NCBI RefSeq assembly: GCF_008727925.1
Contig: NZ_VTWT01000001.1
Coordinates: forward strand, 434,001 to 498,000
From: Adhaeribacter soli
Lineage (GTDB): Bacteria; Bacteroidota; Bacteroidia; Cytophagales; Hymenobacteraceae
DNA length: 64,000 nucleotides
Direction: 5' to 3'
Part shown: positions 1-64,000 of the stretch, one piece after another
How positions within the stretch are numbered: position 1 is the first letter of the stretch
Layout: each line of letters begins with the position of its first letter
Notes under the pieces: generated by a model
Seen by the model: the letters and a program-made list of their open reading frames with translations, nothing else
Told to the model about the DNA's origin: nothing
Databases searched by the model: none
Position numbers and translations under genes: made by a program

Positions 1-411
1 GACGAAGAAGAAGCTCGTCGCATTAACCAGAAGATCCGCAAAAACCAGTTCAACTTCGACGACTTCCTGTCTCAGCTGGAGCAGATCAAGAAAATGGGTG
101 ATATCAAAGACCTGGTAAGCATGATCCCGGGTGTAGGTAAAGCCATGAAAGACGTGGAGATCGATGAAAATGCTTTCAAACCGATCGAAGCCATTATCAA
201 ATCCATGACCAAAGACGAGCGTGCCAACCCGGATATTATCAGCGGCAGCCGTCGCCGGAGAATTGCCCAGGGTTCGGGAACCAGCATTCAGCAGGTAAAC
301 AACCTGATGAAGCAGTTCAACGACATGCGGAAAATGATGCGTTCGATGAACAAATTTGCCGGCAAACCGGGCGCCTTGGCGAAGCTGAAAGGCATGGCCG
401 GAGGACGATAA
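1..411 (+). CDS. ffh: Signal recognition particle protein Ffh, C-terminal part (5' end outside window)
   Basis: The open frame runs in from the left edge, so only about the last 136 residues are present. They form the methionine-rich M domain, which binds 4.5S RNA and the hydrophobic signal sequence of nascent membrane proteins. The 4.5S RNA-binding signature SRRRRIAQGSG is plain near residue 82 of the fragment. It is followed by a Met-rich helix (FNDMRKMMRSMNKF) and a Gly/Lys-rich tail ending GMAGGR. The GTPase domains lie upstream of the window. A strong intrinsic terminator follows about 57 bases after the stop, so ffh ends its transcript here. Identification is secure; only the N-terminal truncation by the window edge limits it. 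Confidence 0.96.
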   Translation, partial: DEEEARRINQKIRKNQFNFDDFLSQLEQIKKMGDIKDLVSMIPGVGKAMKDVEIDENAFKPIEAIIKSMTKDERANPDIISGSRRRRIAQGSGTSIQQVNNLMKQFNDMRKMMRSMNKFAGKPGALAKLKGMAGGR

Positions 412-415
412 TTCT

Positions 416-456
416 TGATTTGAAAATTTGAAGATTTGGAAATTTGAAAATGAATT
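416..456. repeat. AT-rich periodic repeat of the ATTTGAAGATTTG type
   Basis: Directly after ffh is a run of ATTTGAAAATTTGAAG / ATTTGGAAATTTG units. The same units form the inverted ends of the four-helix-bundle element at 41344-41785 and recur at 16641-16676 and 50657-50698. Confidence 0.7.
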
Positions 457-467
457 TCCTTTAAACA

Positions 468-504
468 AAAAAGCTGCACTTCTTATGAGGTGCAGCTTTT
501 TTGT
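468..504 (+). terminator. Intrinsic terminator after ffh
   Basis: Stem AAGCTGCAC (471-479) pairs with GTGCAGCTT (490-498). The stem can extend inward to a TTAT loop, with a T-run following. A-rich sequence on the other side could let it work in both directions. Confidence 0.9.
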
Positions 505-548
505 TTTTACGGGAGTGTTTTTGAATGGTAAGTTTGTACGAAAGGTAA

Positions 549-775
549 GAACCCACCCTCTAACCCCTCCGAGGAGGGGAGTATCAGCTATAGTAATTAG
601 GAGCTATCTCATAAATACCTAAACCAGTTTCTTAAATTGTACGTGGCAAATAGATTTCTTCGTAGCGTAGGATTTAAACCCTACGCTACGAAGAAATTTT
701 AATTTATCAGATAGCTCCTAATCAAAAAAATCCTGAAGATCAAATTCCCCTCCTCGGAGGGGTAGGGGTGGGTTC
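549..775. repeat. Three nested inverted repeats in the ffh-methyltransferase gap
   Basis: Three inverted repeats sit one inside another. The outer arms (549-580 and 746-775) carry the AACCCCTCC/GGAGGGG motif. The middle arms (596-609 and 709-722) are ATTAGGAGCTATCT and its complement. The inner 18-base arms (654-671 and 680-697) carry CGTAGCGTAGG and its complement. The outer family recurs at 7404-7424 and 12470-12597; the inner family recurs at 16687-16721 and 31324-31383. The rest of the 412-891 gap shows no gene. Confidence 0.85.
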
Positions 776-891
776 TACGTTTCCGAAGCTTTCAGGCCTT
801 AATTATAAAGAAAGCACTCAATCTGATGAAAATTTATTAAACCTTTCTCCCTAATTAATTTGCCGTACTTTTCCGCCCCGATCCCTACCGT

Positions 892-1347
892 TCAGCCCTG
901 CTTCAGCAACCGGTCGTACATGGTAATGGAACCGGCTACAGCTACGTTCAGGCAGTTATCGCCGGGAAGCTGCACCAGTTTATGGCATTTCTGCAGGGCT
1001 TCTTTCGTTAAACCGTGATCTTCAGCTCCTAATAAATACACACATCGTGCCGGGTGCTGGAACTGCTCGATCTTCACCGCATTTTCCGCCAGCTCTATTC
1101 CCACTAACTGACAACCGTAGGGTAAATGCCGGAAAAAGTCTTCGAAGGTTTCGTAGTAATAAAACGGAATTGATTTGTAGGCGTTCAGGCTGTCGGTTTT
1201 TTGTTTAGGAACCCGTTTGCCGATGGTAAAAATAAAGCTGGCATTCAGAATAGAAGCTGAACGCCAGAGGGTACCTACATTGGTTTCGTGCTTGGGGTCC
1301 AGTACGCCTATTCCGAAATATCCTTTACTTAAATCCTTACTTTCCAA
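892..1347 (-). CDS. TrmH/SpoU-family RNA 2'-O-methyltransferase
   Basis: This 151-residue protein has the three motifs of the SPOUT knotted fold: NVGTLWRSA (residues 23-31, motif 1), LLGAEDHGL (105-113, motif 2) and LNVAVAGSITMYDRL (133-147, motif 3). The family transfers a methyl group from S-adenosylmethionine to a ribose 2'-OH in tRNA or rRNA. Its length matches single-domain members without the extra RNA-binding N-terminus of RlmB, so a tRNA substrate is plausible, but the target cannot be read from the sequence. It starts 5 bases after the stop of the guanine deaminase gene and is probably cotranscribed with it. Confidence 0.88.
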   Translation of the reverse strand: MESKDLSKGYFGIGVLDPKHETNVGTLWRSASILNASFIFTIGKRVPKQKTDSLNAYKSIPFYYYETFEDFFRHLPYGCQLVGIELAENAVKIEQFQHPARCVYLLGAEDHGLTKEALQKCHKLVQLPGDNCLNVAVAGSITMYDRLLKQG

Positions 1348-1352
1348 ACTCC

Positions 1353-1826
1353 TTAGTACTCGGTTTTATCGGCTTTTGCTTCCCAGGCTTTGAATCCGGC
1401 ATGTGCTTCTTCGGCCATAAACTGGATCATGGGAATACTCCGTTCGGTCATGGGTTTGTCCAGCTCATCATAAATAAACTGATCGTCGAAACCGATTTGG
1501 GCGGCATCGGCTTTGGTGTTGCCGTAGTAAACCACTTTCGGGCGGGCCCAGTAAATGGCACCCAGGCACATCGGGCAGGGTTCGCAGCTGGTATACAATT
1601 CGCAATCGTCGAGCTGGAAAGTGCCCAGTTCTTTGCAGGCTTTCCGGATGGCATCTACTTCGGCGTGCGCGGTAGGGTCGTGGGAAGAAGTTACGTTATT
1701 GTAGCCGCGGGCAATTATTTTACCATCTTTCACAATTACACAGCCAAAGGGGCCGCCAAAACCGGCTTCCATTTTTTCCACCGAAAGCTTAATGGCTTCC
1801 AGCATGAATTCTTTGTTCGGATTCAT
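1353..1826 (-). CDS. guaD: Guanine deaminase (GuaD-type, cytidine deaminase fold)
   Basis: Zinc-dependent hydrolysis of guanine to xanthine and ammonia, in purine salvage or breakdown. The 157 residues closely follow the pattern I remember for Bacillus subtilis GuaD: GGPFG at 24-28, PTAHAE with zinc ligand His54 and proton-shuttling Glu56, and PCPMC with zinc ligands Cys84 and Cys87, followed by LGAIYWARP. The C-terminal Glu-Tyr is kept; in GuaD the tail swaps between subunits and closes the active site. First gene of a two-gene operon with the RNA methyltransferase. A second, different deaminase at 14558 looks specific for cytosine. Confidence 0.92.
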   Translation of the reverse strand: MNPNKEFMLEAIKLSVEKMEAGFGGPFGCVIVKDGKIIARGYNNVTSSHDPTAHAEVDAIRKACKELGTFQLDDCELYTSCEPCPMCLGAIYWARPKVVYYGNTKADAAQIGFDDQFIYDELDKPMTERSIPMIQFMAEEAHAGFKAWEAKADKTEY

Positions 1827-2309
1827 ATTTCAAATTTAATAAGCCTGCTAAGTTAATAAAGCCTTCCGGATTTCAGCTGGTTTTTTAATACCATTTTTGT
1901 AAAGCGCCTTTAACAATTAAGGTTCCTTGCTGTTTTATGAGGTAGAAGTGCAGAAGCAAGTAAGTATTTTTGTGGGCAGTCTTACTAGCTTCAGGCATAA
2001 AAGGGAGGCCTGTGAAAGGGTATGCCTTGGTGATTTAATTGCTTCTTATGAAATAGCCCGATGGAAATTACCTGCTGGCAGATAATTGACTAAAGGCCGG
2101 GAAAGGAATGACCTGATCCCGGATTTATAATGCTTCTCCAACGTTTGAATCAGCCGGTGCTTTATGAAAACTATTACAATCCGGTTAACCTGCTTTTAAA
2201 AAGCAATTCCTATCAGCTTAGGCAGAACTGGAAGTTTATTTTCTGGTGGTTTAGGATGAAGGCCGTTTTCTTCCGGAAATTTAGTTGTAATTTTAACTTT
2301 TCTTCTTTT
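1827..2309. other. Gene-free gap between divergent guaD and methyltransferase genes
   Basis: No convincing gene or strong hairpin is seen. The frame of the downstream methyltransferase stays open back to an ATG at 2130, but that extension is hydrophobic/aromatic and does not look like part of the enzyme. The gap should hold the divergent promoters; I could not fix either with confidence. Confidence 0.5.
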
Positions 2310-3023
2310 ATGAACCCGATTTCCGACCCGATGGGTGAGGCCCTGGAGGCTTATATAAATGGCAATTCCAAAGCCACTATTAAAGTTATTTCCAACATTA
2401 CCGAAGACGATATTATTTCCGTAGGCTATTTGTTCCGGAGTTTTGACCAGATGCCGGAACTGGAACAGCAAGCTCTGAAATTTTGCAAAGGCAGGGTGCT
2501 GGATATTGGCGCGGGCGCCGGCAGTCATGCGTTGTGGCTGCAGGAAAATGGGCTGGAGGTAGATGCGTTTGACATTTCCCCGAAAGCCGTTGCCGTAATG
2601 AAAAACCGGGGGCTCCGGAACAGCTTCGAAGCGGATTTCTGGCAATTTCAGCCATCCGAAAAATACGACACCATTTTGCTGCTGATGAACGGGGTTGGTC
2701 TGGCCGGAACGTTGGAGAAATTGCCGGAATTCCTGAACCTGCTAAAAAGTTGGTTAAATCCCGGCGGCCAGATCCTGCTGGAATCGTCGGATATTCTGTA
2801 TATGTTCGAAGAGGAAGACGGTTCGGTATTGCTGAACCTGAATAGCGGCTATTACGGCGAAGTAGAATACCAGATGGCTTTCAACCGGAAAACCGGCCCG
2901 GCATTTCCGTGGCTTTTTATCGATTACGCATTACTGCATGATTACGCTACCCAAGCCGGCTTTGAGGTGAATTCCCTATTTGAAGGGGAACACGGCGAAT
3001 ACCTGGCAAAGCTTTCCGCTTAG
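2310..3023 (+). CDS. Class I SAM-dependent methyltransferase
   Basis: A 237-residue protein with the glycine-rich SAM-binding motif VLDIGAGAG (residues 63-71), an acidic residue after the next strand (VDAFDISPKAV) and the post-motif LNPGGQILLESSD. This is a Rossmann-fold methyltransferase; the acceptor (small molecule or protein) cannot be deduced. I chose the ATG at 2310 (MNPISDPMG). The upstream ATG at 2130 would add 60 residues of low-complexity, non-homologous-looking sequence. It stands alone: the next gene is on the opposite strand and nothing nearby suggests a pathway. Confidence 0.82.
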   Translation: MNPISDPMGEALEAYINGNSKATIKVISNITEDDIISVGYLFRSFDQMPELEQQALKFCKGRVLDIGAGAGSHALWLQENGLEVDAFDISPKAVAVMKNRGLRNSFEADFWQFQPSEKYDTILLLMNGVGLAGTLEKLPEFLNLLKSWLNPGGQILLESSDILYMFEEEDGSVLLNLNSGYYGEVEYQMAFNRKTGPAFPWLFIDYALLHDYATQAGFEVNSLFEGEHGEYLAKLSA

Positions 3024-3127
3024 GGAATAAAGCTTTCTGCTTTAAAAAACAGGCTGATAATTAAAGGAGATTCAGGGCTGGGAAAGGCTGTACATGTTGT
3101 CCGGCAGGTTACCGATACAGCCATAAA

Positions 3128-3493
3128 TTAAAGTTCACAGAAGTACAGATCAACCAGGCTATCGTCGGAGATCAGTACGCTGGAAGGAAGCCGGCGGGTA
3201 AAATCATTCAGGCCGATTACCGAAAACAATTCATTCAGCGCCTGACTTACCCCGATCAAAACCACCCCGATCCGGTTCTGTTGTAAATTGCGGATAGTGG
3301 ACACAAATGACTTCAGGCTACTAGGGGAAACATCCTCCAGGCCTTCGCAATCTACCATTACTTCTTTGGTATCTAGCAGTAAAGCTTCAAGTAAAATATC
3401 CTGCACGGTAACGGCATTTTCTGTGTCCAGTTTTCCGTTAAGGGCTACGATGTAGCTGTTTTTTTGAAGTCGGGTGAAGATCTGCATAAACAA
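3128..3493 (-). CDS. STAS-domain protein (anti-sigma-factor-antagonist-like)
   Basis: A 121-residue single STAS domain. It has an N-terminal strand pair (YIVALNGKLDTENA), the central VDCEGLEDVSPSSLKSF, which lines up with the D-x-S-G-L loop carrying the phosphorylated serine in SpoIIAA/RsbV, and a C-terminal GVSQALNELFSVIGL helix. The loop has Pro-Ser-Ser in place of Ser-Ser-Gly, so regulation by phosphorylation is possible but uncertain. No anti-sigma kinase or PP2C phosphatase gene lies nearby. The start could also be the ATG two codons downstream (3487). Confidence 0.78.
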   Translation of the reverse strand: MFMQIFTRLQKNSYIVALNGKLDTENAVTVQDILLEALLLDTKEVMVDCEGLEDVSPSSLKSFVSTIRNLQQNRIGVVLIGVSQALNELFSVIGLNDFTRRLPSSVLISDDSLVDLYFCEL

Positions 3494-3767
3494 GAGGCTG
3501 AGAATATGAAATGTAAATCGTTTTAAAAATCAGTAAAAGCCAATGATATTGTCAGTAAATGTTTGCCAGTTTATCTGGTCACCGAAGAGTATACGGATTT
3601 AACGCAAAAAGTAGATTTTCCTGCATTAATATTACTTAAAAGTTCGTAAGCGAATTTTTTAAAATGGTTAAACAGCCAATATAACCTGTGAACTTAACTA
3701 AATAATCGGTTAATGAATTCTGCTTTATAACAGCAGGGAATAGGTTTAGAATACCGGTGGTTAAACA
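3494..3767. other. AT-rich gap with no recognised gene
   Basis: Lies between the start of the STAS gene and the pdhB terminator. AT-rich with no coding signal. It probably holds the STAS gene promoter on the minus strand, but no clear TAnnTTTG box was found. Confidence 0.5.
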
Positions 3768-3802
3768 CAAAAAAAGCAACCCTGCTCGGGTTGCTTTTTT
3801 TT
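3768..3802 (-). terminator. Intrinsic terminator after pdhB
   Basis: Stem GCAACCC (3776-3782) and GGGTTGC (3788-3794) with an A-run on one side and a T-run on the other. It sits 23 bases beyond the pdhB stop on the minus strand. Confidence 0.9.
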
Positions 3803-3825
3803 AATTATAATCAGGTAAAAAGCCT

Positions 3826-4809
3826 TTAAGCTTTCTGGTACATTACTTCTCTGATAGCTTTAACGGTGCGTTCTACGTTTGGAAGCGAGGCTTCGATCAG
3901 GGTTGGCGCGTATGGAAGCGGCACATCCTGGCAGGTAACCCGGATCACAGGAGCATCGAGGTAATCGAAGGCATTCCGTTGCACATTGTAGGTAATTTCC
4001 GAAGAGATGGAGGCCAGCGGCCAGGCTTCTTCCACTACTACCAGGCGGTTGGTCTTTCTTACCGATTTCATTATCGTTTCAAAGTCGATCGGACGAACGG
4101 TACGGAGGTCGATCACTTCGGCAGAGATATTTTCTTTCTGCAGTTCTTCGGCAGCGCCTAAGGCCACTTTCATCATTTTCCCGAAAGAAACAATAGTAAC
4201 GTCTTCGCCTTCGCGTTTTACGTCGGCTACGCCAATTGGAATTAAATATTCTTCTTCCGGCACTTCGCCTTTGTCGCCGTACATCAGCTCCGATTCCATA
4301 AAGATAACCGGATCTTCGTCGCGGATAGAAGACTTCAGCAAGCCTTTGGCATCGTAAGGGTTAGAGGGAACCACTACTTTTAAACCCGGGCAGTTGGCAT
4401 ACCAGTTCTCGAAGTTTTGCGAGTGCTGGGAAGAAAGCATACCGGCATTACCAGTCGGACCGCGGAATACCATCGGGCAGGAATATTGGCCACCCGACAT
4501 GGACATCATTTTGGCTGCCGAGTTGATAATCTGGTCGATAGCTACCAGGGAAAAGTTAAAGGTCATGAATTCAATGATCGGGCGCAGACCGTTCATGGCG
4601 GCGCCGACCCCGATACCGGCAAAACCAAGCTCAGCGATCGGCGTATCGATCACGCGCTTCGCTCCGAATTCATCGAGCATGCCCTGGCTTACTTTATAAG
4701 CACCATTATATTCAGCAACTTCTTCACCCATTAGAAAAACCCGCGGGTCGCGGCGCATTTCTTCGCTCATGGCTTCGCGAAGGGCTTCACGGAATTGTAT
4801 CGTACGCAT
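3826..4809 (-). CDS. pdhB: Pyruvate dehydrogenase E1 component, beta subunit
   Basis: A 327-residue transketolase-like beta subunit of the alpha2beta2-type E1 of a 2-oxoacid dehydrogenase complex. It oxidatively decarboxylates pyruvate using thiamine diphosphate made available across the alpha/beta interface. Visible features are [20 protein letters not shown] at the N-terminus, with the Glu that activates the thiamine ring, then [18 protein letters not shown] and the C-terminal transketolase domain ([31 protein letters not shown]). The length is normal. The alpha subunit and E2 genes are not adjacent, so pdhB is transcribed alone. Branched-chain E1 beta is the alternative, but the sequence pattern fits PdhB better. 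Confidence 0.92.
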
Positions 4810-4836
4810 TTTATTTTCTTAAATTCTAACGAATGG

Positions 4837-4866
4837 TAAAATTACGATAACTCTTCCAAAATACAA
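4837..4866 (-). promoter_or_regulatory. Predicted Bacteroidetes-type promoter of pdhB
   Basis: On the minus strand, TTG (4866-4864) is followed after 19 bases by TAATTTTA (4844-4837), one mismatch from the TAnnTTTG -7 box. Spacing to the pdhB start is about 27 bases. Confidence 0.5.
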
Positions 4867-4947
4867 CCCTTAAAACCGATAATAAACCGGCATTTTCAAC
4901 TTCTCACTCCTGGGCCTGGGGCCGGAACAGGAAAAAAGCGGGGGAAT

Positions 4948-6744
4948 TTACTTTAAAGCTTCGCGAAAGGTCGGCGTACCAACAAAGTTGCGGAACTCCG
5001 GATCGTCGATGGCTTTGGCGGTGAGGCTTTTTTCCTGGCGGGTTGCCTGGTGCAGATGACTGGCAAGGGCTTCCGGTTGGTTCGTTCGGGCAGCCAGAAC
5101 GGCCAGGCTGTAATGCGCCAGGGCATCGTTCGGTTTCAGGACCAGGGCTTCTTCGTAGAAGGTTTGTGCCTGTTCGTAATTGCCTTTCAGCAGGTAAATC
5201 AGGCCTTTGTTCATCAGGCTTTGGTAACTGGTTCCGGCATAAGCCAGGCTTACTACGGCCTCATCTAACCGGCCGGTTTCTATTTCCAGCGCGGCTTTAT
5301 CGGCAAATACCTGCTGCAGTACCGGCACCGGGCCACCCAGTTTCAGGGCGTAATCGTAGCTTTGTAGGGCTTCCGGGTAGTTGCCGAGCAGATACTGGGC
5401 CGAACCCAGGTTGTAGAAAAGCTGAGCGGTGGGATTGCGGTGACTGGCATAGGTCAGGTTTACAATGGCTTCGCGGAGCATCTTATCGCGGGTAGTAGGT
5501 TTTACGGCCTGCTGTGCCATTTGAACATACGTTACGCCCAGGTTGTTGAAGGCCTGCCATTTCATGGTGTTTTCGGCGGCCGCCTGGTAAATGGCCAGCT
5601 TTTCGGAAAGCAACGGCGTAAGGGTAGCGGCATAGCGCAATTCTTCTTCTGTTAACTTATCGGCATCGATGCGGTTTTCTACTATTTTTCGCGAAAGCAG
5701 GTAAATTTCCGAATCTTTTTTCTGGGGCACGTTATACGTTATCCGAACATCGGCGTAGCGCAAGGCCGGGTAGATGTAAAGCTGCAGGTAATCGTAAGAA
5801 TCCAGTTTGGAGAGTTGTTTTTCTTTATCGCGGAAACTTCCGGGGCCGTTTATAATATCCAGGATCTGGTTTACCTGCTCGGGCGAAAGCGCCGATAGCT
5901 GCACCTGTTTCAGGAAGCGTTCCCAGTTACGGACCACCGGCTGTACCTTAAATTTTACCGACTGGTTGGTGTTGGTGTAGGAATTTACATCGAGCTGGTG
6001 GCGCATGTATTTTTCAAATGTTTGCGCCCGCTTCCTGGCTAGCTTCGGGTCTTTCGAGTCGGCTTCTTCCGGCGAATGCCCGGTGGTAATTTCCACGGCC
6101 TGGATCTTGTAATTACTTTGCAGCAGTTCTTTCAGCACGTCCATGTTGGTTCCTAAATAATCGCGGAGTTCAGCTTTGCCTTCGTCGAAAAAGAAGGTAA
6201 GCAGTTCCGGTTCCGAAACGCCTTTCCGGTACGTGTCCGGCGCCAGCGAAACCGCGTTGGCTTTAACCGTTAGCCTGGAGGTAGTAATCACTCCTGGCGC
6301 AATTTCCCGGACTTTTCCGCGTTTTACCCTACCATTTGGTTTTACGGCTTCCGCCTGAGCCACTAGTTTTCCGGAGGCTTTTTCAGGAGTATAGGGAAAA
6401 GAAAGTTGGCGGTTTATGGTTGGGGTGCCGTTCTCGTAAATGAATTCGCCGGGAGCAAAGCGGAGCCGGGTAACGGGTTCGGTTTGTTTTTTACCGTACT
6501 GGTACGCTACCACCACATTATAAACCGGTTTTTTGCCGGTTACTTCCGCCGGGACTTTCACTTTTAAGTCGAAGGGAACAACGTTGCCGTTTACGGCCAG
6601 TACGGTCGGTTCTACGGAAATTTCCTGTCTGGCTTCGCCGGTTTTAATCATGCGGGAAAGCGTGCAGCCGGAAACGGAGAATAAAAAAAACGTACTAAGC
6701 AGGATGGAAAAAAGAAATGATTTGCGGGAATGAAGATTGTGCAT
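4948..6744 (-). CDS. Large TPR-repeat lipoprotein, Bacteroidetes-type
   Basis: 598 residues. An N-terminal signal peptide ends in the lipobox SVSGC (Cys27), so the mature protein should be a lipoprotein. Residues about 40-200 look like beta-rich, Ig-like sequence. Residues about 190-350 contain FFFDEGKAELRDYLGTN and a TTGHSPEE segment that resembles a degenerate OmpA-like peptidoglycan-binding fold. The rest (about 380-560) holds several tetratricopeptide repeats (AFNNLGVTYVQMA, LFYNLGSAQYLLGNYPEAL, GLIYLLKGNYEQAQTFYEEAL). An envelope scaffold role is likely. No operon partner; the exact function is unknown. Confidence 0.7.
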   Translation of the reverse strand: MHNLHSRKSFLFSILLSTFFLFSVSGCTLSRMIKTGEARQEISVEPTVLAVNGNVVPFDLKVKVPAEVTGKKPVYNVVVAYQYGKKQTEPVTRLRFAPGEFIYENGTPTINRQLSFPYTPEKASGKLVAQAEAVKPNGRVKRGKVREIAPGVITTSRLTVKANAVSLAPDTYRKGVSEPELLTFFFDEGKAELRDYLGTNMDVLKELLQSNYKIQAVEITTGHSPEEADSKDPKLARKRAQTFEKYMRHQLDVNSYTNTNQSVKFKVQPVVRNWERFLKQVQLSALSPEQVNQILDIINGPGSFRDKEKQLSKLDSYDYLQLYIYPALRYADVRITYNVPQKKDSEIYLLSRKIVENRIDADKLTEEELRYAATLTPLLSEKLAIYQAAAENTMKWQAFNNLGVTYVQMAQQAVKPTTRDKMLREAIVNLTYASHRNPTAQLFYNLGSAQYLLGNYPEALQSYDYALKLGGPVPVLQQVFADKAALEIETGRLDEAVVSLAYAGTSYQSLMNKGLIYLLKGNYEQAQTFYEEALVLKPNDALAHYSLAVLAARTNQPEALASHLHQATRQEKSLTAKAIDDPEFRNFVGTPTFREALK

Positions 6745-6874
6745 AACCTGTTTTTTAGAACGCCGTATTTTTATAAATAATAAATCAGGCTGAGCCTACT
6801 TACAGAATTTTCCTGAATTGGTTTATGGATAATGCGAAAAATTTGTTAATTTAGAAGTTAAAAATAGTTAGGGA

Positions 6875-7093
6875 ATGAAACGGTTGCAATATTTTATCGA
6901 ATCTCAGGCTTTTGGCGTTTGCACCGCGTTGGGGGAAAAATTAGGCTTCGCTACCAGCAGCATCCGCTTGTCTTTCATTTATTTATCTTTTCTAACGTTC
7001 GGTTCGCCGGTAATCGTGTACCTGATCCTGGCTTTCTGGCTGAACCTTCGCAAAAGCCTCCGTCGCGAAAGGAGTACGGTCTGGGATTTTTAG
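6875..7093 (+). CDS. Small PspC-domain membrane protein
   Basis: 72 residues. MKRLQYFIESQAFGVCTALGEKLG followed by one hydrophobic helix (LSFIYLSFLTFGSPVIVYLILAFWL) is the minimal PspC domain found as stand-alone proteins in Bacteroidota. The family is linked to envelope stress (phage shock protein C), but these short versions have no tested role. No PspA or PspB gene is nearby. The basic tail (RKSLRRERS) suggests a cytoplasmic C-terminus. Confidence 0.75.
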   Translation: MKRLQYFIESQAFGVCTALGEKLGFATSSIRLSFIYLSFLTFGSPVIVYLILAFWLNLRKSLRRERSTVWDF

Positions 7094-7205
7094 TTTTTGA
7101 TCTTAAAAAATCTGTCATTAAAAGGATCAGCGAAGAACCTTGCCGGCTTTTTGTATTTCTGATTTTTTCGGGGTACGCTTTTTATCCGGGTGGCTTAATT
7201 ATAAT

Positions 7206-7363
7206 CCGTTGACTGAAGTCAACGGCAATAGATATAATGGTATAAGTTAATCTGGAAGTAAGTTTTGGCTTGAGAGCTACCTGGTAATAATTAAAAAATG
7301 TGATAATTAGTTAAGGTTAGCCGCAAATAAAGCCTATCCATTGCCGTTGACTTCAGTCAACGG
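7206..7363. repeat. Inverted repeat with self-palindromic 24-base arms
   Basis: The arm CCGTTGACTGAAGTCAACGG plus CAAT (7206-7229) recurs exactly inverted at 7340-7363. Each arm is itself a near-perfect palindrome (CCGTTGACT / AGTCAACGG), so it can fold as two small hairpins or one large one. Confidence 0.85.
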
Positions 7364-7403
7364 AACTTTCATTTTTCCTTTAGCTGACAACAACCACCCC
7401 CAA

Positions 7404-7424
7404 CCCCTCCTTGGAAAGGAGGGG
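7404..7424. repeat. GGAGGGG-family hairpin
   Basis: CCCCTCCTT (7404-7412) pairs with AAGGAGGGG (7416-7424), preceded by ACCACCCCCA. Same family as the outer arms at 549-775 and the pair at 12470-12597. With 7206-7363 it fills most of the 7094-7455 gap. Confidence 0.8.
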
Positions 7425-7455
7425 AGCTTTCATGTTCCATAGCAGATAGTTCTGC

Positions 7456-8508
7456 TTATTTTCCAGATACTAAATCGCTGAAACGTTTTTTGCCTTCGGC
7501 AAAGTAGGCCCATACCAGACTTCGCGGGTATATTCCATGAAGTTTCGACAAGGGTTTTTTGGTTGTTTGCAGTACCCTTTTTTGCCGCCAGTATAGCCGT
7601 TTCCGGTAGACTTCCTGGTGGGCTTTATAAATGGCTTTGGCATCTGCGGTTTGGCCGGAAACCAGGAATTTTACTGCCGATATCCAGTCCAGTAAGATCC
7701 GGATGAACATGGTGGAAAAATAATCTTCGTCGGCCAGGTTTTTAACCAGCAGGGCTAAGCCGTTGCGGTAATTCAGGAACGTTTTGCGCGGATTGGATTT
7801 GTGCAGCGTGCCGCCGCCTACGTGGTAAACTTCGCTTTGGCCGCAATAAAATATTTTCCGGTTTTTGTTCTGCAGGCGCCAGCACAGGTCAATTTCTTCC
7901 ATGTGGGCAAAAAAAGCCGGCTCCAGGCCACCCAGATCATGAAAATCTGCTGCCCTTACGAACATGCAGGCACCCGTAGCCCAGAAAATTTCGGAGGTAT
8001 CGTTGTACTGGCCTTTGTCTTCTTCCAGGGAATCGAAAATGCGGCCGCGGCAGAAGGGGTAGCCGAACACGTCGAACAGGCCGCCGCCGGCGCCGGCATA
8101 TTCCAGCAAATGCGGTTCGTGGTACGATTTGATTTTGGGCTGACAGGCGGCAATATCCGGATTCTCCTGCATGAGGGCATGGATCGGTACTACCCAGCCG
8201 GGCGTTACCAACACATCCGAATTCAACAGGACGTAATATTCCGTATCTACCTGTTTCAGCGCCTGATTGTAACCTTCGCAAAAGCCAAAATTCTGACTTA
8301 ACTCAATTAGCCGGACTTGCGGAAAGTGACTTTTAAGAAATGTTACCGAATCGTCGGAAGAAGCGTTGTCGGCCACAATTACCTCGCAACCCGGACTGTT
8401 GGCAATAACCGAAGGCAGGAATTGTTCGAGGTATTCGCGGCCGTTCCAGTTCAGGATTACAATTCCAACCGATTTGTCTGAATTATAAGCCAAAGTTGCT
8501 TGGGTCAA
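7456..8508 (-). CDS. Family 2 glycosyltransferase (rhamnosyltransferase-like)
   Basis: A 350-residue GT-A fold inverting glycosyltransferase. It has the nucleotide-binding start VGIVILNWNG (14-23), VADNASSDDS (46-54), LLNSDV (94-99) carrying the DxD-equivalent acidic residue that holds the metal and sugar nucleotide, and HMEEIDLCWRL, which carries the catalytic-base region ED/EE. It lacks obvious transmembrane helices. Related enzymes add sugars to cell-surface polysaccharide or O-antigen; donor and acceptor cannot be read. It starts inside the end of ybaB (26-base overlap), so the two should be translationally coupled. No other polysaccharide genes are nearby. Confidence 0.85.
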   Translation of the reverse strand: MTQATLAYNSDKSVGIVILNWNGREYLEQFLPSVIANSPGCEVIVADNASSDDSVTFLKSHFPQVRLIELSQNFGFCEGYNQALKQVDTEYYVLLNSDVLVTPGWVVPIHALMQENPDIAACQPKIKSYHEPHLLEYAGAGGGLFDVFGYPFCRGRIFDSLEEDKGQYNDTSEIFWATGACMFVRAADFHDLGGLEPAFFAHMEEIDLCWRLQNKNRKIFYCGQSEVYHVGGGTLHKSNPRKTFLNYRNGLALLVKNLADEDYFSTMFIRILLDWISAVKFLVSGQTADAKAIYKAHQEVYRKRLYWRQKRVLQTTKKPLSKLHGIYPRSLVWAYFAEGKKRFSDLVSGK

Positions 8509-8818
8509 ATCCTGGGATGTTCGGCATCAGGCCTTCGGTTTGTTTGCGAAGTTCTTCCTGGCCTTTTTCGCCGGCCTCGTCCATGGCTTTGTTTACCGCA
8601 GCTACTACCAGGTCGGAGATCATTTCGGCGTTTTCTTTCTTAAGCAGGGTTTCGTCAATTTCGATGCTGAGCAGTTTGCGCTGTCCGTTTGCCTTTGCTT
8701 TCACCATGCCGGCGCCGGATTCAGCTTCTACCGTAATGTTTTTCAGGTTATCCTGCGCTTCTTTCATTTTGGCCTGGAGCTCTTTCATTTTCCCCATCAT
8801 GCCCATCATGTCGAACAT
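8483..8818 (-). CDS. ybaB: YbaB/EbfC family nucleoid-associated protein
   Basis: A 111-residue homologue of YbaB/EbfC, a small dimeric tweezer-shaped DNA-binding protein that coats DNA and is often encoded beside dnaX-recR. It opens with the Met-rich helix MFDMMGMMGKMKELQAKM, continues with EAESGAGMVKAKANGQ and ISDLVVAAVNKAMDEA, and has the usual length. Here the partner is a glycosyltransferase that overlaps its 3' end by 26 bases, rather than dnaX or recR. Confidence 0.92.
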   Translation of the reverse strand: MFDMMGMMGKMKELQAKMKEAQDNLKNITVEAESGAGMVKAKANGQRKLLSIEIDETLLKKENAEMISDLVVAAVNKAMDEAGEKGQEELRKQTEGLMPNIPGFDPSNFGL

Positions 8819-8845
8819 AGTTTTTTCTTTTAGATTGTTCGAATT

Positions 8846-8949
8846 TTCGAATGTTCGAATTTTCGAATTTTTGAGTTAAAATTTAGATAGATACTGCCGT
8901 TTCCTTTAAGGTTCTCACATATCAAAAGTCGAAAATTCGAACATTCGAA
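8846..8949. repeat. TTCGAA-rich inverted repeat
   Basis: A 21-base segment made of TTCGAATG/TTCGAATTTTCGA units (8846-8866) recurs exactly inverted at 8929-8949, directly after the stop of the T9SS cargo gene. It resembles the ATTTGAAG-type repeats in texture but not in sequence. Confidence 0.75.
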
Positions 8950-8950
8950 C

Positions 8951-10915
8951 CTACCGAAGCAACGTCAGGGTTCCGGTTCTTTCGATGCGTTTGCCCTGTT
9001 CGTCTATTGTACGCAATTTATAAGCATAAGCACCGATCGGGGCTTCTTTGCCGTTCATTTTGCCGTCCCAGCCTTTTTTCGGGTCGTTGCTTTCGAAAAC
9101 TACCTGGCCCCAGCGGTTCAAAATTACCAAACTAAAGTTATTCTGAAAACGCCCTTTTACTTCAAAAATATCGTTCAGACCGTCGTTATTCGGCGAAAAA
9201 GCGGTTGGGATAAATATTTTTACGTCCTGAACAATGGTTTGGGTGTTGGAGTAGCTTAGTTCCCCGGCCGCGCCTTCTACTTTTATACGGTAGCGCAGGA
9301 TCTGGTCGGTATCGCTTAATTTCTGGTCGTTTAAGGAAAAAGTGCCGGTAACCAATTGACTGCTTTCCGGGCTGAAATTCTCGTCCAACAGTTCCAGCGT
9401 GTAGGTTAATTGAGGGCTGCTGAAACCTACGTATTCGGTCCAGTTCAGGGTAACCGTTCGCTTCAGTTTGTCGTGTTTGGCAGTTAAAATCACCGGGCAG
9501 CTTTCGTTGCTTTCGGGGGAAAGGTTGCCACAATTATCGGTATACGTTACCTTGTAGCACACCGGGCCGGAAGCCAGGTTTTTATCCGTATCGGTGAAAA
9601 AAATGGCGTTGCTTTTCTGAGTTTGTACATACCCGCCACCGTTCCGGTTTTTGAATACAGTTTGCTCTTTTAGGGCCGTATTGGCCGTTAAGGTTAACGT
9701 GCCTTGCAGGGAATTATCCGGATTGAAGCTGGTAATCAGAGTGGCCATCCCTGGAATATCCGTAGAAACTACCGTGGCGCAGGCAGTATTGGAAAGCGAA
9801 AAAGCGTTTGCGCCTTCTAAAACTGCCAGCTCGTAGCAGTATTCCTGGCCACAGGTTACTTCACTGTCTTCGTAGGTGGTTTGGTTTGCCGGTAAATTGA
9901 AGATGGTGGAATTAGAACCTTCCTGACGGCGAAGCTGGTACGAATAGCTGCCGCCTCCGGGTGTATTACCGGAATATGAAGGCCAGGAAACTATGTTCTT
10001 TTTATTCCCCGCAACCACCTGAATCGGCTGGCTGCAGATCACCGGAATATTGGGATTGGGGTGCTGGCTTCGGCCACAGGCATCGAAAACCCGCACCCGG
10101 AAACAGTTGGCAACAGCGGTATTCAGGTTACTTAATACGACAGTTTCGGTAGCATTTCCATTAAAGTTAAGCCGGGTTTTTTCGGTGAAAATGCTACCAT
10201 TTTGCCCTTCTAAACTATAGGTGTAACCGCTTTGTAAACCCATGATTTTAATTTCGATCCTGCCGCTGGCAGCAGTTTCCAGCAGATCAACGCTGCTGAT
10301 GGTGGGCATAGCCGGAGCTGGAGTTGCCGTTACGGATTTTGTGGAGGAAAATCCGCAATTGCCGGCTGTATGGGTTCCGGTTACGATAATATTGTAAGTA
10401 CCACCCGGGCTCTCAAAATATTTACTTTGGTTCACAGTTATCGGTTCGGGGCTCTTGTTGCCAACGGCTACGGTATAGGTGTCGTAATTCGTATCGGTTA
10501 GGGTAACCAGCACGGAATCAGGTCCGCATTGGGTGGCGGTGAAGGTTGGCTGGGGAGCTGGCTTAACCAAAAAGGTGCGCCGCATCTGAGGCTCCTGGGG
10601 ATCACAGGTGGCAGTGTAAAGCTGCCCCACCACATAAAGTCCGGGAGTAGAGGGAACTTGGTAAAGTCTTCCGGGGGTATTTAGATCGGTCGGGCCAAAG
10701 ATAATTGGTCCGCTGAAAGAGGCCGGTTCAAACTTGTAAAATGCCAGCGTGGTTTCTGTTCCGTTGCAGGAAAAATTCTGGAATTCCACCGTTTGCCCGG
10801 CGCACAGTTCTGTTACTTCCACGCCATTTACAATTGCTTTAAACCAGCCCTTATTCTGAGCAAAGCCATGCACCCAAAATAGGAGGAAAAGGAAGGTAAA
10901 AAGCAGCCGGCGCAT
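8951..10915 (-). CDS. Secreted protein with T9SS type B C-terminal sorting domain
   Basis: 654 residues. The signal peptide MRRLLFTFLFLLFWVHGFAQ is followed by several Ig/fibronectin-like beta-sandwich repeats and a C-terminal domain from about residue 568, starting IFIPTAFSPNNDGLNDIFEV and continuing with NRWGQVVFES, GWDG and PIGAYAYKL. That is the gliding-motility-associated (CHU_C, type B) signal, which sends proteins through the type IX secretion system to the cell surface or outside. No catalytic motif is seen; an adhesin-like or structural role is an inference. Its start lies 5 bases after the hutH stop, suggesting cotranscription. Confidence 0.88.
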   Translation of the reverse strand: MRRLLFTFLFLLFWVHGFAQNKGWFKAIVNGVEVTELCAGQTVEFQNFSCNGTETTLAFYKFEPASFSGPIIFGPTDLNTPGRLYQVPSTPGLYVVGQLYTATCDPQEPQMRRTFLVKPAPQPTFTATQCGPDSVLVTLTDTNYDTYTVAVGNKSPEPITVNQSKYFESPGGTYNIIVTGTHTAGNCGFSSTKSVTATPAPAMPTISSVDLLETAASGRIEIKIMGLQSGYTYSLEGQNGSIFTEKTRLNFNGNATETVVLSNLNTAVANCFRVRVFDACGRSQHPNPNIPVICSQPIQVVAGNKKNIVSWPSYSGNTPGGGSYSYQLRRQEGSNSTIFNLPANQTTYEDSEVTCGQEYCYELAVLEGANAFSLSNTACATVVSTDIPGMATLITSFNPDNSLQGTLTLTANTALKEQTVFKNRNGGGYVQTQKSNAIFFTDTDKNLASGPVCYKVTYTDNCGNLSPESNESCPVILTAKHDKLKRTVTLNWTEYVGFSSPQLTYTLELLDENFSPESSQLVTGTFSLNDQKLSDTDQILRYRIKVEGAAGELSYSNTQTIVQDVKIFIPTAFSPNNDGLNDIFEVKGRFQNNFSLVILNRWGQVVFESNDPKKGWDGKMNGKEAPIGAYAYKLRTIDEQGKRIERTGTLTLLR

Positions 10916-10920
10916 TCTAT

Positions 10921-12411
10921 TTAAAATGTGAGATTGAAGTGACGGATAAAGTTTACCGATTCTTTAATATCGTAATGCAGAATCCGGTCTTTAGTAACGA
11001 AGGAAACTTTATGGCGGTATGCTTCCAGCACGGAATTTAATTTCTCCGAAGTCTTCAGCGGTTTCCGGAATTCGATGGCTTGCGCGGCATTAAATAATTC
11101 TATGGCTAAAATGCTTTCCAGGTTTTTCACCACGCGGTAAGCTTTGGTGGCACCGTTCGAACCCATGCTTACATGGTCTTCCTGGCCGTTGGAAGAAACA
11201 ATTGAATCTACCGATGCCGGCGTGCACAATTGTTTGTTCTGGCTTACAATGGAAGCGGCAGTGTATTGCGGGATCATAAAACCGGAATTTAAACCGGTTT
11301 CCGTTACCAGGAATTCAGGCAGGTCGCGCTGTCCGGAAATTAACTGGTAAGTTCTCCGTTCCGAAATATTACCCAGTTCGGCCAAAGCAATACATAAAAG
11401 ATCCAGGGCAATTGCCAGCGGCTGACCGTGGAAATTTCCGCCGGAGATAATGAGGTCTTCCTCCGGGAAAACGTTCGGGTTATCGGTTACGGAATTGATC
11501 TCGGTGGTAATTACGTCACAGGTATAGCGTAACGCATCTTTGCTGGCGCCGTGCACCTGAGGAATGCAGCGGAACGAATACGGGTCCTGTACGTGCTTTT
11601 TCGGACTGGCAATAAGTTCGCTGCCTTCCAGCAGTTCCCGGAACCGCTCTGCCGTTTGCAACTGTCCGGCATGCGGACGAACTTTATGAATTAAGTGGTT
11701 GAACGGATCCAATCTTCCGGCAAAAGCTTCCAGGGAAATCGCCCCGATCACGTCGGCCATGTTGGAAAGGTGATTAGCCTGCAGGCAGCACCAAACACCA
11801 TAAGCGCTCATAAATTGCGTTCCATTCAGCAAGGCTAATCCTTCTTTCGCTTTTAAAGCAATCGGTTTCCAGCTGAACATGTCCAGAATGTCTTCGCCTT
11901 TTAAGCGGTAGCCCTGGTAATTTACTTCGCCCATTCCCAAAAGCGGCAAACACAAATGCGCCAATGGCGCCAGATCGCCGGAAGCGCCCAGGGAACCCTG
12001 CTGATACACTATGGGATAAATGCCACGGTTATAAAATTGAATTAAGCGCTCTACCGTTTCCAGTTGCACCGCGCTGTGCCCATAAGCCAGACTCTGAATT
12101 TTGAGCAGCAGCATGATCTTTACCACTTCCTGCGGCACTTCTTCGCCGGCCCCGCACGCGTGGCTCATCACCAGGTTCACCTGCAATTGCTCCAGATTTT
12201 CCGCCGAAATACTCACTTTATAAAGCGAACCGAATCCAGTATTGATGCCATAAATAGGCGCATCGGAGCTCTCAATTTTCCGGTAAAGGTATTCGTGGCA
12301 GGAAACAATCTTTTGCTTTGCCTCATCCGAAAGCGCCAGGGCTTTTCCTTCGGTAATAATAGCGTTTATGTCTTCTAAAGTAAGTTCGGCAGTAGATATA
12401 TGATGGACCAT
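10921..12411 (-). CDS. hutH: Histidine ammonia-lyase
   Basis: Converts L-histidine to urocanate and ammonia, the first step of histidine breakdown. The 496 residues include the electrophile-forming Ala143-Ser144-Gly145 in GSLGASGDLAPLAHL, which cyclises to the MIO cofactor, the catalytic Tyr in PIYGINTGFG (Tyr54), and the QDPYSFRCIPQVHGA and NQEDHVSMG-like (SSNGQEDHVSMGS) segments of the family. The length is normal. The other hut genes (hutU, hutI, hutG) are absent nearby. The related tyrosine or phenylalanine ammonia-lyases are less likely, but substrate selectivity was not tested. Confidence 0.9.
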   Translation of the reverse strand: MVHHISTAELTLEDINAIITEGKALALSDEAKQKIVSCHEYLYRKIESSDAPIYGINTGFGSLYKVSISAENLEQLQVNLVMSHACGAGEEVPQEVVKIMLLLKIQSLAYGHSAVQLETVERLIQFYNRGIYPIVYQQGSLGASGDLAPLAHLCLPLLGMGEVNYQGYRLKGEDILDMFSWKPIALKAKEGLALLNGTQFMSAYGVWCCLQANHLSNMADVIGAISLEAFAGRLDPFNHLIHKVRPHAGQLQTAERFRELLEGSELIASPKKHVQDPYSFRCIPQVHGASKDALRYTCDVITTEINSVTDNPNVFPEEDLIISGGNFHGQPLAIALDLLCIALAELGNISERRTYQLISGQRDLPEFLVTETGLNSGFMIPQYTAASIVSQNKQLCTPASVDSIVSSNGQEDHVSMGSNGATKAYRVVKNLESILAIELFNAAQAIEFRKPLKTSEKLNSVLEAYRHKVSFVTKDRILHYDIKESVNFIRHFNLTF

Positions 12412-12469
12412 TGATTAATGTGCTAATTCTTTAATTTGCTAATGAGATAATTGTCTCAATATATGTTTA

Positions 12470-12597
12470 ACCACCCCCGAACCCCTCCTTGAAAAAAGGA
12501 GGGGAGCTTTTTTTCGTAAGTGTAATTTATTTAAATTAATATTTAATTCACGTTTCCCGAAAGCTCCCCTCCTTGATAAGGAGGGGTTGTGGGTGGT
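12470..12597. repeat. GGAGGGG-family inverted pair
   Basis: A left copy (ACCACCCCCGAACCCCTCCTT then AAGGAGGGGAGC) and an inverted right copy (AGCTCCCCTCCTTG then AAGGAGGGGTTGTGGGTGGT), each a hairpin, about 40 bases apart. The pair can also fold together as a long cruciform. Confidence 0.85.
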
Positions 12598-12625
12598 AGA
12601 TTTCCAGGCAGAGAAATGTCATTAC

Positions 12626-12901
12626 TTACTTGGAATTTGCTTCTAGATAATATTTATATTTCCTGAGATCATAAGGAATTTCTTTATTCAGGAGCTTTGC
12701 CAGAAATTCTAATCTTTTTTCATTCAGTTCATAGCAATTGAACAGTAGAAAATCATCTTTATATTCTTCTTCAGGTATTAATTTGAGTAAATCTACCAGT
12801 TGAACACTTTCTAAAAGAATTTCACCTGTCATGAATTGATCCCTTTCTTTCTCAAAGAACCTAATGTAGCGTTCAACTTCTGAAAACGGATGAATATTCA
12901 C
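12626..12901 (-). CDS. Small protein of unknown function downstream of hisS
   Basis: 91 residues, acidic and rich in Leu, Glu and Lys, with no signal peptide or membrane helix: MNIHPFSEVERYIRFFEKE at the start and PYDLRKYKYYLEANSK at the end. I do not recognise it with confidence. The layout recalls small DUF/immunity-like proteins of Bacteroidota, which is only an impression. It begins 8 bases after the hisS stop and is probably cotranscribed. Its codons are more AT-rich than those of hisS, which hints at later acquisition. Confidence 0.6.
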   Translation of the reverse strand: MNIHPFSEVERYIRFFEKERDQFMTGEILLESVQLVDLLKLIPEEEYKDDFLLFNCYELNEKRLEFLAKLLNKEIPYDLRKYKYYLEANSK

Positions 12902-12909
12902 AGACTTCT

Positions 12910-14277
12910 TTACTTCAACTTCACCAAAATCTCCTCCAATTTCAGACTTTCCTGTTCACCAGTCTGCATGTTTTTCAGGTTAAGTAGGCCGGTTTCCATT
13001 TCCTGGGAACCGATCAGGAGCACGAACGGAATGTTGTTGTTGTCGGCGTAGGTCATTTGCTTTTTCAGTTTGGCGGCTTCCGGGTAAAGTTCGGCGGCAA
13101 TGCCGGCTTCGCGGAGCTTTTGCAGGATTGGCAGGGAGTAAATCTCGGCGGCTTTATCGAAGTTCGAAATTAAAACTTTTGTGCCCGAAGCTACGGTTTT
13201 ATCGAACAACTGCAGCTCTTCCATTACATCGTAAATGCGGTCTACGCCGAAAGAGAAACCCACGCCGGAAACGCCCGGTAAACCGAACATGCCTGTAAGG
13301 TTATCGTAACGACCGCCGCCGGAAATGCTGCCCATCTGCACCTTATTTACCTTCACTTCGAAGATGCAACCGGTGTAGTAGGAGAGGCCACGGGCAAGCG
13401 TGGTATCCAGTTCTACTTTCGCAGTTTGAATGTTGAAATGCTGCAGGTAACTGAAAACTTCCCGGAGTTCGGTCAGGCCTCGCAATCCTTCGGCGCTGTC
13501 TACCAGTACTGGATCAAGCTGCTCTAAAATGCTATCGTTTTCGCCGGATAAACTCAGCAGCGGACGCAATCTCTCAATAGACTTTTCTGCAATACCGCGC
13601 TCGATCAGTTCTTTTTCCACGCCTTCCTGCCCGATTTTATCGAGCTTATCGATAGCCACGCAGATTTCGCCTTCGCGGCCTTTTTCGCCGATGGCTTCGG
13701 CGATGCCGGTCAGAATGCCGCGGTGGTTTATTTTAATGGTGAAATCAGTCAACCCCAAGGTTGTTAAAACCTCATCGATCATCAGCACAATTTCGGCTTC
13801 GCACAGCAGGGAGTTGGTACCTACTACGTCGGCATCGCACTGGTAAAATTCGCGGTAGCGGCCTTTTTGCGGTCGGTCTGCCCGCCAAACCGGCTGGATC
13901 TGATAACGCTTGAACGGAAAGGTAATTTCGTTGCGGTTCATTACCACGTAGCGGGCAAAAGGCACGGTCAGGTCGTAACGAAGGGCTTTTTCGGAGATCT
14001 TGCGGGTGGTTTTTTTATAGCCGTCTTCCAGGTCGTTGAGCGTAACTTTGTTCAGGAAATCGCCGGAATTCAGCACTTTAAAGATCAGCTGGTCACCTTC
14101 ATCGCCGTATTTTCCGGTCAGCACGCTCAGGTTTTCCATAGTAGGCGTTTCCAGCGGCTGAAACCCGAAACGCTCGAATGTATTTTTAATTACCGAAAAG
14201 ATATAATTGCGTTTTTGCAGCACTTTCGGCCCAAAATCGCGCATTCCCTTCGGTAAAGCTGGTTTTTCTTTGCTCAT
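12910..14277 (-). CDS. hisS: Histidyl-tRNA synthetase
   Basis: Class II synthetase that charges tRNA-His. 455 residues with motif 1 (PKGMRDFGP... start and FQPLETPTMENLSVL), motif 2 (RYREFYQCDADVVG), the two histidine-specific loops (LARGLSYYTGCIFEV and SGGGRYDNLTGMFG), motif 3 (GVSGVGFSFGVDRIYDVM) and a C-terminal anticodon-binding domain (VLISNFDKAAEIYSLPIL to the end). The HisZ paralogue of the histidine pathway is unlikely, because the histidine loops and anticodon domain are complete. A small unknown gene follows 8 bases downstream. Confidence 0.96.
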   Translation of the reverse strand: MSKEKPALPKGMRDFGPKVLQKRNYIFSVIKNTFERFGFQPLETPTMENLSVLTGKYGDEGDQLIFKVLNSGDFLNKVTLNDLEDGYKKTTRKISEKALRYDLTVPFARYVVMNRNEITFPFKRYQIQPVWRADRPQKGRYREFYQCDADVVGTNSLLCEAEIVLMIDEVLTTLGLTDFTIKINHRGILTGIAEAIGEKGREGEICVAIDKLDKIGQEGVEKELIERGIAEKSIERLRPLLSLSGENDSILEQLDPVLVDSAEGLRGLTELREVFSYLQHFNIQTAKVELDTTLARGLSYYTGCIFEVKVNKVQMGSISGGGRYDNLTGMFGLPGVSGVGFSFGVDRIYDVMEELQLFDKTVASGTKVLISNFDKAAEIYSLPILQKLREAGIAAELYPEAAKLKKQMTYADNNNIPFVLLIGSQEMETGLLNLKNMQTGEQESLKLEEILVKLK

Positions 14278-14439
14278 TCTAAAAACAATTTGCCGGCGAA
14301 GGTACGAAATCTGCTTTTAAATTCTGCCATTTCAAAATGTTGGTGATTCTGGTATACCTTTATGTCTAAAAAGTCGTAGTTTGCTTTCTGAACACGATTT
14401 CAGAGATTCGGATGATAGACAGGATTTTTTATCAGAAAT

Positions 14440-14525
14440 GCGTGATCGGGAATGCGTGCGGACAGGTCGCGACCTGTCCCTACTGAACCTTTAAAAAATG
14501 TACGGGCGACCCTCGTGGTCGCCCC
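14440..14525. repeat. Dispersed palindromes of the GGACAGGTC type
   Basis: GGACAGGTCGCGACCTGTCC (14460-14479) is a perfect 20-base palindrome, preceded by GATCGGGAATGCGTGC. A second hairpin, GGGCGACC...GGTCGCCC (14504-14524), follows. Related copies lie at 28093-28127, 57192-57302 and 61509-61650, sharing the CACGCATTCCCGATCA-like flank. Most of the gap between the divergent hisS and cytosine deaminase genes is this element. Confidence 0.85.
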
Positions 14526-14557
14526 AAACGCACCACGACAAAAACCAAAACAAAAAT

Positions 14558-15004
14558 ATGAAAAACAACCAACCAGACGAATTCATGCAGGCCGCCATTG
14601 CGGAAGCAAAGCAAGGATTAAATGAAGGCGGCATCCCCATCGGCTCCGTAATTGTGCGGGACGGAAAAATTGTAGGCCGTGGCCACAACCGCCGGGTGCA
14701 GCACAACGACCCCATGGCGCACGCCGAAATCGACTGCCTTCAGAACGCAGGCCGCATTGGCAACTACAAAGACACGACTTTGTATTCTACCTTAATGCCC
14801 TGCTATTTATGCGCTGGTGCGGTGGTACAGTTCGGTATCAAAAAAGTTATTGTTGGCGAAAATAAAACCTTCCCGGGCGCGGAAGAATTTATGAAGCAGC
14901 ACGGCGTGGAAATCGTGAACCTGCAGAACGAAGAATGCATCAGCCTGATGGAAAATTTCATTGAAGAAAGGCCCGAGCTCTGGAACGAGGATATCGGGGA
15001 GTAA
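14558..15004 (+). CDS. Cytosine deaminase, yeast FCY1-like
   Basis: Zinc hydrolase predicted to convert cytosine to uracil and ammonia, feeding the pyrimidine-breakdown genes that follow. 148 residues in the cytidine-deaminase fold: GGIPIG (24-29), AHAE with zinc ligand His55 and catalytic Glu57, and MPCYLC with zinc ligands Cys82 and Cys85. KDTTLYSTL, VVGENKTF-like VIVGENKTF and the C-terminal RPELWNEDIGE match yeast Fcy1, whose tail (Trp, Asp) closes the pocket; E. coli CodA is an unrelated amidohydrolase. I chose the ATG at 14558, because an upstream ATG at 14498 lies inside the repeat. TadA or a general nucleoside deaminase is the alternative. Confidence 0.85.
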   Translation: MKNNQPDEFMQAAIAEAKQGLNEGGIPIGSVIVRDGKIVGRGHNRRVQHNDPMAHAEIDCLQNAGRIGNYKDTTLYSTLMPCYLCAGAVVQFGIKKVIVGENKTFPGAEEFMKQHGVEIVNLQNEECISLMENFIEERPELWNEDIGE

Positions 15005-15044
15005 GCTAAAGAAGTTTCGGGTTGAATAATTATGATAAGTAAAT

Positions 15045-15073
15045 AATGCGGCTATTGAATGGCCGCATTTTTC
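15045..15073 (+). terminator. Intrinsic terminator after the cytosine deaminase gene
   Basis: AATGCGGC (15045-15052) pairs with GCCGCATT (15062-15069), followed by a T-run. Confidence 0.85.
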
Positions 15074-15166
15074 ATTCCCTAAATATTTTGGCTTAAATAC
15101 AAGATAATCTATTATAATCATATAGAAAACGCTACCTTAAGAGCCGAAAAAACCAGAACTATAAAT

Positions 15167-16636
15167 ATGGAAACCGCTCAATTGATCTATCCGGAGGTGC
15201 GTAACTACGTAGCCGGCCGCTTTGTCTCTACCAATACCGATACCCTGGAAGTTGTAAGTCCCTTAGACGGGGCGCTGCTTTCCACCATGCCGCTTTCCGG
15301 CATGAACGAACTCGACGAAGCCGTGAAGGCGGCTCAAGCGGCATTTCCTGCCTGGTCAGCCATGCCCTTAAAAGAAAGGGTGCAAATATTCTACCGCTAC
15401 AAAACCCTGCTTGAACAAAACCTGGAAGAACTTACCGAACTGGTGCACCGCGAAAACGGAAAGACCATGGGAGAGGCTCGCGCCGAAGTAGAGAAAAGCA
15501 TTGAACTCACAGAGTTTGCCTGTTCCTTACCGCAACTGGTAGCCGGGGAAATCCTGGAAGTAAGTGCCGGGGTGGAATGCCGCCTGGAGAAAAAACCGTT
15601 AGGCGTAGTGGCCAGCATCGCCCCGTTCAATTTCCCGAACATGGTGCCGCACTGGACCATCCCGAACGCCCTTGCTTTAGGAAATTGCATGATCCTGAAA
15701 CCTTCCGAAAAAGTGCCGATCTCCGCCAGCCGCATTGCTGAATTATTAACCGAAGCCGGTTTGCCGGCCGGCGTTTTCAACGTGGTGAACGGCGGTCAGG
15801 AAATCGTGGAAGCCATTTGCGACCATCCGGATATTCAGGCGGTTTCGTTTGTGGGTTCCACCAAAGTCGCCAAGATCGTTTACCGTCGCGCTACTAATAA
15901 CCTGAAGCGATGCGTTGCCTTGGGCGGCGCTAAAAACCACTTAATTGTGCTGCCGGATGCCAACGTAGCCTTAACAGCAGCAGGCGTGGCTGCATCGATG
16001 TCGGGTTGCGCCGGACAGCGCTGCATGGCCGGTTCTGCCATGGTGGGCGTAGGGCCGGTAGATCCTATCATTGCTAAAATTGTAGAAGAAGCGAAGAAAA
16101 TTATTCCGGGTCAGAACTTGGGTTCGGTAATTTCCAGAGAATCAAAAGAACGGATCGAAAAGTATATCTCCGAAGCAGAAGCTGCCGGTGCCAAAGTGCT
16201 GGTAGATGGCCGGAATGCCGTGGTACAAGGAAAAGAGAACGGCTACTATGTTGGCCCGACCATCATCGATTTTGTAACGCCGGATATGGCCATTGCCAAA
16301 GAAGAAGTTTTCGGTCCGGTACTGGCCATTATCCGCGCGAAAACGCTGGATGATGCCCTGCAGATAGAAAACACTTCCAATTACGGCAATGCGGCGGCGG
16401 TATTTACCCAAAGCGGCGGCCTGGCCCGGTACGTAATGGAAAATGCCAGCGCCGGCATGATCGGCGTAAACGTTGGCGTTCCTGTTCCTCGGGAGCCTTT
16501 CTCCTTTGGTGGCTGGAATGAATCAAAATTCGGTACTTGTGATATTACCGGCAAAAGCTCGATTGAATTCTGGACCCAAATGAAGAAAACTACCACCAAG
16601 TGGAATCCGGAAGCGGGGATAAACTGGATGAGTTAA
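15167..16636 (+). CDS. mmsA: CoA-acylating (methyl)malonate-semialdehyde dehydrogenase
   Basis: Oxidises malonate semialdehyde (or methylmalonate semialdehyde) with NAD and CoA to acetyl-CoA (or propionyl-CoA) plus CO2. 489 residues of the aldehyde dehydrogenase superfamily: IAPFNFPNMVPHW (151-163), the cofactor segment GSTKVAKIV (230-238), catalytic Cys286 in CAGQRCMAGS and the C-terminal VGVPVPREPFSFGGWNESKFG block typical of MmsA/IolA. MmsA enzymes lack the general-base Glu of hydrolytic ALDHs. In this context, after the beta-alanine aminotransferase, malonate semialdehyde is the natural substrate; valine or inositol breakdown is the alternative. Confidence 0.9.
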   Translation: METAQLIYPEVRNYVAGRFVSTNTDTLEVVSPLDGALLSTMPLSGMNELDEAVKAAQAAFPAWSAMPLKERVQIFYRYKTLLEQNLEELTELVHRENGKTMGEARAEVEKSIELTEFACSLPQLVAGEILEVSAGVECRLEKKPLGVVASIAPFNFPNMVPHWTIPNALALGNCMILKPSEKVPISASRIAELLTEAGLPAGVFNVVNGGQEIVEAICDHPDIQAVSFVGSTKVAKIVYRRATNNLKRCVALGGAKNHLIVLPDANVALTAAGVAASMSGCAGQRCMAGSAMVGVGPVDPIIAKIVEEAKKIIPGQNLGSVISRESKERIEKYISEAEAAGAKVLVDGRNAVVQGKENGYYVGPTIIDFVTPDMAIAKEEVFGPVLAIIRAKTLDDALQIENTSNYGNAAAVFTQSGGLARYVMENASAGMIGVNVGVPVPREPFSFGGWNESKFGTCDITGKSSIEFWTQMKKTTTKWNPEAGINWMS

Positions 16637-16640
16637 TTCG

Positions 16641-16885
16641 ATTTGAAGATTTGGAAATTTGGAAATTTGGAAATATTTTGATCAAGACCAGTAGCGTAGG
16701 TTTAAACCCTATGCTACTGGTGAGTTTGAAAACCACTTGCTCTTTCGGATTTGAAATCCGAAAGTTTTGAGCGCCGGATCTGTGATCCGGTTTTCAGCTT
16801 GAATCAGCAATTCAAAATTTTAGCAACGTAAAGCGGATTACAAATCCGCAACTCTAGGCATCCATATTACAAATCCGGATGAGCT
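16641..16885. repeat. Composite of three dispersed repeats in the mmsA-aminotransferase gap
   Basis: Three known families sit in tandem in the 16637-16994 gap. First is the ATTTGGAA periodic repeat (16641-16676). Second is an inverted repeat built on GTAGCGTAGGTTTAAACCC (16687-16721). Third is a multi-hairpin element starting GCTCTTTCGGATTTGAAATC (from about 16739) with further GGATC/GGATT hairpins to 16885. The rest, up to the next ATG, is AATTAACAATTAAAC-type low-complexity sequence. Confidence 0.8.
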
Positions 16886-16994
16886 TTGAAGAAGGGTTTT
16901 GTAAAAGGTGTGAAAAAAAGAAAACGCTACCCTTTTCACGCAAAAACTCCAGCCAATTAACAATTAAACCATTTAACAATTAAACAATTTAAAA

Positions 16995-18347
16995 ATGGAA
17001 AAGGTACTGACTTCCGAAAAGGAAGAGATCATCGATAATAATTTAAAATACACCTTATTCTCCTGGCAAAAACAAGCAGGAATAAAACCCCTGGTAATTG
17101 ACCGGGCGGAAGGGGTATATATCTGGGATAAATCCGGCAAACGAATCCTCGATTTTTCTTCGCAACTGGTAAACGTAAATATCGGGCATGGGCACCCGGC
17201 CGTTGCCGATGCGGTGTTGAAGCAGATGCAGGAAGTAAGTTACGTGTATCCGGGCATGGTAACCAAAGCGCGCGGCGAACTGGCTAAAAAGCTGGCCGCG
17301 GTAGCTCCCGGAATCCTGACCAAGACCTTCTTTACGCTGGGTGGTGCAGAAGCCATTGAAAATGCAATAAAAATGGCTCGCCTGGTAACCGGCCGGCACA
17401 AGATCGTAACGCTATATCAGAGTTACCATGGGGCAACCTACGGGGCCATGACGGCTGGCGGCGATCCGCGCAAACTGCCATCCGACAGCCAGCAAATGCC
17501 GAATGTGGTGCACGTGGAAAATCCGTATTTTTATCGCGACCCGTGGCATTCTGCAACGCCGGAAGAATGCGGGGAACGGGCTGCTGAGCATTTCGAAAGG
17601 GTAGTGGGCTATGAAGGTCCGGGCAATATTGCGGCTGTAATTATGGAAGGCGAGTCCGGTTCTTCGGGCTGCATTAAATACCCGCAAGGCTATCTGAAAA
17701 AAGTAAAAACCATTTGCGAAAAACACGGCATCTTATTTATTGCCGATGAAGTGATGAGCGGTTTCGGCCGGACGGGCAAGTGGTTCGGTATTCAGCACCA
17801 CGACGTAGAGCCGGATATGCTTTGCTTTGCCAAGGGCGTTACCTCCGGTTATTTACCACTTGGCGGACTGATGGTTACCGGGGAAATCGCCCGAAACTTC
17901 GACGATAAGCCGCTGCCTTTAGGGTTAACCTATTCGGCGCATCCGGTTTCGTGCGCGGCCGGCTCGGCCGTAATGGATGTTTACGAAAACGAAGGCCTTA
18001 TCGAAAATGCCGCCCGAATGGGTGAATACCTGGAAAGCCGCGTGGAAGAACTCATGCAGCAGCACCCAAGTATCGGCGATTTCCGGAATACCGGTTTGCT
18101 GGGTTGCCTGGAACTGGTAAAGAACCGCGAAACGAAAGAACCGATGGCTCCCTGGAATGCGAACGCTGCCGAAATGGCCATTATGAATCAGGTACAGGCA
18201 AAGCTTTCGGAGCTTGGTATGTACACCATGGTGCGCTGGAATTTTATTTTTATTGCGCCGCCGCTAACCATAACCGAAGCCCAGATAGACGAAGGTTTGG
18301 AAATGATTTCCGAAGCCCTGAAAATTGCTGACGCTTACTGCTACTAA
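16995..18347 (+). CDS. Class III omega-aminotransferase, probably beta-alanine:pyruvate transaminase
   Basis: PLP enzyme of fold type I, class III, 450 residues. It has the PLP-phosphate Gly-Ala region FFTLGGAEAIENAIK, the DEVMSGFGRTG motif with the pyridine-nitrogen Asp251, and Schiff-base Lys280 in CFAKGVTSGYLPLGG. SYHGATYGAM is the aromatic/His segment. In the pathway implied by its neighbours it would move the amino group of beta-alanine to pyruvate or 2-oxoglutarate, giving malonate semialdehyde for MmsA just upstream. Other omega-amino acids (4-aminobutyrate, taurine) cannot be excluded by sequence alone. Confidence 0.86.
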   Translation: MEKVLTSEKEEIIDNNLKYTLFSWQKQAGIKPLVIDRAEGVYIWDKSGKRILDFSSQLVNVNIGHGHPAVADAVLKQMQEVSYVYPGMVTKARGELAKKLAAVAPGILTKTFFTLGGAEAIENAIKMARLVTGRHKIVTLYQSYHGATYGAMTAGGDPRKLPSDSQQMPNVVHVENPYFYRDPWHSATPEECGERAAEHFERVVGYEGPGNIAAVIMEGESGSSGCIKYPQGYLKKVKTICEKHGILFIADEVMSGFGRTGKWFGIQHHDVEPDMLCFAKGVTSGYLPLGGLMVTGEIARNFDDKPLPLGLTYSAHPVSCAAGSAVMDVYENEGLIENAARMGEYLESRVEELMQQHPSIGDFRNTGLLGCLELVKNRETKEPMAPWNANAAEMAIMNQVQAKLSELGMYTMVRWNFIFIAPPLTITEAQIDEGLEMISEALKIADAYCY

Positions 18348-18431
18348 ACAGGGTTTTGTACTTTACTGATGGGGTATTGTAACTATTGTGCTGATTCAGC
18401 GGTAGAAAGGTAATGACTTATGCTGAATTAT

Positions 18432-18851
18432 ATGAAAAAAAATAGACTCAACCAGATCGTATTAAGTGTGGTTTTTGGCTTTTCGGTTATCCTTTCGGCC
18501 TGCACCGAAAAAGATGATCCCGACCCTGACCCGGAAAATCACGCTACTTTTGCCATCGATTCCCCCCGTGAAGGAGACCTGCTTACTAGTAACAATACGT
18601 TAACAATTTCCGGCATGATAAGGGGAGAACAGGAATTGGGCGGCTACTCTATTATTATCCGGCGAAAATCGGACAGCCTGGTTATTTTTGAACGGACCCA
18701 GGTTGCACACCACACGGCATTGCCCTTTAATGAGCAATACACTACCGGTAAAGTAATTGCCCCTTCCGACCTTGAGCTGGAAGTGATTGCAAACCTGGGC
18801 AGCAATGGCCAAACAAGCAGTAAAAAAATAAACATAAGGGCTATACCATAA
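18432..18851 (+). CDS. Small lipoprotein with one Ig-like His-containing domain
   Basis: About 139 residues. Signal peptide with lipobox VILSAC, followed by an acidic spacer rich in Asp and Pro, then one beta-sandwich-like domain: IDSPREGDLLTSNNTLTISG, GGYSIIIRRKSDSLVIFE, VAHHTALPFNEQY and LELEVIANLG. The same domain occurs twice in the protein at 19495, so the two genes are paralogues. I start at the ATG at 18432 (MKKNRL), which gives a cleaner signal peptide; an ATG at 18420 is possible. The function is unknown, and the neighbours suggest a surface or periplasmic metal-handling group. Confidence 0.7.
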   Translation: MKKNRLNQIVLSVVFGFSVILSACTEKDDPDPDPENHATFAIDSPREGDLLTSNNTLTISGMIRGEQELGGYSIIIRRKSDSLVIFERTQVAHHTALPFNEQYTTGKVIAPSDLELEVIANLGSNGQTSSKKINIRAIP

Positions 18852-18971
18852 AAGCTTCAGGCCTTAATTATTATTATGCATATAAAGGCGAAAAAGGTTT
18901 GGGTAGGTTGCAGTTATGGTAGCATTCCGGAGCCTGTTTAAAAATTTCTCAGCATGATAATGTTCTCAAGG

Positions 18972-18999
18972 AAATCCTCTGTACTTTTACAGAGGATTT
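18972..18999 (+). promoter_or_regulatory. 12-bp hairpin immediately before a GTG start
   Basis: AAATCCTCTGTA (18972-18983) pairs perfectly with TACAGAGGATTT (18988-18999) around a CTTT loop, 9 bases before the GTG at 19009. It may terminate the preceding lipoprotein transcript (a short T-run follows) or control initiation of the next gene. The loop also carries TACTTTTA, close to a TAnnTTTG -7 box. Confidence 0.6.
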
Positions 19000-19008
19000 T
19001 TAATACCT

Positions 19009-19383
19009 GTGAAAATACCTGCCGTCATATTACTCACGATAGCTATTCTGCTGCAACCCCTCAGCAAAATGTTTATTGTAATGGATTACCAGGTAAATAA
19101 AAATTACATTGCCCAGGTGCTTTGCGAAAACCGATCTAAACCTAAGTCAGGTTGTAACGGAAAGTGCCACCTGGCTAAAGAGCTTAAAAAGGCCGACCAG
19201 ACTGAAGAGAAGCACCCCATCCCGTTAAAAGATAAACTGGAAGTGCTTCATTTCTGCCAGCCAACTTCCGCATTTGCTTTTACCATTTTAATTTTTCCTG
19301 AAAAGGAATATCCGCATTATTTCAGCTCCGGGGTGTCGCCTCCGGTTTTCGGTATTTTTCATCCCCCCAGGTTTTTGGTTTAA
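19009..19383 (+). CDS. Small Cys-rich membrane-anchored protein (CNGKC motif)
   Basis: 124 residues starting at GTG. One N-terminal hydrophobic helix (AVILLTIAILLQPLSKMFIVM) is followed by a probably periplasmic segment YIAQVLCENRSKPKSG and CNGKCHLAKELKKA, with three clustered cysteines plus a later FCQP. The C-terminus ends FHPPRFLV. I recall small Bacteroidota proteins with the same order (LCxN, CNGKC, ...FHPP), but they carry no assigned function. The Cys pattern would suit metal binding or thiol chemistry; this is inference. It lies between two paralogous lipoprotein genes and before an outer-membrane protein with a CDACGC motif. Confidence 0.68.
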   Translation: MKIPAVILLTIAILLQPLSKMFIVMDYQVNKNYIAQVLCENRSKPKSGCNGKCHLAKELKKADQTEEKHPIPLKDKLEVLHFCQPTSAFAFTILIFPEKEYPHYFSSGVSPPVFGIFHPPRFLV

Positions 19384-19469
19384 AATCTATAGCGTTGAGG
19401 TTGCTTCCGGCAGCCTTAAACCTGCATGCCTGTTTTTTCCGGCAGCAGGACTTTTTTTCTATTCAATTT

Positions 19470-19484
19470 TTAAACCAAGAAAAA
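19470..19484 (+). promoter_or_regulatory. Leader motif TTAAACCAAGAAAAA before a lipoprotein gene
   Basis: A 15-base motif 10 bases before the ATG at 19495. It is identical to 31532-31546, which lies 9 bases before the ATG at 31556. It may be an A-rich translation-initiation leader, as this phylum makes little use of Shine-Dalgarno sequences. Confidence 0.4.
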
Positions 19485-19494
19485 CCTGATCACA

Positions 19495-20238
19495 ATGAAA
19501 AACTTCAGACTAAAAACGGCTTTTGCTGCTTCTCTTTTAATTTTTTCCGCTGCCATTACTTCCTGCAAAGACGACGATGATACCACCATTAAGCCGACAA
19601 CGAATGACATTACCCTTACCACTCCTGCCGATGGCGCTGTTGTAAATGCGGGCCAAACCGTAACCATTACCGGAAACATCACCGGTGAAAAAGAGCTCCA
19701 TGGGTATAATGTCATAATCCGCCAGAAAGCAGATAGCAAGGTGTTGTTCACCAAAGAGAACCATGCCCATAGTACCAGCATTGCTATTAACGAATCATGG
19801 GCAGTAGATACGGTTGCCAAATACAAGGAATTGGAAATGGAAATTATTGCCACCCTCGACCACAGCGGCAATACCCTGACTAAAAAAACGGTTCTGCATG
19901 CGCTGCCTGCCGGAGAGCATAACCACGCTACCATTACCATTACAGCCCCGACCGAGGGTGGTATGGTATCGGCCGGTCAGGTTCTGAACGTAACCGGCAA
20001 AGTGGAAGGCATCAGCTCGCTGCACGGCTACAACATGGTTATCCGGAGCAAAGCCGATAATCAAATAGTGCACACCTTCCCGGAAAATCATGATCATTTT
20101 AAGACCATAAACGTATCCGGAACGTGGACGGTACCGGCCGTAACCGGGCATACCGAGTACGAGCTGGAAATTGTTGCCAAGTTAGATCATGACGGCACTA
20201 CAATAACAAAGAAAGTCTATTTTTATGCCATGCCATAA
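19495..20238 (+). CDS. Lipoprotein with two tandem Ig-like His-rich domains
   Basis: 247 residues. A lipoprotein signal (IFSAAITSC, Cys near 24) is followed by an Asp/Thr linker and two copies of a domain of about 105 residues. Both copies show TxPxxGxxVxAGQ, LHGYN(V/M)(V/I)IRxKAD, ENHxH, a Trp (ESW / GTW), ELE(M/I) and LDHxG...KK. A His-rich joint, GEHNHA, links them. The recurring His pairs on apparently exposed loops suggest metal binding, possibly copper, zinc or iron; this is inference. It is a paralogue of the protein at 18432 (one domain, fewer His). Pfam DUF4625 lipoproteins look similar in my memory but the match is unproven. Confidence 0.72.
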   Translation: MKNFRLKTAFAASLLIFSAAITSCKDDDDTTIKPTTNDITLTTPADGAVVNAGQTVTITGNITGEKELHGYNVIIRQKADSKVLFTKENHAHSTSIAINESWAVDTVAKYKELEMEIIATLDHSGNTLTKKTVLHALPAGEHNHATITITAPTEGGMVSAGQVLNVTGKVEGISSLHGYNMVIRSKADNQIVHTFPENHDHFKTINVSGTWTVPAVTGHTEYELEIVAKLDHDGTTITKKVYFYAMP

Positions 20239-20248
20239 ATTAGCAAGA

Positions 20249-20279
20249 AAGCCCGGTCGTACTGGCCGGGCTTTTTTCT
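20249..20279 (+). terminator. Intrinsic terminator after the two-domain lipoprotein gene
   Basis: AGCCCGG (20250-20256) pairs with CCGGGCT (20266-20272), followed by TTTTTT. Confidence 0.85.
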
Positions 20280-20321
20280 TCGGGTCAGATCAACAAAAAC
20301 ACGCACCAAAATTTTAATGAT

Positions 20322-21227
20322 ATGCTGAAAAAGATTGCGCTCCTCGGCCTTTTCGGCCTTCTAATAGCCGGCGCTCAGGTGGCTAAGGCCTGCGATGCCT
20401 GCGGCTGCGGGGTAGGCAGTTACCAGTTCGGGATTCTGCCGCAGCAAAGCAAGAATTTTGTAGGCATTCGGTACCAGCAGAAATCCGATAAAACCACGCC
20501 CATACATGCAGATCTGCAATCGGAAGAGTCTTTCCGGACCACCGAGATCTGGGGAAGGTTTTACCCGCTGAAAAAAGTGCAGGTGCTGGCTTTATTGCCC
20601 TATAATTTCAACGAGCAGAAAACGCTGGAAAAAACCACCCGCGTGCAAGGCCTGGGCGATGCGCTGGTACTGGTAAATTACAACCTGGTAAACAACACCG
20701 ACAGCCTCTACCAGAAAGTGAAGCATAATTTATTTGTTGGCGGCGGCGTAAAACTCCCTACCGGTCATTACGAACGCAAGGTGGAGGATTCAGAACTCAA
20801 TCCGAACCTGCAGCTTGGCTCCGGCAGTTTCGATTTTGTAGCCAATGCTATGTACACCGTGCGCTACGATAAAATAGGGTTGAACACCAACGCAACCTAT
20901 AAATACAATACAGAAAATAAAAACGAATTCCTGTTCGGAAATAAATTCGGCGCCGGAACGGTATTGTTTGCAGTACTAAAAGTAAAGGAAACGGCCATTA
21001 TGCCCAACGCAGGATTCAGTACCGAAATAACCGGGAAAGATTTTACGTACGGCGCAGAGCTGCTGGAAAGCGGCGGCTACGTAAACTTTGCCAGCGTAGG
21101 GTCCGAGTTCTATTTAACGAAACTTTCGGCAGGTTTGACGTTCCAGAAACCGGTATCTCAAAACCTGTCGGAAGGCTACGTGAAAACCGGCAACCGTTTG
21201 TTAACGCACCTTACTTTTATGTTCTAA
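20322..21227 (+). CDS. Outer-membrane beta-barrel-like protein with CDACGCG motif
   Basis: 301 residues. A signal peptide ending AKA is followed at once by CDACGCGVGSYQFG, so a Cys-rich tetrad sits at the mature N-terminus. The rest alternates hydrophobic and polar residues with paired aromatics and ends LLTHLTFMF, typical of an outer-membrane beta-barrel with a C-terminal Phe. The overall pattern resembles the outer-membrane 'transporter' family of Bacteroidota (MetA-pathway-like barrels). Three Cys in CDACGC could bind a metal. It follows the two His-rich lipoproteins and the CNGKC protein, and a strong terminator ends the group, so a joint envelope metal-uptake or metal-sensing role is a reasonable hypothesis, unproven. 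Confidence 0.7.
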   Translation: MLKKIALLGLFGLLIAGAQVAKACDACGCGVGSYQFGILPQQSKNFVGIRYQQKSDKTTPIHADLQSEESFRTTEIWGRFYPLKKVQVLALLPYNFNEQKTLEKTTRVQGLGDALVLVNYNLVNNTDSLYQKVKHNLFVGGGVKLPTGHYERKVEDSELNPNLQLGSGSFDFVANAMYTVRYDKIGLNTNATYKYNTENKNEFLFGNKFGAGTVLFAVLKVKETAIMPNAGFSTEITGKDFTYGAELLESGGYVNFASVGSEFYLTKLSAGLTFQKPVSQNLSEGYVKTGNRLLTHLTFMF

Positions 21228-21274
21228 CCTCACCATAACCTTTACCTGATTCAGGGGAAGGAAATATAAAATTG

Positions 21275-21310
21275 AAAGCAGCCCCGGATATTTTCGGGGC
21301 TGCTTTTTTA
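21275..21310 (+). terminator. Intrinsic terminator after the CDACGC barrel gene
   Basis: AAAGCAGCCCCG (21275-21286) pairs with CGGGGCTGCTTT (21295-21306), followed by TTTT. Confidence 0.92.
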
Positions 21311-21422
21311 ATGGTACGTTTATTGGTAAAGACAAAAAACAGGTCCCATTTTAACACCCGACCCCGCATTAAATACTTCATTGCTACTTATAAATTTTAC
21401 CACCAAGCGCTTAACTACCCCT

Positions 21423-21926
21423 ATGAAAAAGCTTTTCTACTTATTTTTCCTTTTAGCCTTTACCAGCTGCACCATTAACGAAAGCGACACGCCCGGACCA
21501 ATTGGACCTCCCGGACCGGCAGGTGCTCCCGGTCATACCAACGTAGTAAGTACCGAACCGATCCTGCTTCGAAACTGGACCTATAATACTCAATACCGCT
21601 GGTTTGCTGCCGATGTAAATGTGCCCGAACTAACGCCCGATATTGTGGATGCCGGCCTGGTAATGGTATACCAGCAAATAAACGGCGGGCAGCATCCGGT
21701 CTGGATCCCGTTGCCCGATACCTACGGCAATGTAACAACCAATTACGAATTTTATGACGGCGGCATTACCATTTACACCTTCAATGTTGACAATACCATA
21801 CCGCTGGCGCCAGGCGAAAAAGTAATTCGCATAGTTGTAATTCCGCCGGGCTTAAAAAAGGCCAACCCGAATACCAACTGGCATAATTTCCAGGAAGCCA
21901 AAGCAGTATTGAAACTTGCCGATTAA
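21423..21926 (+). CDS. Lipoprotein with short collagen-like GXY stretch
   Basis: About 167 residues. The lipobox LAFTSC is followed by an acidic spacer and then GPIGPPGPAGAPG, four collagen-type Gly-X-Y triplets. A beta-rich globular domain of about 120 residues follows (ILLRNWTYNTQYRWFAADV, VMVYQQINGGQHPVWIPLP, YTFNVDN, KVIRIVVIPPG). I use the ATG at 21423, because an earlier in-frame ATG at 21381 would spoil the signal peptide. GXY linkers directly after the lipid anchor occur in many Bacteroidota lipoproteins, where they space a domain away from the membrane. Function unknown. Confidence 0.75.
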   Translation: MKKLFYLFFLLAFTSCTINESDTPGPIGPPGPAGAPGHTNVVSTEPILLRNWTYNTQYRWFAADVNVPELTPDIVDAGLVMVYQQINGGQHPVWIPLPDTYGNVTTNYEFYDGGITIYTFNVDNTIPLAPGEKVIRIVVIPPGLKKANPNTNWHNFQEAKAVLKLAD

Positions 21927-22060
21927 TTTCTGAAAAGTCCCTATAGCAGTAGACAGAGTCGTTTTTTTCTGTTTATTGCTGGTCCAGGTTTGAGGATAAT
22001 GGAACTAAGTAAGCTTATTTCGCTCTGAATCCGTTCTTTCGAATTTGTAATCAATACATT

Positions 22061-22195
22061 AGCTCTTTCGGATTTATAATCCAAAAGCTGAGAGCTGCGG
22101 ATCTGTGATCCGCTTTCCCGCAGCATCATTTGTCTGATGCAGAGCGGATTGCAAATCCGATGCTCAAAAGTTCCGGATTATAAATCCGGAACAGC
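22061..22195. repeat. Multi-hairpin dispersed element (GCTCTTTCGGAT family)
   Basis: Starts AGCTCTTTCGGATTTATAAT and continues with successive GGATCTGTGATCC and CGGATTGCAAATCCG hairpins, ending TTCCGGATTATAAATCCGGA. The same order of hairpins is found at about 16739-16885, 27979-28040 and 29692-29822. Apart from this and the terminator at 22271, the 21927-22362 gap shows nothing coding. Confidence 0.82.
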
Positions 22196-22270
22196 AAGGG
22201 AACAGCAAGAAGTCAAAAAGAAAGCTTTCAGCAATTATCTACAACGGTATTCATTTTGCCTGAAAAAAGT

Positions 22271-22303
22271 AAAAGCAGCCCGAAATTTCCGGGCTGCTTT
22301 TTT
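22271..22303 (+). terminator. Intrinsic terminator upstream of the dihydropyrimidinase gene
   Basis: AAAGCAGCCCG (22272-22282) pairs with CGGGCTGCTTT (22290-22300), followed by TTT. It sits more than 340 bases after the last stop, so it ends a long 3' leader or blocks read-through into the dihydropyrimidinase promoter. Confidence 0.88.
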
Positions 22304-22304
22304 A

Positions 22305-22336
22305 TTTGCCCAAATCTCAAAAAATCTGCACCTTTA
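22305..22336 (+). promoter_or_regulatory. Predicted promoter of the dihydropyrimidinase gene
   Basis: TTTG (22305-22308), a 20-base spacer, then CACCTTTA (22329-22336), two mismatches from TAnnTTTG. It lies just after the terminator and 26 bases before the ATG. Confidence 0.5.
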
Positions 22337-22362
22337 GCCGAAACAAAAACTACCGGAAACCC

Positions 22363-23742
22363 ATGAGCACCCTGATAAAAAACGGCCGCATTGTAACGGC
22401 AGATTCCGATTTTACAGCCGATATTTTCATTGAAGGCGAAACGATATCCCAGATCGGCAAAAACCTGAACGTAAGCGCCGACGAAGTAATTGACGCTTCC
22501 GGCTTAATGGTTTTTCCCGGCGGCATCGATCCCCACGTGCATTTGAGCATGCCGTTCATGGGTACTTTTTCTTCCGACGATTATACCACCGGCACCCGCG
22601 CGGCTTTGTTTGGCGGCACCACCACCGTTATCGATTTTATCCTGCAAACCCAAGGAAAATCGCTGCGTCACGCCTTCGATGAATGGAGTGGCCGCGCCAA
22701 TGGCAACGCGGTTGGCGATTATTCCTTCCACATGGCCGTTACCGATTTCAACGAAAACACGAAGCCGGAAATCAAGGAAATGGTAGAGGAGGGGATCACT
22801 AGTTTCAAAACCTTCATGGCTTACAAAGGTGCGTTAATGGTAGACGACCGCATGATGGTGGCTTTAATGGAAGAAGTGAAAAGGCAAGGCGGCATGGTTA
22901 CCACCCACGCTACCAACGGCGACATGATCGATTACCTGGTTGCCAAAAACCTGAAAGCCGGCAACACCGCGCCGCTGTACCATTATTTATCGCAACCCGA
23001 AGTTACCGAAGCCGAAGCCAGCAACCGTTTCGCCGACATGGCCAATTATACCGGCGTACCCGCTTACATCGTGCATTTAACCTGCGAAGGCGCCCTGAAC
23101 CACGTCCGCGACGCCGGCAAACGCAACCAGAAAGTAATGGCCGAAACCTGCATCCAGTACCTGACTTTAGATGCCAGTCTGTACGAAAAGAATTTTGAAG
23201 GCGCCAAATGGGTAATGAGTCCGCCGTTGCGCGAGAAAAAAGACCAAGCTGCGCTTTGGGCGGGCATTAATGCCGGTTTGCTGCAAGTGGTAGCTACCGA
23301 CCATTGTCCGTTTTTCTGGGAGCAGAAGAAAATGGGCGAAAACGATTTCTCGAAAATCCCGAACGGTGCGCCGGGCATCGAGCACCGCGTAGAATTGCTG
23401 TTCTCGGAAGGCGTAAACAAAGGCAAAATTTCCCTGAACAAATTCGTGGAAGTCATGAGCACCAACGCCGCCAAGATCTTCGGCATGTTCCCGCAAAAAG
23501 GCTGCCTCGCCATCGGTTCCGACGCCGACATCCTGCTCTTCGACCCGAACGAAAAACACACCATTTCCGCCCAAACCCACCACATGAACTGCGACTATTC
23601 GGCCTTCGAAGGCTGGGAAGTTACCGGCAAAACCAAAACCGTATTTCTACGCGGTAAAAAAGTAATTTCCGAAAATGAAGTGCAGGTGGAGAAAGGGTAT
23701 GGGAAGTTTCTGAAGCGGAAGCAGGTTAATGGGGTGATTTAG
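22363..23742 (+). CDS. hydA: Dihydropyrimidinase (D-hydantoinase family)
   Basis: Opens the ring of 5,6-dihydrouracil to N-carbamoyl-beta-alanine. 459 residues of the cyclic amidohydrolase superfamily with the full binuclear zinc set: DPHVHL (His58, His60), the carboxylated Lys149 in SFKTFMAYKG, His182 in THATNGD, His238 in HLTCEG and Asp313 in ATDHCPF. The C-terminal ALGSDADI-like AIGSDADILLFDP strand is typical. I use the ATG at 22363 (MSTLIKNGR). Allantoinase and hydantoinase share the fold, but the nearby dihydropyrimidine dehydrogenase and beta-ureidopropionase argue for dihydropyrimidinase. The stop nearly touches the next start. Confidence 0.92.
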   Translation: MSTLIKNGRIVTADSDFTADIFIEGETISQIGKNLNVSADEVIDASGLMVFPGGIDPHVHLSMPFMGTFSSDDYTTGTRAALFGGTTTVIDFILQTQGKSLRHAFDEWSGRANGNAVGDYSFHMAVTDFNENTKPEIKEMVEEGITSFKTFMAYKGALMVDDRMMVALMEEVKRQGGMVTTHATNGDMIDYLVAKNLKAGNTAPLYHYLSQPEVTEAEASNRFADMANYTGVPAYIVHLTCEGALNHVRDAGKRNQKVMAETCIQYLTLDASLYEKNFEGAKWVMSPPLREKKDQAALWAGINAGLLQVVATDHCPFFWEQKKMGENDFSKIPNGAPGIEHRVELLFSEGVNKGKISLNKFVEVMSTNAAKIFGMFPQKGCLAIGSDADILLFDPNEKHTISAQTHHMNCDYSAFEGWEVTGKTKTVFLRGKKVISENEVQVEKGYGKFLKRKQVNGVI

Positions 23743-23744
23743 TG

Positions 23745-24302
23745 ATGAATAAAGATTTTGGAAGTGGTGTTTTGGAAGAAGTTATTGAATTAAAGTTAAA
23801 GGTTTGGGAAAGGCTAATTTTAGGGACTTTGTCTTCCTTTTTCTTCTTTCCTTGTATTTATTTCCTGATAAAATTTATTCCTGAATTGTCGGAAATTTTT
23901 GCAGTAGGAGGAGTTAAATCTTTACTCATTCTGATTGTAGTTTTATTTTGTTTTTTGTTCGTGATCGATTTTATACTTTTTGTAAATCATTTCTTGTTTG
24001 AAGCATTTCGAACAGTTATTTTTTATAAAACATCAAAGATTTTAACTATTAGAAACTCTTGGAAGTATTCTGAAATTGATTTAAAAAATGACCAATATGA
24101 TGCAATAAGGTATATTCCTCGGGCAGGCTCAAGATGGTTTCCTGGTGAGGGATATGGTAAAATTGTAATTATGAGAGGAAAAGAAAGGTTTTTCTTTTCT
24201 GAAACTATCTTAGAAGGTTCATCTTTATGGTTAACCCTTTTAAGTCTAAACTCAAAGGAAAATTTAAAGGAAGTAAAATGGCAGTTTAATTTTATCTGGT
24301 AA
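23745..24302 (+). CDS. AT-rich membrane protein of unknown function
   Basis: 185 residues with two predicted hydrophobic helices (ILGTLSSFFFFPCIYFLIKF and LLILIVVLFCFLFVIDFILF), then a soluble C-terminal half (AIRYIPRAGSRWFPGEGYGKIVIMRG...). I recognise no family. The gene starts 2 bases after the dihydropyrimidinase stop; a GTG overlapping that stop at 23742 is the alternative start. Base composition is far more AT-rich than its neighbours, with runs of TTT and AAA codons, suggesting later acquisition into the pathway cluster. Confidence 0.65.
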   Translation: MNKDFGSGVLEEVIELKLKVWERLILGTLSSFFFFPCIYFLIKFIPELSEIFAVGGVKSLLILIVVLFCFLFVIDFILFVNHFLFEAFRTVIFYKTSKILTIRNSWKYSEIDLKNDQYDAIRYIPRAGSRWFPGEGYGKIVIMRGKERFFFSETILEGSSLWLTLLSLNSKENLKEVKWQFNFIW

Positions 24303-24385
24303 CATACTCCAATTCTTCTTTGATTGTAGATTTTCTCACCAACAACAAAACCCATCGCTGCTAAAATGTGCTGCCAAACTAAACG

Positions 24386-25003
24386 ATGAAAATAAAGCAA
24401 CTCCATTACCTCTCCGGATTCGTAATCAGTATTTTTATCGCGCTGCATTTATTCAATCATATGGTCAGCATTTTCGGTGCAGAAAGTCACCTGGAAATGA
24501 TGGAAACGCTGCGGGTTTTTTATCGCAACATTGTTGCAGAAACGCTTTTAATATGTGCGGTTATTGTACAAATTATTTCAGGATTCAACCTCTTCAGGAC
24601 CAAGCGAAAAACGGCTACTACCGGATTTGAAAAACTTCAGATCTGGACCGGACTTTATTTAGCTGTTTTCTTCCTGATTCATTTGACTGCAGTTTTCAGC
24701 GGCCGGCATTTTCTGCACCTCGATACCAACTTTTATTTTGGAGTAGCCGGACTTAATTCGTTTCCTTATTCCCTGTTTTTCATACCCTATTACGGGCTTG
24801 CAATTCTTTCATTCTTTGGGCACGTTGCCTCCATTCATAGTCAAAAAATGAAAACAAGTATTTTTAACCTTAACCCATACGCACAGGCAAACGCAATTTT
24901 AGTATTCGGTTTTATTTTAACGATCGCAATCTTTTACGGATTAACCAATCAATTTAAAGGGGTAGTTATACCCAAAGAATATGAAGTGTTGATCGGGAAA
25001 TAA
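24386..25003 (+). CDS. Polytopic membrane protein, cytochrome-b-like layout
   Basis: 205 residues with about five transmembrane helices. Conserved-looking histidines lie in membrane segments: His21 and His25 in ALHLFNHMV, one in FLIHLTAVFSGRHF and one in FGHVASIH. The spacing recalls four- or five-helix heme b anchors such as those of succinate dehydrogenase, but no flavoprotein or iron-sulfur partner is nearby, so this stays a guess. Moderately AT-rich. I do not recognise a named family. Confidence 0.6.
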   Translation: MKIKQLHYLSGFVISIFIALHLFNHMVSIFGAESHLEMMETLRVFYRNIVAETLLICAVIVQIISGFNLFRTKRKTATTGFEKLQIWTGLYLAVFFLIHLTAVFSGRHFLHLDTNFYFGVAGLNSFPYSLFFIPYYGLAILSFFGHVASIHSQKMKTSIFNLNPYAQANAILVFGFILTIAIFYGLTNQFKGVVIPKEYEVLIGK

Positions 25004-25091
25004 AGGCAAAACCTTACACAAATCAGAAAGTATTCAGGCGGTTGTTGATGTTTTACAACTACCCATTTCAGCAAGAATTAAATAGGCTAAT

Positions 25092-25505
25092 ATGAGAATT
25101 CATACCACCAATTACCAAAACACTTTCATTCAGGTTGCTGACGATTGCCCGGTTACACAAGGCGATATTCCACCTGTAAAAGGAGATAAGAAATCGGTTG
25201 CCAATTTGCAGTTCGATCTGGTAAAGAATAATCCTTACAAGTATACTTCGGATGAGGTGTTTTTTCTGGTATATGCCGAACGCAATGATATTGTTGCGGA
25301 AGAATTCGAAGAAGCCAGACAGCAATTCTTTTCCAAAGGCCAACCTTGTTTCCGGGCCTCACCGCTGACAAAAAGATACGGCTGGGGCGTTCACAATGAT
25401 GAAGCTGGCAGAATTGCAATTTATGGCCGTGAGACGGAAGATTATCAGAATTTCTCTGAGAATAAAGATCTGAAGATTGTCAAAGCAATGCGGACCAATA
25501 AATAA
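25092..25505 (+). CDS. DUF6157-like protein
   Basis: 137 residues, cytoplasmic. The opening MRIHTTNYQNTFIQVADDCP, the GDIPPVKGDKKSVANLQFDL segment and NNPYKYTSDEVFFLVYAERN fit the pattern I remember for DUF6157, a family of short proteins of unknown role in Bacteroidota, Firmicutes and others. PLTKRYGWGVHND and the acidic YGRETEDYQNF complete it. No operon partner is clear. Identification is from memory of the pattern and should be confirmed by profile search. Confidence 0.65.
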   Translation: MRIHTTNYQNTFIQVADDCPVTQGDIPPVKGDKKSVANLQFDLVKNNPYKYTSDEVFFLVYAERNDIVAEEFEEARQQFFSKGQPCFRASPLTKRYGWGVHNDEAGRIAIYGRETEDYQNFSENKDLKIVKAMRTNK

Positions 25506-25634
25506 CCTTTTCTGAAGATTAATGTGTGTGGCATTTCCTGCCGTTGCTGGTGTTTTTACAAACAACTAAGAACGTTGCTACTTAGAGTTGCTTTTCAAAA
25601 CATCAACAACTGCAATTAGGAGGAAGTAACCAAC

Positions 25635-26576
25635 CTACTTTTTAGCCGCTTTCTTCGCTTCCTTTTTCGCCTTCTTTTTCTTCTTCTTCGTCTCCGCTAC
25701 ATTTTTCAACTGCTGCACCACATCCACCGAACCCGTTTTTACAGCATGAATATCTACGCTTCCAACCACATCGCTCCGTGGTTCAATTACCATGTGGCTG
25801 GTCATGGTGTATGGGTATTCGGTTTTCCCTTCAATCATCTTAACGGTATTCTTCAGCGGTTTTTTCGTGTCGGCTTTGGCGGTTAATTGAATGGGCGTTA
25901 CCGCGCGGGCTTTTATTAAATAGTCTTTGGCGATGTGCCCCTTCGAGATCATAAAATCTTTCAGCACCAGGTCGTAGTTCATTTGCCGGATGTAAAAATC
26001 AAATTCGTTCGGGTTGTCAATTTCCATGGTCATCACCATTGCCATGTTGTCCAGTCCGAAATCTTTGATCTGCATGTCTTTCACTTTCAAGCCAGGCAAA
26101 GCCGGAACCACCATATCCACTTTCTTGTCGATATCAAATGTATGTTTGCCCAGCAGCGGAATATCAGTGTAGGCTTTCATAATTACCCGCACCGGTTCGT
26201 TTTCTTTTACCTGCCGGCGCACCAGTTCGCGGGTCTTGTTGTGGTTCATGGTTACCGGAAGGGAAAGCGTCTGCACCTTGCCTTTCTTGGAACTTGTATC
26301 GAATCTTTTGTGCCCTTTGCATACCGTTTGGTCGAAGAGGCGCATTTCGTATTGCAGGCTATCTATAAAGATCGGGACCAGCCGTGAATGCACGTTCAGG
26401 TTTGCCAGCATGGTCGCGTTATCTTCGTCGATCTTCGCATCCGTAATTTTTAGGTTCTCAATTTTGGGCGTAACAGCGGCAAGCAACTTTTCCTTGGGTA
26501 CCACCAGATAAGCCACCACGCCAATTAAGATCAGAATGCCGATCAACACGGCAACGAAAATCAGGAAACGCTTCAT
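25635..26576 (-). CDS. LEA type 2-like lipid-anchored or membrane-bound protein with Lys-rich tail
   Basis: 313 residues. One N-terminal membrane helix (FLIFVAVLIGILILIGVVAYLVV) is followed by two consecutive LEA14-like beta domains. The first is around NLKITDAKIDEDNATMLANL and ends in FDIDKKVDM. The second is around LKVKDMQIKDFGLDNMAMV and EIDNPNEFDFYIRQMNYDLVL, with the NPNxF motif of the LEA type 2 (WHy) fold. The C-terminus is a run of Lys and Ala (about 20 residues), probably periplasmic. These proteins are tied to desiccation or envelope stress in other organisms; the role here is unknown. Confidence 0.75.
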   Translation of the reverse strand: MKRFLIFVAVLIGILILIGVVAYLVVPKEKLLAAVTPKIENLKITDAKIDEDNATMLANLNVHSRLVPIFIDSLQYEMRLFDQTVCKGHKRFDTSSKKGKVQTLSLPVTMNHNKTRELVRRQVKENEPVRVIMKAYTDIPLLGKHTFDIDKKVDMVVPALPGLKVKDMQIKDFGLDNMAMVMTMEIDNPNEFDFYIRQMNYDLVLKDFMISKGHIAKDYLIKARAVTPIQLTAKADTKKPLKNTVKMIEGKTEYPYTMTSHMVIEPRSDVVGSVDIHAVKTGSVDVVQQLKNVAETKKKKKKAKKEAKKAAKK

Positions 26577-26975
26577 ACCTTACGTTTTTAGGGAAAAACC
26601 ATAGCCTTTTCCACCTTGACGGAACAGGAAGAAGGCAAAAGGTATACGCCCGTAAACGGCCTGTTACAAAGGAGAAACTACGGAAATAAGACTGGGGCAT
26701 GAGCGGTATTCGTGAGAGGCCCGAAAGTAGGGGTGAGAGCCGTTTTTCCGGTTGGTTACTGAATGTTCATAGAATGAATGAAGCGTAAAGAAAGGGAACG
26801 TGTACGCCTTGCAATTCTTTGACCGGCAGAAAATGTTCGTTCACTCAATATTAACGCTTTTAAAAATATTAATTATCCAGATAAAGTTGGTTTCAAAACG
26901 GAAAATGCTATCTTTCAGAAAGTAAAACCTTAATTTTGTATTGAGTTCATCACTTACTTATTTTTCATAAATAAA
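26577..26975. other. Gap between divergent LEA-like and beta-ureidopropionase genes
   Basis: No gene is seen. Its right end is AT-rich and holds a clear -7 box at 26931-26938. The left part should carry the minus-strand promoter, which I cannot place. Confidence 0.5.
26931..26938 (+). promoter_or_regulatory. Predicted -7 box of the beta-ureidopropionase gene
   Basis: TAATTTTG is a perfect TAnnTTTG match, 37 bases before the ATG at 26976. No good -33 TTG partner was found at the usual spacing. Confidence 0.5.
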
Positions 26976-27845
26976 ATGGCACGAATTATTAAATCCGGAC
27001 TCATCCAAATGAGTCTGCCAATGACGGAAGGGGAAGGCACAATTGCAGAGATCAAGGACGCCATGATCCGGAAACACATTCCATTTATTGAGGAAGCCGG
27101 CCAGCAGGGCGTGCAGATCCTTTGCTTACAGGAAATTTTCTCCACGCCTTATTTCTGCCCCGGCCAGGACACCAAATGGTACGAGTCCGCCGAAACCATT
27201 CCGGGACCTACCACTGACCTGATGGCCGAGTACGCCAAGAAATACGAAATGGTAATAGTTGTGCCGATCTACGAAAAGCACCAGGCCGGCGTATTTTATA
27301 ATACCGCCGTGGTAATAGATGCCGATGGTACTATTGTTGGCAAATACCGCAAAAACCACATCCCGCAAGTGGCGCCGGGCTTCTACGAAAAATACTTCTT
27401 CAAGCCAGGCAATTTAGGTTACCCGGTTTTCGAAACCCGCTACGCGAAAGTGGGTGTGTACATTTGCTACGACCGTCACTTCCCGGAAGGCGCGCGCGCT
27501 TTAGGTCTGAACGGCGCCGAAATTGTTTACAATCCATCCGCTACAGTAGCCGGCTTGTCCCAATACCTCTGGAAACTGGAGCAGCCGGCGCATGCCGCCG
27601 CCAACGGTTATTTTATGGGTTGCATCAACCGCGTAGGCGAAGAACGCCCCTGGAACATTGGTAAATTCTACGGCACTTCTTATTTTGTAGATCCGCGCGG
27701 CCAAATCTTTGCCGAAGCTTCCGAAGACAACGACGAATTACTGGTAGCCGAGTTCGACCTCAACATGATTGACGAAGTGCGTTCTACCTGGCAGTTCTAC
27801 CGCGACCGTCGTTCCGAAACCTACGCCGAGCTGACCGTTCTGTAA
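26976..27845 (+). CDS. Beta-ureidopropionase (N-carbamoyl-beta-alanine amidohydrolase)
   Basis: Nitrilase-superfamily enzyme that splits N-carbamoyl-beta-alanine into beta-alanine, CO2 and ammonia. 289 residues with the catalytic triad Glu53 (LCLQEIFSTPYF), Lys126 (KYRKNHIP) and Cys164 (VYICYDRHFPEGAR). The sequence around the cysteine and VQILCLQEIF follow the carbamoyl-beta-alanine group. N-carbamoylputrescine amidase (AguB) is a close relative and the main alternative, but the adjacent preT/preA and nearby dihydropyrimidinase make the pyrimidine role far more likely. Length is normal. Confidence 0.88.
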   Translation: MARIIKSGLIQMSLPMTEGEGTIAEIKDAMIRKHIPFIEEAGQQGVQILCLQEIFSTPYFCPGQDTKWYESAETIPGPTTDLMAEYAKKYEMVIVVPIYEKHQAGVFYNTAVVIDADGTIVGKYRKNHIPQVAPGFYEKYFFKPGNLGYPVFETRYAKVGVYICYDRHFPEGARALGLNGAEIVYNPSATVAGLSQYLWKLEQPAHAAANGYFMGCINRVGEERPWNIGKFYGTSYFVDPRGQIFAEASEDNDELLVAEFDLNMIDEVRSTWQFYRDRRSETYAELTVL

Positions 27846-27978
27846 GGCTGAAAACGCTATAAAACCAGAAGCAAACGATTGAAATAAAAACTGTTCTTTC
27901 GTTTGCTTCTGTTTTTGGATCAGAATTTTCAGGATTCCGTGCGGACGTATTGGTGACTATTGCTGTTAATAAAAAACG

Positions 27979-28127
27979 GCTCTTCCGGACATCTGTGTCC
28001 GGAAGCAACCTGCCGGGGGATATCCATATCCCCGAATCCAACCACGCGAACAAGGATGTACGAAACAGAAGGAATTGTCAGGATTCCTGTAGGGACAGGT
28101 CGCGACCTGTCCGCACGCATATTGCGA
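27979..28127. repeat. Two dispersed repeats between beta-ureidopropionase and preT
   Basis: The first (27979-28040) is a multi-hairpin element: GCTCTTCCGGACATCTGTGT continues to CCGGAAG, then GGGGATATCCATATCCCC. The second contains GGACAGGTCGCGACCTGTCC (28093-28112) followed by GCACGCATATTGCGAT, the same palindrome as at 14460. Together they occupy most of the 27846-28198 gap. Confidence 0.83.
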
Positions 28128-28198
28128 TAATATTTCCGTCGTTTCTCCTCCAGTCAGAAATGGCACAAAAAACCATCAGCAATTAACCAGTAAAAAGA

Positions 28199-29557
28199 AT
28201 GGCTGAATACAAAACCCCGGTTACCGAACAGGATTTCGAGGCAAATTTTGCCCAGCTCAAACCGCTCATGAACGCTACTGAAGCATACATGGAAAGCGGC
28301 CGCTGCCTTTTTTGCTACGATGCGCCCTGCATAAATGCCTGCCCCACGAACATCGATATTCCGTTGTTCATCAAGCAGATAAATTCCGGCAATATTTCCG
28401 GCTCCGCCAAAACCATTTACGATGCCAATTACTTCGGAAATGCCTGCGGCAAAGTCTGCCCAACGGAAGTTTTGTGCGAAGGCGCCTGCGTATACAACCG
28501 TCAGGGCGTAAAACCGATCGACATTGGCCGGTTGCAGAATTATGCTACGAACTCCGTAATTTCTTCCGGAAAAGTACTTTACCCAACGGTACCGAAAAAC
28601 GGTAAAAAAGTAGCCATCATTGGCGCTGGTCCGGCCGGCATCAGCTGTGCCTGCGAACTGAGCCAGTTAGGGTATGACGTTACCATTTTCGAAGCCAAAG
28701 AGCATCCTTCCGGCTTAACGGTTTACGGCGTAGCGCCTTACAAGATCACGAATGAAGAAGTGCTGGCCGAAATGGCGTATTTGCAAAAGCAGTTCAACTT
28801 CGCAGTGAAATACAATACCGCCATCGAAACTGAAGAAGATATTCTGCAACTGGAAAATGAATTCGAAGCTGTATTTATTGGCGTTGGTTTAGGCAAAACG
28901 GCTGTTTTAGGAATTCCGGGCGAAAAGCTGGAAAACTGTATTGGCGCCGTTGAGTTCATTGAAAACCTGCGCATGAACCACGCTGCGGTACAAGTGCCAG
29001 AGAAAGTTGTCGTGCTGGGCGGTGGCAATACCGCCATGGATGCTGCTTCCGAATCCGCCAGAATGGGTGCCGAAACTGTTACCCTGGCTTACCGCCGTGA
29101 CCAGACTGAAATGGGCGCTTATGCCTTTGAATACGAACTAGCCAAACACGCCGGGGTAAAAGGATTATTCAACGTGCAGCCCTTGGAAATTCTGGGAACC
29201 GATAAAGTAGCCGGCGTAAAATTCATCCGCACCGAAACCCTGAACGGCAAGCTTACCACCATTCCGGGAAGCGAATTTATTTTGCCCTACGACCTGGTAA
29301 TTAAAGCCACCGGCCAGGAAAAACGCAAAACCTTCCTGCAGCAGATCAAAGACTTGGAGCTCGCCCCGAACGGCCAGATTATAGTTGACGAAGCCACCTT
29401 CCAGACCACCAACCCGCGCTACTTCGCCGCCGGCGATGCCGTGAACGGAGGCAAGGAAGTAGTGAACGCCGCCAACGAAGGCAAACGCGCCGCCAAAGCA
29501 ATGCACCAGTTCATCCTCGAAAGCATGGTAGCCGAAAATGCTATGGTTTCGAAGTAA
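28199..29557 (+). CDS. preT: NAD-dependent dihydropyrimidine dehydrogenase, flavin/Fe-S subunit
   Basis: Electron-input half of dihydropyrimidine dehydrogenase: takes electrons from NAD(P)H through FAD and Fe-S clusters to PreA. 452 residues. An N-terminal Fe-S domain has Cys36, Cys39, Cys44, Cys48 (CLFCYDAPCINAC) and Cys83, Cys87, Cys93, Cys97. FAD binding is by IIGAGPAGISCACEL (140-154) and nucleotide binding by VVLGGGNTAMDAA. This is the domain order of the N-terminal half of mammalian DPD and of E. coli PreT. preA follows after a repeat-filled gap. The GltB-type small subunit has the same fold but no PreA partner. Confidence 0.93.
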   Translation: MAEYKTPVTEQDFEANFAQLKPLMNATEAYMESGRCLFCYDAPCINACPTNIDIPLFIKQINSGNISGSAKTIYDANYFGNACGKVCPTEVLCEGACVYNRQGVKPIDIGRLQNYATNSVISSGKVLYPTVPKNGKKVAIIGAGPAGISCACELSQLGYDVTIFEAKEHPSGLTVYGVAPYKITNEEVLAEMAYLQKQFNFAVKYNTAIETEEDILQLENEFEAVFIGVGLGKTAVLGIPGEKLENCIGAVEFIENLRMNHAAVQVPEKVVVLGGGNTAMDAASESARMGAETVTLAYRRDQTEMGAYAFEYELAKHAGVKGLFNVQPLEILGTDKVAGVKFIRTETLNGKLTTIPGSEFILPYDLVIKATGQEKRKTFLQQIKDLELAPNGQIIVDEATFQTTNPRYFAAGDAVNGGKEVVNAANEGKRAAKAMHQFILESMVAENAMVSK

Positions 29558-29603
29558 AAAAGTGAAAAAAATTGCTGGTTCAAGTTTGAGCGAAGCGGTA
29601 ACT

Positions 29604-29826
29604 TGGACCTACAAGTAACCTGAAGTTTGTAACTTCAGTGAGGCGACAGCCTCAGAGGGGCTGTTTCTACAAGGAGGAACTGGTCATTGCGCAGCTCTTT
29701 CGGATCTATTGATCCGGAAGCGAACTGTGGCGGGGCTATTGACCCGCGTTTGCCGATCAAATGCCCAAAAACGCGGATTAATAAATCCGCTACAGATGGT
29801 TTTCGGATAAAAAATATCCGAAAAAG
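29604..29826. repeat. Hairpin and multi-hairpin element between preT and preA
   Basis: A small hairpin, ACTGAAGTT-type (around 29620-29640), is followed by GAGGCGACAGCCTC. From 29692 comes the GCTCTTTCGGATCTATTGAT multi-hairpin element, with CGGGGCTATTGACCCG, GCGGATTAATAAATCCGC and TTCGGATAAAAAATATCCGA. It nearly fills the 378-base preT-preA gap, so the two subunit genes are separated rather than abutting as in E. coli. Confidence 0.8.
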
Positions 29827-29935
29827 CATTTAAACTTGAGAATGAAATTGCCCTACCCTCCAAAGGGTGACAACAATACTTCTCCCAGAGAGAAAAAATA
29901 TTAATCATTAATCATTATCCATTAATCATTAACCC

Positions 29936-31306
29936 ATGGCCGATCTTTCCATCAATTTCGCCGGTATAAAATCTCCGAACCCTTTCTGGCTGGCCTCCGC
30001 ACCACCCACCAATACCGGTTACCAGGTCATGAAAGCCTTCGATGCCGGTTGGGGAGGCGCTGTCTGGAAAACCCTGGCAGTGCCGGTTATTAATACCGCC
30101 AGCCGCTACGGCAGCGTGAATTACAAGGATAAACGGATGATCGGCTTCAATAACATAGAGCTGATCTCGGACCGTCCGGTAGCCGACAACTTGCGCGAAA
30201 TTGAGGAAGTAAAAAAACGCTTCCCGGAACACGCCATGATCGTATCGCTGATGTTCCAGACGAAGGAAGAATGGCACCAGATGGTTCGCGACGCTGAAAA
30301 TGCCGGTGCCGACGGTCTGGAACTGAACTTCGGCTGTCCGCACGGCATGTGCGAGCGCGGCATGGGCTCGGCGGTAGGGCAGGAGCCAAAGGTGCTGCAA
30401 ACCATTGTGGAGTGGGTAATGGAAGTGGCTAAAGTACCGGTTATCGTGAAGCTGACGCCGAACATCACGGACATCACCGTTCCGGCCAGAGCCGCGAAAG
30501 CAGGGGGGGCCAACGCTATTTCACTAATCAATACTATTCAGAGTTTGGTTGGGGTAGACATCGATAATTTTGTGCCTTACCCGATCGTAGACGGTAAAAG
30601 TACGAACGGCGGATATTGCGGTCCGGCAGTAAAACCGGTTGCCCTGAACATGGTTAAAAACTGCGCTCAGATTCCGGGTTACGATCTGCCGATCTCCGGC
30701 ATCGGCGGCATAGAAACGTGGCGCGACGCGGTAGAATTTATGCTGCTGGGATCTTCTTCGGTGCAGGTTTGCACGGCGGTTATGCATTACGGTTTCGGCA
30801 TTATTCGCGAGCTTACCGCCGGCCTGAACAATTACCTTGATGAAAAAGGCTTCAAGAGCGTGCAGGAAATTGTGGGGAAAGCCGTTCCGAACGTGCAGCC
30901 TTGGGAAAACCTGAACCTGAAGTACAACATCAAAGCCGAAATCCACGAAGAGAAATGCATCGAGTGTCAGCTTTGCTACACGGCTTGCGAAGACGGCGCC
31001 CACCAGGCCATCGGCTTGCGACCGGATTCCCGCATTCCGTACATCATCAAAGAGAATTGCGTCGGCTGTAATTTATGCTCGCTGGTTTGCCCTTCGGAAG
31101 GTTGCATTACCATGGAACGCGTAGACGACGGCACCGAATTCCTGAGCTGGAAGCAAATGGTAGCCGCCGGCGATAGCCCAACCGACTTCAACGATCCGCG
31201 GGCCGGTGGCATTAACCACCATTACAACGATCCGGACAGTGCTTTGGTGAAATCGAAGCCGCTTCATTATAAATCGAAGGAAACGGAAACGGTAGCGGAA
31301 GTTTAG
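29936..31306 (+). CDS. preA: NAD-dependent dihydropyrimidine dehydrogenase, FMN catalytic subunit
   Basis: Reduces uracil and thymine to the 5,6-dihydro forms. 456 residues: an FMN-binding TIM barrel related to dihydroorotate dehydrogenase, then a ferredoxin domain. Catalytic Cys134 sits in LNFGCPHGMCERGMG, the counterpart of Cys671 of pig DPD. Two 4Fe-4S motifs follow, CIECQLCYTAC (from about residue 341) and CVGCNLCSLVC (from about 375). The NTGYQVMKAFDAGWGGAVWK segment is the PreA/DPD hallmark. Works with PreT. A 60-base palindrome stands 18 bases after the stop. Confidence 0.95.
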   Translation: MADLSINFAGIKSPNPFWLASAPPTNTGYQVMKAFDAGWGGAVWKTLAVPVINTASRYGSVNYKDKRMIGFNNIELISDRPVADNLREIEEVKKRFPEHAMIVSLMFQTKEEWHQMVRDAENAGADGLELNFGCPHGMCERGMGSAVGQEPKVLQTIVEWVMEVAKVPVIVKLTPNITDITVPARAAKAGGANAISLINTIQSLVGVDIDNFVPYPIVDGKSTNGGYCGPAVKPVALNMVKNCAQIPGYDLPISGIGGIETWRDAVEFMLLGSSSVQVCTAVMHYGFGIIRELTAGLNNYLDEKGFKSVQEIVGKAVPNVQPWENLNLKYNIKAEIHEEKCIECQLCYTACEDGAHQAIGLRPDSRIPYIIKENCVGCNLCSLVCPSEGCITMERVDDGTEFLSWKQMVAAGDSPTDFNDPRAGGINHHYNDPDSALVKSKPLHYKSKETETVAEV

Positions 31307-31323
31307 AAGAAAGTATATTTGAT

Positions 31324-31383
31324 AAAAGCTCCGGTTTCAGTAGCGCAGGGTTTAAACCCTGCGCTACTGAAACCGGAGCTTTT
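31324..31383. repeat. 60-base perfect palindrome after preA
   Basis: The 30 bases 31324-31353 are the exact complement of 31354-31383 with no loop, centred on GGGTTTAAACCC. Ends are AAAAGCTCCGG and CCGGAGCTTTT, so it can act as a two-way terminator. The core matches 654-697 and 16687-16721. Confidence 0.93.
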
Positions 31384-31531
31384 GCTTTAAGGCCTTTTTA
31401 CTGGCATTTGTTTTTGCCGTATCAGTTTGGCTCACCCCCAATTTTCTAATGTTCAGTTCCACAATTACACGCTTAACTTCTTAAATCAGAAAAATTCAAA
31501 CCGGAGTAAAGCACAACCTGATCCATAGCTG

Positions 31532-31546
31532 TTAAACCAAGAAAAA
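31532..31546 (+). promoter_or_regulatory. Leader motif TTAAACCAAGAAAAA
   Basis: Identical to 19470-19484; 9 bases before the ATG of the PQQ-type dehydrogenase lipoprotein gene. Both genes encode lipoproteins. Confidence 0.4.
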
Positions 31547-31555
31547 GATAACGCT

Positions 31556-32905
31556 ATGGAAAAACAATTACGCATAAAATTACGGTTGCTACTGCTGGTG
31601 CTTAGTTTGGTCTCGTTTTCTGCCTGCGACAACGACGATGATGATAAACCGAACAACAACCCGGTAAATAAAACGCTGCAATTACGGGAAATGTCCGGCA
31701 CGTTTGTTTCGCCGCTTGCTTTGATGGAAGCACCGGATGAAACCAACCGGTTATTTGTATTGGACCAAGTGGGCAAGATTTATGTAATCGATGCCGCAGG
31801 TACTATGATGACAGATCCTTTCCTGGACGTTTCCGCGAAAATGGTAACCCTGAATCCCCAATATGACGAACGCGGTTTGCTTGGCTTGGCCTTTCACCCG
31901 GATTACAAAACCAACGGCAAATTTTACGTGTATTACAGCGCCCCGTTAAAAGCCGGCGCACCGGCCAACTGGGACCATACCAGCATGATTTCCGAGTTCA
32001 CCGTTTCTGCCGATGCGAATAAAGCCAATATGGGTTCGGAGCGGGTAGTTATGGAAATTAACAAACCTCAGGCCAACCACAACGGCGGTACCCTTGCTTT
32101 CGGGAAAGACGGTTACCTGTATATTTCCATTGGCGATGGCGGAGGAGCCAATGATGTTGGCGTTGGTCACCTTCCTGATTGGTACTTGATAAATGATGGC
32201 GGCAACGCCCAGAGAACGGATGTACTTCTAGGGAAGATCCTCCGGATAGATGTGAATAGCGGTACCCCTTATGGAATTCCTTCGGGAAATCCGCTGGTTG
32301 GTAAACCGGGTATGGATGAAATTTATGCCCTGGGCTTGCGCAATCCTTACCGTTTCTCTTTCGACAGAACCACCGGAGAACTCTTTGTGGGAGATGCCGG
32401 TCAGGACTTATACGAAGAAGTAAACAAGGTTACGCTTGGCGGGAATTACGGCTGGAACGTAAAGGAAGCCACCCACTGTTTCAGCACCGCCAATCCAAAA
32501 CAGCCCTTAGCATCCTGCCCTTCCGTAGATCCGGACGGCCGGCAGTTGGTAGACCCCATTATTGAATTTGAGAATATAAAATCCTTTACCGGAGGGCTTG
32601 GCCTGGTGGTGGTTGGTGGCAATGTGTACCGGGGCAGTGCCATTCCAAGTCTGCAGGGTAAATATTTGTTCAGCAATTTTACCGCCAGCCAGACCGCACC
32701 GGCCGGCGATGTTTACGTGGCTACTTCCGGCGGCGCCACCTGGCCTTACGAAAAACTGAATTTTACGAATGCTCAGGCTCCCGGAATCGGGTATTTTGTA
32801 AAAGGCTTCGGCGAAGATAATAAAGGAGAGTTGTACGTATTGGCAAGCAAGCAATTAGGCCCCACCGGAACTACCGGGAAAGTTTTGAAAATTGTGGAAG
32901 AATAA
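31556..32905 (+). CDS. PQQ-dependent sugar dehydrogenase-family lipoprotein
   Basis: 449 residues. Signal peptide with lipobox VSFSAC (Cys24) and an Asp-rich spacer, then a six-bladed propeller of the soluble glucose/sorbosone dehydrogenase family: RGLLGLAFHPDYKTNGKFYV, NHNGGTLAFGKDGYLYISIG, LGLRNPYRFSFDRTTGELF and GDAGQDLYEEVN. The His of the NHNGG motif corresponds to the catalytic His in related enzymes, where PQQ and calcium hold the sugar. Whether PQQ is used here, and the substrate, cannot be told; aldose sugar lyase-like and Yli-type relatives share the motifs. It stands alone after the pyrimidine genes. Confidence 0.87.
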   Translation: MEKQLRIKLRLLLLVLSLVSFSACDNDDDDKPNNNPVNKTLQLREMSGTFVSPLALMEAPDETNRLFVLDQVGKIYVIDAAGTMMTDPFLDVSAKMVTLNPQYDERGLLGLAFHPDYKTNGKFYVYYSAPLKAGAPANWDHTSMISEFTVSADANKANMGSERVVMEINKPQANHNGGTLAFGKDGYLYISIGDGGGANDVGVGHLPDWYLINDGGNAQRTDVLLGKILRIDVNSGTPYGIPSGNPLVGKPGMDEIYALGLRNPYRFSFDRTTGELFVGDAGQDLYEEVNKVTLGGNYGWNVKEATHCFSTANPKQPLASCPSVDPDGRQLVDPIIEFENIKSFTGGLGLVVVGGNVYRGSAIPSLQGKYLFSNFTASQTAPAGDVYVATSGGATWPYEKLNFTNAQAPGIGYFVKGFGEDNKGELYVLASKQLGPTGTTGKVLKIVEE

Positions 32906-33277
32906 CCGTTTAGGCTGCTTGCGAAAGTTTTACCTGTGCTTCAGTTAAGGTAAGCTTTACCGATATTGAAATTACTCCAAAAAGACCGGATTTATTTAAC
33001 TTCATTGCCGTCTGCTTTAGCTGACGGATACTGCGCAATGATACCCTCCTAATGTATTCCTGAGCAGAATCTTAAATAGTGCTCTACCAAGCCTTCTCTT
33101 TTCAGAGAAGGCTTTTTTATGGAAGTATTACAGGGCTTCAGGTTAAATGGATTGATGCTATGCCGCAAATAGTTAACGCGAAAGGGAATTTCAGAAAGAA
33201 ACGACCCGACTGGCAATTCCGGCAAAAAAGCACTAAATTCACCTCATTAACGTTGGGGAATTACTATTACTTTTTTT
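32906..33277. other. Gap between PQQ-family lipoprotein and OmpA-like gene
   Basis: Contains one strong terminator (33089-33118) and a CCGTC...GACGG hairpin near 33007-33029. No gene is seen. Confidence 0.5.
33089..33118 (+). terminator. Intrinsic terminator
   Basis: AAGCCTTCTCT (33089-33099) pairs with AGAGAAGGCTT (33104-33114), followed by a T-run. Confidence 0.9.
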
Positions 33278-34378
33278 ATGAAGAAATTTTTGCTGGCCGG
33301 AGTGTTGATGTTGGGGGTAGAAACGCTAGCCTTTTCGCAAAAAAACCTGGTACCGAACGGTAGTTTTGAAAATACGGCCGCTACTCCCAAAAACGTAGCC
33401 CAGTTCTTTTTAGCCCAGCCTTGGTCATCCACCGCTCCCAGTCCGGAACCAGCCGATCTTTTTCATAAACAATCGCGATCCTTGGATGTGGCTGCTCCCC
33501 ATAATTACATGGGCATGCAGGAACCGCGTACCGGCGAGGCCTATGCCGGTATTGCCGTGATCCGGAAAGGCAAAATCGATTACCGCGAATTCATGCAGGT
33601 TTACCTGAGCGAACCCTTACGTAAAGGTGAGCTTTACGATGCTGAGTTTTATGTAAGTTTATCCGATTTCAGCGAAATTGCTACCAACGGACTGAGTATG
33701 TATGTTAGTCACAAGGTGCCTTTACTGGCTCAGAATGGCTATCTGATGATCCGGCCCCAGATCTCAAAACCCGAATCGGAAATTATAGCCGAAAAACAGG
33801 ACTGGGTGAAAGTGAGCGGCCAGTTCAAGGCCCAGGGCGGAGAAACGGTGCTAACCATCGGTAATTTTCTTTCCCCTTCCAAAACTCCGAAACAAAAAGT
33901 AAAATCGGCCCGCAAAGAAACTGACCGGGAAGCATTTGCCTATTACTATATTGACGATATTAAGCTTACCAGGGTAGGTGATAAACCGGAAGAACTGGTT
34001 GCGAAACGATCGACTTATTTCGGCGAAATTAGAGCCAAAGAACCCATCCGGCTGAGCAACATTTTCTTTCGTCCGGACGAAGCCGTACTGCTGCCGACTT
34101 CCTTTAATGAGCTGGATAAGTTGTATGAGTTCTTATCCGAAAACAAAGAAATGGCTATTCAGATAAACGGCCATACCGACATTACCAGCAATCCGGAATA
34201 CAACCAAACGCTATCGGAAAACCGCGCAAAAGCCGTAAAAACCTACCTCATCCGGAAAGGCATAGACGAGCGCAAAATTAAAACCCAGGGCTACGGTGAT
34301 ACCAGGCCGGTGGCCACGAACGAAACCGAAGAAGGCAAACAACAGAACCGCCGGGTAGAGTTTGAGGTATTAAACTGA
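33278..34378 (+). CDS. OmpA-family outer-membrane protein
   Basis: 366 residues. Signal peptide (MKKFLLAGVLMLGVETLAFSQ), then about 215 residues that open like a carbohydrate-binding/galactose-binding sandwich (NLVPNGSFENTAATP, with YREFMQVYL and WVKVSGQFKAQGGETVLTIG). The C-terminal OmpA peptidoglycan-binding domain starts near residue 248: NIFFRPDEAVLLPTSFNELD, INGHTDITSNPEYNQTLSEN with the Asp that binds diaminopimelate, RAKAVKTYL and GYGDTRPVA. It anchors the outer membrane to the wall and may bind a glycan through the N-domain. Confidence 0.88.
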   Translation: MKKFLLAGVLMLGVETLAFSQKNLVPNGSFENTAATPKNVAQFFLAQPWSSTAPSPEPADLFHKQSRSLDVAAPHNYMGMQEPRTGEAYAGIAVIRKGKIDYREFMQVYLSEPLRKGELYDAEFYVSLSDFSEIATNGLSMYVSHKVPLLAQNGYLMIRPQISKPESEIIAEKQDWVKVSGQFKAQGGETVLTIGNFLSPSKTPKQKVKSARKETDREAFAYYYIDDIKLTRVGDKPEELVAKRSTYFGEIRAKEPIRLSNIFFRPDEAVLLPTSFNELDKLYEFLSENKEMAIQINGHTDITSNPEYNQTLSENRAKAVKTYLIRKGIDERKIKTQGYGDTRPVATNETEEGKQQNRRVEFEVLN

Positions 34379-34480
34379 TCTTTTTATTTCAGGCAGGGAA
34401 AACTATATCCAAATAGCACTATATACGTAGAGGAAACAATTTACAGCCGGAAAAATCCCGGCGCTGTTTTTCGTTTGCGT

Positions 34481-35605
34481 ATGCCTAAAACCACGCTTCC
34501 CTTTTTTGCCAGGGTAACCATAACCTTACTGGGCCTGATCTTACTTACCGTTATTCTCTGGTATAGCCGCGAAATTCTGGTACCACTGGCATTTGCGGCC
34601 CTGCTGGCTACCTTACTGAACCCGGTGCTCAATGCCCTGGAACGGATGAAAATTCCCCGGCTTCTGGCAATTTCGCTTACGGTGTTGCTGGCAATTCTTA
34701 TCGTGTTCGGACTGGCTTATTTTATTGCGGTTCAGTTCAGCCAGTTCAGCGAGGCGCTGCCGCAATTCAAAGCCAAGTTACTTTCCCTGGTGGCCGATTT
34801 TCAGGCCTGGCTCGAAAGCCGTTTCCGGATAAGCACGGCTAAACAGGTAGCTTACCTCCGGCAGGGTACCAGTAATTTGCTGCAAAACAGCGGGGCTTTA
34901 CTCAGCACTACTTTCGGGCTGGTAACCGGGCTGGTAGTGCTTATTACCTTAATTCCGGTGTATGTTTTCCTGTTATTGCTTTACCGCAACCTGCTGGTTT
35001 ATTTCATTCTCCAGGTTTTTTCCAACTACAATACCCATAAAGTAAGCACGATCCTGGATGAAATAAAGAAAGTGATCCAGAGTTACATTTTTGGCCTTTT
35101 AATAGAAGCCGCCATTGTAGCCGCCCTTAATAGTATTGCCTTGCTGTTGCTGGGGATCGATTATGCCATTTTACTGGGCGTGCTGGGTGCTGTGTTAAAT
35201 ATGATTCCTTACCTTGGCGGCCTGGTGGCCATTGCCCTGCCGGTTTTAATTGCCATGGCCACCAAAGAAAGCCTGTTCTACCCGCTGGCCGTTATCGGAG
35301 CGTACATGTTCATTCAGTTCATCGACAATAATATTCTGGTGCCCAAAGTGGTAGCTTCCAAGGTCCGGATAAACGCCCTTATTTCGATCCTGGCGGTATT
35401 GGTCGGGGGGGCGCTGTGGGGCATTGCCGGCATGTTCCTTTCTATACCCCTGGTAGCTATTCTGAAAATTATTTTCGACCGCATAGCCCCTTTAAAGCCC
35501 TGGGGCATGTTGCTGGGAGACGATATTCCGGATGCCGCGCTTTTGCACGCTTCTTCACAAACCGATTCGGGCATCATTATTTTAGATAAAGCTCCTGAGG
35601 AATAA
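34481..35605 (+). CDS. AI-2E family membrane transporter
   Basis: 374 residues with about eight hydrophobic helices, an N-terminal LLGLILLTVILWYSREILVPLAFAALLATLLNPVLNALE-like block and the family's C-terminal LLGVLGAVLNMIPYLGGLVAI and FIQFIDNNILVPKVVASKV segments. The family was named for autoinducer-2 export (TqsA), but members transport varied small molecules or ions. I use the ATG at 34481; a TTG two codons earlier is less likely. It lies about 60 bases before the next gene on the same strand. Confidence 0.9.
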   Translation: MPKTTLPFFARVTITLLGLILLTVILWYSREILVPLAFAALLATLLNPVLNALERMKIPRLLAISLTVLLAILIVFGLAYFIAVQFSQFSEALPQFKAKLLSLVADFQAWLESRFRISTAKQVAYLRQGTSNLLQNSGALLSTTFGLVTGLVVLITLIPVYVFLLLLYRNLLVYFILQVFSNYNTHKVSTILDEIKKVIQSYIFGLLIEAAIVAALNSIALLLLGIDYAILLGVLGAVLNMIPYLGGLVAIALPVLIAMATKESLFYPLAVIGAYMFIQFIDNNILVPKVVASKVRINALISILAVLVGGALWGIAGMFLSIPLVAILKIIFDRIAPLKPWGMLLGDDIPDAALLHASSQTDSGIIILDKAPEE

Positions 35606-35663
35606 CCTTAAACATTCATAGCAGTATTAATCAACCCGTTTACCCGTAATAAATTTTTCAAAA

Positions 35664-36749
35664 ATGAGTGAATTTGCTCATTACCTATTTCTAAGTCTTT
35701 CTCTGCTTACCATTGTAGCAACGGCAGTGCCGCTGGCTCCTTACGGTTTCTGGTGGATCAGGATCTTCGACTTTCCGCGATTACAGATCATTGCCCTCGG
35801 GATGGTCTGCCTTAGCGGGTACATCTATTTCAATGGCGAGCATTCTACTTTTCACCTGATGCTGGAAAGTACTTTGGTAGCTTGTATCCTTTACCAGTCC
35901 TGGCGCATTTTTCCTTACACGGTTTTTTCCCGGTACGTGGTGCTCAGGGCCGAAAAAAATGAAGAAGCGAACCAGATCAGCATTGTAGTTACGAACGTGC
36001 TCATGACCAACCGCAACTATGCCGCCTGCCTGAACATGCTCCGCAAAGCCGATCCGGACGTTATTCTGGCGGTAGAAACCGATGAGCAATGGCAGGCTAA
36101 CCTGAAGGAACTGGAATCCGATTACCCGTACACAGTTTTCAAACCGCTGAATAATACGTACGGCATGCTGCTGTACTCCCGACTGAAACTTATCGATCCG
36201 AAGATCCTGTTTTTGCTGGAAGACGATGTGCCTTCGGTGCATACGGGTATTGAACTGAAGTCCGGGGTGCAGGTGGCTTTTCACGGCTTGCATCCCAAAC
36301 CGCCGGCGCCTCAGGAAGCCAAAAGTTCCGTGCCCCGCGATGCGGAACTGATCCTGGTGGGGTTCGACATCAAAAAGAAACCCGGGCCTACCATTGTCGC
36401 CGGCGACCTCAACGATGTGGCCTGGTCGCATACGAGTAAATTATTCCGCCTCAACAGCGGCCTGCTCGACCCGCGGATCGGCCGCGGTTTGTATTCCACG
36501 TTCAATTCCAAATACCCGATCTTGCGCTGGCCCCTGGACCATGTTTTTCATACCCGCGATTTCCGGTTGGTTTCCCTCAAACGCCTGGAACACATCGACT
36601 CCGACCATTTCCCGATCTGCATAAAATTAAGCTACGAACCCGAAATCAAAAACGAACAGGAAAAGCCAACCGCTACCGTCGCGGAAAAAGAAGAAGCTAT
36701 AGAAAAACTTGAAAAAGCCGACGAAATGAAACAAAACGGAGAGATCTGA
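35664..36749 (+). CDS. Endonuclease/exonuclease/phosphatase (EEP) family membrane protein
   Basis: 361 residues. Three or so N-terminal hydrophobic helices precede an EEP domain of about 240 residues with VTNVLMTNRNYAACLNMLR, the acidic ILAVETDEQW, GDLNDVAWSHTS and the C-terminal SDHFPICIKL. The GDxND and SDH motifs hold metal and catalytic residues. The enzyme probably hydrolyses a phosphodiester or phosphate at the membrane; substrate unknown. The tail after residue 330 is a charged Glu/Lys coil. Probably cotranscribed with the AI-2E gene 59 bases upstream. Confidence 0.85.
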   Translation: MSEFAHYLFLSLSLLTIVATAVPLAPYGFWWIRIFDFPRLQIIALGMVCLSGYIYFNGEHSTFHLMLESTLVACILYQSWRIFPYTVFSRYVVLRAEKNEEANQISIVVTNVLMTNRNYAACLNMLRKADPDVILAVETDEQWQANLKELESDYPYTVFKPLNNTYGMLLYSRLKLIDPKILFLLEDDVPSVHTGIELKSGVQVAFHGLHPKPPAPQEAKSSVPRDAELILVGFDIKKKPGPTIVAGDLNDVAWSHTSKLFRLNSGLLDPRIGRGLYSTFNSKYPILRWPLDHVFHTRDFRLVSLKRLEHIDSDHFPICIKLSYEPEIKNEQEKPTATVAEKEEAIEKLEKADEMKQNGEI

Positions 36750-36835
36750 TTATTTCCACATAAACCATAAATTGTTGAGTACTACTGCTTGCTTTTGTAT
36801 TATTGCAATAGCCGCTAGGCTAAAGGCAAAATCAA

Positions 36836-36987
36836 GTCATTCCGAGCAACGTCGAGTAAACTTATACATACAACTATGGCATTTGAGCATTCCTGAGACG
36901 GGAGTCGAAAGGACCCATTGTAGCTGCAATAAATGCCTTCCGTTCGGGTTCGGTATGCGAAAGTTCCCTCCACAAGGTCGGGATGAC
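36836..36987. repeat. MITE-like element with GTCAT...ATGAC ends
   Basis: Ends GTCATTCCGAGC and GGTCGGGATGAC. The inner text (AACTTATACATAC, CTATGGCA, AAGTTCCCTC) matches the inverted copy at 50775-50907. No coding content. It fills much of the 36750-37172 gap, with the terminator at 37108. Confidence 0.78.
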
Positions 36988-37107
36988 GCCATAAAGTAGC
37001 TTTGCCTGACGGCTATAGTGTTTTCACCAACAACCTATTCCACTCTGAGTTTACCTGACAAAAAACCGTTTTGGAGCATGTAAGGATTTTAAAATTTTAT
37101 CATAAAG

Positions 37108-37141
37108 AAAAGGCCTGAACAGCATCCTGTTCAGGCCTTTT
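37108..37141 (-). terminator. Intrinsic terminator after the GNAT-nitrilase gene
   Basis: AAAGGCCTGAACA (37109-37121) pairs with TGTTCAGGCCTTT (37128-37140), a 13-base stem with flanking A- and T-runs. Confidence 0.92.
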
Positions 37142-37172
37142 AAATGCTATACTTTTCAGCGCAAAAAGTACT

Positions 37173-38732
37173 TTATTCCTGTTGTTTCAGAATCCAGTTC
37201 ACATTGTAAAGATCTTTCCGGCGGTCCATGATGTTCCGAACACTACCGCTCGTATTCAGGTCTTTCAGCAGGTCCAGATCCAGGTCAGCAATAAGGGTCA
37301 TTTCGGTGTTCGGCGTAGCTTCGGCAACTACGGCATCGTGCGGGAACGCAAAATCGGAAGGAGAGAAAACCGCCGATTGCGAGTATTGAATATCCATGTT
37401 TTCGATGCGTGGAATATTGCCTACGCTGCCGGTTATTGCCACGTAACACTCATTTTCGATGGCCCGGGCCTGGGCGCATCTTCTAACCCGGAGGTAAGCG
37501 TTTTTGGTATCGGTCCAGTAAGGTACAAACAGGATCTTCATATCCATATCCGAAAGCAGGCGTGACAGCTCCGGGAACTCCACGTCGTAGCAGATCAGGA
37601 TGCCGATCTTGCCAATGTCCGTATCGAACACCTTCAGTTTCTGGCCGCCGCGCATGCCCCAGTGCGCCAGTTCGTCCGGAGTAACGTGCAGTTTGTACTG
37701 CTTGTCGTACGTGCCGTCGCGGCGGCATAAATAACTTACGTTGTAAAGCTTGTTGTTGCTGTACTCCGGCATGCTGCCCGCAATAATGTTAATGTTGTAG
37801 CTCAGCGCCAGGTGGATCATCTGTTCGCGCACTTCGTCGGTATAATCGGCCAGCGCCCGGATGGCCGCCGAAGAAGTTTTTTCGTCAGACAGAGCCATGA
37901 GTGGGGCGTTGAAGAATTCCGGGAACATTACGATGTCGGCTTTGTAGGAACTTACCGTATCCACGAAAAACTCGATCTGCTGCATCATGTCTTCCAGCGA
38001 GGTAACGCTCCGCATCTGCCACTGCACGATCCCGATGCGAACCACCCGTTTGCTGCCGCCCACAATAACTTCCTGCTCTTCGTAGTACACGTTTATCCAT
38101 TCCAGCAGGGTAGCGTAGGCCTTCGATTCTTTATCCTGAGGCAAATACCCTTTCAGGATCTTGCGCACGTGGAAATCGTTGGAAAGCTGAAAACTCAGGA
38201 TTGGGTCGAAAATCTCTTTGTTGCGGACCTGCTCGATGTATTTACCCGGGGTAAGTTTGTCGGCGTGTTCGAGGTAACCCGGAATGCGGCCGCCGGCAAT
38301 AATCCCGCGAAGGTTCAGGTTTTCGCAAATTTCCTTCCGGGCATCGTAGAGACGGCGGCCCAGGCGAAGGTTTCGGTACTCCGGGTGCACAAAAATATCC
38401 ACGCCGTACAAGGTTTCCCCGTCCGGGTTATGAGTATCGAATTTCCCTTTACCGATGATCTGCTCGTAGGTATGTTTGTCGCCGTAATCGGAATATTTCA
38501 CGATAATACTCAGCGCGCCGGCCACTACCCGGCCTTTGTCTTCGATGCAGATCTGGCCTTCAGGAAAATGCTTCAGCAGGGCCGAAAATTCTTTCTGGGT
38601 CCAGGAGCCGCCGAGGTTCGAATACACCATGTCCATAATTTCTTTAATGGCCTTGTAATCGGAAACGCGGAGGGTTCTTAATATAAGTTTGTGCTCGGAA
38701 ACGTTGGGAGCACTCTTTTCATTTGTAGGCAT
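37173..38732 (-). CDS. GNAT acetyltransferase-nitrilase fusion protein
   Basis: 519 residues in two parts. Residues about 15-215 form a GNAT acetyltransferase-like domain: VDIFVHPEYRNLRLGRRLYD carries the acetyl-CoA-binding R-x-x-R/LGRR motif. Residues about 230-515 form a carbon-nitrogen hydrolase domain with catalytic Glu272 (MFPEFFNAPLM), Lys347 (DKQYKLHVT) and Cys381 (ILICYDVEFPEL). The fusion is a known Bacteroidota architecture but its reaction is not established; deacylating or amide-hydrolysing a substrate that the GNAT half acylates is one idea. It stands outside the pyrimidine cluster and should not be taken as beta-ureidopropionase. Confidence 0.85.
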   Translation of the reverse strand: MPTNEKSAPNVSEHKLILRTLRVSDYKAIKEIMDMVYSNLGGSWTQKEFSALLKHFPEGQICIEDKGRVVAGALSIIVKYSDYGDKHTYEQIIGKGKFDTHNPDGETLYGVDIFVHPEYRNLRLGRRLYDARKEICENLNLRGIIAGGRIPGYLEHADKLTPGKYIEQVRNKEIFDPILSFQLSNDFHVRKILKGYLPQDKESKAYATLLEWINVYYEEQEVIVGGSKRVVRIGIVQWQMRSVTSLEDMMQQIEFFVDTVSSYKADIVMFPEFFNAPLMALSDEKTSSAAIRALADYTDEVREQMIHLALSYNINIIAGSMPEYSNNKLYNVSYLCRRDGTYDKQYKLHVTPDELAHWGMRGGQKLKVFDTDIGKIGILICYDVEFPELSRLLSDMDMKILFVPYWTDTKNAYLRVRRCAQARAIENECYVAITGSVGNIPRIENMDIQYSQSAVFSPSDFAFPHDAVVAEATPNTEMTLIADLDLDLLKDLNTSGSVRNIMDRRKDLYNVNWILKQQE

Positions 38733-39073
38733 AGGGTTTTAGTTTATCGCGAATTCCGGCTTAAAAGAAAGTTCCTGCCCCGGAAGCAGCGCTAATAAGT
38801 AAGGTAAACGCAAAACAAAGTAATAACGATGTTGAAACCGCTAAATTTTAAGGTAAAATTAAAGGAAAATTCGTCAGCATTTACCATGAGACGGTTGGCA
38901 AATTCCGGTTTAAGCAGGGGAGAAGACTAACGCTGCCTATTCCGTCCGTTCTAAAAAGAAAACCGTACACCATTAAAAGAAAAAACTGCTGAATTATCCT
39001 ATAAGAAGTGCTTTTTGTCCGGCAAGGGAGCAAAGAAAGTCTGTTATCTTTGTAGCGTAATTCAGGATTAAAT
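38733..39073. other. Divergent gap between GNAT-nitrilase and DUF983 genes
   Basis: Contains the -7 box TATCTTTG at 39045-39052 for the DUF983 gene. Otherwise no gene or strong repeat was seen. Confidence 0.5.
39045..39052 (+). promoter_or_regulatory. Predicted -7 box of the DUF983 gene
   Basis: TATCTTTG matches TAnnTTTG exactly, 21 bases before the ATG at 39074. No well-spaced -33 TTG is seen. Confidence 0.5.
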
Positions 39074-39478
39074 ATGCAAACAATGGCTAATAAAGGCTCT
39101 AAATTATACAGCATCTTTGCAATGAAATGCCCCCGCTGCAACGAGGGCGACCTCTTTCCGCCGGGCACTTTTTACAGCCCTTCCCGATTCTCCGAAATGT
39201 ATTCGGCCTGTCCTTGTTGCGGGCAAACCTATGAGCCGGAACCTGGCTTTTACTACGGGGCCATGTACGTGAGTTTTGCCATAAGCACAGCCATCTTTTT
39301 AGGGGTGCTTTTTGTGCTTTACTTTCTGGTAGATGAAATTACGTTTACCATGGTGCTTACTTCCATTCTGGTAATTGTAATCGGGTTACTGCCGGTAACG
39401 TTCCGCCTTTCCCGCTCCATGTGGCTCAATATTTTTGTGCATTACGAAGGACCCTGCAACCAGATCCGGAAAAAATAA
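39074..39478 (+). CDS. DUF983 zinc-ribbon membrane protein
   Basis: 134 residues. A cytoplasmic N-terminal zinc ribbon (KCPRCNEGDLF and CPCCGQTYEPEPGFYYGAMY) is followed by two hydrophobic helices (FAISTAIFLGVLFVLYFLV and MVLTSILVIVIGLLPVTF) and a short tail. This is the DUF983 pattern, common across Bacteroidota and Alphaproteobacteria, with no settled function. An ATG at 39083 could also be the start. Confidence 0.9.
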   Translation: MQTMANKGSKLYSIFAMKCPRCNEGDLFPPGTFYSPSRFSEMYSACPCCGQTYEPEPGFYYGAMYVSFAISTAIFLGVLFVLYFLVDEITFTMVLTSILVIVIGLLPVTFRLSRSMWLNIFVHYEGPCNQIRKK

Positions 39479-39531
39479 TCCGGCAGGGGTAAAGCAGCGC
39501 CGGTAACCGGAATTTCCAGTTGGCTTTTTAA

Positions 39532-39539
39532 TATCTTTG
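39532..39539 (+). promoter_or_regulatory. Predicted -7 box of the AraC-family regulator gene
   Basis: TATCTTTG matches TAnnTTTG exactly, 21 bases before the ATG at 39561, implying a leader of only about 15 bases. Confidence 0.5.
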
Positions 39540-39560
39540 GGCTTTCCAGCAGCGCCGGTT

Positions 39561-40439
39561 ATGCCCGAAGATATTTTGCCCGTTTACCAGATCCAGGATT
39601 TTAATGCGCCTTCCGGGCCGGAACCTGATTTTTACGTGAAACGGTTCGAAGACCACTTGCGCGAACATTCCTTTATCCAGAAACCGCACAAACACGATTT
39701 TTACATTCTGATTGTGGTTTCGGAAGGCGCCGGAACGCACATAATTGATTTCCGGTCGTTTGAGGTAAAGGCTGGCAGCGTTTTTTTTCTGAGTCCGGGG
39801 CAGGTGCATTCCTGGCAGTTAAGTGAAGGAACACGTGGCTACGTGTTGTTTTTCAGCCAGGCCTTTTACCTTTTAGGGCATCCGCATAAAAAACTGAACC
39901 AGTTTCCTTTTTTCAACCCCTTGCTCCGGAAGCCTTTGGTCTTGCTACCGGAACCAGCCTTGCAGGAAGCAACCGGCCTGATCCGGCAAATTGAAAACGA
40001 ATATCAGAACCAGGAATGGCGCAAGGAAGATATTATCCGGAACTACCTCGATATTCTACTCATAAAACTGGGCCGTTATTATAAAAGCAACCAGGAAAGT
40101 GACCTGACCCAGTCCGGTTCTTTTTACAACCTTCAGCAACTGGAAGAACTGATCGACCAGCATTTTAAAGCCCACGAACCGGTAAGTTTTTATGCCGAAA
40201 AGCTGCACGTATCGGTAAAGCATCTGAATGAACTCTGCAAGCAGGCCCTGGGCAAAACCACTTCCGAACTCATCCAGGACCGGCTCGTGCTGGAAGCGCA
40301 ACGCCTCCTCATTCATTCCGGCCTGACCATTACCCAGATAGCAGCCGCGCTCGGCTTTTTCGACAATTCCTACTTTGCCCGTTTCTTTAAAAAGCACACC
40401 CGCCAAACCCCGGAACAATTCCGCCAAAGCGCCGCCTGA
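39561..40439 (+). CDS. AraC-family transcriptional regulator
   Basis: 292 residues. An N-terminal cupin-like sensing domain (PHKHDFYILIVVSEGAGTHIID, VFFLSPGQVHSWQLSEGTRGYVLFFS) is followed by a C-terminal double helix-turn-helix (FYAEKLHVSVKHLNELCKQA and TITQIAAALGFFDNSYFARFFKKH, ending TPEQFR). The family binds DNA and often a small-molecule effector. The nearest plausible targets are its own promoter and the neighbouring genes; nothing shows what it senses. Starting at 39561 leaves out a TTG-initiated extension. Confidence 0.92.
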   Translation: MPEDILPVYQIQDFNAPSGPEPDFYVKRFEDHLREHSFIQKPHKHDFYILIVVSEGAGTHIIDFRSFEVKAGSVFFLSPGQVHSWQLSEGTRGYVLFFSQAFYLLGHPHKKLNQFPFFNPLLRKPLVLLPEPALQEATGLIRQIENEYQNQEWRKEDIIRNYLDILLIKLGRYYKSNQESDLTQSGSFYNLQQLEELIDQHFKAHEPVSFYAEKLHVSVKHLNELCKQALGKTTSELIQDRLVLEAQRLLIHSGLTITQIAAALGFFDNSYFARFFKKHTRQTPEQFRQSAA

Positions 40440-40458
40440 AACGGTATATTTTCATTAA

Positions 40459-40499
40459 AAAAAGCCTGCAGCCGGATTTTAACCAGGCAGCAGGCTTTT
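40459..40499 (+). terminator. Hairpin terminator after the AraC gene
   Basis: AAAAGCCTGC (from 40460) pairs with GCAGGCTTTT (40490-40499) over a loop of about 20 bases, with flanking A- and T-runs. Confidence 0.75.
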
Positions 40500-40569
40500 C
40501 GTTTACAGGCGCGAAATCATGGCAATTCTGCGTCTAATACCGGATTATTTTCAGCCTTCCTTTTTTTGA

Positions 40570-40650
40570 ATATAGCGCAAGCGTCCGCTTGTGCTTGCCT
40601 GAATACCGGGTCTACTAAATGGCAAGCACAAGCGGACGCTTGCGCTATAT
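40570..40650. repeat. Exact 30-base inverted repeat (GCGCAAGCGTCCGCTTGTGC)
   Basis: The arms 40570-40599 and 40621-40650 are exact complements with a 21-base loop. Each arm contains an inner partial palindrome AGCGTCCGCTT. It lies between the convergent AraC and scoB genes and could serve as a terminator. Confidence 0.88.
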
Positions 40651-40677
40651 GTGTAAATTAGTAATTACAATAAGCAA

Positions 40678-41334
40678 TTACAGCTGAATTTCCGGAATAT
40701 CGCCTTCCACGATCAGGGTTCCTTCGGTTGCTTTCTGAATGTCTTCCACGCTTACGCCCGGGGCGCGTTCCAGCAGTTTAAAGCCTTTGTCGGTTACCTC
40801 GATCACAGCCAGGTCGGTTACGATTTTCTTTACGCAAGCCAGACCGGTAATGGGCAACGTGCAGGCTTTTAAAAGTTTGCTCTGGCCGTCTTTGCTGGTA
40901 TGCTGCATTGCCACGATGATGTTTTTGGCCGAAGCTACCAGGTCCATGGCGCCGCCCATGCCTTTCACCATTTTGCCCGGAATTTTCCAGTTGGCAATGT
41001 CACCTTTTTCCGAAACCTCCATAGCGCCCAGAATGGTAAGGTCCACGTGCTCCCCACGGATCATCCCAAAGCTGTCGGAGGAACTGAAAATAGAGGAACC
41101 CGGCAGGGTGGTGATGGTTTGTTTACCGGCGTTTATCATGTCGGCATCCACTTCGGCTTCGGTCGGGAAAGGTCCCATCCCCAGCAAACCGTTCTCCGAC
41201 TGCAGCACCACTTCAATGCCTTGCGGAATGTAATTGGCCACCAGCGTCGGAATACCGATACCCAGGTTCACGTACATGCCGTTCTTTACTTCTTTTGCAA
41301 TGCGCTTGGCAATGCCATGTTTATCAAGACTCAT
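40678..41334 (-). CDS. scoB: 3-oxoacid CoA-transferase, subunit B
   Basis: Beta subunit of succinyl-CoA:3-ketoacid CoA-transferase, which moves CoA between succinyl-CoA and acetoacetate. 218 residues, with the catalytic Glu47 in [13 protein letters not shown], and [14 protein letters not shown] and [10 protein letters not shown] typical of the family. Forms a heterotetramer with subunit A. The two genes normally abut, but here a 440-base element carrying a four-helix-bundle gene lies between them, ending 9 bases before the scoB start. Confidence 0.94.
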
Positions 41335-41343
41335 TACTTTCGT

Positions 41344-41785
41344 ATTTGAAGATTTGAAAATTTGGAGATTTGAAAATGGATGATTTCAACCTCCGTTAAT
41401 TTTTCATTTTTGAACTTATAATGATTTTGGAAACTATTTTCTTAATCGAAATTAATTTATGCTGAAGATTTTCCGGGTTGGGATAGGAAGGCGAATTCTG
41501 GCAAAGTAACAGCCAGTAATCAGTTTCCTCAATTTCCTTGGCCGCAATTTTAAATTTGTGAATGAAATCAGCTTTGCTTTCGGCGTTCTGTGCTTCCCGG
41601 ACGTTAGCCCCGATGGAAGTACCACTTTTCAAAAGCTGATTTGCCAGTACATATTTTCTTTCTGAATCCAGTTTTTCTGCATATTGAATTATTGCAAGCG
41701 CAAATTCTAAAGTCAGTTTCAGGATCAGGTTTTCTGGAACGGCTTCCTTCATTTCCAAATTTTCAAATCTTCAAATTTCCAAATC
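41344..41785. mobile_element. Candidate small mobile element with a four-helix-bundle gene and inverted ends
   Basis: A 23-base sequence of ATTTGAAGATTTG type (41344-41366) recurs exactly inverted at 41754-41776, and the similarity extends to about 41785. The only gene inside is the four-helix-bundle (IVS) gene. The left end is 9 bases from the scoB start and the right end overlaps the scoA stop codon. No target duplication and no transposase are visible. AT-richer than the flanking genes. Confidence 0.55.
41396..41752 (-). CDS. Four-helix-bundle protein (23S rRNA intervening-sequence type)
   Basis: 118 residues, all-alpha, with the family block SGTSIGANVREAQNAESK (43-60) and FIHKFKIAAKEIEETDYWLL (63-82). 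These proteins are encoded by intervening sequences in 23S rRNA of Leptospira and others and, as free-standing genes, across Bacteroidota; they resemble the Avd accessory protein of diversity-generating retroelements. The function is not settled. I use the ATG at 41752; a TTG two codons earlier falls inside the inverted repeat. Lies inside the scoA-scoB operon, bracketed by inverted repeats. Confidence 0.9.
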   Translation of the reverse strand: MKEAVPENLILKLTLEFALAIIQYAEKLDSERKYVLANQLLKSGTSIGANVREAQNAESKADFIHKFKIAAKEIEETDYWLLLCQNSPSYPNPENLQHKLISIKKIVSKIIISSKMKN

Positions 41786-42482
41786 AGGAAGGGCGCACCG
41801 TCCGCTGTTCAATCCGCTTCTCGTAGGCTTTGCCCTGGAAAATGCGCTGCACGAAAATGCCGGGGGTGTGGATCATATTCGGGTCCAGTTCGCCGGCCGG
41901 CACGAGTTCTTCTACTTCGGCAATGGTTATTTTGCCGGCGGTAGCCATCATCGGGTTGAAGTTGCGGGCGGTACCTTTGTAAATCAGGTTACCAGCCGTG
42001 TCACCTTTCCAGGCTTTTACGATGGCAAAATCCGCTTTCAGCCATTCCTCCATCAGATACATTTTGCCGTTAAATTCTCGGGCTTCTTTGCCTTCGCCAA
42101 CTTCGGTACCGTAACCGGCAGGCGTGAAGAAAGCAGGAATACCGGCGCCACCCGCCCGGATGCGTTCAGCCAGGGTGCCTTGCGGGATCAGGTCTACTTC
42201 CAGTTCGCCGGAAAGCAGCTGCCGCTCGAATTCGGCGTTTTCGCCCACGTAGCTGGAGATCATTTTTTTAACCTGTTTCTTTTGCAGCAGCAGGCCAATG
42301 CCAAAATCGTCTACGCCGGCATTGTTCGAAATACAGGTCAGGTTCTTTACGCCCAGGCGAAGCAATTCCGTAATGGAATTTTCCGGAATACCGCACAGGC
42401 CAAAGCCGCCCAGCATCAGGGTCATGCCGTCCTGGATGCCGCGACAGGCTTCTTCGGCATCTTTTACTACTTTGTTGATCAT
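41784..42482 (-). CDS. scoA: 3-oxoacid CoA-transferase, subunit A
   Basis: Alpha subunit partner of ScoB. 232 residues with the CoA-binding block [19 protein letters not shown] (19-37), [16 protein letters not shown] and the C-terminal [22 protein letters not shown]. The reading frame ends RTVRPS with a TGA that falls in the last bases of the inverted repeat next door, so the element may have supplied the current stop codon. The pair supports ketone-body or branched-chain amino-acid use. Confidence 0.93.
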
Positions 42483-42727
42483 AGTTCAGAAGGAAATCAG
42501 TTGTGGCAGCGAAGTTAAAGGTTTTTAGGTAATTGTACCCCCTGATTCGGGTTTGATTTTGCCGCGCGACGGATTAAGGTTTTTTGCCGGCTAAATGCTA
42601 CCATTTTGAATAAGAAACCCGGTTTCGGACAGCTTTGGCCTAACCTTCGGGAGAAAACCTTCCGGAAGCTTACCTGTTCTACCTTCAAACGCAAAAGCTG
42701 ATTTGAACGTGCTTGGAAATTACTTGA

Positions 42728-45121
42728 ATGGGGAATAAGGTTGTCCGGCGTGTCCTGGAAATTGTGCTCTGGCTTACCGGTTTGCTGCTTTTAATAACCG
42801 TCACCGTCTTGCTGCTTTTGCAATTACAGCCGGTCCAGCAGCTGGCCGCCGAAAATGCAGCTGCCTACCTTTCCGGCAAGCTTCAGGCCGACGTGCGGGT
42901 AGGCCGTTTTACCACCGACTGGAAAAACAGCCTGGTTTTAAAAGACTTTTACCTGGAAGACCAACAGGGCGATACCCTAATTTATGCAGGGCGGCTCGGG
43001 TTAGACCTCGATATGTTTGGCTTGTTTTTCGGGAAAGTAAAAGTAAGGGACCTGAGAGTAGATAATGGTTTCCTCAATATCCGGTCCACCCTGCCCGATA
43101 GCGCGTATAATTTCGGGCACCTGACCAAAATGGTAGCCCACGGGCCCGAAAAACCCGTCGATACGGCCGCTACTTCCACGCTTGCGTTAAAATTCCTCAC
43201 CCTTACAAATTTCCGGGTGCACGTTAGGGACGAGGTGATGGGAATTTACGGAAAGGCAAAACTCGGGACCCTGCATGTGCAGCTTGACCAGTTCGATCCT
43301 TCACGCAAAATTTACCGGACACGGCAGGTAAAGCTGGAGAATTCAGAGGTCGCATTTTTACAGACCAGGCTGCCGAAACCTGCTACCGATACCTCTGTTT
43401 TGCGCACCAGTTTCCGGGAAATCCATTTTCGGAACGTAAAAATGAATTACCGGAACAGCCCGGCGGCGCAACGCCTGAGCATGGCTTTTGGAAACCTGCA
43501 GATACTCGCTAACCAGATCGATCTGAAAAATGCCCGGATAGATCTTAAAAAATTGCGCCTGGAAAATTCTTCGGTCGCTTATTTTCACGACAAACGGATC
43601 CCCAAAACCGCCCTGGCCATAAACCCGGTCCGGACGGCTGCCCGATTGGATAGTCTGGTGCAGCAGGTACAACAAAAACCCATAAACTGGATCATTTCCC
43701 TGGAAAACCTCGACATTCGGAAAACCGGCTTCCATTATGGGAATTACAACACGCCTGTCTTACCCAAAGGAATCGATTTCAATCACCTGCAATTTTCCGG
43801 CATCAACCTGAAAGTTGATAGAGTTTACTATGGCCAGAAAGTGTTTTCGGCGGAGCTGAAACGGCTGCAATTGCTGGAAAAAAGCGGTTTTCGGGTCACC
43901 GGTTTCAAGGGCGATATTAAAATGGACAAAACCCGTTTGTTGCTCCGGGATTTCGACCTGCAGACAAGCAACAGCCGGCTTCGGGAAAGCTTTATCCTTC
44001 ACTTTCCCCAGCATAAAACAAAAGCAGATTCTACCAAAACCATAGATCTTGTCCTTCGGAAATCTACGGTAGGCTACCAGGACCTTGTTTATTTTAAGCC
44101 GGAACTGGCAACCGCACGGGCGTTCCGGCAGTTTGGCAAAAAACCGTTTTCGGTAGCAGGGCAAATTCTGGGAAATACAGATCTGTTAACCCTTAAAGAT
44201 CTGTCTCTAAAAGCCCGGTCCGGTTCCTCCGTTTCCTGCAGCGGCAATATCCGGAATGCAACAAACGAGCAAATAAGAAAGACGAATTTACAGATTAACC
44301 GGATGAAGGTTTCCCGGCAGGATGCCCTTGCTTTATTGCTACCCGATGCCTTTCCAAAGGGGTTTACGTTACCTGCGGGCATGGTGATTTCAGGGAAGAT
44401 AAACAGCAGCGATGACCGGATCGGGTTGCAGCGTTTCCGGGTTTTGGGTTCGAATGGAATAACGTTTCTGGCCACCGGATCTGTTGAAAAAATTAGCAGC
44501 CGCCAGCAGCTCAATCTTAGCGCACTCAGCTTGGAAACCAGCCGCCAGGCTTTCCTGGAAATGCTGCCGCCGGGAAGTATTTCACCAGAAATTCAGCTAC
44601 CCGACAATATGCTCTTCACGGGAAATTTTGCCGGCAGTTCGCTCGAGAATTTTCGCACCAACCAAAGCCTGGAAAGTACTTACGGGAAAGCAAAATTAGA
44701 CCTGAAGACTTCGCCCAACCAACAATTCAGCGGTATTTTAGAACTGATTGATTTTAACCTGGGCAAATTTCTGAAGCAGGAAAAGAACCTGGGAAGCGCT
44801 ACCGGCACCATGGAATTCCGGGGGAAAGGCCACAAGATCAAAACCATGGAGCTGCATTTTAAAGCCCGGGTTAAACGGATTGTTTACAAGCGGGGCGTTT
44901 ACAGCAACATCCGCCTGGAAGGCGACCTGAACAAAAAGATCTATCAGATGAACGGCAACCTGGCCAACGCCGTGGTCCAGAACCTGGGCCACAAACTAAA
45001 AAAACTGAAGAAGATCCCGCAAAAACTTAATCCCGCCAAAATCAAACCCAAAGAAAAGTTAAAAAAACTAAACCCGCTGAACCTGTTCAAAAGGAAAAAG
45101 AAAAAGGAGGAGCAGGAGTAA
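42728..45121 (+). CDS. TamB/AsmA-like protein, truncated paralogue of the next gene
   Basis: 797 residues. An N-terminal membrane helix (VLWLTGLLLLITVTVLLLLQL) is followed by long AsmA/TamB-type beta sequence. It closely parallels the N-terminal part of the TamB at 45414: VGRFTTDWKNSLVLKDFYLE here against IGRFTTDWRNSLVLKEIYLE there, and ISGKI/ISGRI in the LPxxM repeats. Similarity fades near residue 750, just after IRLEGDLNKKIYQMNGNL, where the protein ends in a Lys/Pro/Leu-rich tail of about 50 residues, without the C-terminal TamB domain. It may be a partial duplicate with its own role, or a decaying copy; the frame is intact throughout. Confidence 0.82.
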   Translation: MGNKVVRRVLEIVLWLTGLLLLITVTVLLLLQLQPVQQLAAENAAAYLSGKLQADVRVGRFTTDWKNSLVLKDFYLEDQQGDTLIYAGRLGLDLDMFGLFFGKVKVRDLRVDNGFLNIRSTLPDSAYNFGHLTKMVAHGPEKPVDTAATSTLALKFLTLTNFRVHVRDEVMGIYGKAKLGTLHVQLDQFDPSRKIYRTRQVKLENSEVAFLQTRLPKPATDTSVLRTSFREIHFRNVKMNYRNSPAAQRLSMAFGNLQILANQIDLKNARIDLKKLRLENSSVAYFHDKRIPKTALAINPVRTAARLDSLVQQVQQKPINWIISLENLDIRKTGFHYGNYNTPVLPKGIDFNHLQFSGINLKVDRVYYGQKVFSAELKRLQLLEKSGFRVTGFKGDIKMDKTRLLLRDFDLQTSNSRLRESFILHFPQHKTKADSTKTIDLVLRKSTVGYQDLVYFKPELATARAFRQFGKKPFSVAGQILGNTDLLTLKDLSLKARSGSSVSCSGNIRNATNEQIRKTNLQINRMKVSRQDALALLLPDAFPKGFTLPAGMVISGKINSSDDRIGLQRFRVLGSNGITFLATGSVEKISSRQQLNLSALSLETSRQAFLEMLPPGSISPEIQLPDNMLFTGNFAGSSLENFRTNQSLESTYGKAKLDLKTSPNQQFSGILELIDFNLGKFLKQEKNLGSATGTMEFRGKGHKIKTMELHFKARVKRIVYKRGVYSNIRLEGDLNKKIYQMNGNLANAVVQNLGHKLKKLKKIPQKLNPAKIKPKEKLKKLNPLNLFKRKKKKEEQE

Positions 45122-45140
45122 TTGCCTCGGTGCCTACGCA

Positions 45141-45173
45141 AAACCTCACAGGTTTCGGAAACCTGTGAGGTTT
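45141..45173. repeat. 15-base hairpin between the two TamB-like genes
   Basis: AAACCTCACAGGTTT (45141-45155) pairs exactly with AAACCTGTGAGGTTT (45159-45173) round a CGG loop, starting 20 bases after the stop. No long T-run, so it may be a repeat as much as a terminator. Confidence 0.8.
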
Positions 45174-45413
45174 GGAAGCTTGCAGGTGTGTTGCTAAATA
45201 ATTTAAGATAAACTTCTTATAAGGTGAATTGAATAAAATTCAAATTTTAATTAAACAGGCCTTCAGGAAATTTATACCACTTTCTGCTGTTTCTTACCGG
45301 CTTCGGAAAAACCGTATCAAAAATTGCACAAAAGTTTATCTTCCTTCCTGAATTTCCGTAGAAAGCTTAGATTTTCCTTTCGGTAAACTAAAATTTCAGG
45401 TCTTATTTCACCT

Positions 45414-48400
45414 TTGAATAAAACAACCCGGCGTATTTTACTGGTCCTGCTCTGGATCCTGCTCATTCCGCTTTCCCTTATTGTAGCATTGGTAATTGCT
45501 TTACAATTTCCGGGAGTACAGCAGTTTGCTGCCCAGAAAGCAACGGGCTACCTGGCCGAAACCCTTAAAACGGAAGTTTCCATTGGCCGCTTTACCACCG
45601 ACTGGCGCAACAGCCTGGTGCTGAAAGAAATCTACCTCGAAGACCAGAAAGGCGATACCCTGATTTATGCCGAAAGGCTGGGAGTGGACCTGAATATTTT
45701 TGGATTGCTGAACAGTAAAATCAACATCAGTTCTGCCAAACTCGACAATGCTGTGCTGAACATCAGTGCTACCATGCCCGACAGCGTGTACAACTTCGAT
45801 TTCATTATGGCTGCTTTTGCTACGGATACCACCGTAGCCCAGCCTTCCGATACCGCTGCTGCCTTTACCTATAAGATCGGGTCCATTGAGCTGAATAACA
45901 TCCGCTTTGCCATGAACGACCAGGTAACCGGCAACATTGTGAAAGCGAAGATCGGGCACCTGAAAACCGGCATGGAAACATTCGATCCGGACAAAGCCAT
46001 TTACGTGCTCGGCAATACTACTTTAGAGAACAGTTATGCCAACGTGCTGCAAACCAAAGTTTCCGATACACCCAGCGATTCCCTGGCCATGGATTTCGAT
46101 TTCGGGCAGATCAACCTGAAAAACATTCAGCTGAACTACGAAAACAAAGTAGCCGCCCAGCGTATCCTGCTCGATGTAAAAGCCTCAGAAATTGCTTCGA
46201 ACGACATCGACCTGAAGAACGCTAAAATTGACCTGGCAAAATTCGACCTTCAAAATGCCGCTTTCGCTTACTACCAGGATAAAACCGTTCCCACCGATTC
46301 CCTGGCCGTGAACCCGGTTGAAACTGCTGCCAAACTCGACAGCGTAGCAGCCAAACACCAGGGCGCGCCGGCAAACTGGGTGGTTAAACTGGGCAACCTG
46401 AATCTGGCCAACGTAACCGTAGATTTCGGGAACTATAATACGCCGGAAACCAACAAGGGCATGGATTTCAACCACCTGAAATTTACCGGGATAAACGTTG
46501 CTGCCGACGACCTTTACTACAGCGAAAATAAAATTGCCGCCGCTTTAAAGCAGTTGCAGTTGCAGGAAAAAAGCGGCTTTAAGATCACCAATTTCCAGGC
46601 GGATATCGACGTGGACTCTACCCGCGCTGCTTTTCACGAATTCGATCTGAAAACCGGGCACAGCCACCTTCGTCCGGAGTTTGCCCTGGGCTATCCTTCT
46701 TTGGCCACCATTGCCGACAACGTAGATAAAATAACGATCGATGCCGACCTGGAAAACTCCGTGATCGGCGCCCAGGATATTCTTTATTTCGCTCCGTACC
46801 TGGCCGATAACCCTTCCTTTCAAAAAATTGCCGGCCGGAGCCTGACCATCGACGGGCGTTTGTACGGCAAAGTGGAAGACCTGAATGCCGAGAACCTCCG
46901 GGTAAAAGGCCTGGCCGGAACCAGCATTAACGTGAGCGGGAACATCAAGGAAATGACCAACATCGAGAACGGTGCGCTGAACCTGAATATAAACGAATTC
47001 ACCACCACCCGCACCGATTTGTTAGCCCTGCTGCCTGCCGGCACCATTCCGAAAGACATTACCCTGCCGGAGCGCATGACGATTTCGGGCCGTATCCGGG
47101 GGCGCATGAACGATCTGGAATTGCAGAATTTCCGGGCGGCGGCTTCGGGCGGGACGCTTTTGGTTGCGAGCGGCACCATCCGTAATGCGACCGATCCGAA
47201 AAAGCTCCGCATGAACCTGGACGTGAACAATTTTACTTCTACCCGGAGCGCCCTGGTGCAAATGCTGCCCAAAGGTACTATTCCGCCGGATATTCAGCTT
47301 CCGGAGAAGATGCAGGTCAGCGGGAAATTCAACGGCTCGCTGGAAGATTTTACCACCAATGCCAACATCAAAACTTCTTTTGGCAATGCGGTGGCAAACG
47401 TAAAAATGCAGCCGGGAGAACGTTTTTCCGGTACGGCCAGCCTTGCAGAATTCAACCTGGGCAAACTTCTGAAACAGGAAGCCACCTTGGGCACGGCTAC
47501 CGGCAGAGCCACTTTCCAGGGAACCGGCCTGTCCCCGGAAACCATGCGCGCCACGTTTAGCGCCGATGTGCAGAAGATCGTTTACAACAAGTACGCTTAT
47601 AATAATATTCACCTCGAAGGCACCGTCGACCGGAATGTTTACGCTGTAACCGGCAACATGAAGGACCAGAACCTTGCCTTTAACCTGAATGGAAATTTCA
47701 ATCTGAACGGAGCCCGGCCAACCTATAAAGCAACCTTAAACCTGGACGGAGCAAATCTGAAAGCGCTGAATTTTTACCCGGAAGACCTTCGCGTACAAGG
47801 CCGGATCGTGGCTGACCTGAGCGGCGCTTCACCCAACGATATGAAAGGTACCATTTCGGTAAGCAATTTGCTCATGCGGAAGGCAAACCGGAACTACCGC
47901 TCCGATACTATGGCCATTCAGCTGAATAACAGTCCAGGACGCACCGATGTAGCCATTCAGTCGGATATTGTAACGGGTTTTTTCCGGGGAAATAATAGCG
48001 TTTCCGACCTGCCAACGGCCTTAATGAAGCACTTCGATTCCTACTTTAATTTCCAGGACGAACCGTTTCCGGCCAACCTTACTTTGCAGGATTTCGATTT
48101 CAATTTCGACCTGAAACGGCCGCGCATTTTCACGGCTTTTGTACCGGGTTTACGCCGCATCCGGCCGGGTTTTGTGAAAGGAAACTATACCGTTGCCGGC
48201 AAAAACCTGAATATCGATGCCAGTTTGCCCCGCCTGATCTACCAGAATTATACCATCGACAGCACCCTTCTGGAGCTTCGCGGCGACGCGGAAAAGATCG
48301 GCTACAACCTCCAAACCAAAAGACTACAGGATTCCACTTTGCTGATCAGGAATTTAAGCCTGGGCGGGAACGTACAGAACAATACCATTGCCACGCGCCT

Positions 48401-50648
48401 GAATATTGCCGAAGACAACGGCGATTCCCGGTTTGCGCTGGGAGGCATAATGAATACCATTCCGAACGGTTACCGGTTCAGTTTTACGCCGGGCGAAGTA
48501 ATTATAAACCGCGAACCCTGGAATGTGGCCGAAGACAATTACCTGCAGTACCAAAACGGCAATATTTTCGCCCGGAACGTGCGGCTCGGCAAAAACGGCA
48601 GCGAACTCCTGATCAACAGCTTGGGAACCAATACAGCCAATGCGCCCCTGGAAGTGCGGTTTACGAATTTCGACCTGGCGTACCTTTCCCGGGCTGTGGA
48701 GCGCACCGACAGCCTGGTAGCGGGTAACGTGAACGGCAACCTAGTGCTCCGCGACATAACCGGCAACCTGGGCTTTACCTCCGACCTGACCATCACGAAC
48801 CTGGCTTATACCGGCAACCCGGTCGGCAATATTTCTTTACAGGCGAGCAGCGCGGCCGGCGGCCGGTACAACCTGCTGGCCACGCTTACCGGCAACGGCA
48901 ACAACGCTACGGTGAACGGCTATTTTGTGGCCAACGGCACTTCAAACAACCTGAACCTTACGGCCGATATCGCGTCGCTGAACCTGGCCGCCATTCAGGG
49001 TTTCTCAGCCGGTCAACTGGAAAACGTATCGGGAAATCTGAACGGCCGCCTGAGCATTACCGGAACGATGGCTCAACCGGTAATCAGAGGGGAAACTACT
49101 TTCAACAACGCGGCATTTGCCATTACCATGTATAATTCGGTTTACCGGCTGCCAAATGAAAGCATTGTTTTCGATGAGCGGGGCCTGAACTTCAGCGATT
49201 TTACCGTGCTAGATTCGGCCGGGAACAAAGCGGTGATGAACGGTACTATTTTCACGCAGAACTATACCGATTTCAGCTTCGGGCTTACGGCCACTACCAA
49301 GAACTTCCTGCTCATAAATTCTACCGCCGGCGATTATAAATTATACTACGGCCGCCTGATCGTGGACAGCGATATCCGGATACGGGGCGACCTGAACCTG
49401 CCGGTGGTAACGGCCGATGTGAAAGTGGTGGAAGGCTCGCACATGACCATGGTAATTCCTTCGGAAGAGGCGGCAAAACAGGAGCAGGAGGGAATCGTGC
49501 AGTTCGTGAACCTGCACCGGAGACGGCCGAACTCCATGATGATGGAAGAGCGCCAGGATTCGGTGCAGGAAATGGCTGTAACCGGAATAGATGTGCATGC
49601 CACCGTGCAGATTACGGACAAAACCCTGGTCTCGGTAATTATGGATGAAGCCGCCGGCGATATTCTGGAAGTTACCGGAAACGGTACATTGAACGCTGGA
49701 ATCGATCCGGCCGGCAATATTACCCTTACCGGGCGCTACGACATGAACGGCGGATCCTACAAGCTTCATTTCTACGACATTGCCAGCCGGGAGCTCAACA
49801 TCGGGGAGGGCAGCAGCATTACCTGGTACGGCGATCCGCTGCAGGCCAACCTCGATATTAAGGCTATTTACAACGTGAAAGCGCCGGTGCGCGAACTGGT
49901 GGCTGATCAGATAGTCGGTGAGAGTGGCACGGAACAAAATAAATACCGCCAAGTGCTGCCTTTCCTGGTTTACGTGAACCTTCGGGGCGATATGCTGAAA
50001 CCGGAAATTACCTTCGACATCCAATTGCCGGAAGAAGAGCGCGCCGCTTTTGGCGGACAAATAGACCAGCGTTTACAAATGCTCCGCCAGGAACCGGCCG
50101 AGATGAACAAACAGGTTTTCTCGCTGATCGTGCTGAACCGGTTTATGGCGCCCGATCCGTTGCAATCTTCGGGCGGCGGCCTGGAGCAGACCGCCCGCAA
50201 CAGCATCAGCGGTGCCCTCAGCGATCAGCTGAATAAGTTAACCAACCGTTATGCCGGCGGCCTGGGACTGGAATTAGGTTTGAACACGTACCAGGATTAC
50301 TCTACCGGCGATGCCCAGAACCGTACCGACCTGAACGTTGCCGTGCGGCAGCAATTCCTGAACGACCGCCTGATCTTCCGGGTAGGAACGGACATTGGAG
50401 TAGAAGGCCGCTCGCCGAACAGCCAGCAAAACCAGCGCAGCGGTTTTACCGGCAATTTCTCGGTAGAATACCTGATCCTGCCGGATGGCCGCTTGCGCGT
50501 AAGAGGTTTTCAGCAACCATCTTACGAATTGCTGACGGAATCGGAGGTGCTGGAAACCGGGGTTGCATTGGTGTACCAGCGCGATTACAACAGTTTTGCC
50601 GACCTCTTTAAACGGGTATCCAAGGCTCAGCGGGAAGCGAAGCAGTAA
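45414..50648 (+). CDS. tamB: TamB, translocation and assembly module inner-membrane protein
   Basis: 1744 residues. One N-terminal membrane helix (ILLVLLWILLIPLSLIVALVIAL) is followed by a giant beta-helical periplasmic body and a C-terminal TamB domain (DUF490) from about residue 1290: DSDIRIRGDLNLPVVTADVK, LNIGEGSSITWYGDPLQANL and FLVYVNLRGDMLKPEITF, ending near FSVEYLILPDGRLRVRGF. It bridges inner and outer membrane, works with the TamA/TamL barrel and has been linked to phospholipid transport and assembly of outer-membrane proteins. The only possible start is TTG at 45414, since the frame is stopped at 45384 and no ATG or GTG intervenes. tamL follows 388 bases on, separated by repeats. 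Confidence 0.92.
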   Translation: MNKTTRRILLVLLWILLIPLSLIVALVIALQFPGVQQFAAQKATGYLAETLKTEVSIGRFTTDWRNSLVLKEIYLEDQKGDTLIYAERLGVDLNIFGLLNSKINISSAKLDNAVLNISATMPDSVYNFDFIMAAFATDTTVAQPSDTAAAFTYKIGSIELNNIRFAMNDQVTGNIVKAKIGHLKTGMETFDPDKAIYVLGNTTLENSYANVLQTKVSDTPSDSLAMDFDFGQINLKNIQLNYENKVAAQRILLDVKASEIASNDIDLKNAKIDLAKFDLQNAAFAYYQDKTVPTDSLAVNPVETAAKLDSVAAKHQGAPANWVVKLGNLNLANVTVDFGNYNTPETNKGMDFNHLKFTGINVAADDLYYSENKIAAALKQLQLQEKSGFKITNFQADIDVDSTRAAFHEFDLKTGHSHLRPEFALGYPSLATIADNVDKITIDADLENSVIGAQDILYFAPYLADNPSFQKIAGRSLTIDGRLYGKVEDLNAENLRVKGLAGTSINVSGNIKEMTNIENGALNLNINEFTTTRTDLLALLPAGTIPKDITLPERMTISGRIRGRMNDLELQNFRAAASGGTLLVASGTIRNATDPKKLRMNLDVNNFTSTRSALVQMLPKGTIPPDIQLPEKMQVSGKFNGSLEDFTTNANIKTSFGNAVANVKMQPGERFSGTASLAEFNLGKLLKQEATLGTATGRATFQGTGLSPETMRATFSADVQKIVYNKYAYNNIHLEGTVDRNVYAVTGNMKDQNLAFNLNGNFNLNGARPTYKATLNLDGANLKALNFYPEDLRVQGRIVADLSGASPNDMKGTISVSNLLMRKANRNYRSDTMAIQLNNSPGRTDVAIQSDIVTGFFRGNNSVSDLPTALMKHFDSYFNFQDEPFPANLTLQDFDFNFDLKRPRIFTAFVPGLRRIRPGFVKGNYTVAGKNLNIDASLPRLIYQNYTIDSTLLELRGDAEKIGYNLQTKRLQDSTLLIRNLSLGGNVQNNTIATRLNIAEDNGDSRFALGGIMNTIPNGYRFSFTPGEVIINREPWNVAEDNYLQYQNGNIFARNVRLGKNGSELLINSLGTNTANAPLEVRFTNFDLAYLSRAVERTDSLVAGNVNGNLVLRDITGNLGFTSDLTITNLAYTGNPVGNISLQASSAAGGRYNLLATLTGNGNNATVNGYFVANGTSNNLNLTADIASLNLAAIQGFSAGQLENVSGNLNGRLSITGTMAQPVIRGETTFNNAAFAITMYNSVYRLPNESIVFDERGLNFSDFTVLDSAGNKAVMNGTIFTQNYTDFSFGLTATTKNFLLINSTAGDYKLYYGRLIVDSDIRIRGDLNLPVVTADVKVVEGSHMTMVIPSEEAAKQEQEGIVQFVNLHRRRPNSMMMEERQDSVQEMAVTGIDVHATVQITDKTLVSVIMDEAAGDILEVTGNGTLNAGIDPAGNITLTGRYDMNGGSYKLHFYDIASRELNIGEGSSITWYGDPLQANLDIKAIYNVKAPVRELVADQIVGESGTEQNKYRQVLPFLVYVNLRGDMLKPEITFDIQLPEEERAAFGGQIDQRLQMLRQEPAEMNKQVFSLIVLNRFMAPDPLQSSGGGLEQTARNSISGALSDQLNKLTNRYAGGLGLELGLNTYQDYSTGDAQNRTDLNVAVRQQFLNDRLIFRVGTDIGVEGRSPNSQQNQRSGFTGNFSVEYLILPDGRLRVRGFQQPSYELLTESEVLETGVALVYQRDYNSFADLFKRVSKAQREAKQ

Positions 50649-50656
50649 TCTTTTTT

Positions 50657-50698
50657 GGATTTGAAGATTTGAAGATTTGAAGATTTGAAAATGAATGG
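50657..50698. repeat. AT-rich periodic repeat, nine-base units
   Basis: GATTTGAA units in nine-base steps (GGATTTGAAGATTTGAAG...), ending ATGAATGG. Same texture as the ends of the four-helix-bundle element at 41344-41785. Confidence 0.7.
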
Positions 50699-50774
50699 AT
50701 GGTAATATTGCTTCTTGTAGGGTAGAATTTAGACCTAAAGTCATCAACTTAAGGGAATTCAGAAATGATTTATT

Positions 50775-50907
50775 CCGTCATCCCGAACGAAGTTGAGGGA
50801 ACTTATGGAGCCGCATATTTAAAATTAAACGGTAAGACAAATCTTGCTACGCTCGCTTTGCCATAGAAGTATGTATAAGTTTTCTCGGCTTCGCTCGAAA
50901 TGACGGA
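50775..50907. repeat. MITE-like element with CCGTCAT...ATGACGG ends
   Basis: The ends CCGTCATCCCGAACGAAG and CGCTCGAAATGACGG flank a body that, read inverted, matches 36836-36987 (AACTTATACATAC, CTATGGCA). Together with the periodic repeat above it occupies most of the 50649-51036 gap; a partial TAAACCCTACGCTAC copy lies just after it. Confidence 0.8.
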
Positions 50908-51036
50908 ATTGACTGCATAAAGTTTAAACCCTACGCTACATACGCTACCAGAAAAAGACAACCACAGATCAAAATATTGAGCAGGTTTAGAATTCCAACG
51001 ATCAACCTGCTTTCGAAAACAAACTGAACCACTTAT

Positions 51037-53397
51037 ATGGATCTTAACCGTCCGTTATACTTTTTTACCCAGAAACGCTACCTTTTCCGGCTTAAAAACC
51101 TGGCCGGAGCTTTGTTGCTTTTTGCAGTTTTAACGTTACAAGGCTGTACCGGAACGAGCAAACTTCCCGAAGGAAAAAAGCTGTATACCGGCGCTACGGT
51201 AAAACTGAAATCAGACAAACCCGTTCCAACGGAAAAAGAATTGATTCCGCAACTTGAAGCCGTTATTACCCCAAAGCCGAACGCTACTTTCCTGGGAATG
51301 CGGCCAAAAGTGGCGCTTTATAATTTTGCCGGCGGCGACCGGAAACGAAAAGGCATTATGGAATGGATCCGGACCGGGTTGGGCGAACCGCCGGTGCTTT
51401 ACGATTCGGTGAACAACCGGAAAAATACGGATCTGATGATCAACCGGCTGAACAATAACGGCTATTTTAACTCGCGGGTGGAAGTAACGAAGAAGGAAAA
51501 AAAGAAAACCGTAAGCCTTACTTATACTGCCTTAGTTGCCCAGCCTTACCGCATCAGCGAAGTGATCTTCCCGTCCGGAGATTCTTCCCAGACCCGGATC
51601 CACCGCGATATTGCCGCCACCCAGCCGGGAAGCCGTTTAAAGGCCGGCGATATTTATAACCTGAATACCCTTATCTCCGAGCGGCAACGCATCGACTCTT
51701 TGCTGAAGAACCAGGGCTATTTTTATTTCGGGCCGGATTTTATATTGTTCAAAGCCGACAGTTCTTACCGCGACCATACCGTTAAGCTATACGTTACGCT
51801 AAAACCCGGCACGCCGGAAAAGGTACGTAAACCTTATACCCTGAACAAGATCATTATTTACACCGATTATACCATTGGCTACGATACCATTCCGATGAAG
51901 CCACCGGTAGTGGTGCGCGGGTACCGTTATTATCCGGACGAAAATTCCCTGCGGGCCAAAAGGCTGATGCCTTCGGTATTCCTGGAACCCGGAAAATTAT
52001 ATACCCGGAAAGATCACGCGCTTACGCTCAGCCGCGTGATGGGTTTAGGCATGTTCAAGTTCGTGGATATTAATTTTACCGATGCCGATTCGGTGGCCGG
52101 GACGTTGGATGCAGCTTTGCGCCTGACGCCCATGATGAACCAGTCTTTCCGGACGGAGCTTGAAACGGTTTCTAAAACCAACGGTTTTGCCGGACCGGGA
52201 ATTAATGTAAGTTACCGGCACCGGAATTTGCTGCGCGGGGCAGAATTGCTGGTAGTAACGTTAAGGGCCGGCACCGAAACCCAGATCTCCAAACGCAACG
52301 ATCAGACTTCTGAAAGCGGCACAAATGCTACCTTAAATGCCATAGAGTTCGGGGCAACGGCCGATTTGTATGTCCCGCGATTTATTACGCCATTCAATCT
52401 CAAGAACCTGCGGAGTGAATTTGTACCGAAAACAAGGTTCCGGCTGGCTTACGACTATCAGAACCGGACAAATTATTACCAGCTCAATGGCTATACCCTA
52501 AGCTACAGTTATATCTGGAAACCCCGAAGGAAAGTTACCCATGAAGTTACGCCCATTAACATACAGCTTACCAAATTACTGAACCAGACGCCTGCTTTTG
52601 AGGAGGTGCTAGCCCGGAACCGTTTTCTGGCGCAAAGCTTTGAGGAACAGTTTGTAATAGGGTCTATGTATTATTTCACCTACGATACCCGGCTAATACC
52701 CGGCAAGCGTGATAATGTATATTTTAATGGTGGAATAGATGCTTCGGGCAACCTGCTGGGATTGCTGACCGGCGGTTTTGGAAATGCAAAAGAAAAACCG
52801 GTAACCCTTGCCGGCACGCCTTATTCGCAATACACGAAGCTCGATTTCGACTTAAGGTATTATCATAATTTCAGGAACAATGCAGTGCTGGCTACCCGCA
52901 TCATTACTGGTTTGGGTTTTCCTTATGGCAATTCTGAAACGCTTCCGTACATTAAGCAATATTTTATCGGGGGGCCGAACAGCATCCGGGCGTTCCGGGC
53001 GCGTTCCATCGGGCCGGGCATTTATGCCGATTCCACCAACAGCGGTTTCTTCGACCAGAGCGGCGACATAAAACTGGAAATGAACGTGGAATACCGCTTC
53101 GACCTTTTCCGGCCGTACGTGGAAGGCGCTTTGTTTGTGGATGCGGGAAATATCTGGTTGTCTAAGGCAATTCCTGAAAAACCCGGCGCGGAATTCCGCT
53201 TCAACCAGTTCTATAAGCAATTAGCCGTAGGAACCGGTTTCGGCATCCGCATAGACGCCCAGGTAGTGGTTATCCGCTTCGATGTGGGCATACCGGTGCG
53301 GGTGCCGCTGGAAAATGCCGCCGACCGATACGTACTTAAAATTCCGCCGCCCCGAAAAGACATGGTTTTGAATATTGCCATCGGCTACCCGTTCTAA
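51037..53397 (+). CDS. tamL: TamL, lipidated TamA/BamA-family outer-membrane protein
   Basis: 786 residues. Unlike proteobacterial TamA it starts with a lipoprotein signal (LTLQGC, Cys37), the mark of TamL in Bacteroidota. POTRA-like repeats follow (PYRISEVIFPSGDSSQTRI), then an Omp85 beta-barrel of about 400 residues with the lid/loop-6 motif GGPNSIRAFRARSIGPG (about residues 645-661), whose Arg contacts the barrel wall. It ends in Phe (NIAIGYPF), as outer-membrane barrels do. With TamB it forms the translocation and assembly module. The order tamB-tamL is the reverse of the usual tamA-tamB. Confidence 0.93.
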   Translation: MDLNRPLYFFTQKRYLFRLKNLAGALLLFAVLTLQGCTGTSKLPEGKKLYTGATVKLKSDKPVPTEKELIPQLEAVITPKPNATFLGMRPKVALYNFAGGDRKRKGIMEWIRTGLGEPPVLYDSVNNRKNTDLMINRLNNNGYFNSRVEVTKKEKKKTVSLTYTALVAQPYRISEVIFPSGDSSQTRIHRDIAATQPGSRLKAGDIYNLNTLISERQRIDSLLKNQGYFYFGPDFILFKADSSYRDHTVKLYVTLKPGTPEKVRKPYTLNKIIIYTDYTIGYDTIPMKPPVVVRGYRYYPDENSLRAKRLMPSVFLEPGKLYTRKDHALTLSRVMGLGMFKFVDINFTDADSVAGTLDAALRLTPMMNQSFRTELETVSKTNGFAGPGINVSYRHRNLLRGAELLVVTLRAGTETQISKRNDQTSESGTNATLNAIEFGATADLYVPRFITPFNLKNLRSEFVPKTRFRLAYDYQNRTNYYQLNGYTLSYSYIWKPRRKVTHEVTPINIQLTKLLNQTPAFEEVLARNRFLAQSFEEQFVIGSMYYFTYDTRLIPGKRDNVYFNGGIDASGNLLGLLTGGFGNAKEKPVTLAGTPYSQYTKLDFDLRYYHNFRNNAVLATRIITGLGFPYGNSETLPYIKQYFIGGPNSIRAFRARSIGPGIYADSTNSGFFDQSGDIKLEMNVEYRFDLFRPYVEGALFVDAGNIWLSKAIPEKPGAEFRFNQFYKQLAVGTGFGIRIDAQVVVIRFDVGIPVRVPLENAADRYVLKIPPPRKDMVLNIAIGYPF

Positions 53398-53402
53398 TAA
53401 AT

Positions 53403-53436
53403 AAAGCAGCAGAACTTCCGGTCTGCTGCTTTTCTT
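53403..53436 (+). terminator. Intrinsic terminator after tamL
   Basis: AAAGCAGCAGA (53403-53413) pairs with TCTGCTGCTTT (53422-53432), followed by TCTTTTT. Confidence 0.9.
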
Positions 53437-53549
53437 TTTATTTCTGATTCTGAATTTTAGGTAAAACCCACTCCAAGTTCTGTTCCCCGACAGAACTTCA
53501 ATTATTTAGATTTAACCTGCATGAAAGTTTTGAGGCTTTTTCTGTTAGA

Positions 53550-54224
53550 TCAGATGCGCATTTTCTGCAGCGAAGCCAATTGCTGTTTCAGTTCTTCTTT
53601 GCTGTTCATTTCGGTTTGCAGTTCGCGCTTGATCTTCAGTTCGCGTTCGCGGGCCGCTTTTTTGTACTCGGTAAATTCCTGCTCAATATCCCGGAAAGCT
53701 TTCACTTTTTCATCGGCTATTACTTTGCTCTTTTTATAAACCGAAGCAATAACTGCCGCCACAATGCCGAGCAAAAAGATAATACCCAGCGATAAAAACA
53801 GGAAAACCTGCTTGTTCACATCCAAACCGAAAACGGAAATATTGGCAATTTCGGAGGCGTTCTGTTGAACCGCTTTTTCCTTCAGGGCATTTTCTTTTTT
53901 TAAGGCGGCAATCTGCTGGGACTGTGCCTCGATGGTGGTTTTTGCCTGGGCTAATTCGCTGACCGTATTTTTGCCGGCGCTTTGCAGGCCTTTTTCGTGT
54001 TCTTTTACGGTATTCAGCACGCCATCCCAGAAACTGTTAAGCCGGCTTACATCCACCACTTTATAAGAACGGTTATGTTCCTGGTACGAATTAGAGCTGC
54101 TTTTTAGGCGGTCGAAGTGGCTTTGCAGTGCGGGCGTTATATCGGTTGTGGCAGCCGGGCTGTTTTGCGCTTGCGAAGCAGTTACGGCGCCCATTAAGGC
54201 CAGCGATAAAAAGATTGCCTTCAT
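53550..54224 (-). CDS. Exported coiled-coil protein with one membrane helix
   Basis: 224 residues. A signal peptide (MKAIFLSLALMGAVTASQAQ) is followed by a long helical segment (SELAQAKTTIEAQSQQIAALKKENALKEKA) with coiled-coil pattern, one membrane helix near residues 140-160 (FLFLSLGIIFLLGIVAAVIASVY) and a charged cytoplasmic coiled coil (FTEYKKAARERELKIKREL). I start at the ATG at 54224, because an upstream ATG adds a non-signal-like extension. Bacteroidota have many such uncharacterised proteins; function unknown. Transcribed alone. Confidence 0.68.
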   Translation of the reverse strand: MKAIFLSLALMGAVTASQAQNSPAATTDITPALQSHFDRLKSSSNSYQEHNRSYKVVDVSRLNSFWDGVLNTVKEHEKGLQSAGKNTVSELAQAKTTIEAQSQQIAALKKENALKEKAVQQNASEIANISVFGLDVNKQVFLFLSLGIIFLLGIVAAVIASVYKKSKVIADEKVKAFRDIEQEFTEYKKAARERELKIKRELQTEMNSKEELKQQLASLQKMRI

Positions 54225-54772
54225 TTTACTTGAGTTTAAGGGTGAGCTGAAATACTTATAATTTGTAAAATTGTTTTTACAGGCTTCCGGCAATAAAGGA
54301 CCTGGTTTACTTTCCTTGCCAACCCTAAAATTGTAATTTTATTGTAAAACCGCAAATTTATTTCGGTAATTAAGTCATTTTTTGTCTTTAACAAAAATCA
54401 AAACAAAAATGAACGAACCATTCCGGTAAAATAGGCTTCCACTTTCAGTTAGTGTTGGCTTGCTGAATTATCTTTTTGAAAGTCAATAAGTAATAAGCTG
54501 AATTCTGTTCTCAGGGTTTGGTTTTGAGCCAGTTTTATTCCTTTCGATTTCCAATTTGGGTGTCCGTTAATTTAGTTCATCAGCCGGTTTTGTAAGTATT
54601 CCGGATAAAAACCGATTTATAATTTTTAGCATGTTTCCTGAATTTAGATCTCCCATTAAAATATGCAGACATTTATTTAAATTCGGTAGGGAAACAGTTC
54701 TGAAAACAAATTGTTTTGTAGCCGGTAATTCCGGCAGGTTGCCTTGCTGCTGAAATTGCTGTACCTTTAAGC
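54225..54772. other. AT-rich gap between divergent genes
   Basis: No plausible gene (an 80-residue minus-strand frame at 54567-54809 overlaps the Mpo1-like gene and has no homology I can see). The Mpo1-like promoter lies at its right end. Confidence 0.5.
54739..54769 (+). promoter_or_regulatory. Predicted promoter of the Mpo1-like gene
   Basis: TTG (54739-54741), 20-base spacer, TACCTTTA (54762-54769), one mismatch from TAnnTTTG. The ATG follows 4 bases later, so the transcript would be leaderless or nearly so. Confidence 0.5.
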
Positions 54773-55279
54773 ATGCTTCAAACCAACGATCGCCGTAAAG
54801 CAGACGCATATTTTGCCCGCTATTCCGAAAGCCACCAGAACTCCGTTAACATCCTTATTCACTGGATTTGCGTTCCGTTGATCGCTTTTAGTTTGCTGGG
54901 TTTGGTTTGGGCCATTCCGGTGCCGCATTTCGATTTTTTAGGCAAAATGAACGGCTACATTAACCTTGCCACTTTTCTCATTGGTTTTGCTACCATTTAC
55001 TATCTGCTTTTATCTTTCCGTTTAGGTTTGGCCATGATTTTTACGATCTGGATCTTTTCGGCCGGAATTATTACGCTGGAGCGCATGGCCCGCCTGCATG
55101 GCTGGCCGGAGATGTGGCAGGTTTGCCTTTCTATATTTGTGCTTGCCTGGATCGGACAATTTATCGGGCATAAGATTGAAGGCAAGAAACCTTCTTTCCT
55201 CGAAGACCTGCAATTCCTGCTCATCGGTCCGGCCTGGCTTTGGGCAAAAGTTTTTAAGAAACTTGGCTGGCGGTATTAA
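54773..55279 (+). CDS. Mpo1-like (DUF962) membrane protein
   Basis: 168 residues with about four membrane helices. It opens RRKADAYFARYSESHQNSVNILIHWICVPLIAF and ends with WIGQFIGHKIEGKKPSF and LEDLQFLLIGPAWLWAKVF, the pattern of the Mpo1/YGL010w family. In yeast Mpo1 is an Fe(II)-dependent dioxygenase that shortens 2-hydroxy fatty acids; the histidines in SESHQN, LIHW and GHKIEG match the conserved set. A role in 2-hydroxy fatty-acid alpha-oxidation, fitting the hydroxylated lipids of Bacteroidota, is an inference. Confidence 0.85.
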   Translation: MLQTNDRRKADAYFARYSESHQNSVNILIHWICVPLIAFSLLGLVWAIPVPHFDFLGKMNGYINLATFLIGFATIYYLLLSFRLGLAMIFTIWIFSAGIITLERMARLHGWPEMWQVCLSIFVLAWIGQFIGHKIEGKKPSFLEDLQFLLIGPAWLWAKVFKKLGWRY

Positions 55280-55383
55280 TTGAGGTGTTTAGAAAATTAT
55301 AAAATAGCCCGTAGCTTTTTCCCATGCCTTTATTTTATACTTAATAAGTAAAAGGACTGGATTAGTTTTACACTACCCATATT

Positions 55384-55445
55384 GTCATTCCAGATGAGAA
55401 TTGTGAGTGAAAAGCACAGAAATCACAAGATTCTTCCAGAATGAC
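55384..55445. repeat. Short GTCAT...ATGAC inverted element
   Basis: GTCATTCCAGATG and TTCCAGAATGAC bracket about 35 bases. A short cousin of the elements at 36836 and 50775, downstream of the Mpo1-like gene. Confidence 0.6.
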
Positions 55446-55545
55446 AGAAAAGGATTAATTATTAATTGGTAATCTAAAGCGATCTAATATTCCTTATAGA
55501 GGTTTTTGATAGTAGGGAGATAAACTGTAAACCTTTAATTGATTA

Positions 55546-57105
55546 TTACGAACTGCAGGACAGCATCGAACAGCCTGCTTTCTGACCGGCCCAATCAGGG
55601 CGTTTGGCGAAAAACTCGTCGGCTTTATTCGAATACGGATCTTTCAGGGCTTCCTGCAGTTTATTGAAAAGGGTATTGTCGCCGGCGGTCAATCCTTCTA
55701 TGGCCTGGTGCAGCAAATAATTCCGGAGAATGAAACGCGGGTTGGCCTGGCGCATTTTAGCCTGCGAAGCTTCTCTTGCAATTGCATTGGTTTTTATGCG
55801 ATCGTTGTAAGCCCCGATCAGCTTGCCTAATTTTTCGGTTTCCGTTTTATTCAGTTCGTCGTAGAGGCTTTCCATGAAATGTTCTGTTATGGCCCCGTCT
55901 TCTTTAAGGTCCAGCGGCAAATTGATGAGCAACTGGTAAAAAATGGTCATGTCCGGTTTCAGGTCTGAAAGCGTTTCCTCGAATTGAGCAATTAAGGTGG
56001 CGTCTTCGGCTTTCATTTCGTCCAGGCCCAGTTTATTCACCATCATGGCATAATATTTTTCCAGAAAGATCTCGCCGTATTTTTCCAGTTCCGCTACCAG
56101 TTCTTCGGTGCCCGGCAGTAAAGGGGCAATGGCGCTGGCCAAGCACCCTAAATTCCAGTAGGCAATAGAAGCCTGCTGCCCGAAAGCGTACCGCCGGCCG
56201 GGCAGGTCGGTGGTATTGGGCGTGAAGTTCGGGTCGTAATCGTCGAGGAAGGAGAAAGGGCCGTAATCGATCGTTAAACCCAAGATGGACATGTTGTCGG
56301 TGTTCATTACGCCGTGCACAAAACCCACGCGGAGCCATTCCACCACCATGGTAGCGGTACGTTCCACTACTTCTTTAAACCAAGGCAGAATCTTGTCTTC
56401 TCCCTGCAGGTCCGGGTAATAACGGGCAATGGTCCATTCGGCAAGTTTGCGGAGGTTATCGTGTTCTTTGCGGGCCGCCAGCATTTCAAAGTTTCCGAAC
56501 CGCAAAAAGCTGGGCGCTACCCGCATGACAATGGCGCCCGGTTCGTATTGGGGATTACCGTTATAAAACATATCGCGGAGCACCGGTTCGCCGGTAGAAA
56601 CCAAACTCACTGCCCGGGTAGTAGGCACTCCCAAATAATGCATTGCTTCACTCATCAGAAACTCGCGTACCGAAGACCTTAGAACTGCCCGCCCGTCGGC
56701 GCGGCGCGAATAGGGGGTAGGACCGGCGCCTTTAAGTTGCAATTCAAACGTTTTTCCATTCGGCGCTACCCATTCGCCCAGCGTAATGGCCCGACCATCT
56801 CCAAGCTGTCCGGCCCAGTTGCCGAACTGGTGCCCGGCATAGCAGGCCGCGTACGGCTGCATGTTTTCAGCTACTGCATTGCCGCCCAATACGTCGGTTT
56901 CCGGTTGGGTTTCAGGTTTTTCCATGCCCAGATCCTCTGCCAACTCCTCCGACCAGCCCAGCAAAGTCACTTTTTCCACCGGAGTAGGTACCACTTTGCT
57001 GTACAAAACGCCGGGTGTCTGGCGCGGGCGCAAATCCCCACTTTCATCGCCGGGAAAGTTATTTACAAAAGCTGCTTTATAATTGGGGGAGGTTATTTTC
57101 TTCAT
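55546..57105 (-). CDS. selO: Protein adenylyltransferase SelO (YdiU/UPF0061)
   Basis: Pseudokinase-fold enzyme that transfers AMP from ATP to Ser/Thr/Tyr of target proteins, linked to redox control. 519 residues. Family signatures are YAACYAGHQFGNWAGQLGDG, ELQLKGAGPTPYSRRADGRA (nucleotide-binding with reversed orientation), FVHGVMNTDNMSILG with the catalytic DN and IDYGPFSFLDDYDP with the metal-binding DYGP. It ends CSMLSCSS: the penultimate Cys corresponds to the selenocysteine position of animal SelO. I use the ATG at 57105; a frame open to 57249 runs through the upstream repeat and is not coding. Confidence 0.92.
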   Translation of the reverse strand: MKKITSPNYKAAFVNNFPGDESGDLRPRQTPGVLYSKVVPTPVEKVTLLGWSEELAEDLGMEKPETQPETDVLGGNAVAENMQPYAACYAGHQFGNWAGQLGDGRAITLGEWVAPNGKTFELQLKGAGPTPYSRRADGRAVLRSSVREFLMSEAMHYLGVPTTRAVSLVSTGEPVLRDMFYNGNPQYEPGAIVMRVAPSFLRFGNFEMLAARKEHDNLRKLAEWTIARYYPDLQGEDKILPWFKEVVERTATMVVEWLRVGFVHGVMNTDNMSILGLTIDYGPFSFLDDYDPNFTPNTTDLPGRRYAFGQQASIAYWNLGCLASAIAPLLPGTEELVAELEKYGEIFLEKYYAMMVNKLGLDEMKAEDATLIAQFEETLSDLKPDMTIFYQLLINLPLDLKEDGAITEHFMESLYDELNKTETEKLGKLIGAYNDRIKTNAIAREASQAKMRQANPRFILRNYLLHQAIEGLTAGDNTLFNKLQEALKDPYSNKADEFFAKRPDWAGQKAGCSMLSCSS

Positions 57106-57191
57106 AAGGGGGCATTCAAATCTAATTCCTGTACGAAGGTAATTTAAATTCAACCAATAATTTTTGCCTGGAAAGGCTTGCATTAAAATCC

Positions 57192-57302
57192 TGTACGGAC
57201 AGGGCTTGACCTGTCCCACGCATACCCGATCACGCATTCCCAAAATCATTTATCGGATATTTTTTCGCAATAATGTGGGACAGGTCAAGCCCTGTCCGTA
57301 CA
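57192..57302. repeat. 28-base inverted repeat of the GGACAGG family
   Basis: The arm starting TGTACGGACAGGGCTTGACC (57192-57219) recurs exactly inverted at 57275-57302. Between the arms lies ACGCATACCCGATCACGC, shared with the copies at 14440 and 61509. Confidence 0.88.
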
Positions 57303-57368
57303 TGGATGGCTTTAAACATGAGTGGCCTCATTCACAAATTGCCTGCATCCACATAGAAGCCCTATGGA

Positions 57369-58043
57369 TTACAAGCTGGTCATACACAATTTCTCTGCTA
57401 ATTCCTGTTCGGGTTCTTCGTAGATCAGTTCGCCTTTTTGCAGGAAGCGGTTGGTGTCGAGCAGTACTTCGTAAATGGGGGTGTGGATGTGGCGGGGGAT
57501 TTTGTAAATGCGCGGATCGTGCTTATCGAAAGGTGTTTTTAGGGAGACATTATAGAAGTAAGGCATCAGGATCTTGGGCAGGCTTAGCGCAACGCGGTCT
57601 ATGTAGTGCTCGGCAAAATATTCCTGAAGCCTTTCGTTTATGCTTTCGAAGAATTCTTCTGTTTCCGCTAAACGTACCCTGGAACCGGCCCGGGATTTTC
57701 CTTTGGTTTTCAGGTGCTTGATCTGGCTTACGCCCCGCTTTTTGCGCACCATGTACGCCCGGAATACTTTATGATTTAAATTGATACCATTTTCGAAATA
57801 CCCGATCGCGCAACTCCCGGATTGAATCAATAGAATTATGTAATGTACTTCTTTTTCCGGAAGGGAAAGATTATTGTCAGGAGCAGGAAGCACAAGGGGA
57901 AGGCGGAAGATCAGGCGTTCGTTTTGCACTTCATCCAGGACCAGAATACGGTGCTTCTCCTGGTCATACACCCAGGGCAGGTTGGCTTGGCGGAGATTTT
58001 GCAACACCTGAAGGGATGTTTCTTTGGAGAGAAAGCGGTTCAT
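57369..58043 (-). CDS. VLRF1-like (Vms1/ANKZF1 type) release-factor domain protein, predicted
   Basis: 224 residues without signal peptide. YMVRKKRGVSQIKHLKTKGK (97-116) followed by SRAGSRVRL and a helix EFFESINERLQEYF resembles the catalytic block of the VLRF1 domain (Y-x-V-R-x-G-x-G-x-x-Q ... SAGxxLRR ... helix) known in Vms1/ANKZF1, where a Gln (Gln107 here) helps cut peptidyl-tRNA on stalled ribosomes. I base this on motif memory; no profile search was run. The second half ends in a PRIYKIPRHIHTPIYEVL segment. A role in ribosome rescue is inference. It lies between selO and a small exported protein with no clear operon link. Confidence 0.62.
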   Translation of the reverse strand: MNRFLSKETSLQVLQNLRQANLPWVYDQEKHRILVLDEVQNERLIFRLPLVLPAPDNNLSLPEKEVHYIILLIQSGSCAIGYFENGINLNHKVFRAYMVRKKRGVSQIKHLKTKGKSRAGSRVRLAETEEFFESINERLQEYFAEHYIDRVALSLPKILMPYFYNVSLKTPFDKHDPRIYKIPRHIHTPIYEVLLDTNRFLQKGELIYEEPEQELAEKLCMTSL

Positions 58044-58116
58044 TTAATTGGGGAGGAGCCGTGCTATCAAACCACGACTGAAGGTTTGCAAAGATAAAGG
58101 GAAAATAGTATGTTTT

Positions 58117-58599
58117 TCACTTAAAACTCCCGATCATTCGCTTCGCTCTTTCGGCATATTCTTTTCCTTTGGCAGTAGGGTAATGCAGCTCAATACTTTT
58201 CCAGGCATTGTTTTCCAGTTTGCGGTAGATCAGGTTCGTGAAATTCTGGTTCTGGAATTGAATGGTGAAGCTGTTTTCATGCAATTCAGCTTTCTCGATG
58301 GTTGGCAATTGGGTGGAGTGGGCTACGCTGCTATCGTTGGTGAGAGCGGCCAGTTCCCGGTCGAAGCGCTGCTTTAACGTTTCGTTCTGCAGGTTTGGAG
58401 CTCCATATACTTCCAGTTTGCTGCCGTCTTTGGAAGTAAAGTGCTGGCCTTCGCTGGTTTTGGTGGCGCCAACCCGGTTAAAGTTTCCCGGTATGTCGAT
58501 GCAGAAAGAATAAAGGTTGTTGCAGTATTTATCGTAATGCTGGGCGACAGCAGAAAATCCCAGGTACAGCAGGCAGAGGAGTAGCAGGAGCTTTTTCAT
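58117..58599 (-). CDS. Small exported protein of unknown function
   Basis: 160 residues. Signal peptide MKKLLLLLCLLYLGFSAVAQ, then a compact alpha/beta domain with YCNNLYSFCIDIPGNFNRVG and FTSKDGSKLEVYGA. Two Cys (CNNLYSFC) could form a disulfide. It looks like the PsbP/MOG1-type fold that recurs in DUF1795-like proteins, but this is an impression. No operon partner is clear. Confidence 0.6.
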   Translation of the reverse strand: MKKLLLLLCLLYLGFSAVAQHYDKYCNNLYSFCIDIPGNFNRVGATKTSEGQHFTSKDGSKLEVYGAPNLQNETLKQRFDRELAALTNDSSVAHSTQLPTIEKAELHENSFTIQFQNQNFTNLIYRKLENNAWKSIELHYPTAKGKEYAERAKRMIGSFK

Positions 58600-58655
58600 A
58601 GCAGTTTCAGGTTTCGAATTTAATTTTTACCGGGTTTCTCTACCGTTTTTCTGGT

Positions 58656-59051
58656 TTAACTATTCTGAAGCCATTGTTCGGCCTCTTCCAGGCGGGCACA
58701 TACCCAGCAGGTAAAACCCCGGTTGGTGGCAATCATTTCGCCCAGTTTGTTCCGGTTCAATTGTTCAAAATGTTCGTCTACAAAGGCAACCCGTAGGCCC
58801 TGGAACTGTTTGTATTCACAGAGCTCACTTACCAGCGTAAACAGTTCCTGAGTACTGACCATGGTTTGGAAATCTTCCCAAACCAGCAGGCTCATCGGTT
58901 TGCGTTTGTCTACTTCAGCGGTAATCTCTTTCCAGAACTGGCGGGGAATTTCCAGGGAATCCGCTTCGCCGGAAACTTTGGCCAGCAGGTAGCCGGGCTT
59001 ATTTTCAAATGTGAGCGTGTAGGGTAGGTTAAAGGAAAATTTTGGGGCCAT
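58656..59051 (-). CDS. STAS/SpoIIAA-like domain protein
   Basis: 131 residues from the ATG at 59051 (an upstream ATG at 59111 would add 20 hydrophobic residues). Strand-helix pattern of the SpoIIAA-like fold (YLLAKVSGEADSLEIPRQFWKEI, MSLLVWEDFQTMVSTQELFTLV, GLRVAFVDEHFEQLNRNKLG). No serine phosphorylation loop like that of true anti-sigma antagonists. Small proteins of this kind occur in Cytophagales without known function. The STAS protein at 3128 is a different one. Confidence 0.6.
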   Translation of the reverse strand: MAPKFSFNLPYTLTFENKPGYLLAKVSGEADSLEIPRQFWKEITAEVDKRKPMSLLVWEDFQTMVSTQELFTLVSELCEYKQFQGLRVAFVDEHFEQLNRNKLGEMIATNRGFTCWVCARLEEAEQWLQNS

Positions 59052-59183
59052 AGCATTGCAGTGTACGGAAAAGGGAAGGTCCAGGATAAACAAAATGGCG
59101 GGTTTCGGCAATCACTTTTTCCCCTGAATCCATAGCGTTTCTGGTGCTTAATTTTTGTTCCATTCTGAAGGATTTTCACTAAC

Positions 59184-59218
59184 AAAAAAAGCCGCCCCGA
59201 ATGATCAGGGCGGCTTTC
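59184..59218 (-). terminator. Intrinsic terminator after the M13 peptidase gene
   Basis: AAAGCCGCCC (59188-59197) pairs with GGGCGGCTTT (59208-59217), with an A-run on the left that becomes the U-run of the minus-strand transcript. Confidence 0.9.
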
Positions 59219-59237
59219 GCTTTTTCTATAGAAAAGA

Positions 59238-61325
59238 TTACCAGATACGAATACGGTCTTCCGGTTTTTTGTAGAGTTTGTCTCCCGGTTTCACATTGAA
59301 GGCTTCGTACCAGGCATCCATGTTTACCGGCGTACCAATGGTACGGTACTCGCCCGGCGAGTGCGGATCGGTTACGATCAGCTGGGCAGCAGTTTCCGGC
59401 AGGATATTCGTCCGCCATACCTGGGCCCAGGAAAGGAAGAAGCGCTGATCCGGCGTAAACCCATCGATCATTTCTTTGCTCTGGCCTTGTTTGGTCATTT
59501 TAAAGGCTTCGTAAGCTGCGTTCAGACCGCCTAAATCGCCGATGTTTTCGCCGAGGGTAAATTTACCGTTCACTTTCAGGGTGTCCAGCACAGTATACTC
59601 GTTGAATTGCTTTTCCAGGGCCGAAGCTTTTTCCTTGAAGCGGCTCAGGTCCTCCGGTGTCCACCAGTTGCGGAGCGTACCGTCTTTGTCGTACTGGCTG
59701 CCGCTGTCGTCGAAACCGTGGGAAATTTCGTGGCCGATCACCGCGCCGATGCCGCCGTAATTCACCGCATCATCCGCATTCGGGTCAAAGAATGGGAACT
59801 GCAGGATACCGGCTGGGAATACGATCTCGTTCATTACCGGGCTGTAGTAGGCGTTTACCGTGGCCGGCGTCATGCCCCAACGGGTGCGGTCTACCGGTTT
59901 GCCAAGCTGGCTTACCATATCGTTATAGCCCCAAACGCTGGCATTGCGAAGGTTCTGGTAGAACGATTCGCGTTTAATTTCCAGGCCATCGTAGTTTTTC
60001 CATTTGCTTGGGTATGCCACTTTCGGGGTGAAGGCATGCAATTTGGCAAGCGCTTTTTCTTTCGTAGCCGGGCTCATCCAGTCCAGGTTTTTGATCCGGA
60101 TCTCGTAGGCTTTGATCAGGTTGGCGATCATTTCATCCATCCGGGCCTTAGCAGCCGGCTGGAAGTGTTTCTTCACGTAAAGCTGACCGAGCAATTCGCC
60201 AATGGTGCCATCGGTAAGTTGCGACATGCGCTGCCAGCGCGGCGTCTGCACTTTCTGGCCGCTCAATACCTGGGAATAAGCAAAGTTAGCGTCCGTAAAA
60301 GGTTTGCTCAGGTAAGGAGCTGCTGATTTCAGCACGTTCCATTGCAGGTACGTCTGCCAGTCGGAAACCGGGGTTTGGGTAAGCAGCGTGTTGATCTCCG
60401 TGAAGAATTTCGGGTTGTTTACCAGAATGGTGTCTTCGCCGGTAACCTTCATTTTGGCCATCAGGCTTTTCCAGTCGATGTTGGACGTGGTTTTGCTTAA
60501 GCTCGCAACGGCAAATTTGTTGTAGGTTTTGTGCGGGTCGCGCATTTCTACCCGGCTCATCTGGGCTTCAGCCAGTTTCTTTTCCAGGTTGAAAATGGTT
60601 TCGGCGTGTTTCTTCGCTTTGGCCTCTTTCTCGCCGGTTAAGGTGAACAACTTAACGATGTAGCTCTTATAAGCTTCCTGAATTTTCGTGCTACGCGCAT
60701 CGTTTTTCAGGTAAAAATCCCGGTCCGGCAGGGTAGTACCACCCTGGCTCAGTTGCGGGATCATTACGTTCGGGTTCTTGCGGTCCTGACCTACCCAGAA
60801 ACCAAATAGGGGAGAGGCTACCCCGTTTACCCGCATTTCCGCCATCTGATCGAGCACCTGCTGGTGAGTTTTCACCTTCGATGCTTTCTTCAGGTCGTTC
60901 TTAATGGGCTTATAACCCAGTTTGTCGATTGCGGCGCTGTCCATGGCTGCCGCGTAAAAATCTCCCACTCGTTTTTCCACAGAGCCGGGAACTGCCGAAG
61001 TGTTTTTCGCGCTTTCGGTTAGGATGTTGCGTACCGCCTGGATGTTGAATTCGCGGAGCACGTTAAAGCTGCCCCAACGTGTTTCCTTTGCCGGTACCGG
61101 GTTGTTTTTGATCCAGTTGCCACTGGCATAGGTGTAAAAATCATCGCCGGGCTTCACGCTCAGGTCCATGTTGGTTCGATCGATGAAAGCCTTTTTAGTG
61201 GCAGGCGCCTCCGAGGCCGAAGAATGCGTGTTCTGCTGGGCATAAGCAGCCGGGCCGGAAGTAGTAACCAGGCCAAGCATCAACAGGGCAACCGGTTTTA
61301 GTGAGAGTTTTAATTTGGGTGTCAT
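59238..61325 (-). CDS. M13-family (neprilysin/PepO) zinc metallopeptidase
   Basis: 695 residues, exported (signal peptide ending AAYAQ). Zinc site HEISH (His532, Glu533, His536) in IGHEISHGFDD, third ligand Glu593 in GENIGDLGG. NAYYSPVMNEIVFPAGIL is the substrate-backbone block. Family members cut short peptides (oligoendopeptidase activity) in the periplasm or outside; no lipobox, so it is probably periplasmic or secreted. It ends ...KPEDRIRIW with the family's C-terminal Trp. Transcribed alone with its own terminator. Confidence 0.93.
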   Translation of the reverse strand: MTPKLKLSLKPVALLMLGLVTTSGPAAYAQQNTHSSASEAPATKKAFIDRTNMDLSVKPGDDFYTYASGNWIKNNPVPAKETRWGSFNVLREFNIQAVRNILTESAKNTSAVPGSVEKRVGDFYAAAMDSAAIDKLGYKPIKNDLKKASKVKTHQQVLDQMAEMRVNGVASPLFGFWVGQDRKNPNVMIPQLSQGGTTLPDRDFYLKNDARSTKIQEAYKSYIVKLFTLTGEKEAKAKKHAETIFNLEKKLAEAQMSRVEMRDPHKTYNKFAVASLSKTTSNIDWKSLMAKMKVTGEDTILVNNPKFFTEINTLLTQTPVSDWQTYLQWNVLKSAAPYLSKPFTDANFAYSQVLSGQKVQTPRWQRMSQLTDGTIGELLGQLYVKKHFQPAAKARMDEMIANLIKAYEIRIKNLDWMSPATKEKALAKLHAFTPKVAYPSKWKNYDGLEIKRESFYQNLRNASVWGYNDMVSQLGKPVDRTRWGMTPATVNAYYSPVMNEIVFPAGILQFPFFDPNADDAVNYGGIGAVIGHEISHGFDDSGSQYDKDGTLRNWWTPEDLSRFKEKASALEKQFNEYTVLDTLKVNGKFTLGENIGDLGGLNAAYEAFKMTKQGQSKEMIDGFTPDQRFFLSWAQVWRTNILPETAAQLIVTDPHSPGEYRTIGTPVNMDAWYEAFNVKPGDKLYKKPEDRIRIW

Positions 61326-61508
61326 ATAAGTTTATGGTAGAATCTCAGGTTTTCCGAAAGTAAGCCAAGGCTGTTTTCCGGGTCTCAGATTTTTTCAAAC
61401 CTCTAATTTAAGGCATTGCCGAGGAAATAAAAAATCAGACGGAGCCAGGGAAGGATTATTCCGTGCAGATGAGTTGAAAAGGAGGGAAGGTAATTATTTT
61501 TCCTAGTA

Positions 61509-61650
61509 GGGGCCGGGCTTGTCCCTGCCCTCACGCATTCCTGATCCGGGATAGCCGATAATTATCAATTGCAATCACAAAATCAATCGCTATGAAGAAG
61601 GGCAGAAAAAGTGCCGCAATAACGTGAGGGGCGGGGACAAGCCCGGCCCC
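61509..61650. repeat. Inverted repeat of the GGACAAGCCCGGCC family
   Basis: GGGGCCGGGCTTGTCCCTG (from 61509) pairs with its near-complement ending at 61650. The flank CTCACGCATTCCTGATC shows kinship with 14440 and 57192. It fills part of the 61326-61696 gap, which is otherwise empty of genes. Confidence 0.85.
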
Positions 61651-61696
61651 AACAGAAAATTAATAGACCCCGGAAATAATGGAAATATCCAGAAGC

Positions 61697-62623
61697 TTAA
61701 GCGAGCGCTTTTTTCGCTGCTTCCTGATCTTTGATCAATTGCGCTTGCAGGGCTTCGAGGCCGGGGAATTTTTGTTCGTCGCGCAAGCGGGCGACCAGTT
61801 CCAGCTGGAGTTCCTGGTGGTAAATATCGCTGGAAAAATCGAAGAAGTGGGTTTCAATGGTTTGGGTTAAACCGCCGACTGTGGGACGCATGCCTATGTT
61901 GAGCATACCTTTCAGACGCTTGCCTTTTACCGTTCCGTAAACGGCATACACGCCCCGCGCGGGAATTAATTTAAAGGGCTCGGTTACGTGTAAATTGGCG
62001 GTCCGAAAACCAAGGGTGCGGCCGAGCTTTTCACCTTCCGAAACGGTACCTGTGAGCCGGTAAAAATAGCCCAGGTACTTGTTTGCCGTTTCAATGTCGC
62101 CGGCTTCCAGGGCCTTCCGGATCTTGGTGGAGCTTACGGCTACGTGCTCTACGTCTTCGCGCGGAATTTCTTCAACTTCGAAGCCCAGGGTTGCTGCATT
62201 TTCTTTCAGGTATTCAAAGCTGCCTTCGCGGTTTTTGCCGAAATGGTGGTCGTACCCGATGATCAGTTTTTTTGTGTTTACCGCCTGAATTAAGATTTTC
62301 TGAATGAAATCACTGGAACTCAGGTTCGAGAACTCGGGCGTAAACGGAATAATAAGGAGGTAGTCGATGCCGAATTGCCGGAGCAGACTAATTTTTTCTT
62401 CGATGCTGGTAAGCAAATGAACCGGAGGCCCACCGTTGGGTAATACGTGGCGCGGGTGGGGCCAGAAGGTAATTACTACACTTTTTCCGTCCATTTCGGT
62501 AGCATTTTCCACCACCCGTTTCAGGATCTTCTGGTGACCTACGTGCACGCCGTCGAAGGTGCCGCTGGTTACTACCGCGTTGGCCAGTTGAGGAAAATGC
62601 TTCAGCTCCCGGATTACTTCCAT
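61697..62623 (-). CDS. ribF: Bifunctional riboflavin kinase/FAD synthetase
   Basis: 308 residues. The N-terminal FAD synthetase domain has TSGTFDGVHVGHQKIL (19-34, with the HxGH nucleotidyl-transfer motif), GYDHHFGKNREGS and VSSTKIRKAL. The C-terminal riboflavin kinase domain starts near 187 with RLTGTVSEGEKLGRTLGFRTANL (188-211). In most riboflavin kinases this last motif is PTAN; here residue 207 is Arg (codon CGG), so the Pro is replaced. It makes FMN and FAD. It starts 13 bases after the stop of the membrane protein upstream and is likely cotranscribed with it. Confidence 0.93.
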   Translation of the reverse strand: MEVIRELKHFPQLANAVVTSGTFDGVHVGHQKILKRVVENATEMDGKSVVITFWPHPRHVLPNGGPPVHLLTSIEEKISLLRQFGIDYLLIIPFTPEFSNLSSSDFIQKILIQAVNTKKLIIGYDHHFGKNREGSFEYLKENAATLGFEVEEIPREDVEHVAVSSTKIRKALEAGDIETANKYLGYFYRLTGTVSEGEKLGRTLGFRTANLHVTEPFKLIPARGVYAVYGTVKGKRLKGMLNIGMRPTVGGLTQTIETHFFDFSSDIYHQELQLELVARLRDEQKFPGLEALQAQLIKDQEAAKKALA

Positions 62624-62636
62624 TGTATTAAGCTCT

Positions 62637-63950
62637 TTACAGTAATAATTTTCTGGGATTTAGAAAAACTTCCCAATACTTTTCTCTGGTCATATCCTCC
62701 CAATGAATATATCCTTTGCGGTATTGATAGGTCTGGAATTGACACACCAAAATTAAAAATATTATAAGTGCCGAATAGCTTCTATACGCAAAGGAGTTTT
62801 GCAATCCATTTAATGTAAAAGCAAGCAGCAACATAAACAACGGAGTAAATTCCAGAAATGGCCGGCCGGAAAAGCTTCCGCCATACCACCAGCTCCACCA
62901 GGAGGATAATAAGTAGGTAAGGAAAACCAGGAAGCCAAATAAGGTTATGAACTGAAAACGGTTTTGTTTCCAAAGGAAATAACCTCCAATTAATGAAATA
63001 AAGAATAGGGGAGTATAAAGGAACAGCCCTTTTTTATAACTGAAAAGAATATCTACAAAATGAGGATTGAGAAAATTAAAGCCTTCCTCACCGTAAGAAT
63101 AAACTAACCAATGTCCGGTAGTTAGTTTATAAATTATAACCTGAAGGCTTACCAGCGCCAGGAACGTTATGCCCGATGCTGTTAAGGCAAGTTTATTTGA
63201 GAAAAAACTGATCAGGCCGCTTTTTAATTTAGGAAGGCTTCCTGCCGCAAAAGGTAGGAGCAGGACTGTAATTATGTTTAAAGGCCTGATCAAAACAATT
63301 AGCGCCAGAAGTGCTGCCAGAATAATGTAGGTTTCTATTCGAGGCGAAGTAAATAGTTCCCGGCTATAGAAAAGAAACATCGTTACGAATGCCAGCGAAT
63401 AGATGTGAGACATTCCCGGCTCGTTTATAACGTAATAGAATATATTGGTTCCGAATACAGTTGCAAAAAGAAGCAGGCTTGTTTCCCATTCAGAGAGGTG
63501 TAACGGGAGGAGTAGTCTTCGGAGATAAATCAAACTGACCATTAAATAGAAAATTGCAGCCAGATTTATAAAAACAAGGTAAAGTTTTGAGAATCCGTCC
63601 TGGTCGTAACCAAACCATTTGGAAAATAAATGAGCTGCATAAAAGAAAGGCAGCTGGGCAACGGCCGTACCCAGATAGTATTTATTCAGGATCGTGCCTT
63701 GTTGGTTTTGTTTAAAACTATGGATCCCTGACTTTTCCTTTAGGTTATATTTATTCTCTATATCTTCAATAAAGCCATATTGAAGATCCTGATAAATAAA
63801 AATGGCCGGAAGGTAAGCGTAATAACCGAACGCATCGTATTCCAGGATCGATTTCCAGCGTTCTTTGCCCCACTTAATATTATAAGCGCAAAAAAGTAAT
63901 ACCAGAGAAATAATGAGTAAACTGATAGTAGACCCTTTTTTCCGGAGCAT
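62637..63950 (-). CDS. Polytopic membrane protein, GT-C glycosyltransferase-like
   Basis: 437 residues with 10 or more membrane helices. An acidic residue in the first loop (ILEYDAFGYYAYLPAIF) and the helix-rich layout recall GT-C fold enzymes that use lipid-linked sugars (mannosyl- or arabinosyltransferase-like). No catalytic motif is diagnostic, so the call is tentative. Codon use is AT-rich compared with ribF. It lies 13 bases upstream of ribF in the same orientation. Confidence 0.62.
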   Translation of the reverse strand: MLRKKGSTISLLIISLVLLFCAYNIKWGKERWKSILEYDAFGYYAYLPAIFIYQDLQYGFIEDIENKYNLKEKSGIHSFKQNQQGTILNKYYLGTAVAQLPFFYAAHLFSKWFGYDQDGFSKLYLVFINLAAIFYLMVSLIYLRRLLLPLHLSEWETSLLLFATVFGTNIFYYVINEPGMSHIYSLAFVTMFLFYSRELFTSPRIETYIILAALLALIVLIRPLNIITVLLLPFAAGSLPKLKSGLISFFSNKLALTASGITFLALVSLQVIIYKLTTGHWLVYSYGEEGFNFLNPHFVDILFSYKKGLFLYTPLFFISLIGGYFLWKQNRFQFITLFGFLVFLTYLLSSWWSWWYGGSFSGRPFLEFTPLFMLLLAFTLNGLQNSFAYRSYSALIIFLILVCQFQTYQYRKGYIHWEDMTREKYWEVFLNPRKLLL

Positions 63951-64000
63951 ACCGTTCAGTTTGAGTCCGGCCTCGTTTTAGCGATCCGTTCGTCCTTTAT

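Follow-up and report, generated by a model that had tools for sequence, protein, structure and literature searches.

The four-helix-bundle (IVS) gene that separates scoA from scoB in the window (the whole 64-kb stretch of DNA analysed here) lies between two inverted tandem arrays of a short unit, and the unit of such arrays is very probably linked to the clade of the IVS protein that they enclose. We propose a selfish (or tamed) element of the IVS type, with a protein that serves the element's own family of arrays, similar to a RAYT-REPIN system but without a nuclease, a reading that we consider evenly balanced between right and wrong.

Structure of the element between scoA and scoB

The positions of the element, its neighbors and related arrays in the window are given in Table 1. 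The core of the bracketing repeat is an exact inverted match of 23 bases (41344-41366 and 41754-41776) around a lone IVS gene, as the first-pass annotation had reported, and the wider arms, 41344-41369 and 41751-41776, are complementary at 25 of 26 bases. The same annotation had placed about 9 bases between the element and scoB and the scoA stop in the right end; the distance from the left arm to the scoB start is indeed 9 bases, and the outermost unit of the right arm overlaps the TGA stop of scoA. What it had missed is that the ends are not unique sequences: each arm is a tandem octamer array of ATTTGRAR (TRF, period 8), unlike the end of a simple transposon, and arms turn over at one and the same site (see below).

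Table 1. Arrays and genes of the window, with window positions and strands.
Feature	Position	Strand	Remarks
ATTTGRAR array, window IVS type	418..451	+	decayed at the equivalent place in the congener G001
Inverted array pair (8828-8871 + 8924-8949), L002 unit type	8828..8949	.	present in G001
ATTTGRAR array past a stop codon	16641..16674	+	present at the equivalent place in G001
Dispersed array, L005 unit type	16953..16996	-	TRF and arm match
Dispersed 7-nt array, L004 unit type	29900..29932	-	absent at the equivalent place in G001
scoB	40678..41334	-	downstream neighbor; TIGR02428, 326 bits
Left arm, ~4 units of ATTTGRAR	41344..41377	+	downstream arm in the orientation of the IVS gene
IVS gene (four-helix bundle, S23p, PF05635)	41396..41758	-	only ORF between the arms
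Right arm, ATTTGRAR read on the minus strand	41753..41785	-	upstream of the IVS gene
scoA	41784..42482	-	upstream neighbor; TIGR02429, 279 bits
ATTTGRAR array past a stop codon	50658..50689	+	absent at the equivalent place in G001

The IVS ORF scores 75 bits with PF05635 (cut-off 33.8) and 88 bits with TIGR02436. Nothing other than PF05635 matched in the Pfam search of this ORF, and the insert contains no transposase, in agreement with the first-pass annotation. The ORF can start at a TTG, giving 120 aa, or at the ATG at 41752, giving 118 aa and abutting the right array; the ATG is the likelier start. The element sits between two protein genes and not inside an rRNA gene, and an Rfam search of positions 38000-46000 at the gathering score gave no match, indicating no known RNA family there.

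Inverted arrays around IVS genes

We analyzed 92 of 130 IVS matches in 39 genomes (83 of 86 inside the family and 9 of 44 outside; G026, with 15 matches, contributed one). For each locus we aligned the 300 bases preceding the gene with the reverse-complemented 300 bases that follow it, and thresholds were taken from mismatched pairs (95% level, 26; 99% level, 40). The score exceeded 26 in 88 of the 92 IVS genes of this genome and its relatives and the 99% level in 44 of the 92, whereas mismatched pairs inside one genome never scored above 32; the locus L077 is shorter than the test presumed, and its frame may be off. None of 41 other genes of the window was bracketed (highest score 25). The repeats are thus linked to IVS genes rather than scattered at random, which the first-pass annotation had left to be checked. 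The repeat at the window locus is itself beyond chance, since its score was 47 against at most 25 in those 41 genes and the array pattern matched 15 times in the 64-kb window against 0.27 expected.

Of the 88 bracketed loci, 58 had a best array period of 7 and 28 one of 8 (86 of 88 together). The arms have a median length of 32 and a median inner distance of 390 bases, and they are C-poor on the strand of the gene. Their units are very diverse and include AAGACAC, GTTGTTA, TTAATGA, AATTGTTA, GAATGAGT, ATTTGRAR and many others.

A wider set of named genomes comprised the best 80 of 584 loci and therefore leans toward the clade of the query; three of the 80 were dropped for short flanks, and 12 loci from viral contigs stood outside the analysis. 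Of the 77 testable loci among these best 80, 60 passed 26, the level of the relatives, and 26 passed the 95% level of mixed pairs within this set, 41, a value raised by the mutual resemblance of arrays from one clade.

Genes of the GxxExxY family (PF13366; L156-L180, with L166 in this genome) likewise lie inside inverted short-unit repeats. From a sample of 24, two short loci were skipped; 19 of the 22 tested scored above 26, and 16 of 22 exceeded the set's own mixed-pair 95% level of 35. Their units, of AGGATTT, CGCAGAGG and CGGATTT types, differ from those around IVS genes.

The array unit follows the clade of the IVS protein

The period test covered 137 loci with a clear period from the relatives and the named genomes (the latter among the best 80 of 584). 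When each locus was compared with its nearest IVS relative at another site in another genome, the period was identical in 116 of 136 cases, versus a mean of 69 and a maximum of 94 after shuffling; for the relatives alone the count was 60 of 80, with a mean of 45 and a maximum of 59 in the shuffles. In the clade of the window protein, defined by at least 50% local identity and comprising 68 loci with arms, the period was 8 in 64 loci and 7 in four. The octamers of this clade share the skeleton A-T-(T/G)-T-G-N-N-(A/G) both at scoA-scoB (22 loci) and at other places (42 loci). Two loci, L271 and L263, were labeled scoA-scoB in this test; the IVS gene of L271, which is counted within the 22, lies past scoB, and L263 has scoA only. 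A unit model derived from the scoA-scoB arrays gave a median of 0.88 bits per base on the arrays of the clade at other sites, compared to 0.19 on other period-8 IVS arrays (p 7e-7) and -0.22 on shuffles.

The same association was seen in counts over whole genomes, in which the arms of each IVS locus are counted as well. The eight known carriers of the clade have 4, 5, 20, 25, 37, 79, 94 and 180 matches to three consecutive units of this skeleton (skeleton 1); the four matches of G028 all lie in the arm of its IVS locus, and G011 totals only five. In the 31 other genomes there were no matches in 23 and 1 to 22 in eight (p 4e-6); for the family alone, in which almost every IVS gene had been typed, p was 7e-5, and both values ignore kinship. 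A second clade (L005 type) has the unit RATKGYTR (skeleton 2), with counts of 0, 0, 16, 16, 18, 20, 23, 25 and 58 in nine carriers; the two carriers with zero counts have arrays of period 7 of their own. Among 30 non-carriers, 22 had none and the rest 1 to 18 (p 2.5e-4, or 0.004 for the family only, again ignoring kinship).

In the cross tests skeleton 2 showed no such association with the first clade (p 0.26), and skeleton 1 correlated with the second clade (p 9e-4) because G000 (this genome), G001, G010 and G011 carry both clades. The family genomes with the first clade only (G007, G016 and G021) have 20, 37 and 94 matches of skeleton 1 and 4, 0 and 0 of skeleton 2; those with the second clade only (G003, G009, G017, G018 and G023) have 0, 2, 5, 9 and 1 of skeleton 1 and 20, 16, 25, 18 and 23 of skeleton 2. 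Reversed skeletons gave at most one match per genome. Some genomes, among them G026 (22 matches; 1 of its 15 IVS matches typed) and G002 (9 matches), have arrays with no known cognate gene. Linkage of unit and clade across different sites is what would be expected if the IVS protein reads the array. Since both the period and the skeleton follow its clade, the four-helix protein, which the first-pass annotation had taken for cargo, is more plausibly a protein that belongs to the element itself.

Dispersed arrays in the genome

The search of this genome for other IVS genes and for the same ends, a check named in the first-pass annotation, returned six IVS genes in all and 111 matches of the three-unit ATTTGRAR pattern (overlapping matches counted), compared with none for the pattern read backwards. 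Across the 39 genomes the congener G001 has 47 matches, yet its own scoAB-type IVS gene bears TAATGTGC arrays; three more genomes have 1 to 4, and the other 34 have none. The abundance of ATTTGRAR is a lineage-specific expansion.

The matches listed comprise at least 45 ATTTGRAR stretches. Counting arms of at least 24 nt outside mechanical ORFs of at least 120 aa gave 56 arms among the matches listed; the outer side lay within 10 nt of an ORF in 43 of these 56 (30 at a stop, 13 at a start) and the inner side in 3 of 56, where random placement in the same gaps would put a fraction of 0.107 near an ORF. Also among the matches listed, there were at least 13 convergent pairs within 600 bases, at least 35 solo arms and no divergent pair. 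One of these 13 pairs holds the IVS gene; another, the inverted ATTTGRAR pair L213 (1503-1979, G000:C12), surrounds a gene of the LprI family (PF07007) in its place. The other 11 contained no gene recognized by eye, and tblastn revealed no IVS similarity in them.

In the window TRF reported 10 rows with a period of 7 or 8: two for the arms of the element, one at 48852 that is coding and was excluded, and seven that correspond to six intergenic places. Each of the six matches the arms of one of the genome's six IVS genes, three being of the element's own type and one each of the L002 (a pair), L005 and L004 types, with scores of 30-57 versus shuffle maxima of 24-35.

Two further arrangements were observed. 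Near 55000 on contig C21 of G001 (L228), at the place corresponding to 16641 in the window, the array is followed by a small hydrophobic ORF that differs from the window's and has no Pfam match and no evident right arm. At G000:C9:709557-709624 and C8:639149-639236, arrays of the TAATGTGC and ATTTGRAR types directly abut, as if one type grew or landed beside the other.

The scoA-scoB junction and turnover of arms

A scoA match was found in 35 genomes; 30 loci were examined, and scoB adjoined in 26. The junction is polymorphic, with an IVS gene in 8 of the 26 and an empty site in six (gaps of 2 to 42 bases), so the empty sites that the first-pass annotation proposed to look for in close relatives exist. 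The junction IVS genes of G000, G021 and G016 have ATTTGRAR-type arms, those of G001, G007 and G011 TAATGTGC arms and that of G028 AAATGTGA arms; G004 carries a different IVS class with a different unit. The remaining 12 junctions were inspected by eye. G018 and G023 have a gene-less inverted TAATGTGC pair, and G022 has an apparent remnant of an IVS gene. Another gene occupies the junction in G019 and G024 and, together with a pair of arrays, in G013, G003 and G008. GC-rich inverted repeats were seen in G010 and G014, and other short repeats in G009 and G020. Comparing occupied with empty junctions by eye, we recognized no target duplication, and no movement event was seen. The gene-less TAATGTGC pairs in the scoA-scoB gaps of G018 and G023 (L056 and L057) enclose further hairpin sequence, perhaps a second short element nested there.

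Seven of the eight junction IVS proteins fall into one clade (support 100/100) in a tree with few columns relative to rows. The clade also contains L134 of G010, which lies at another site yet has TAATGTGC-type arms. Inside it, the window protein joins those of G021 and G016 (support 100/97), apart from that of the congener G001. It is 77% identical to the protein of G021, from another genus but with the same array type, and 73% identical to that of G016, compared to about 60% for G001, which has the other array type. By contrast, ScoA and ScoB of G000 share 96% identity with those of G001, and 93 and 85% identity, respectively, with those of G021. The grouping of the IVS proteins conflicts with these identities, which indicates that the IVS element and its flanking genes have different histories.

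The arrangement recurs across Bacteroidota. In the best 80 of 584 named loci, an IVS gene lies between scoA and scoB in 23, in Kordia, Gillisia, Salegentibacter, Elizabethkingia, Flavobacterium, Pontibacter, Rufibacter and other genera, and two further loci of these 80 have sco genes on one side only; the arms score above 26 in 14 of the 23. One locus, L274, titled as a Bifidobacterium breve MAG, has a Bacteroidota-like scoA-IVS-scoB arrangement, and its contig is probably mis-binned or mislabeled. The shared clade and the wide occurrence of the scoA-scoB position across the phylum rule out a purely recent insertion. The suggestion of a small mobile element in the first-pass annotation is thus partly supported: the inverted ends, the empty sites and the link with IVS genes speak for it, but the insertion at this junction is not a recent one. 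From comparison of sequences, mobility of the element and its arrays appears probable.

Overall, the 92 IVS loci occupy 38 sites. Nineteen sites are filled in at least two genomes; a cut-off of 45% identity divides the occupants of seven of them, and for at least five the occupants come from different clades of the tree. The count is given as a minimum since, among the seven splits, L154 is a 69-aa fragment and the pair L105/L002 is 40% identical. In 129 pairs of the same site and class, the arms of different genomes aligned with a median score of 20, and 44 pairs reached 26; the median was 40 for the two arms of one locus and 10 for random pairs. Arms therefore change fast yet remain matched.

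The IVS protein

The AlphaFold2 model of the window IVS protein has four helices and a pLDDT of 92. In the Foldseek comparison the model matched 2RLD best, followed by 2GSC, both of the S23p kind and with five chains; a separate search had matched the protein to 2RLD at E 8e-22. The window protein is probably pentameric; PMC4990558 describes the S23p protein of Xanthomonas as a homopentamer and the function of S23p proteins as not known. Weaker matches were to the Avd proteins of diversity-generating retroelements (DGRs) (4DWL, 8UB7, 8UB8 and 8UBE; TM by query 0.58-0.68, E 0.15-0.44), and some unrelated four-helix bundles, among them pectin methylesterase inhibitors, match the model no worse than Avd does. 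A homology between PF05635 and Avd has been suggested (PMC10053308). The Flavobacterium psychrophilum IVS protein FP0094 is listed with a log2 fold change of -2.38 in mature biofilm in PMC5787105, so this IVS gene appears to be expressed.

Proposed mechanism and alternative explanations

The proposed element would consist of one gene of the S23p/Avd kind bracketed by two inverted arrays of the 8-nt unit of its clade. Its protein would recognize its own array unit, and this recognition would maintain and spread the array family; whether the protein binds its own array is, judged from sequence patterns, a question that we weigh equally in both directions. Arrays would land at gene boundaries as solo arms, as gene-less inverted pairs or as pairs enclosing some other gene. 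The enzymes that cut and join strands would be those of the host or others, because the element encodes no nuclease and no reverse transcriptase of the PF00078 family was found in the genome. Reverse transcription in trans was rejected as the mover for the latter reason, PF00078 being the reverse transcriptase family searched. In the operon mRNA, the arms would pair into a long stem, and RNase III may cut the insert out as in rRNA IVSs, which may be why the insert is tolerated.

The strongest competitor is an origin in place, in which an old, mainly vertical IVS gene is flanked by passive arrays that grow by slippage, their arms being copied via hairpin template switching, and the protein does not serve them. 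It would explain the concerted change at shared sites, where arms of different genomes are far less alike than the arms of one locus, the recurrence of IVS genes at shared sites and, given the lack of wobble bias described below, an arm matching that looks DNA-level. However, local growth alone predicts neither an identical unit at tens of places within a genome nor a skeleton that follows the protein clade across different sites, and we consider this origin unlikely. The last observation also weighs against an ordinary small transposon or MITE in which a transposase encoded elsewhere moves anything between arrays, since passive cargo would not predict units that follow the IVS clade. Such a transposon would fit the array pair around the LprI-family gene, the pairs with no recognized gene, and place 50658, where the array is found in G000 but not in G001; no target duplication was recognized by eye at the junctions. 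The family searched for such a transposase, Y1_Tnp, has seven genes in the genome (L186-L192), all on other contigs, and six of the seven have inverted flanks scoring above 26. These flanks look like REP hairpins, as expected for RAYTs, and not like the arrays described here, so the Y1 transposases were rejected as owners of the arrays. The transposon explanation as a whole appears improbable.

The arms could instead act in RNA, as an immobile processing or control unit that is retained because it controls the operon; its mRNA stem would be a substrate of RNase III or an autoregulatory binding site of the IVS protein. In the minimum-energy fold of the minus-strand transcript, the arms do form a single uninterrupted 23-bp stem, but the stem lacks any G.U pair, the z-score of the fold is only -1.8, and 7 of 100 shuffles were equally stable. 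The wobble test across the IVS arms gave 92 sense-wobble and 92 antisense-wobble changes, with no sign of selection at the RNA level, which is thus unsupported for the stem. The position of the right arm next to the IVS start codon and the RNase III cleavage described for the Coxiella rRNA IVS (PMC4990558) are in line with an RNA unit, whereas the dispersed arms are mostly solo (35 versus 13 pairs among the matches listed). We regard this explanation as quite improbable.

If the IVS protein does serve its arrays, a broader generalization can be offered tentatively. The four-helix IVS/S23p proteins may be nuclease-free drivers found throughout the phylum, with a clade-specific "code" of 7- or 8-nt arrays; the arrays of a genome would be owned by its few IVS genes, the arms at a site would change in concert while keeping their complementarity, and the rRNA IVSs, discovered more than 25 years ago, would be a special case that landed in 23S genes. 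To our knowledge, maintaining a repeat family is a role known only for transposase-like drivers, and we know of no explained means of spread for intergenic short tandem arrays. The link between IVS genes and arrays means that the function of S23p proteins and the spread of the arrays share one direct question, namely binding of the protein to its own array. Should such binding occur, a helix-bundle protein without catalytic machinery would maintain a repeat family, and the Avd of DGRs would gain a relative whose nucleic-acid partner can be read from the genome.

Comparison with known systems

In RAYT-REPIN systems, one gene is framed by repeats that it is thought to serve, and many non-autonomous copies, some of them inverted pairs, are dispersed in the genome. 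The window IVS gene is likewise framed by a repeat that is also dispersed, and the dispersed copies of its type include inverted pairs (13 among the matches listed). The differences are that the window gene encodes a four-helix bundle without an HUH/Y1 nuclease and that its arms consist of head-to-tail 7-8-nt units, in contrast to palindromic REPs. Any likeness to DGRs would be confined to the four-helix kind of fold, for which the Foldseek comparison of the model with Avd (4DWL and 8UB7) gave E values no better than those of unrelated bundles; the window IVS gene stands alone in its element, in a genome where PF00078 has no match.

The 23S rRNA IVS of Coxiella burnetii, as described in PMC4990558, has an S23p ORF with a tandem heptamer, GACAGAT, upstream of it, and inverted repeats at its ends that pair into a 28-bp stem, within which RNase III cuts. 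It shares with the window element the single S23p ORF, the stem-forming terminal repeats (28 bp in Coxiella, 23 in the window) and the short tandem repeats just upstream of the ORF (a heptamer in Coxiella, an octamer in the window). The window element differs in its position between protein genes, its 8-nt unit and its dispersed gene-less copies.

Among the papers listed in a literature search that covered no preprints and few subscription journals, none links non-rRNA IVS genes to inverted short-unit arrays, which speaks only weakly for novelty. The closest published counterparts found are the intergenic TAACTGA heptamer arrays of Beggiatoaceae, Cyanobacteria and Bacteroidetes (PMC4679880), and the text of that paper makes no mention of S23, helix bundle or intervening. 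According to that paper, these arrays are also short tandem 7-nt units, mostly intergenic and near start or stop codons, with a means of spread that is not known. They differ in being nearly all direct repeats, with one inverted case in the main genome, and in having been read as possible regulatory sites (PMC4679880).

A repeat of another kind lies downstream of scoB in the window, at 40575-40645, where an exact inverted pair of GCGCAAGCGTCCGCTTGTGCTTGC, 23 bases apart, looks like a REPIN.
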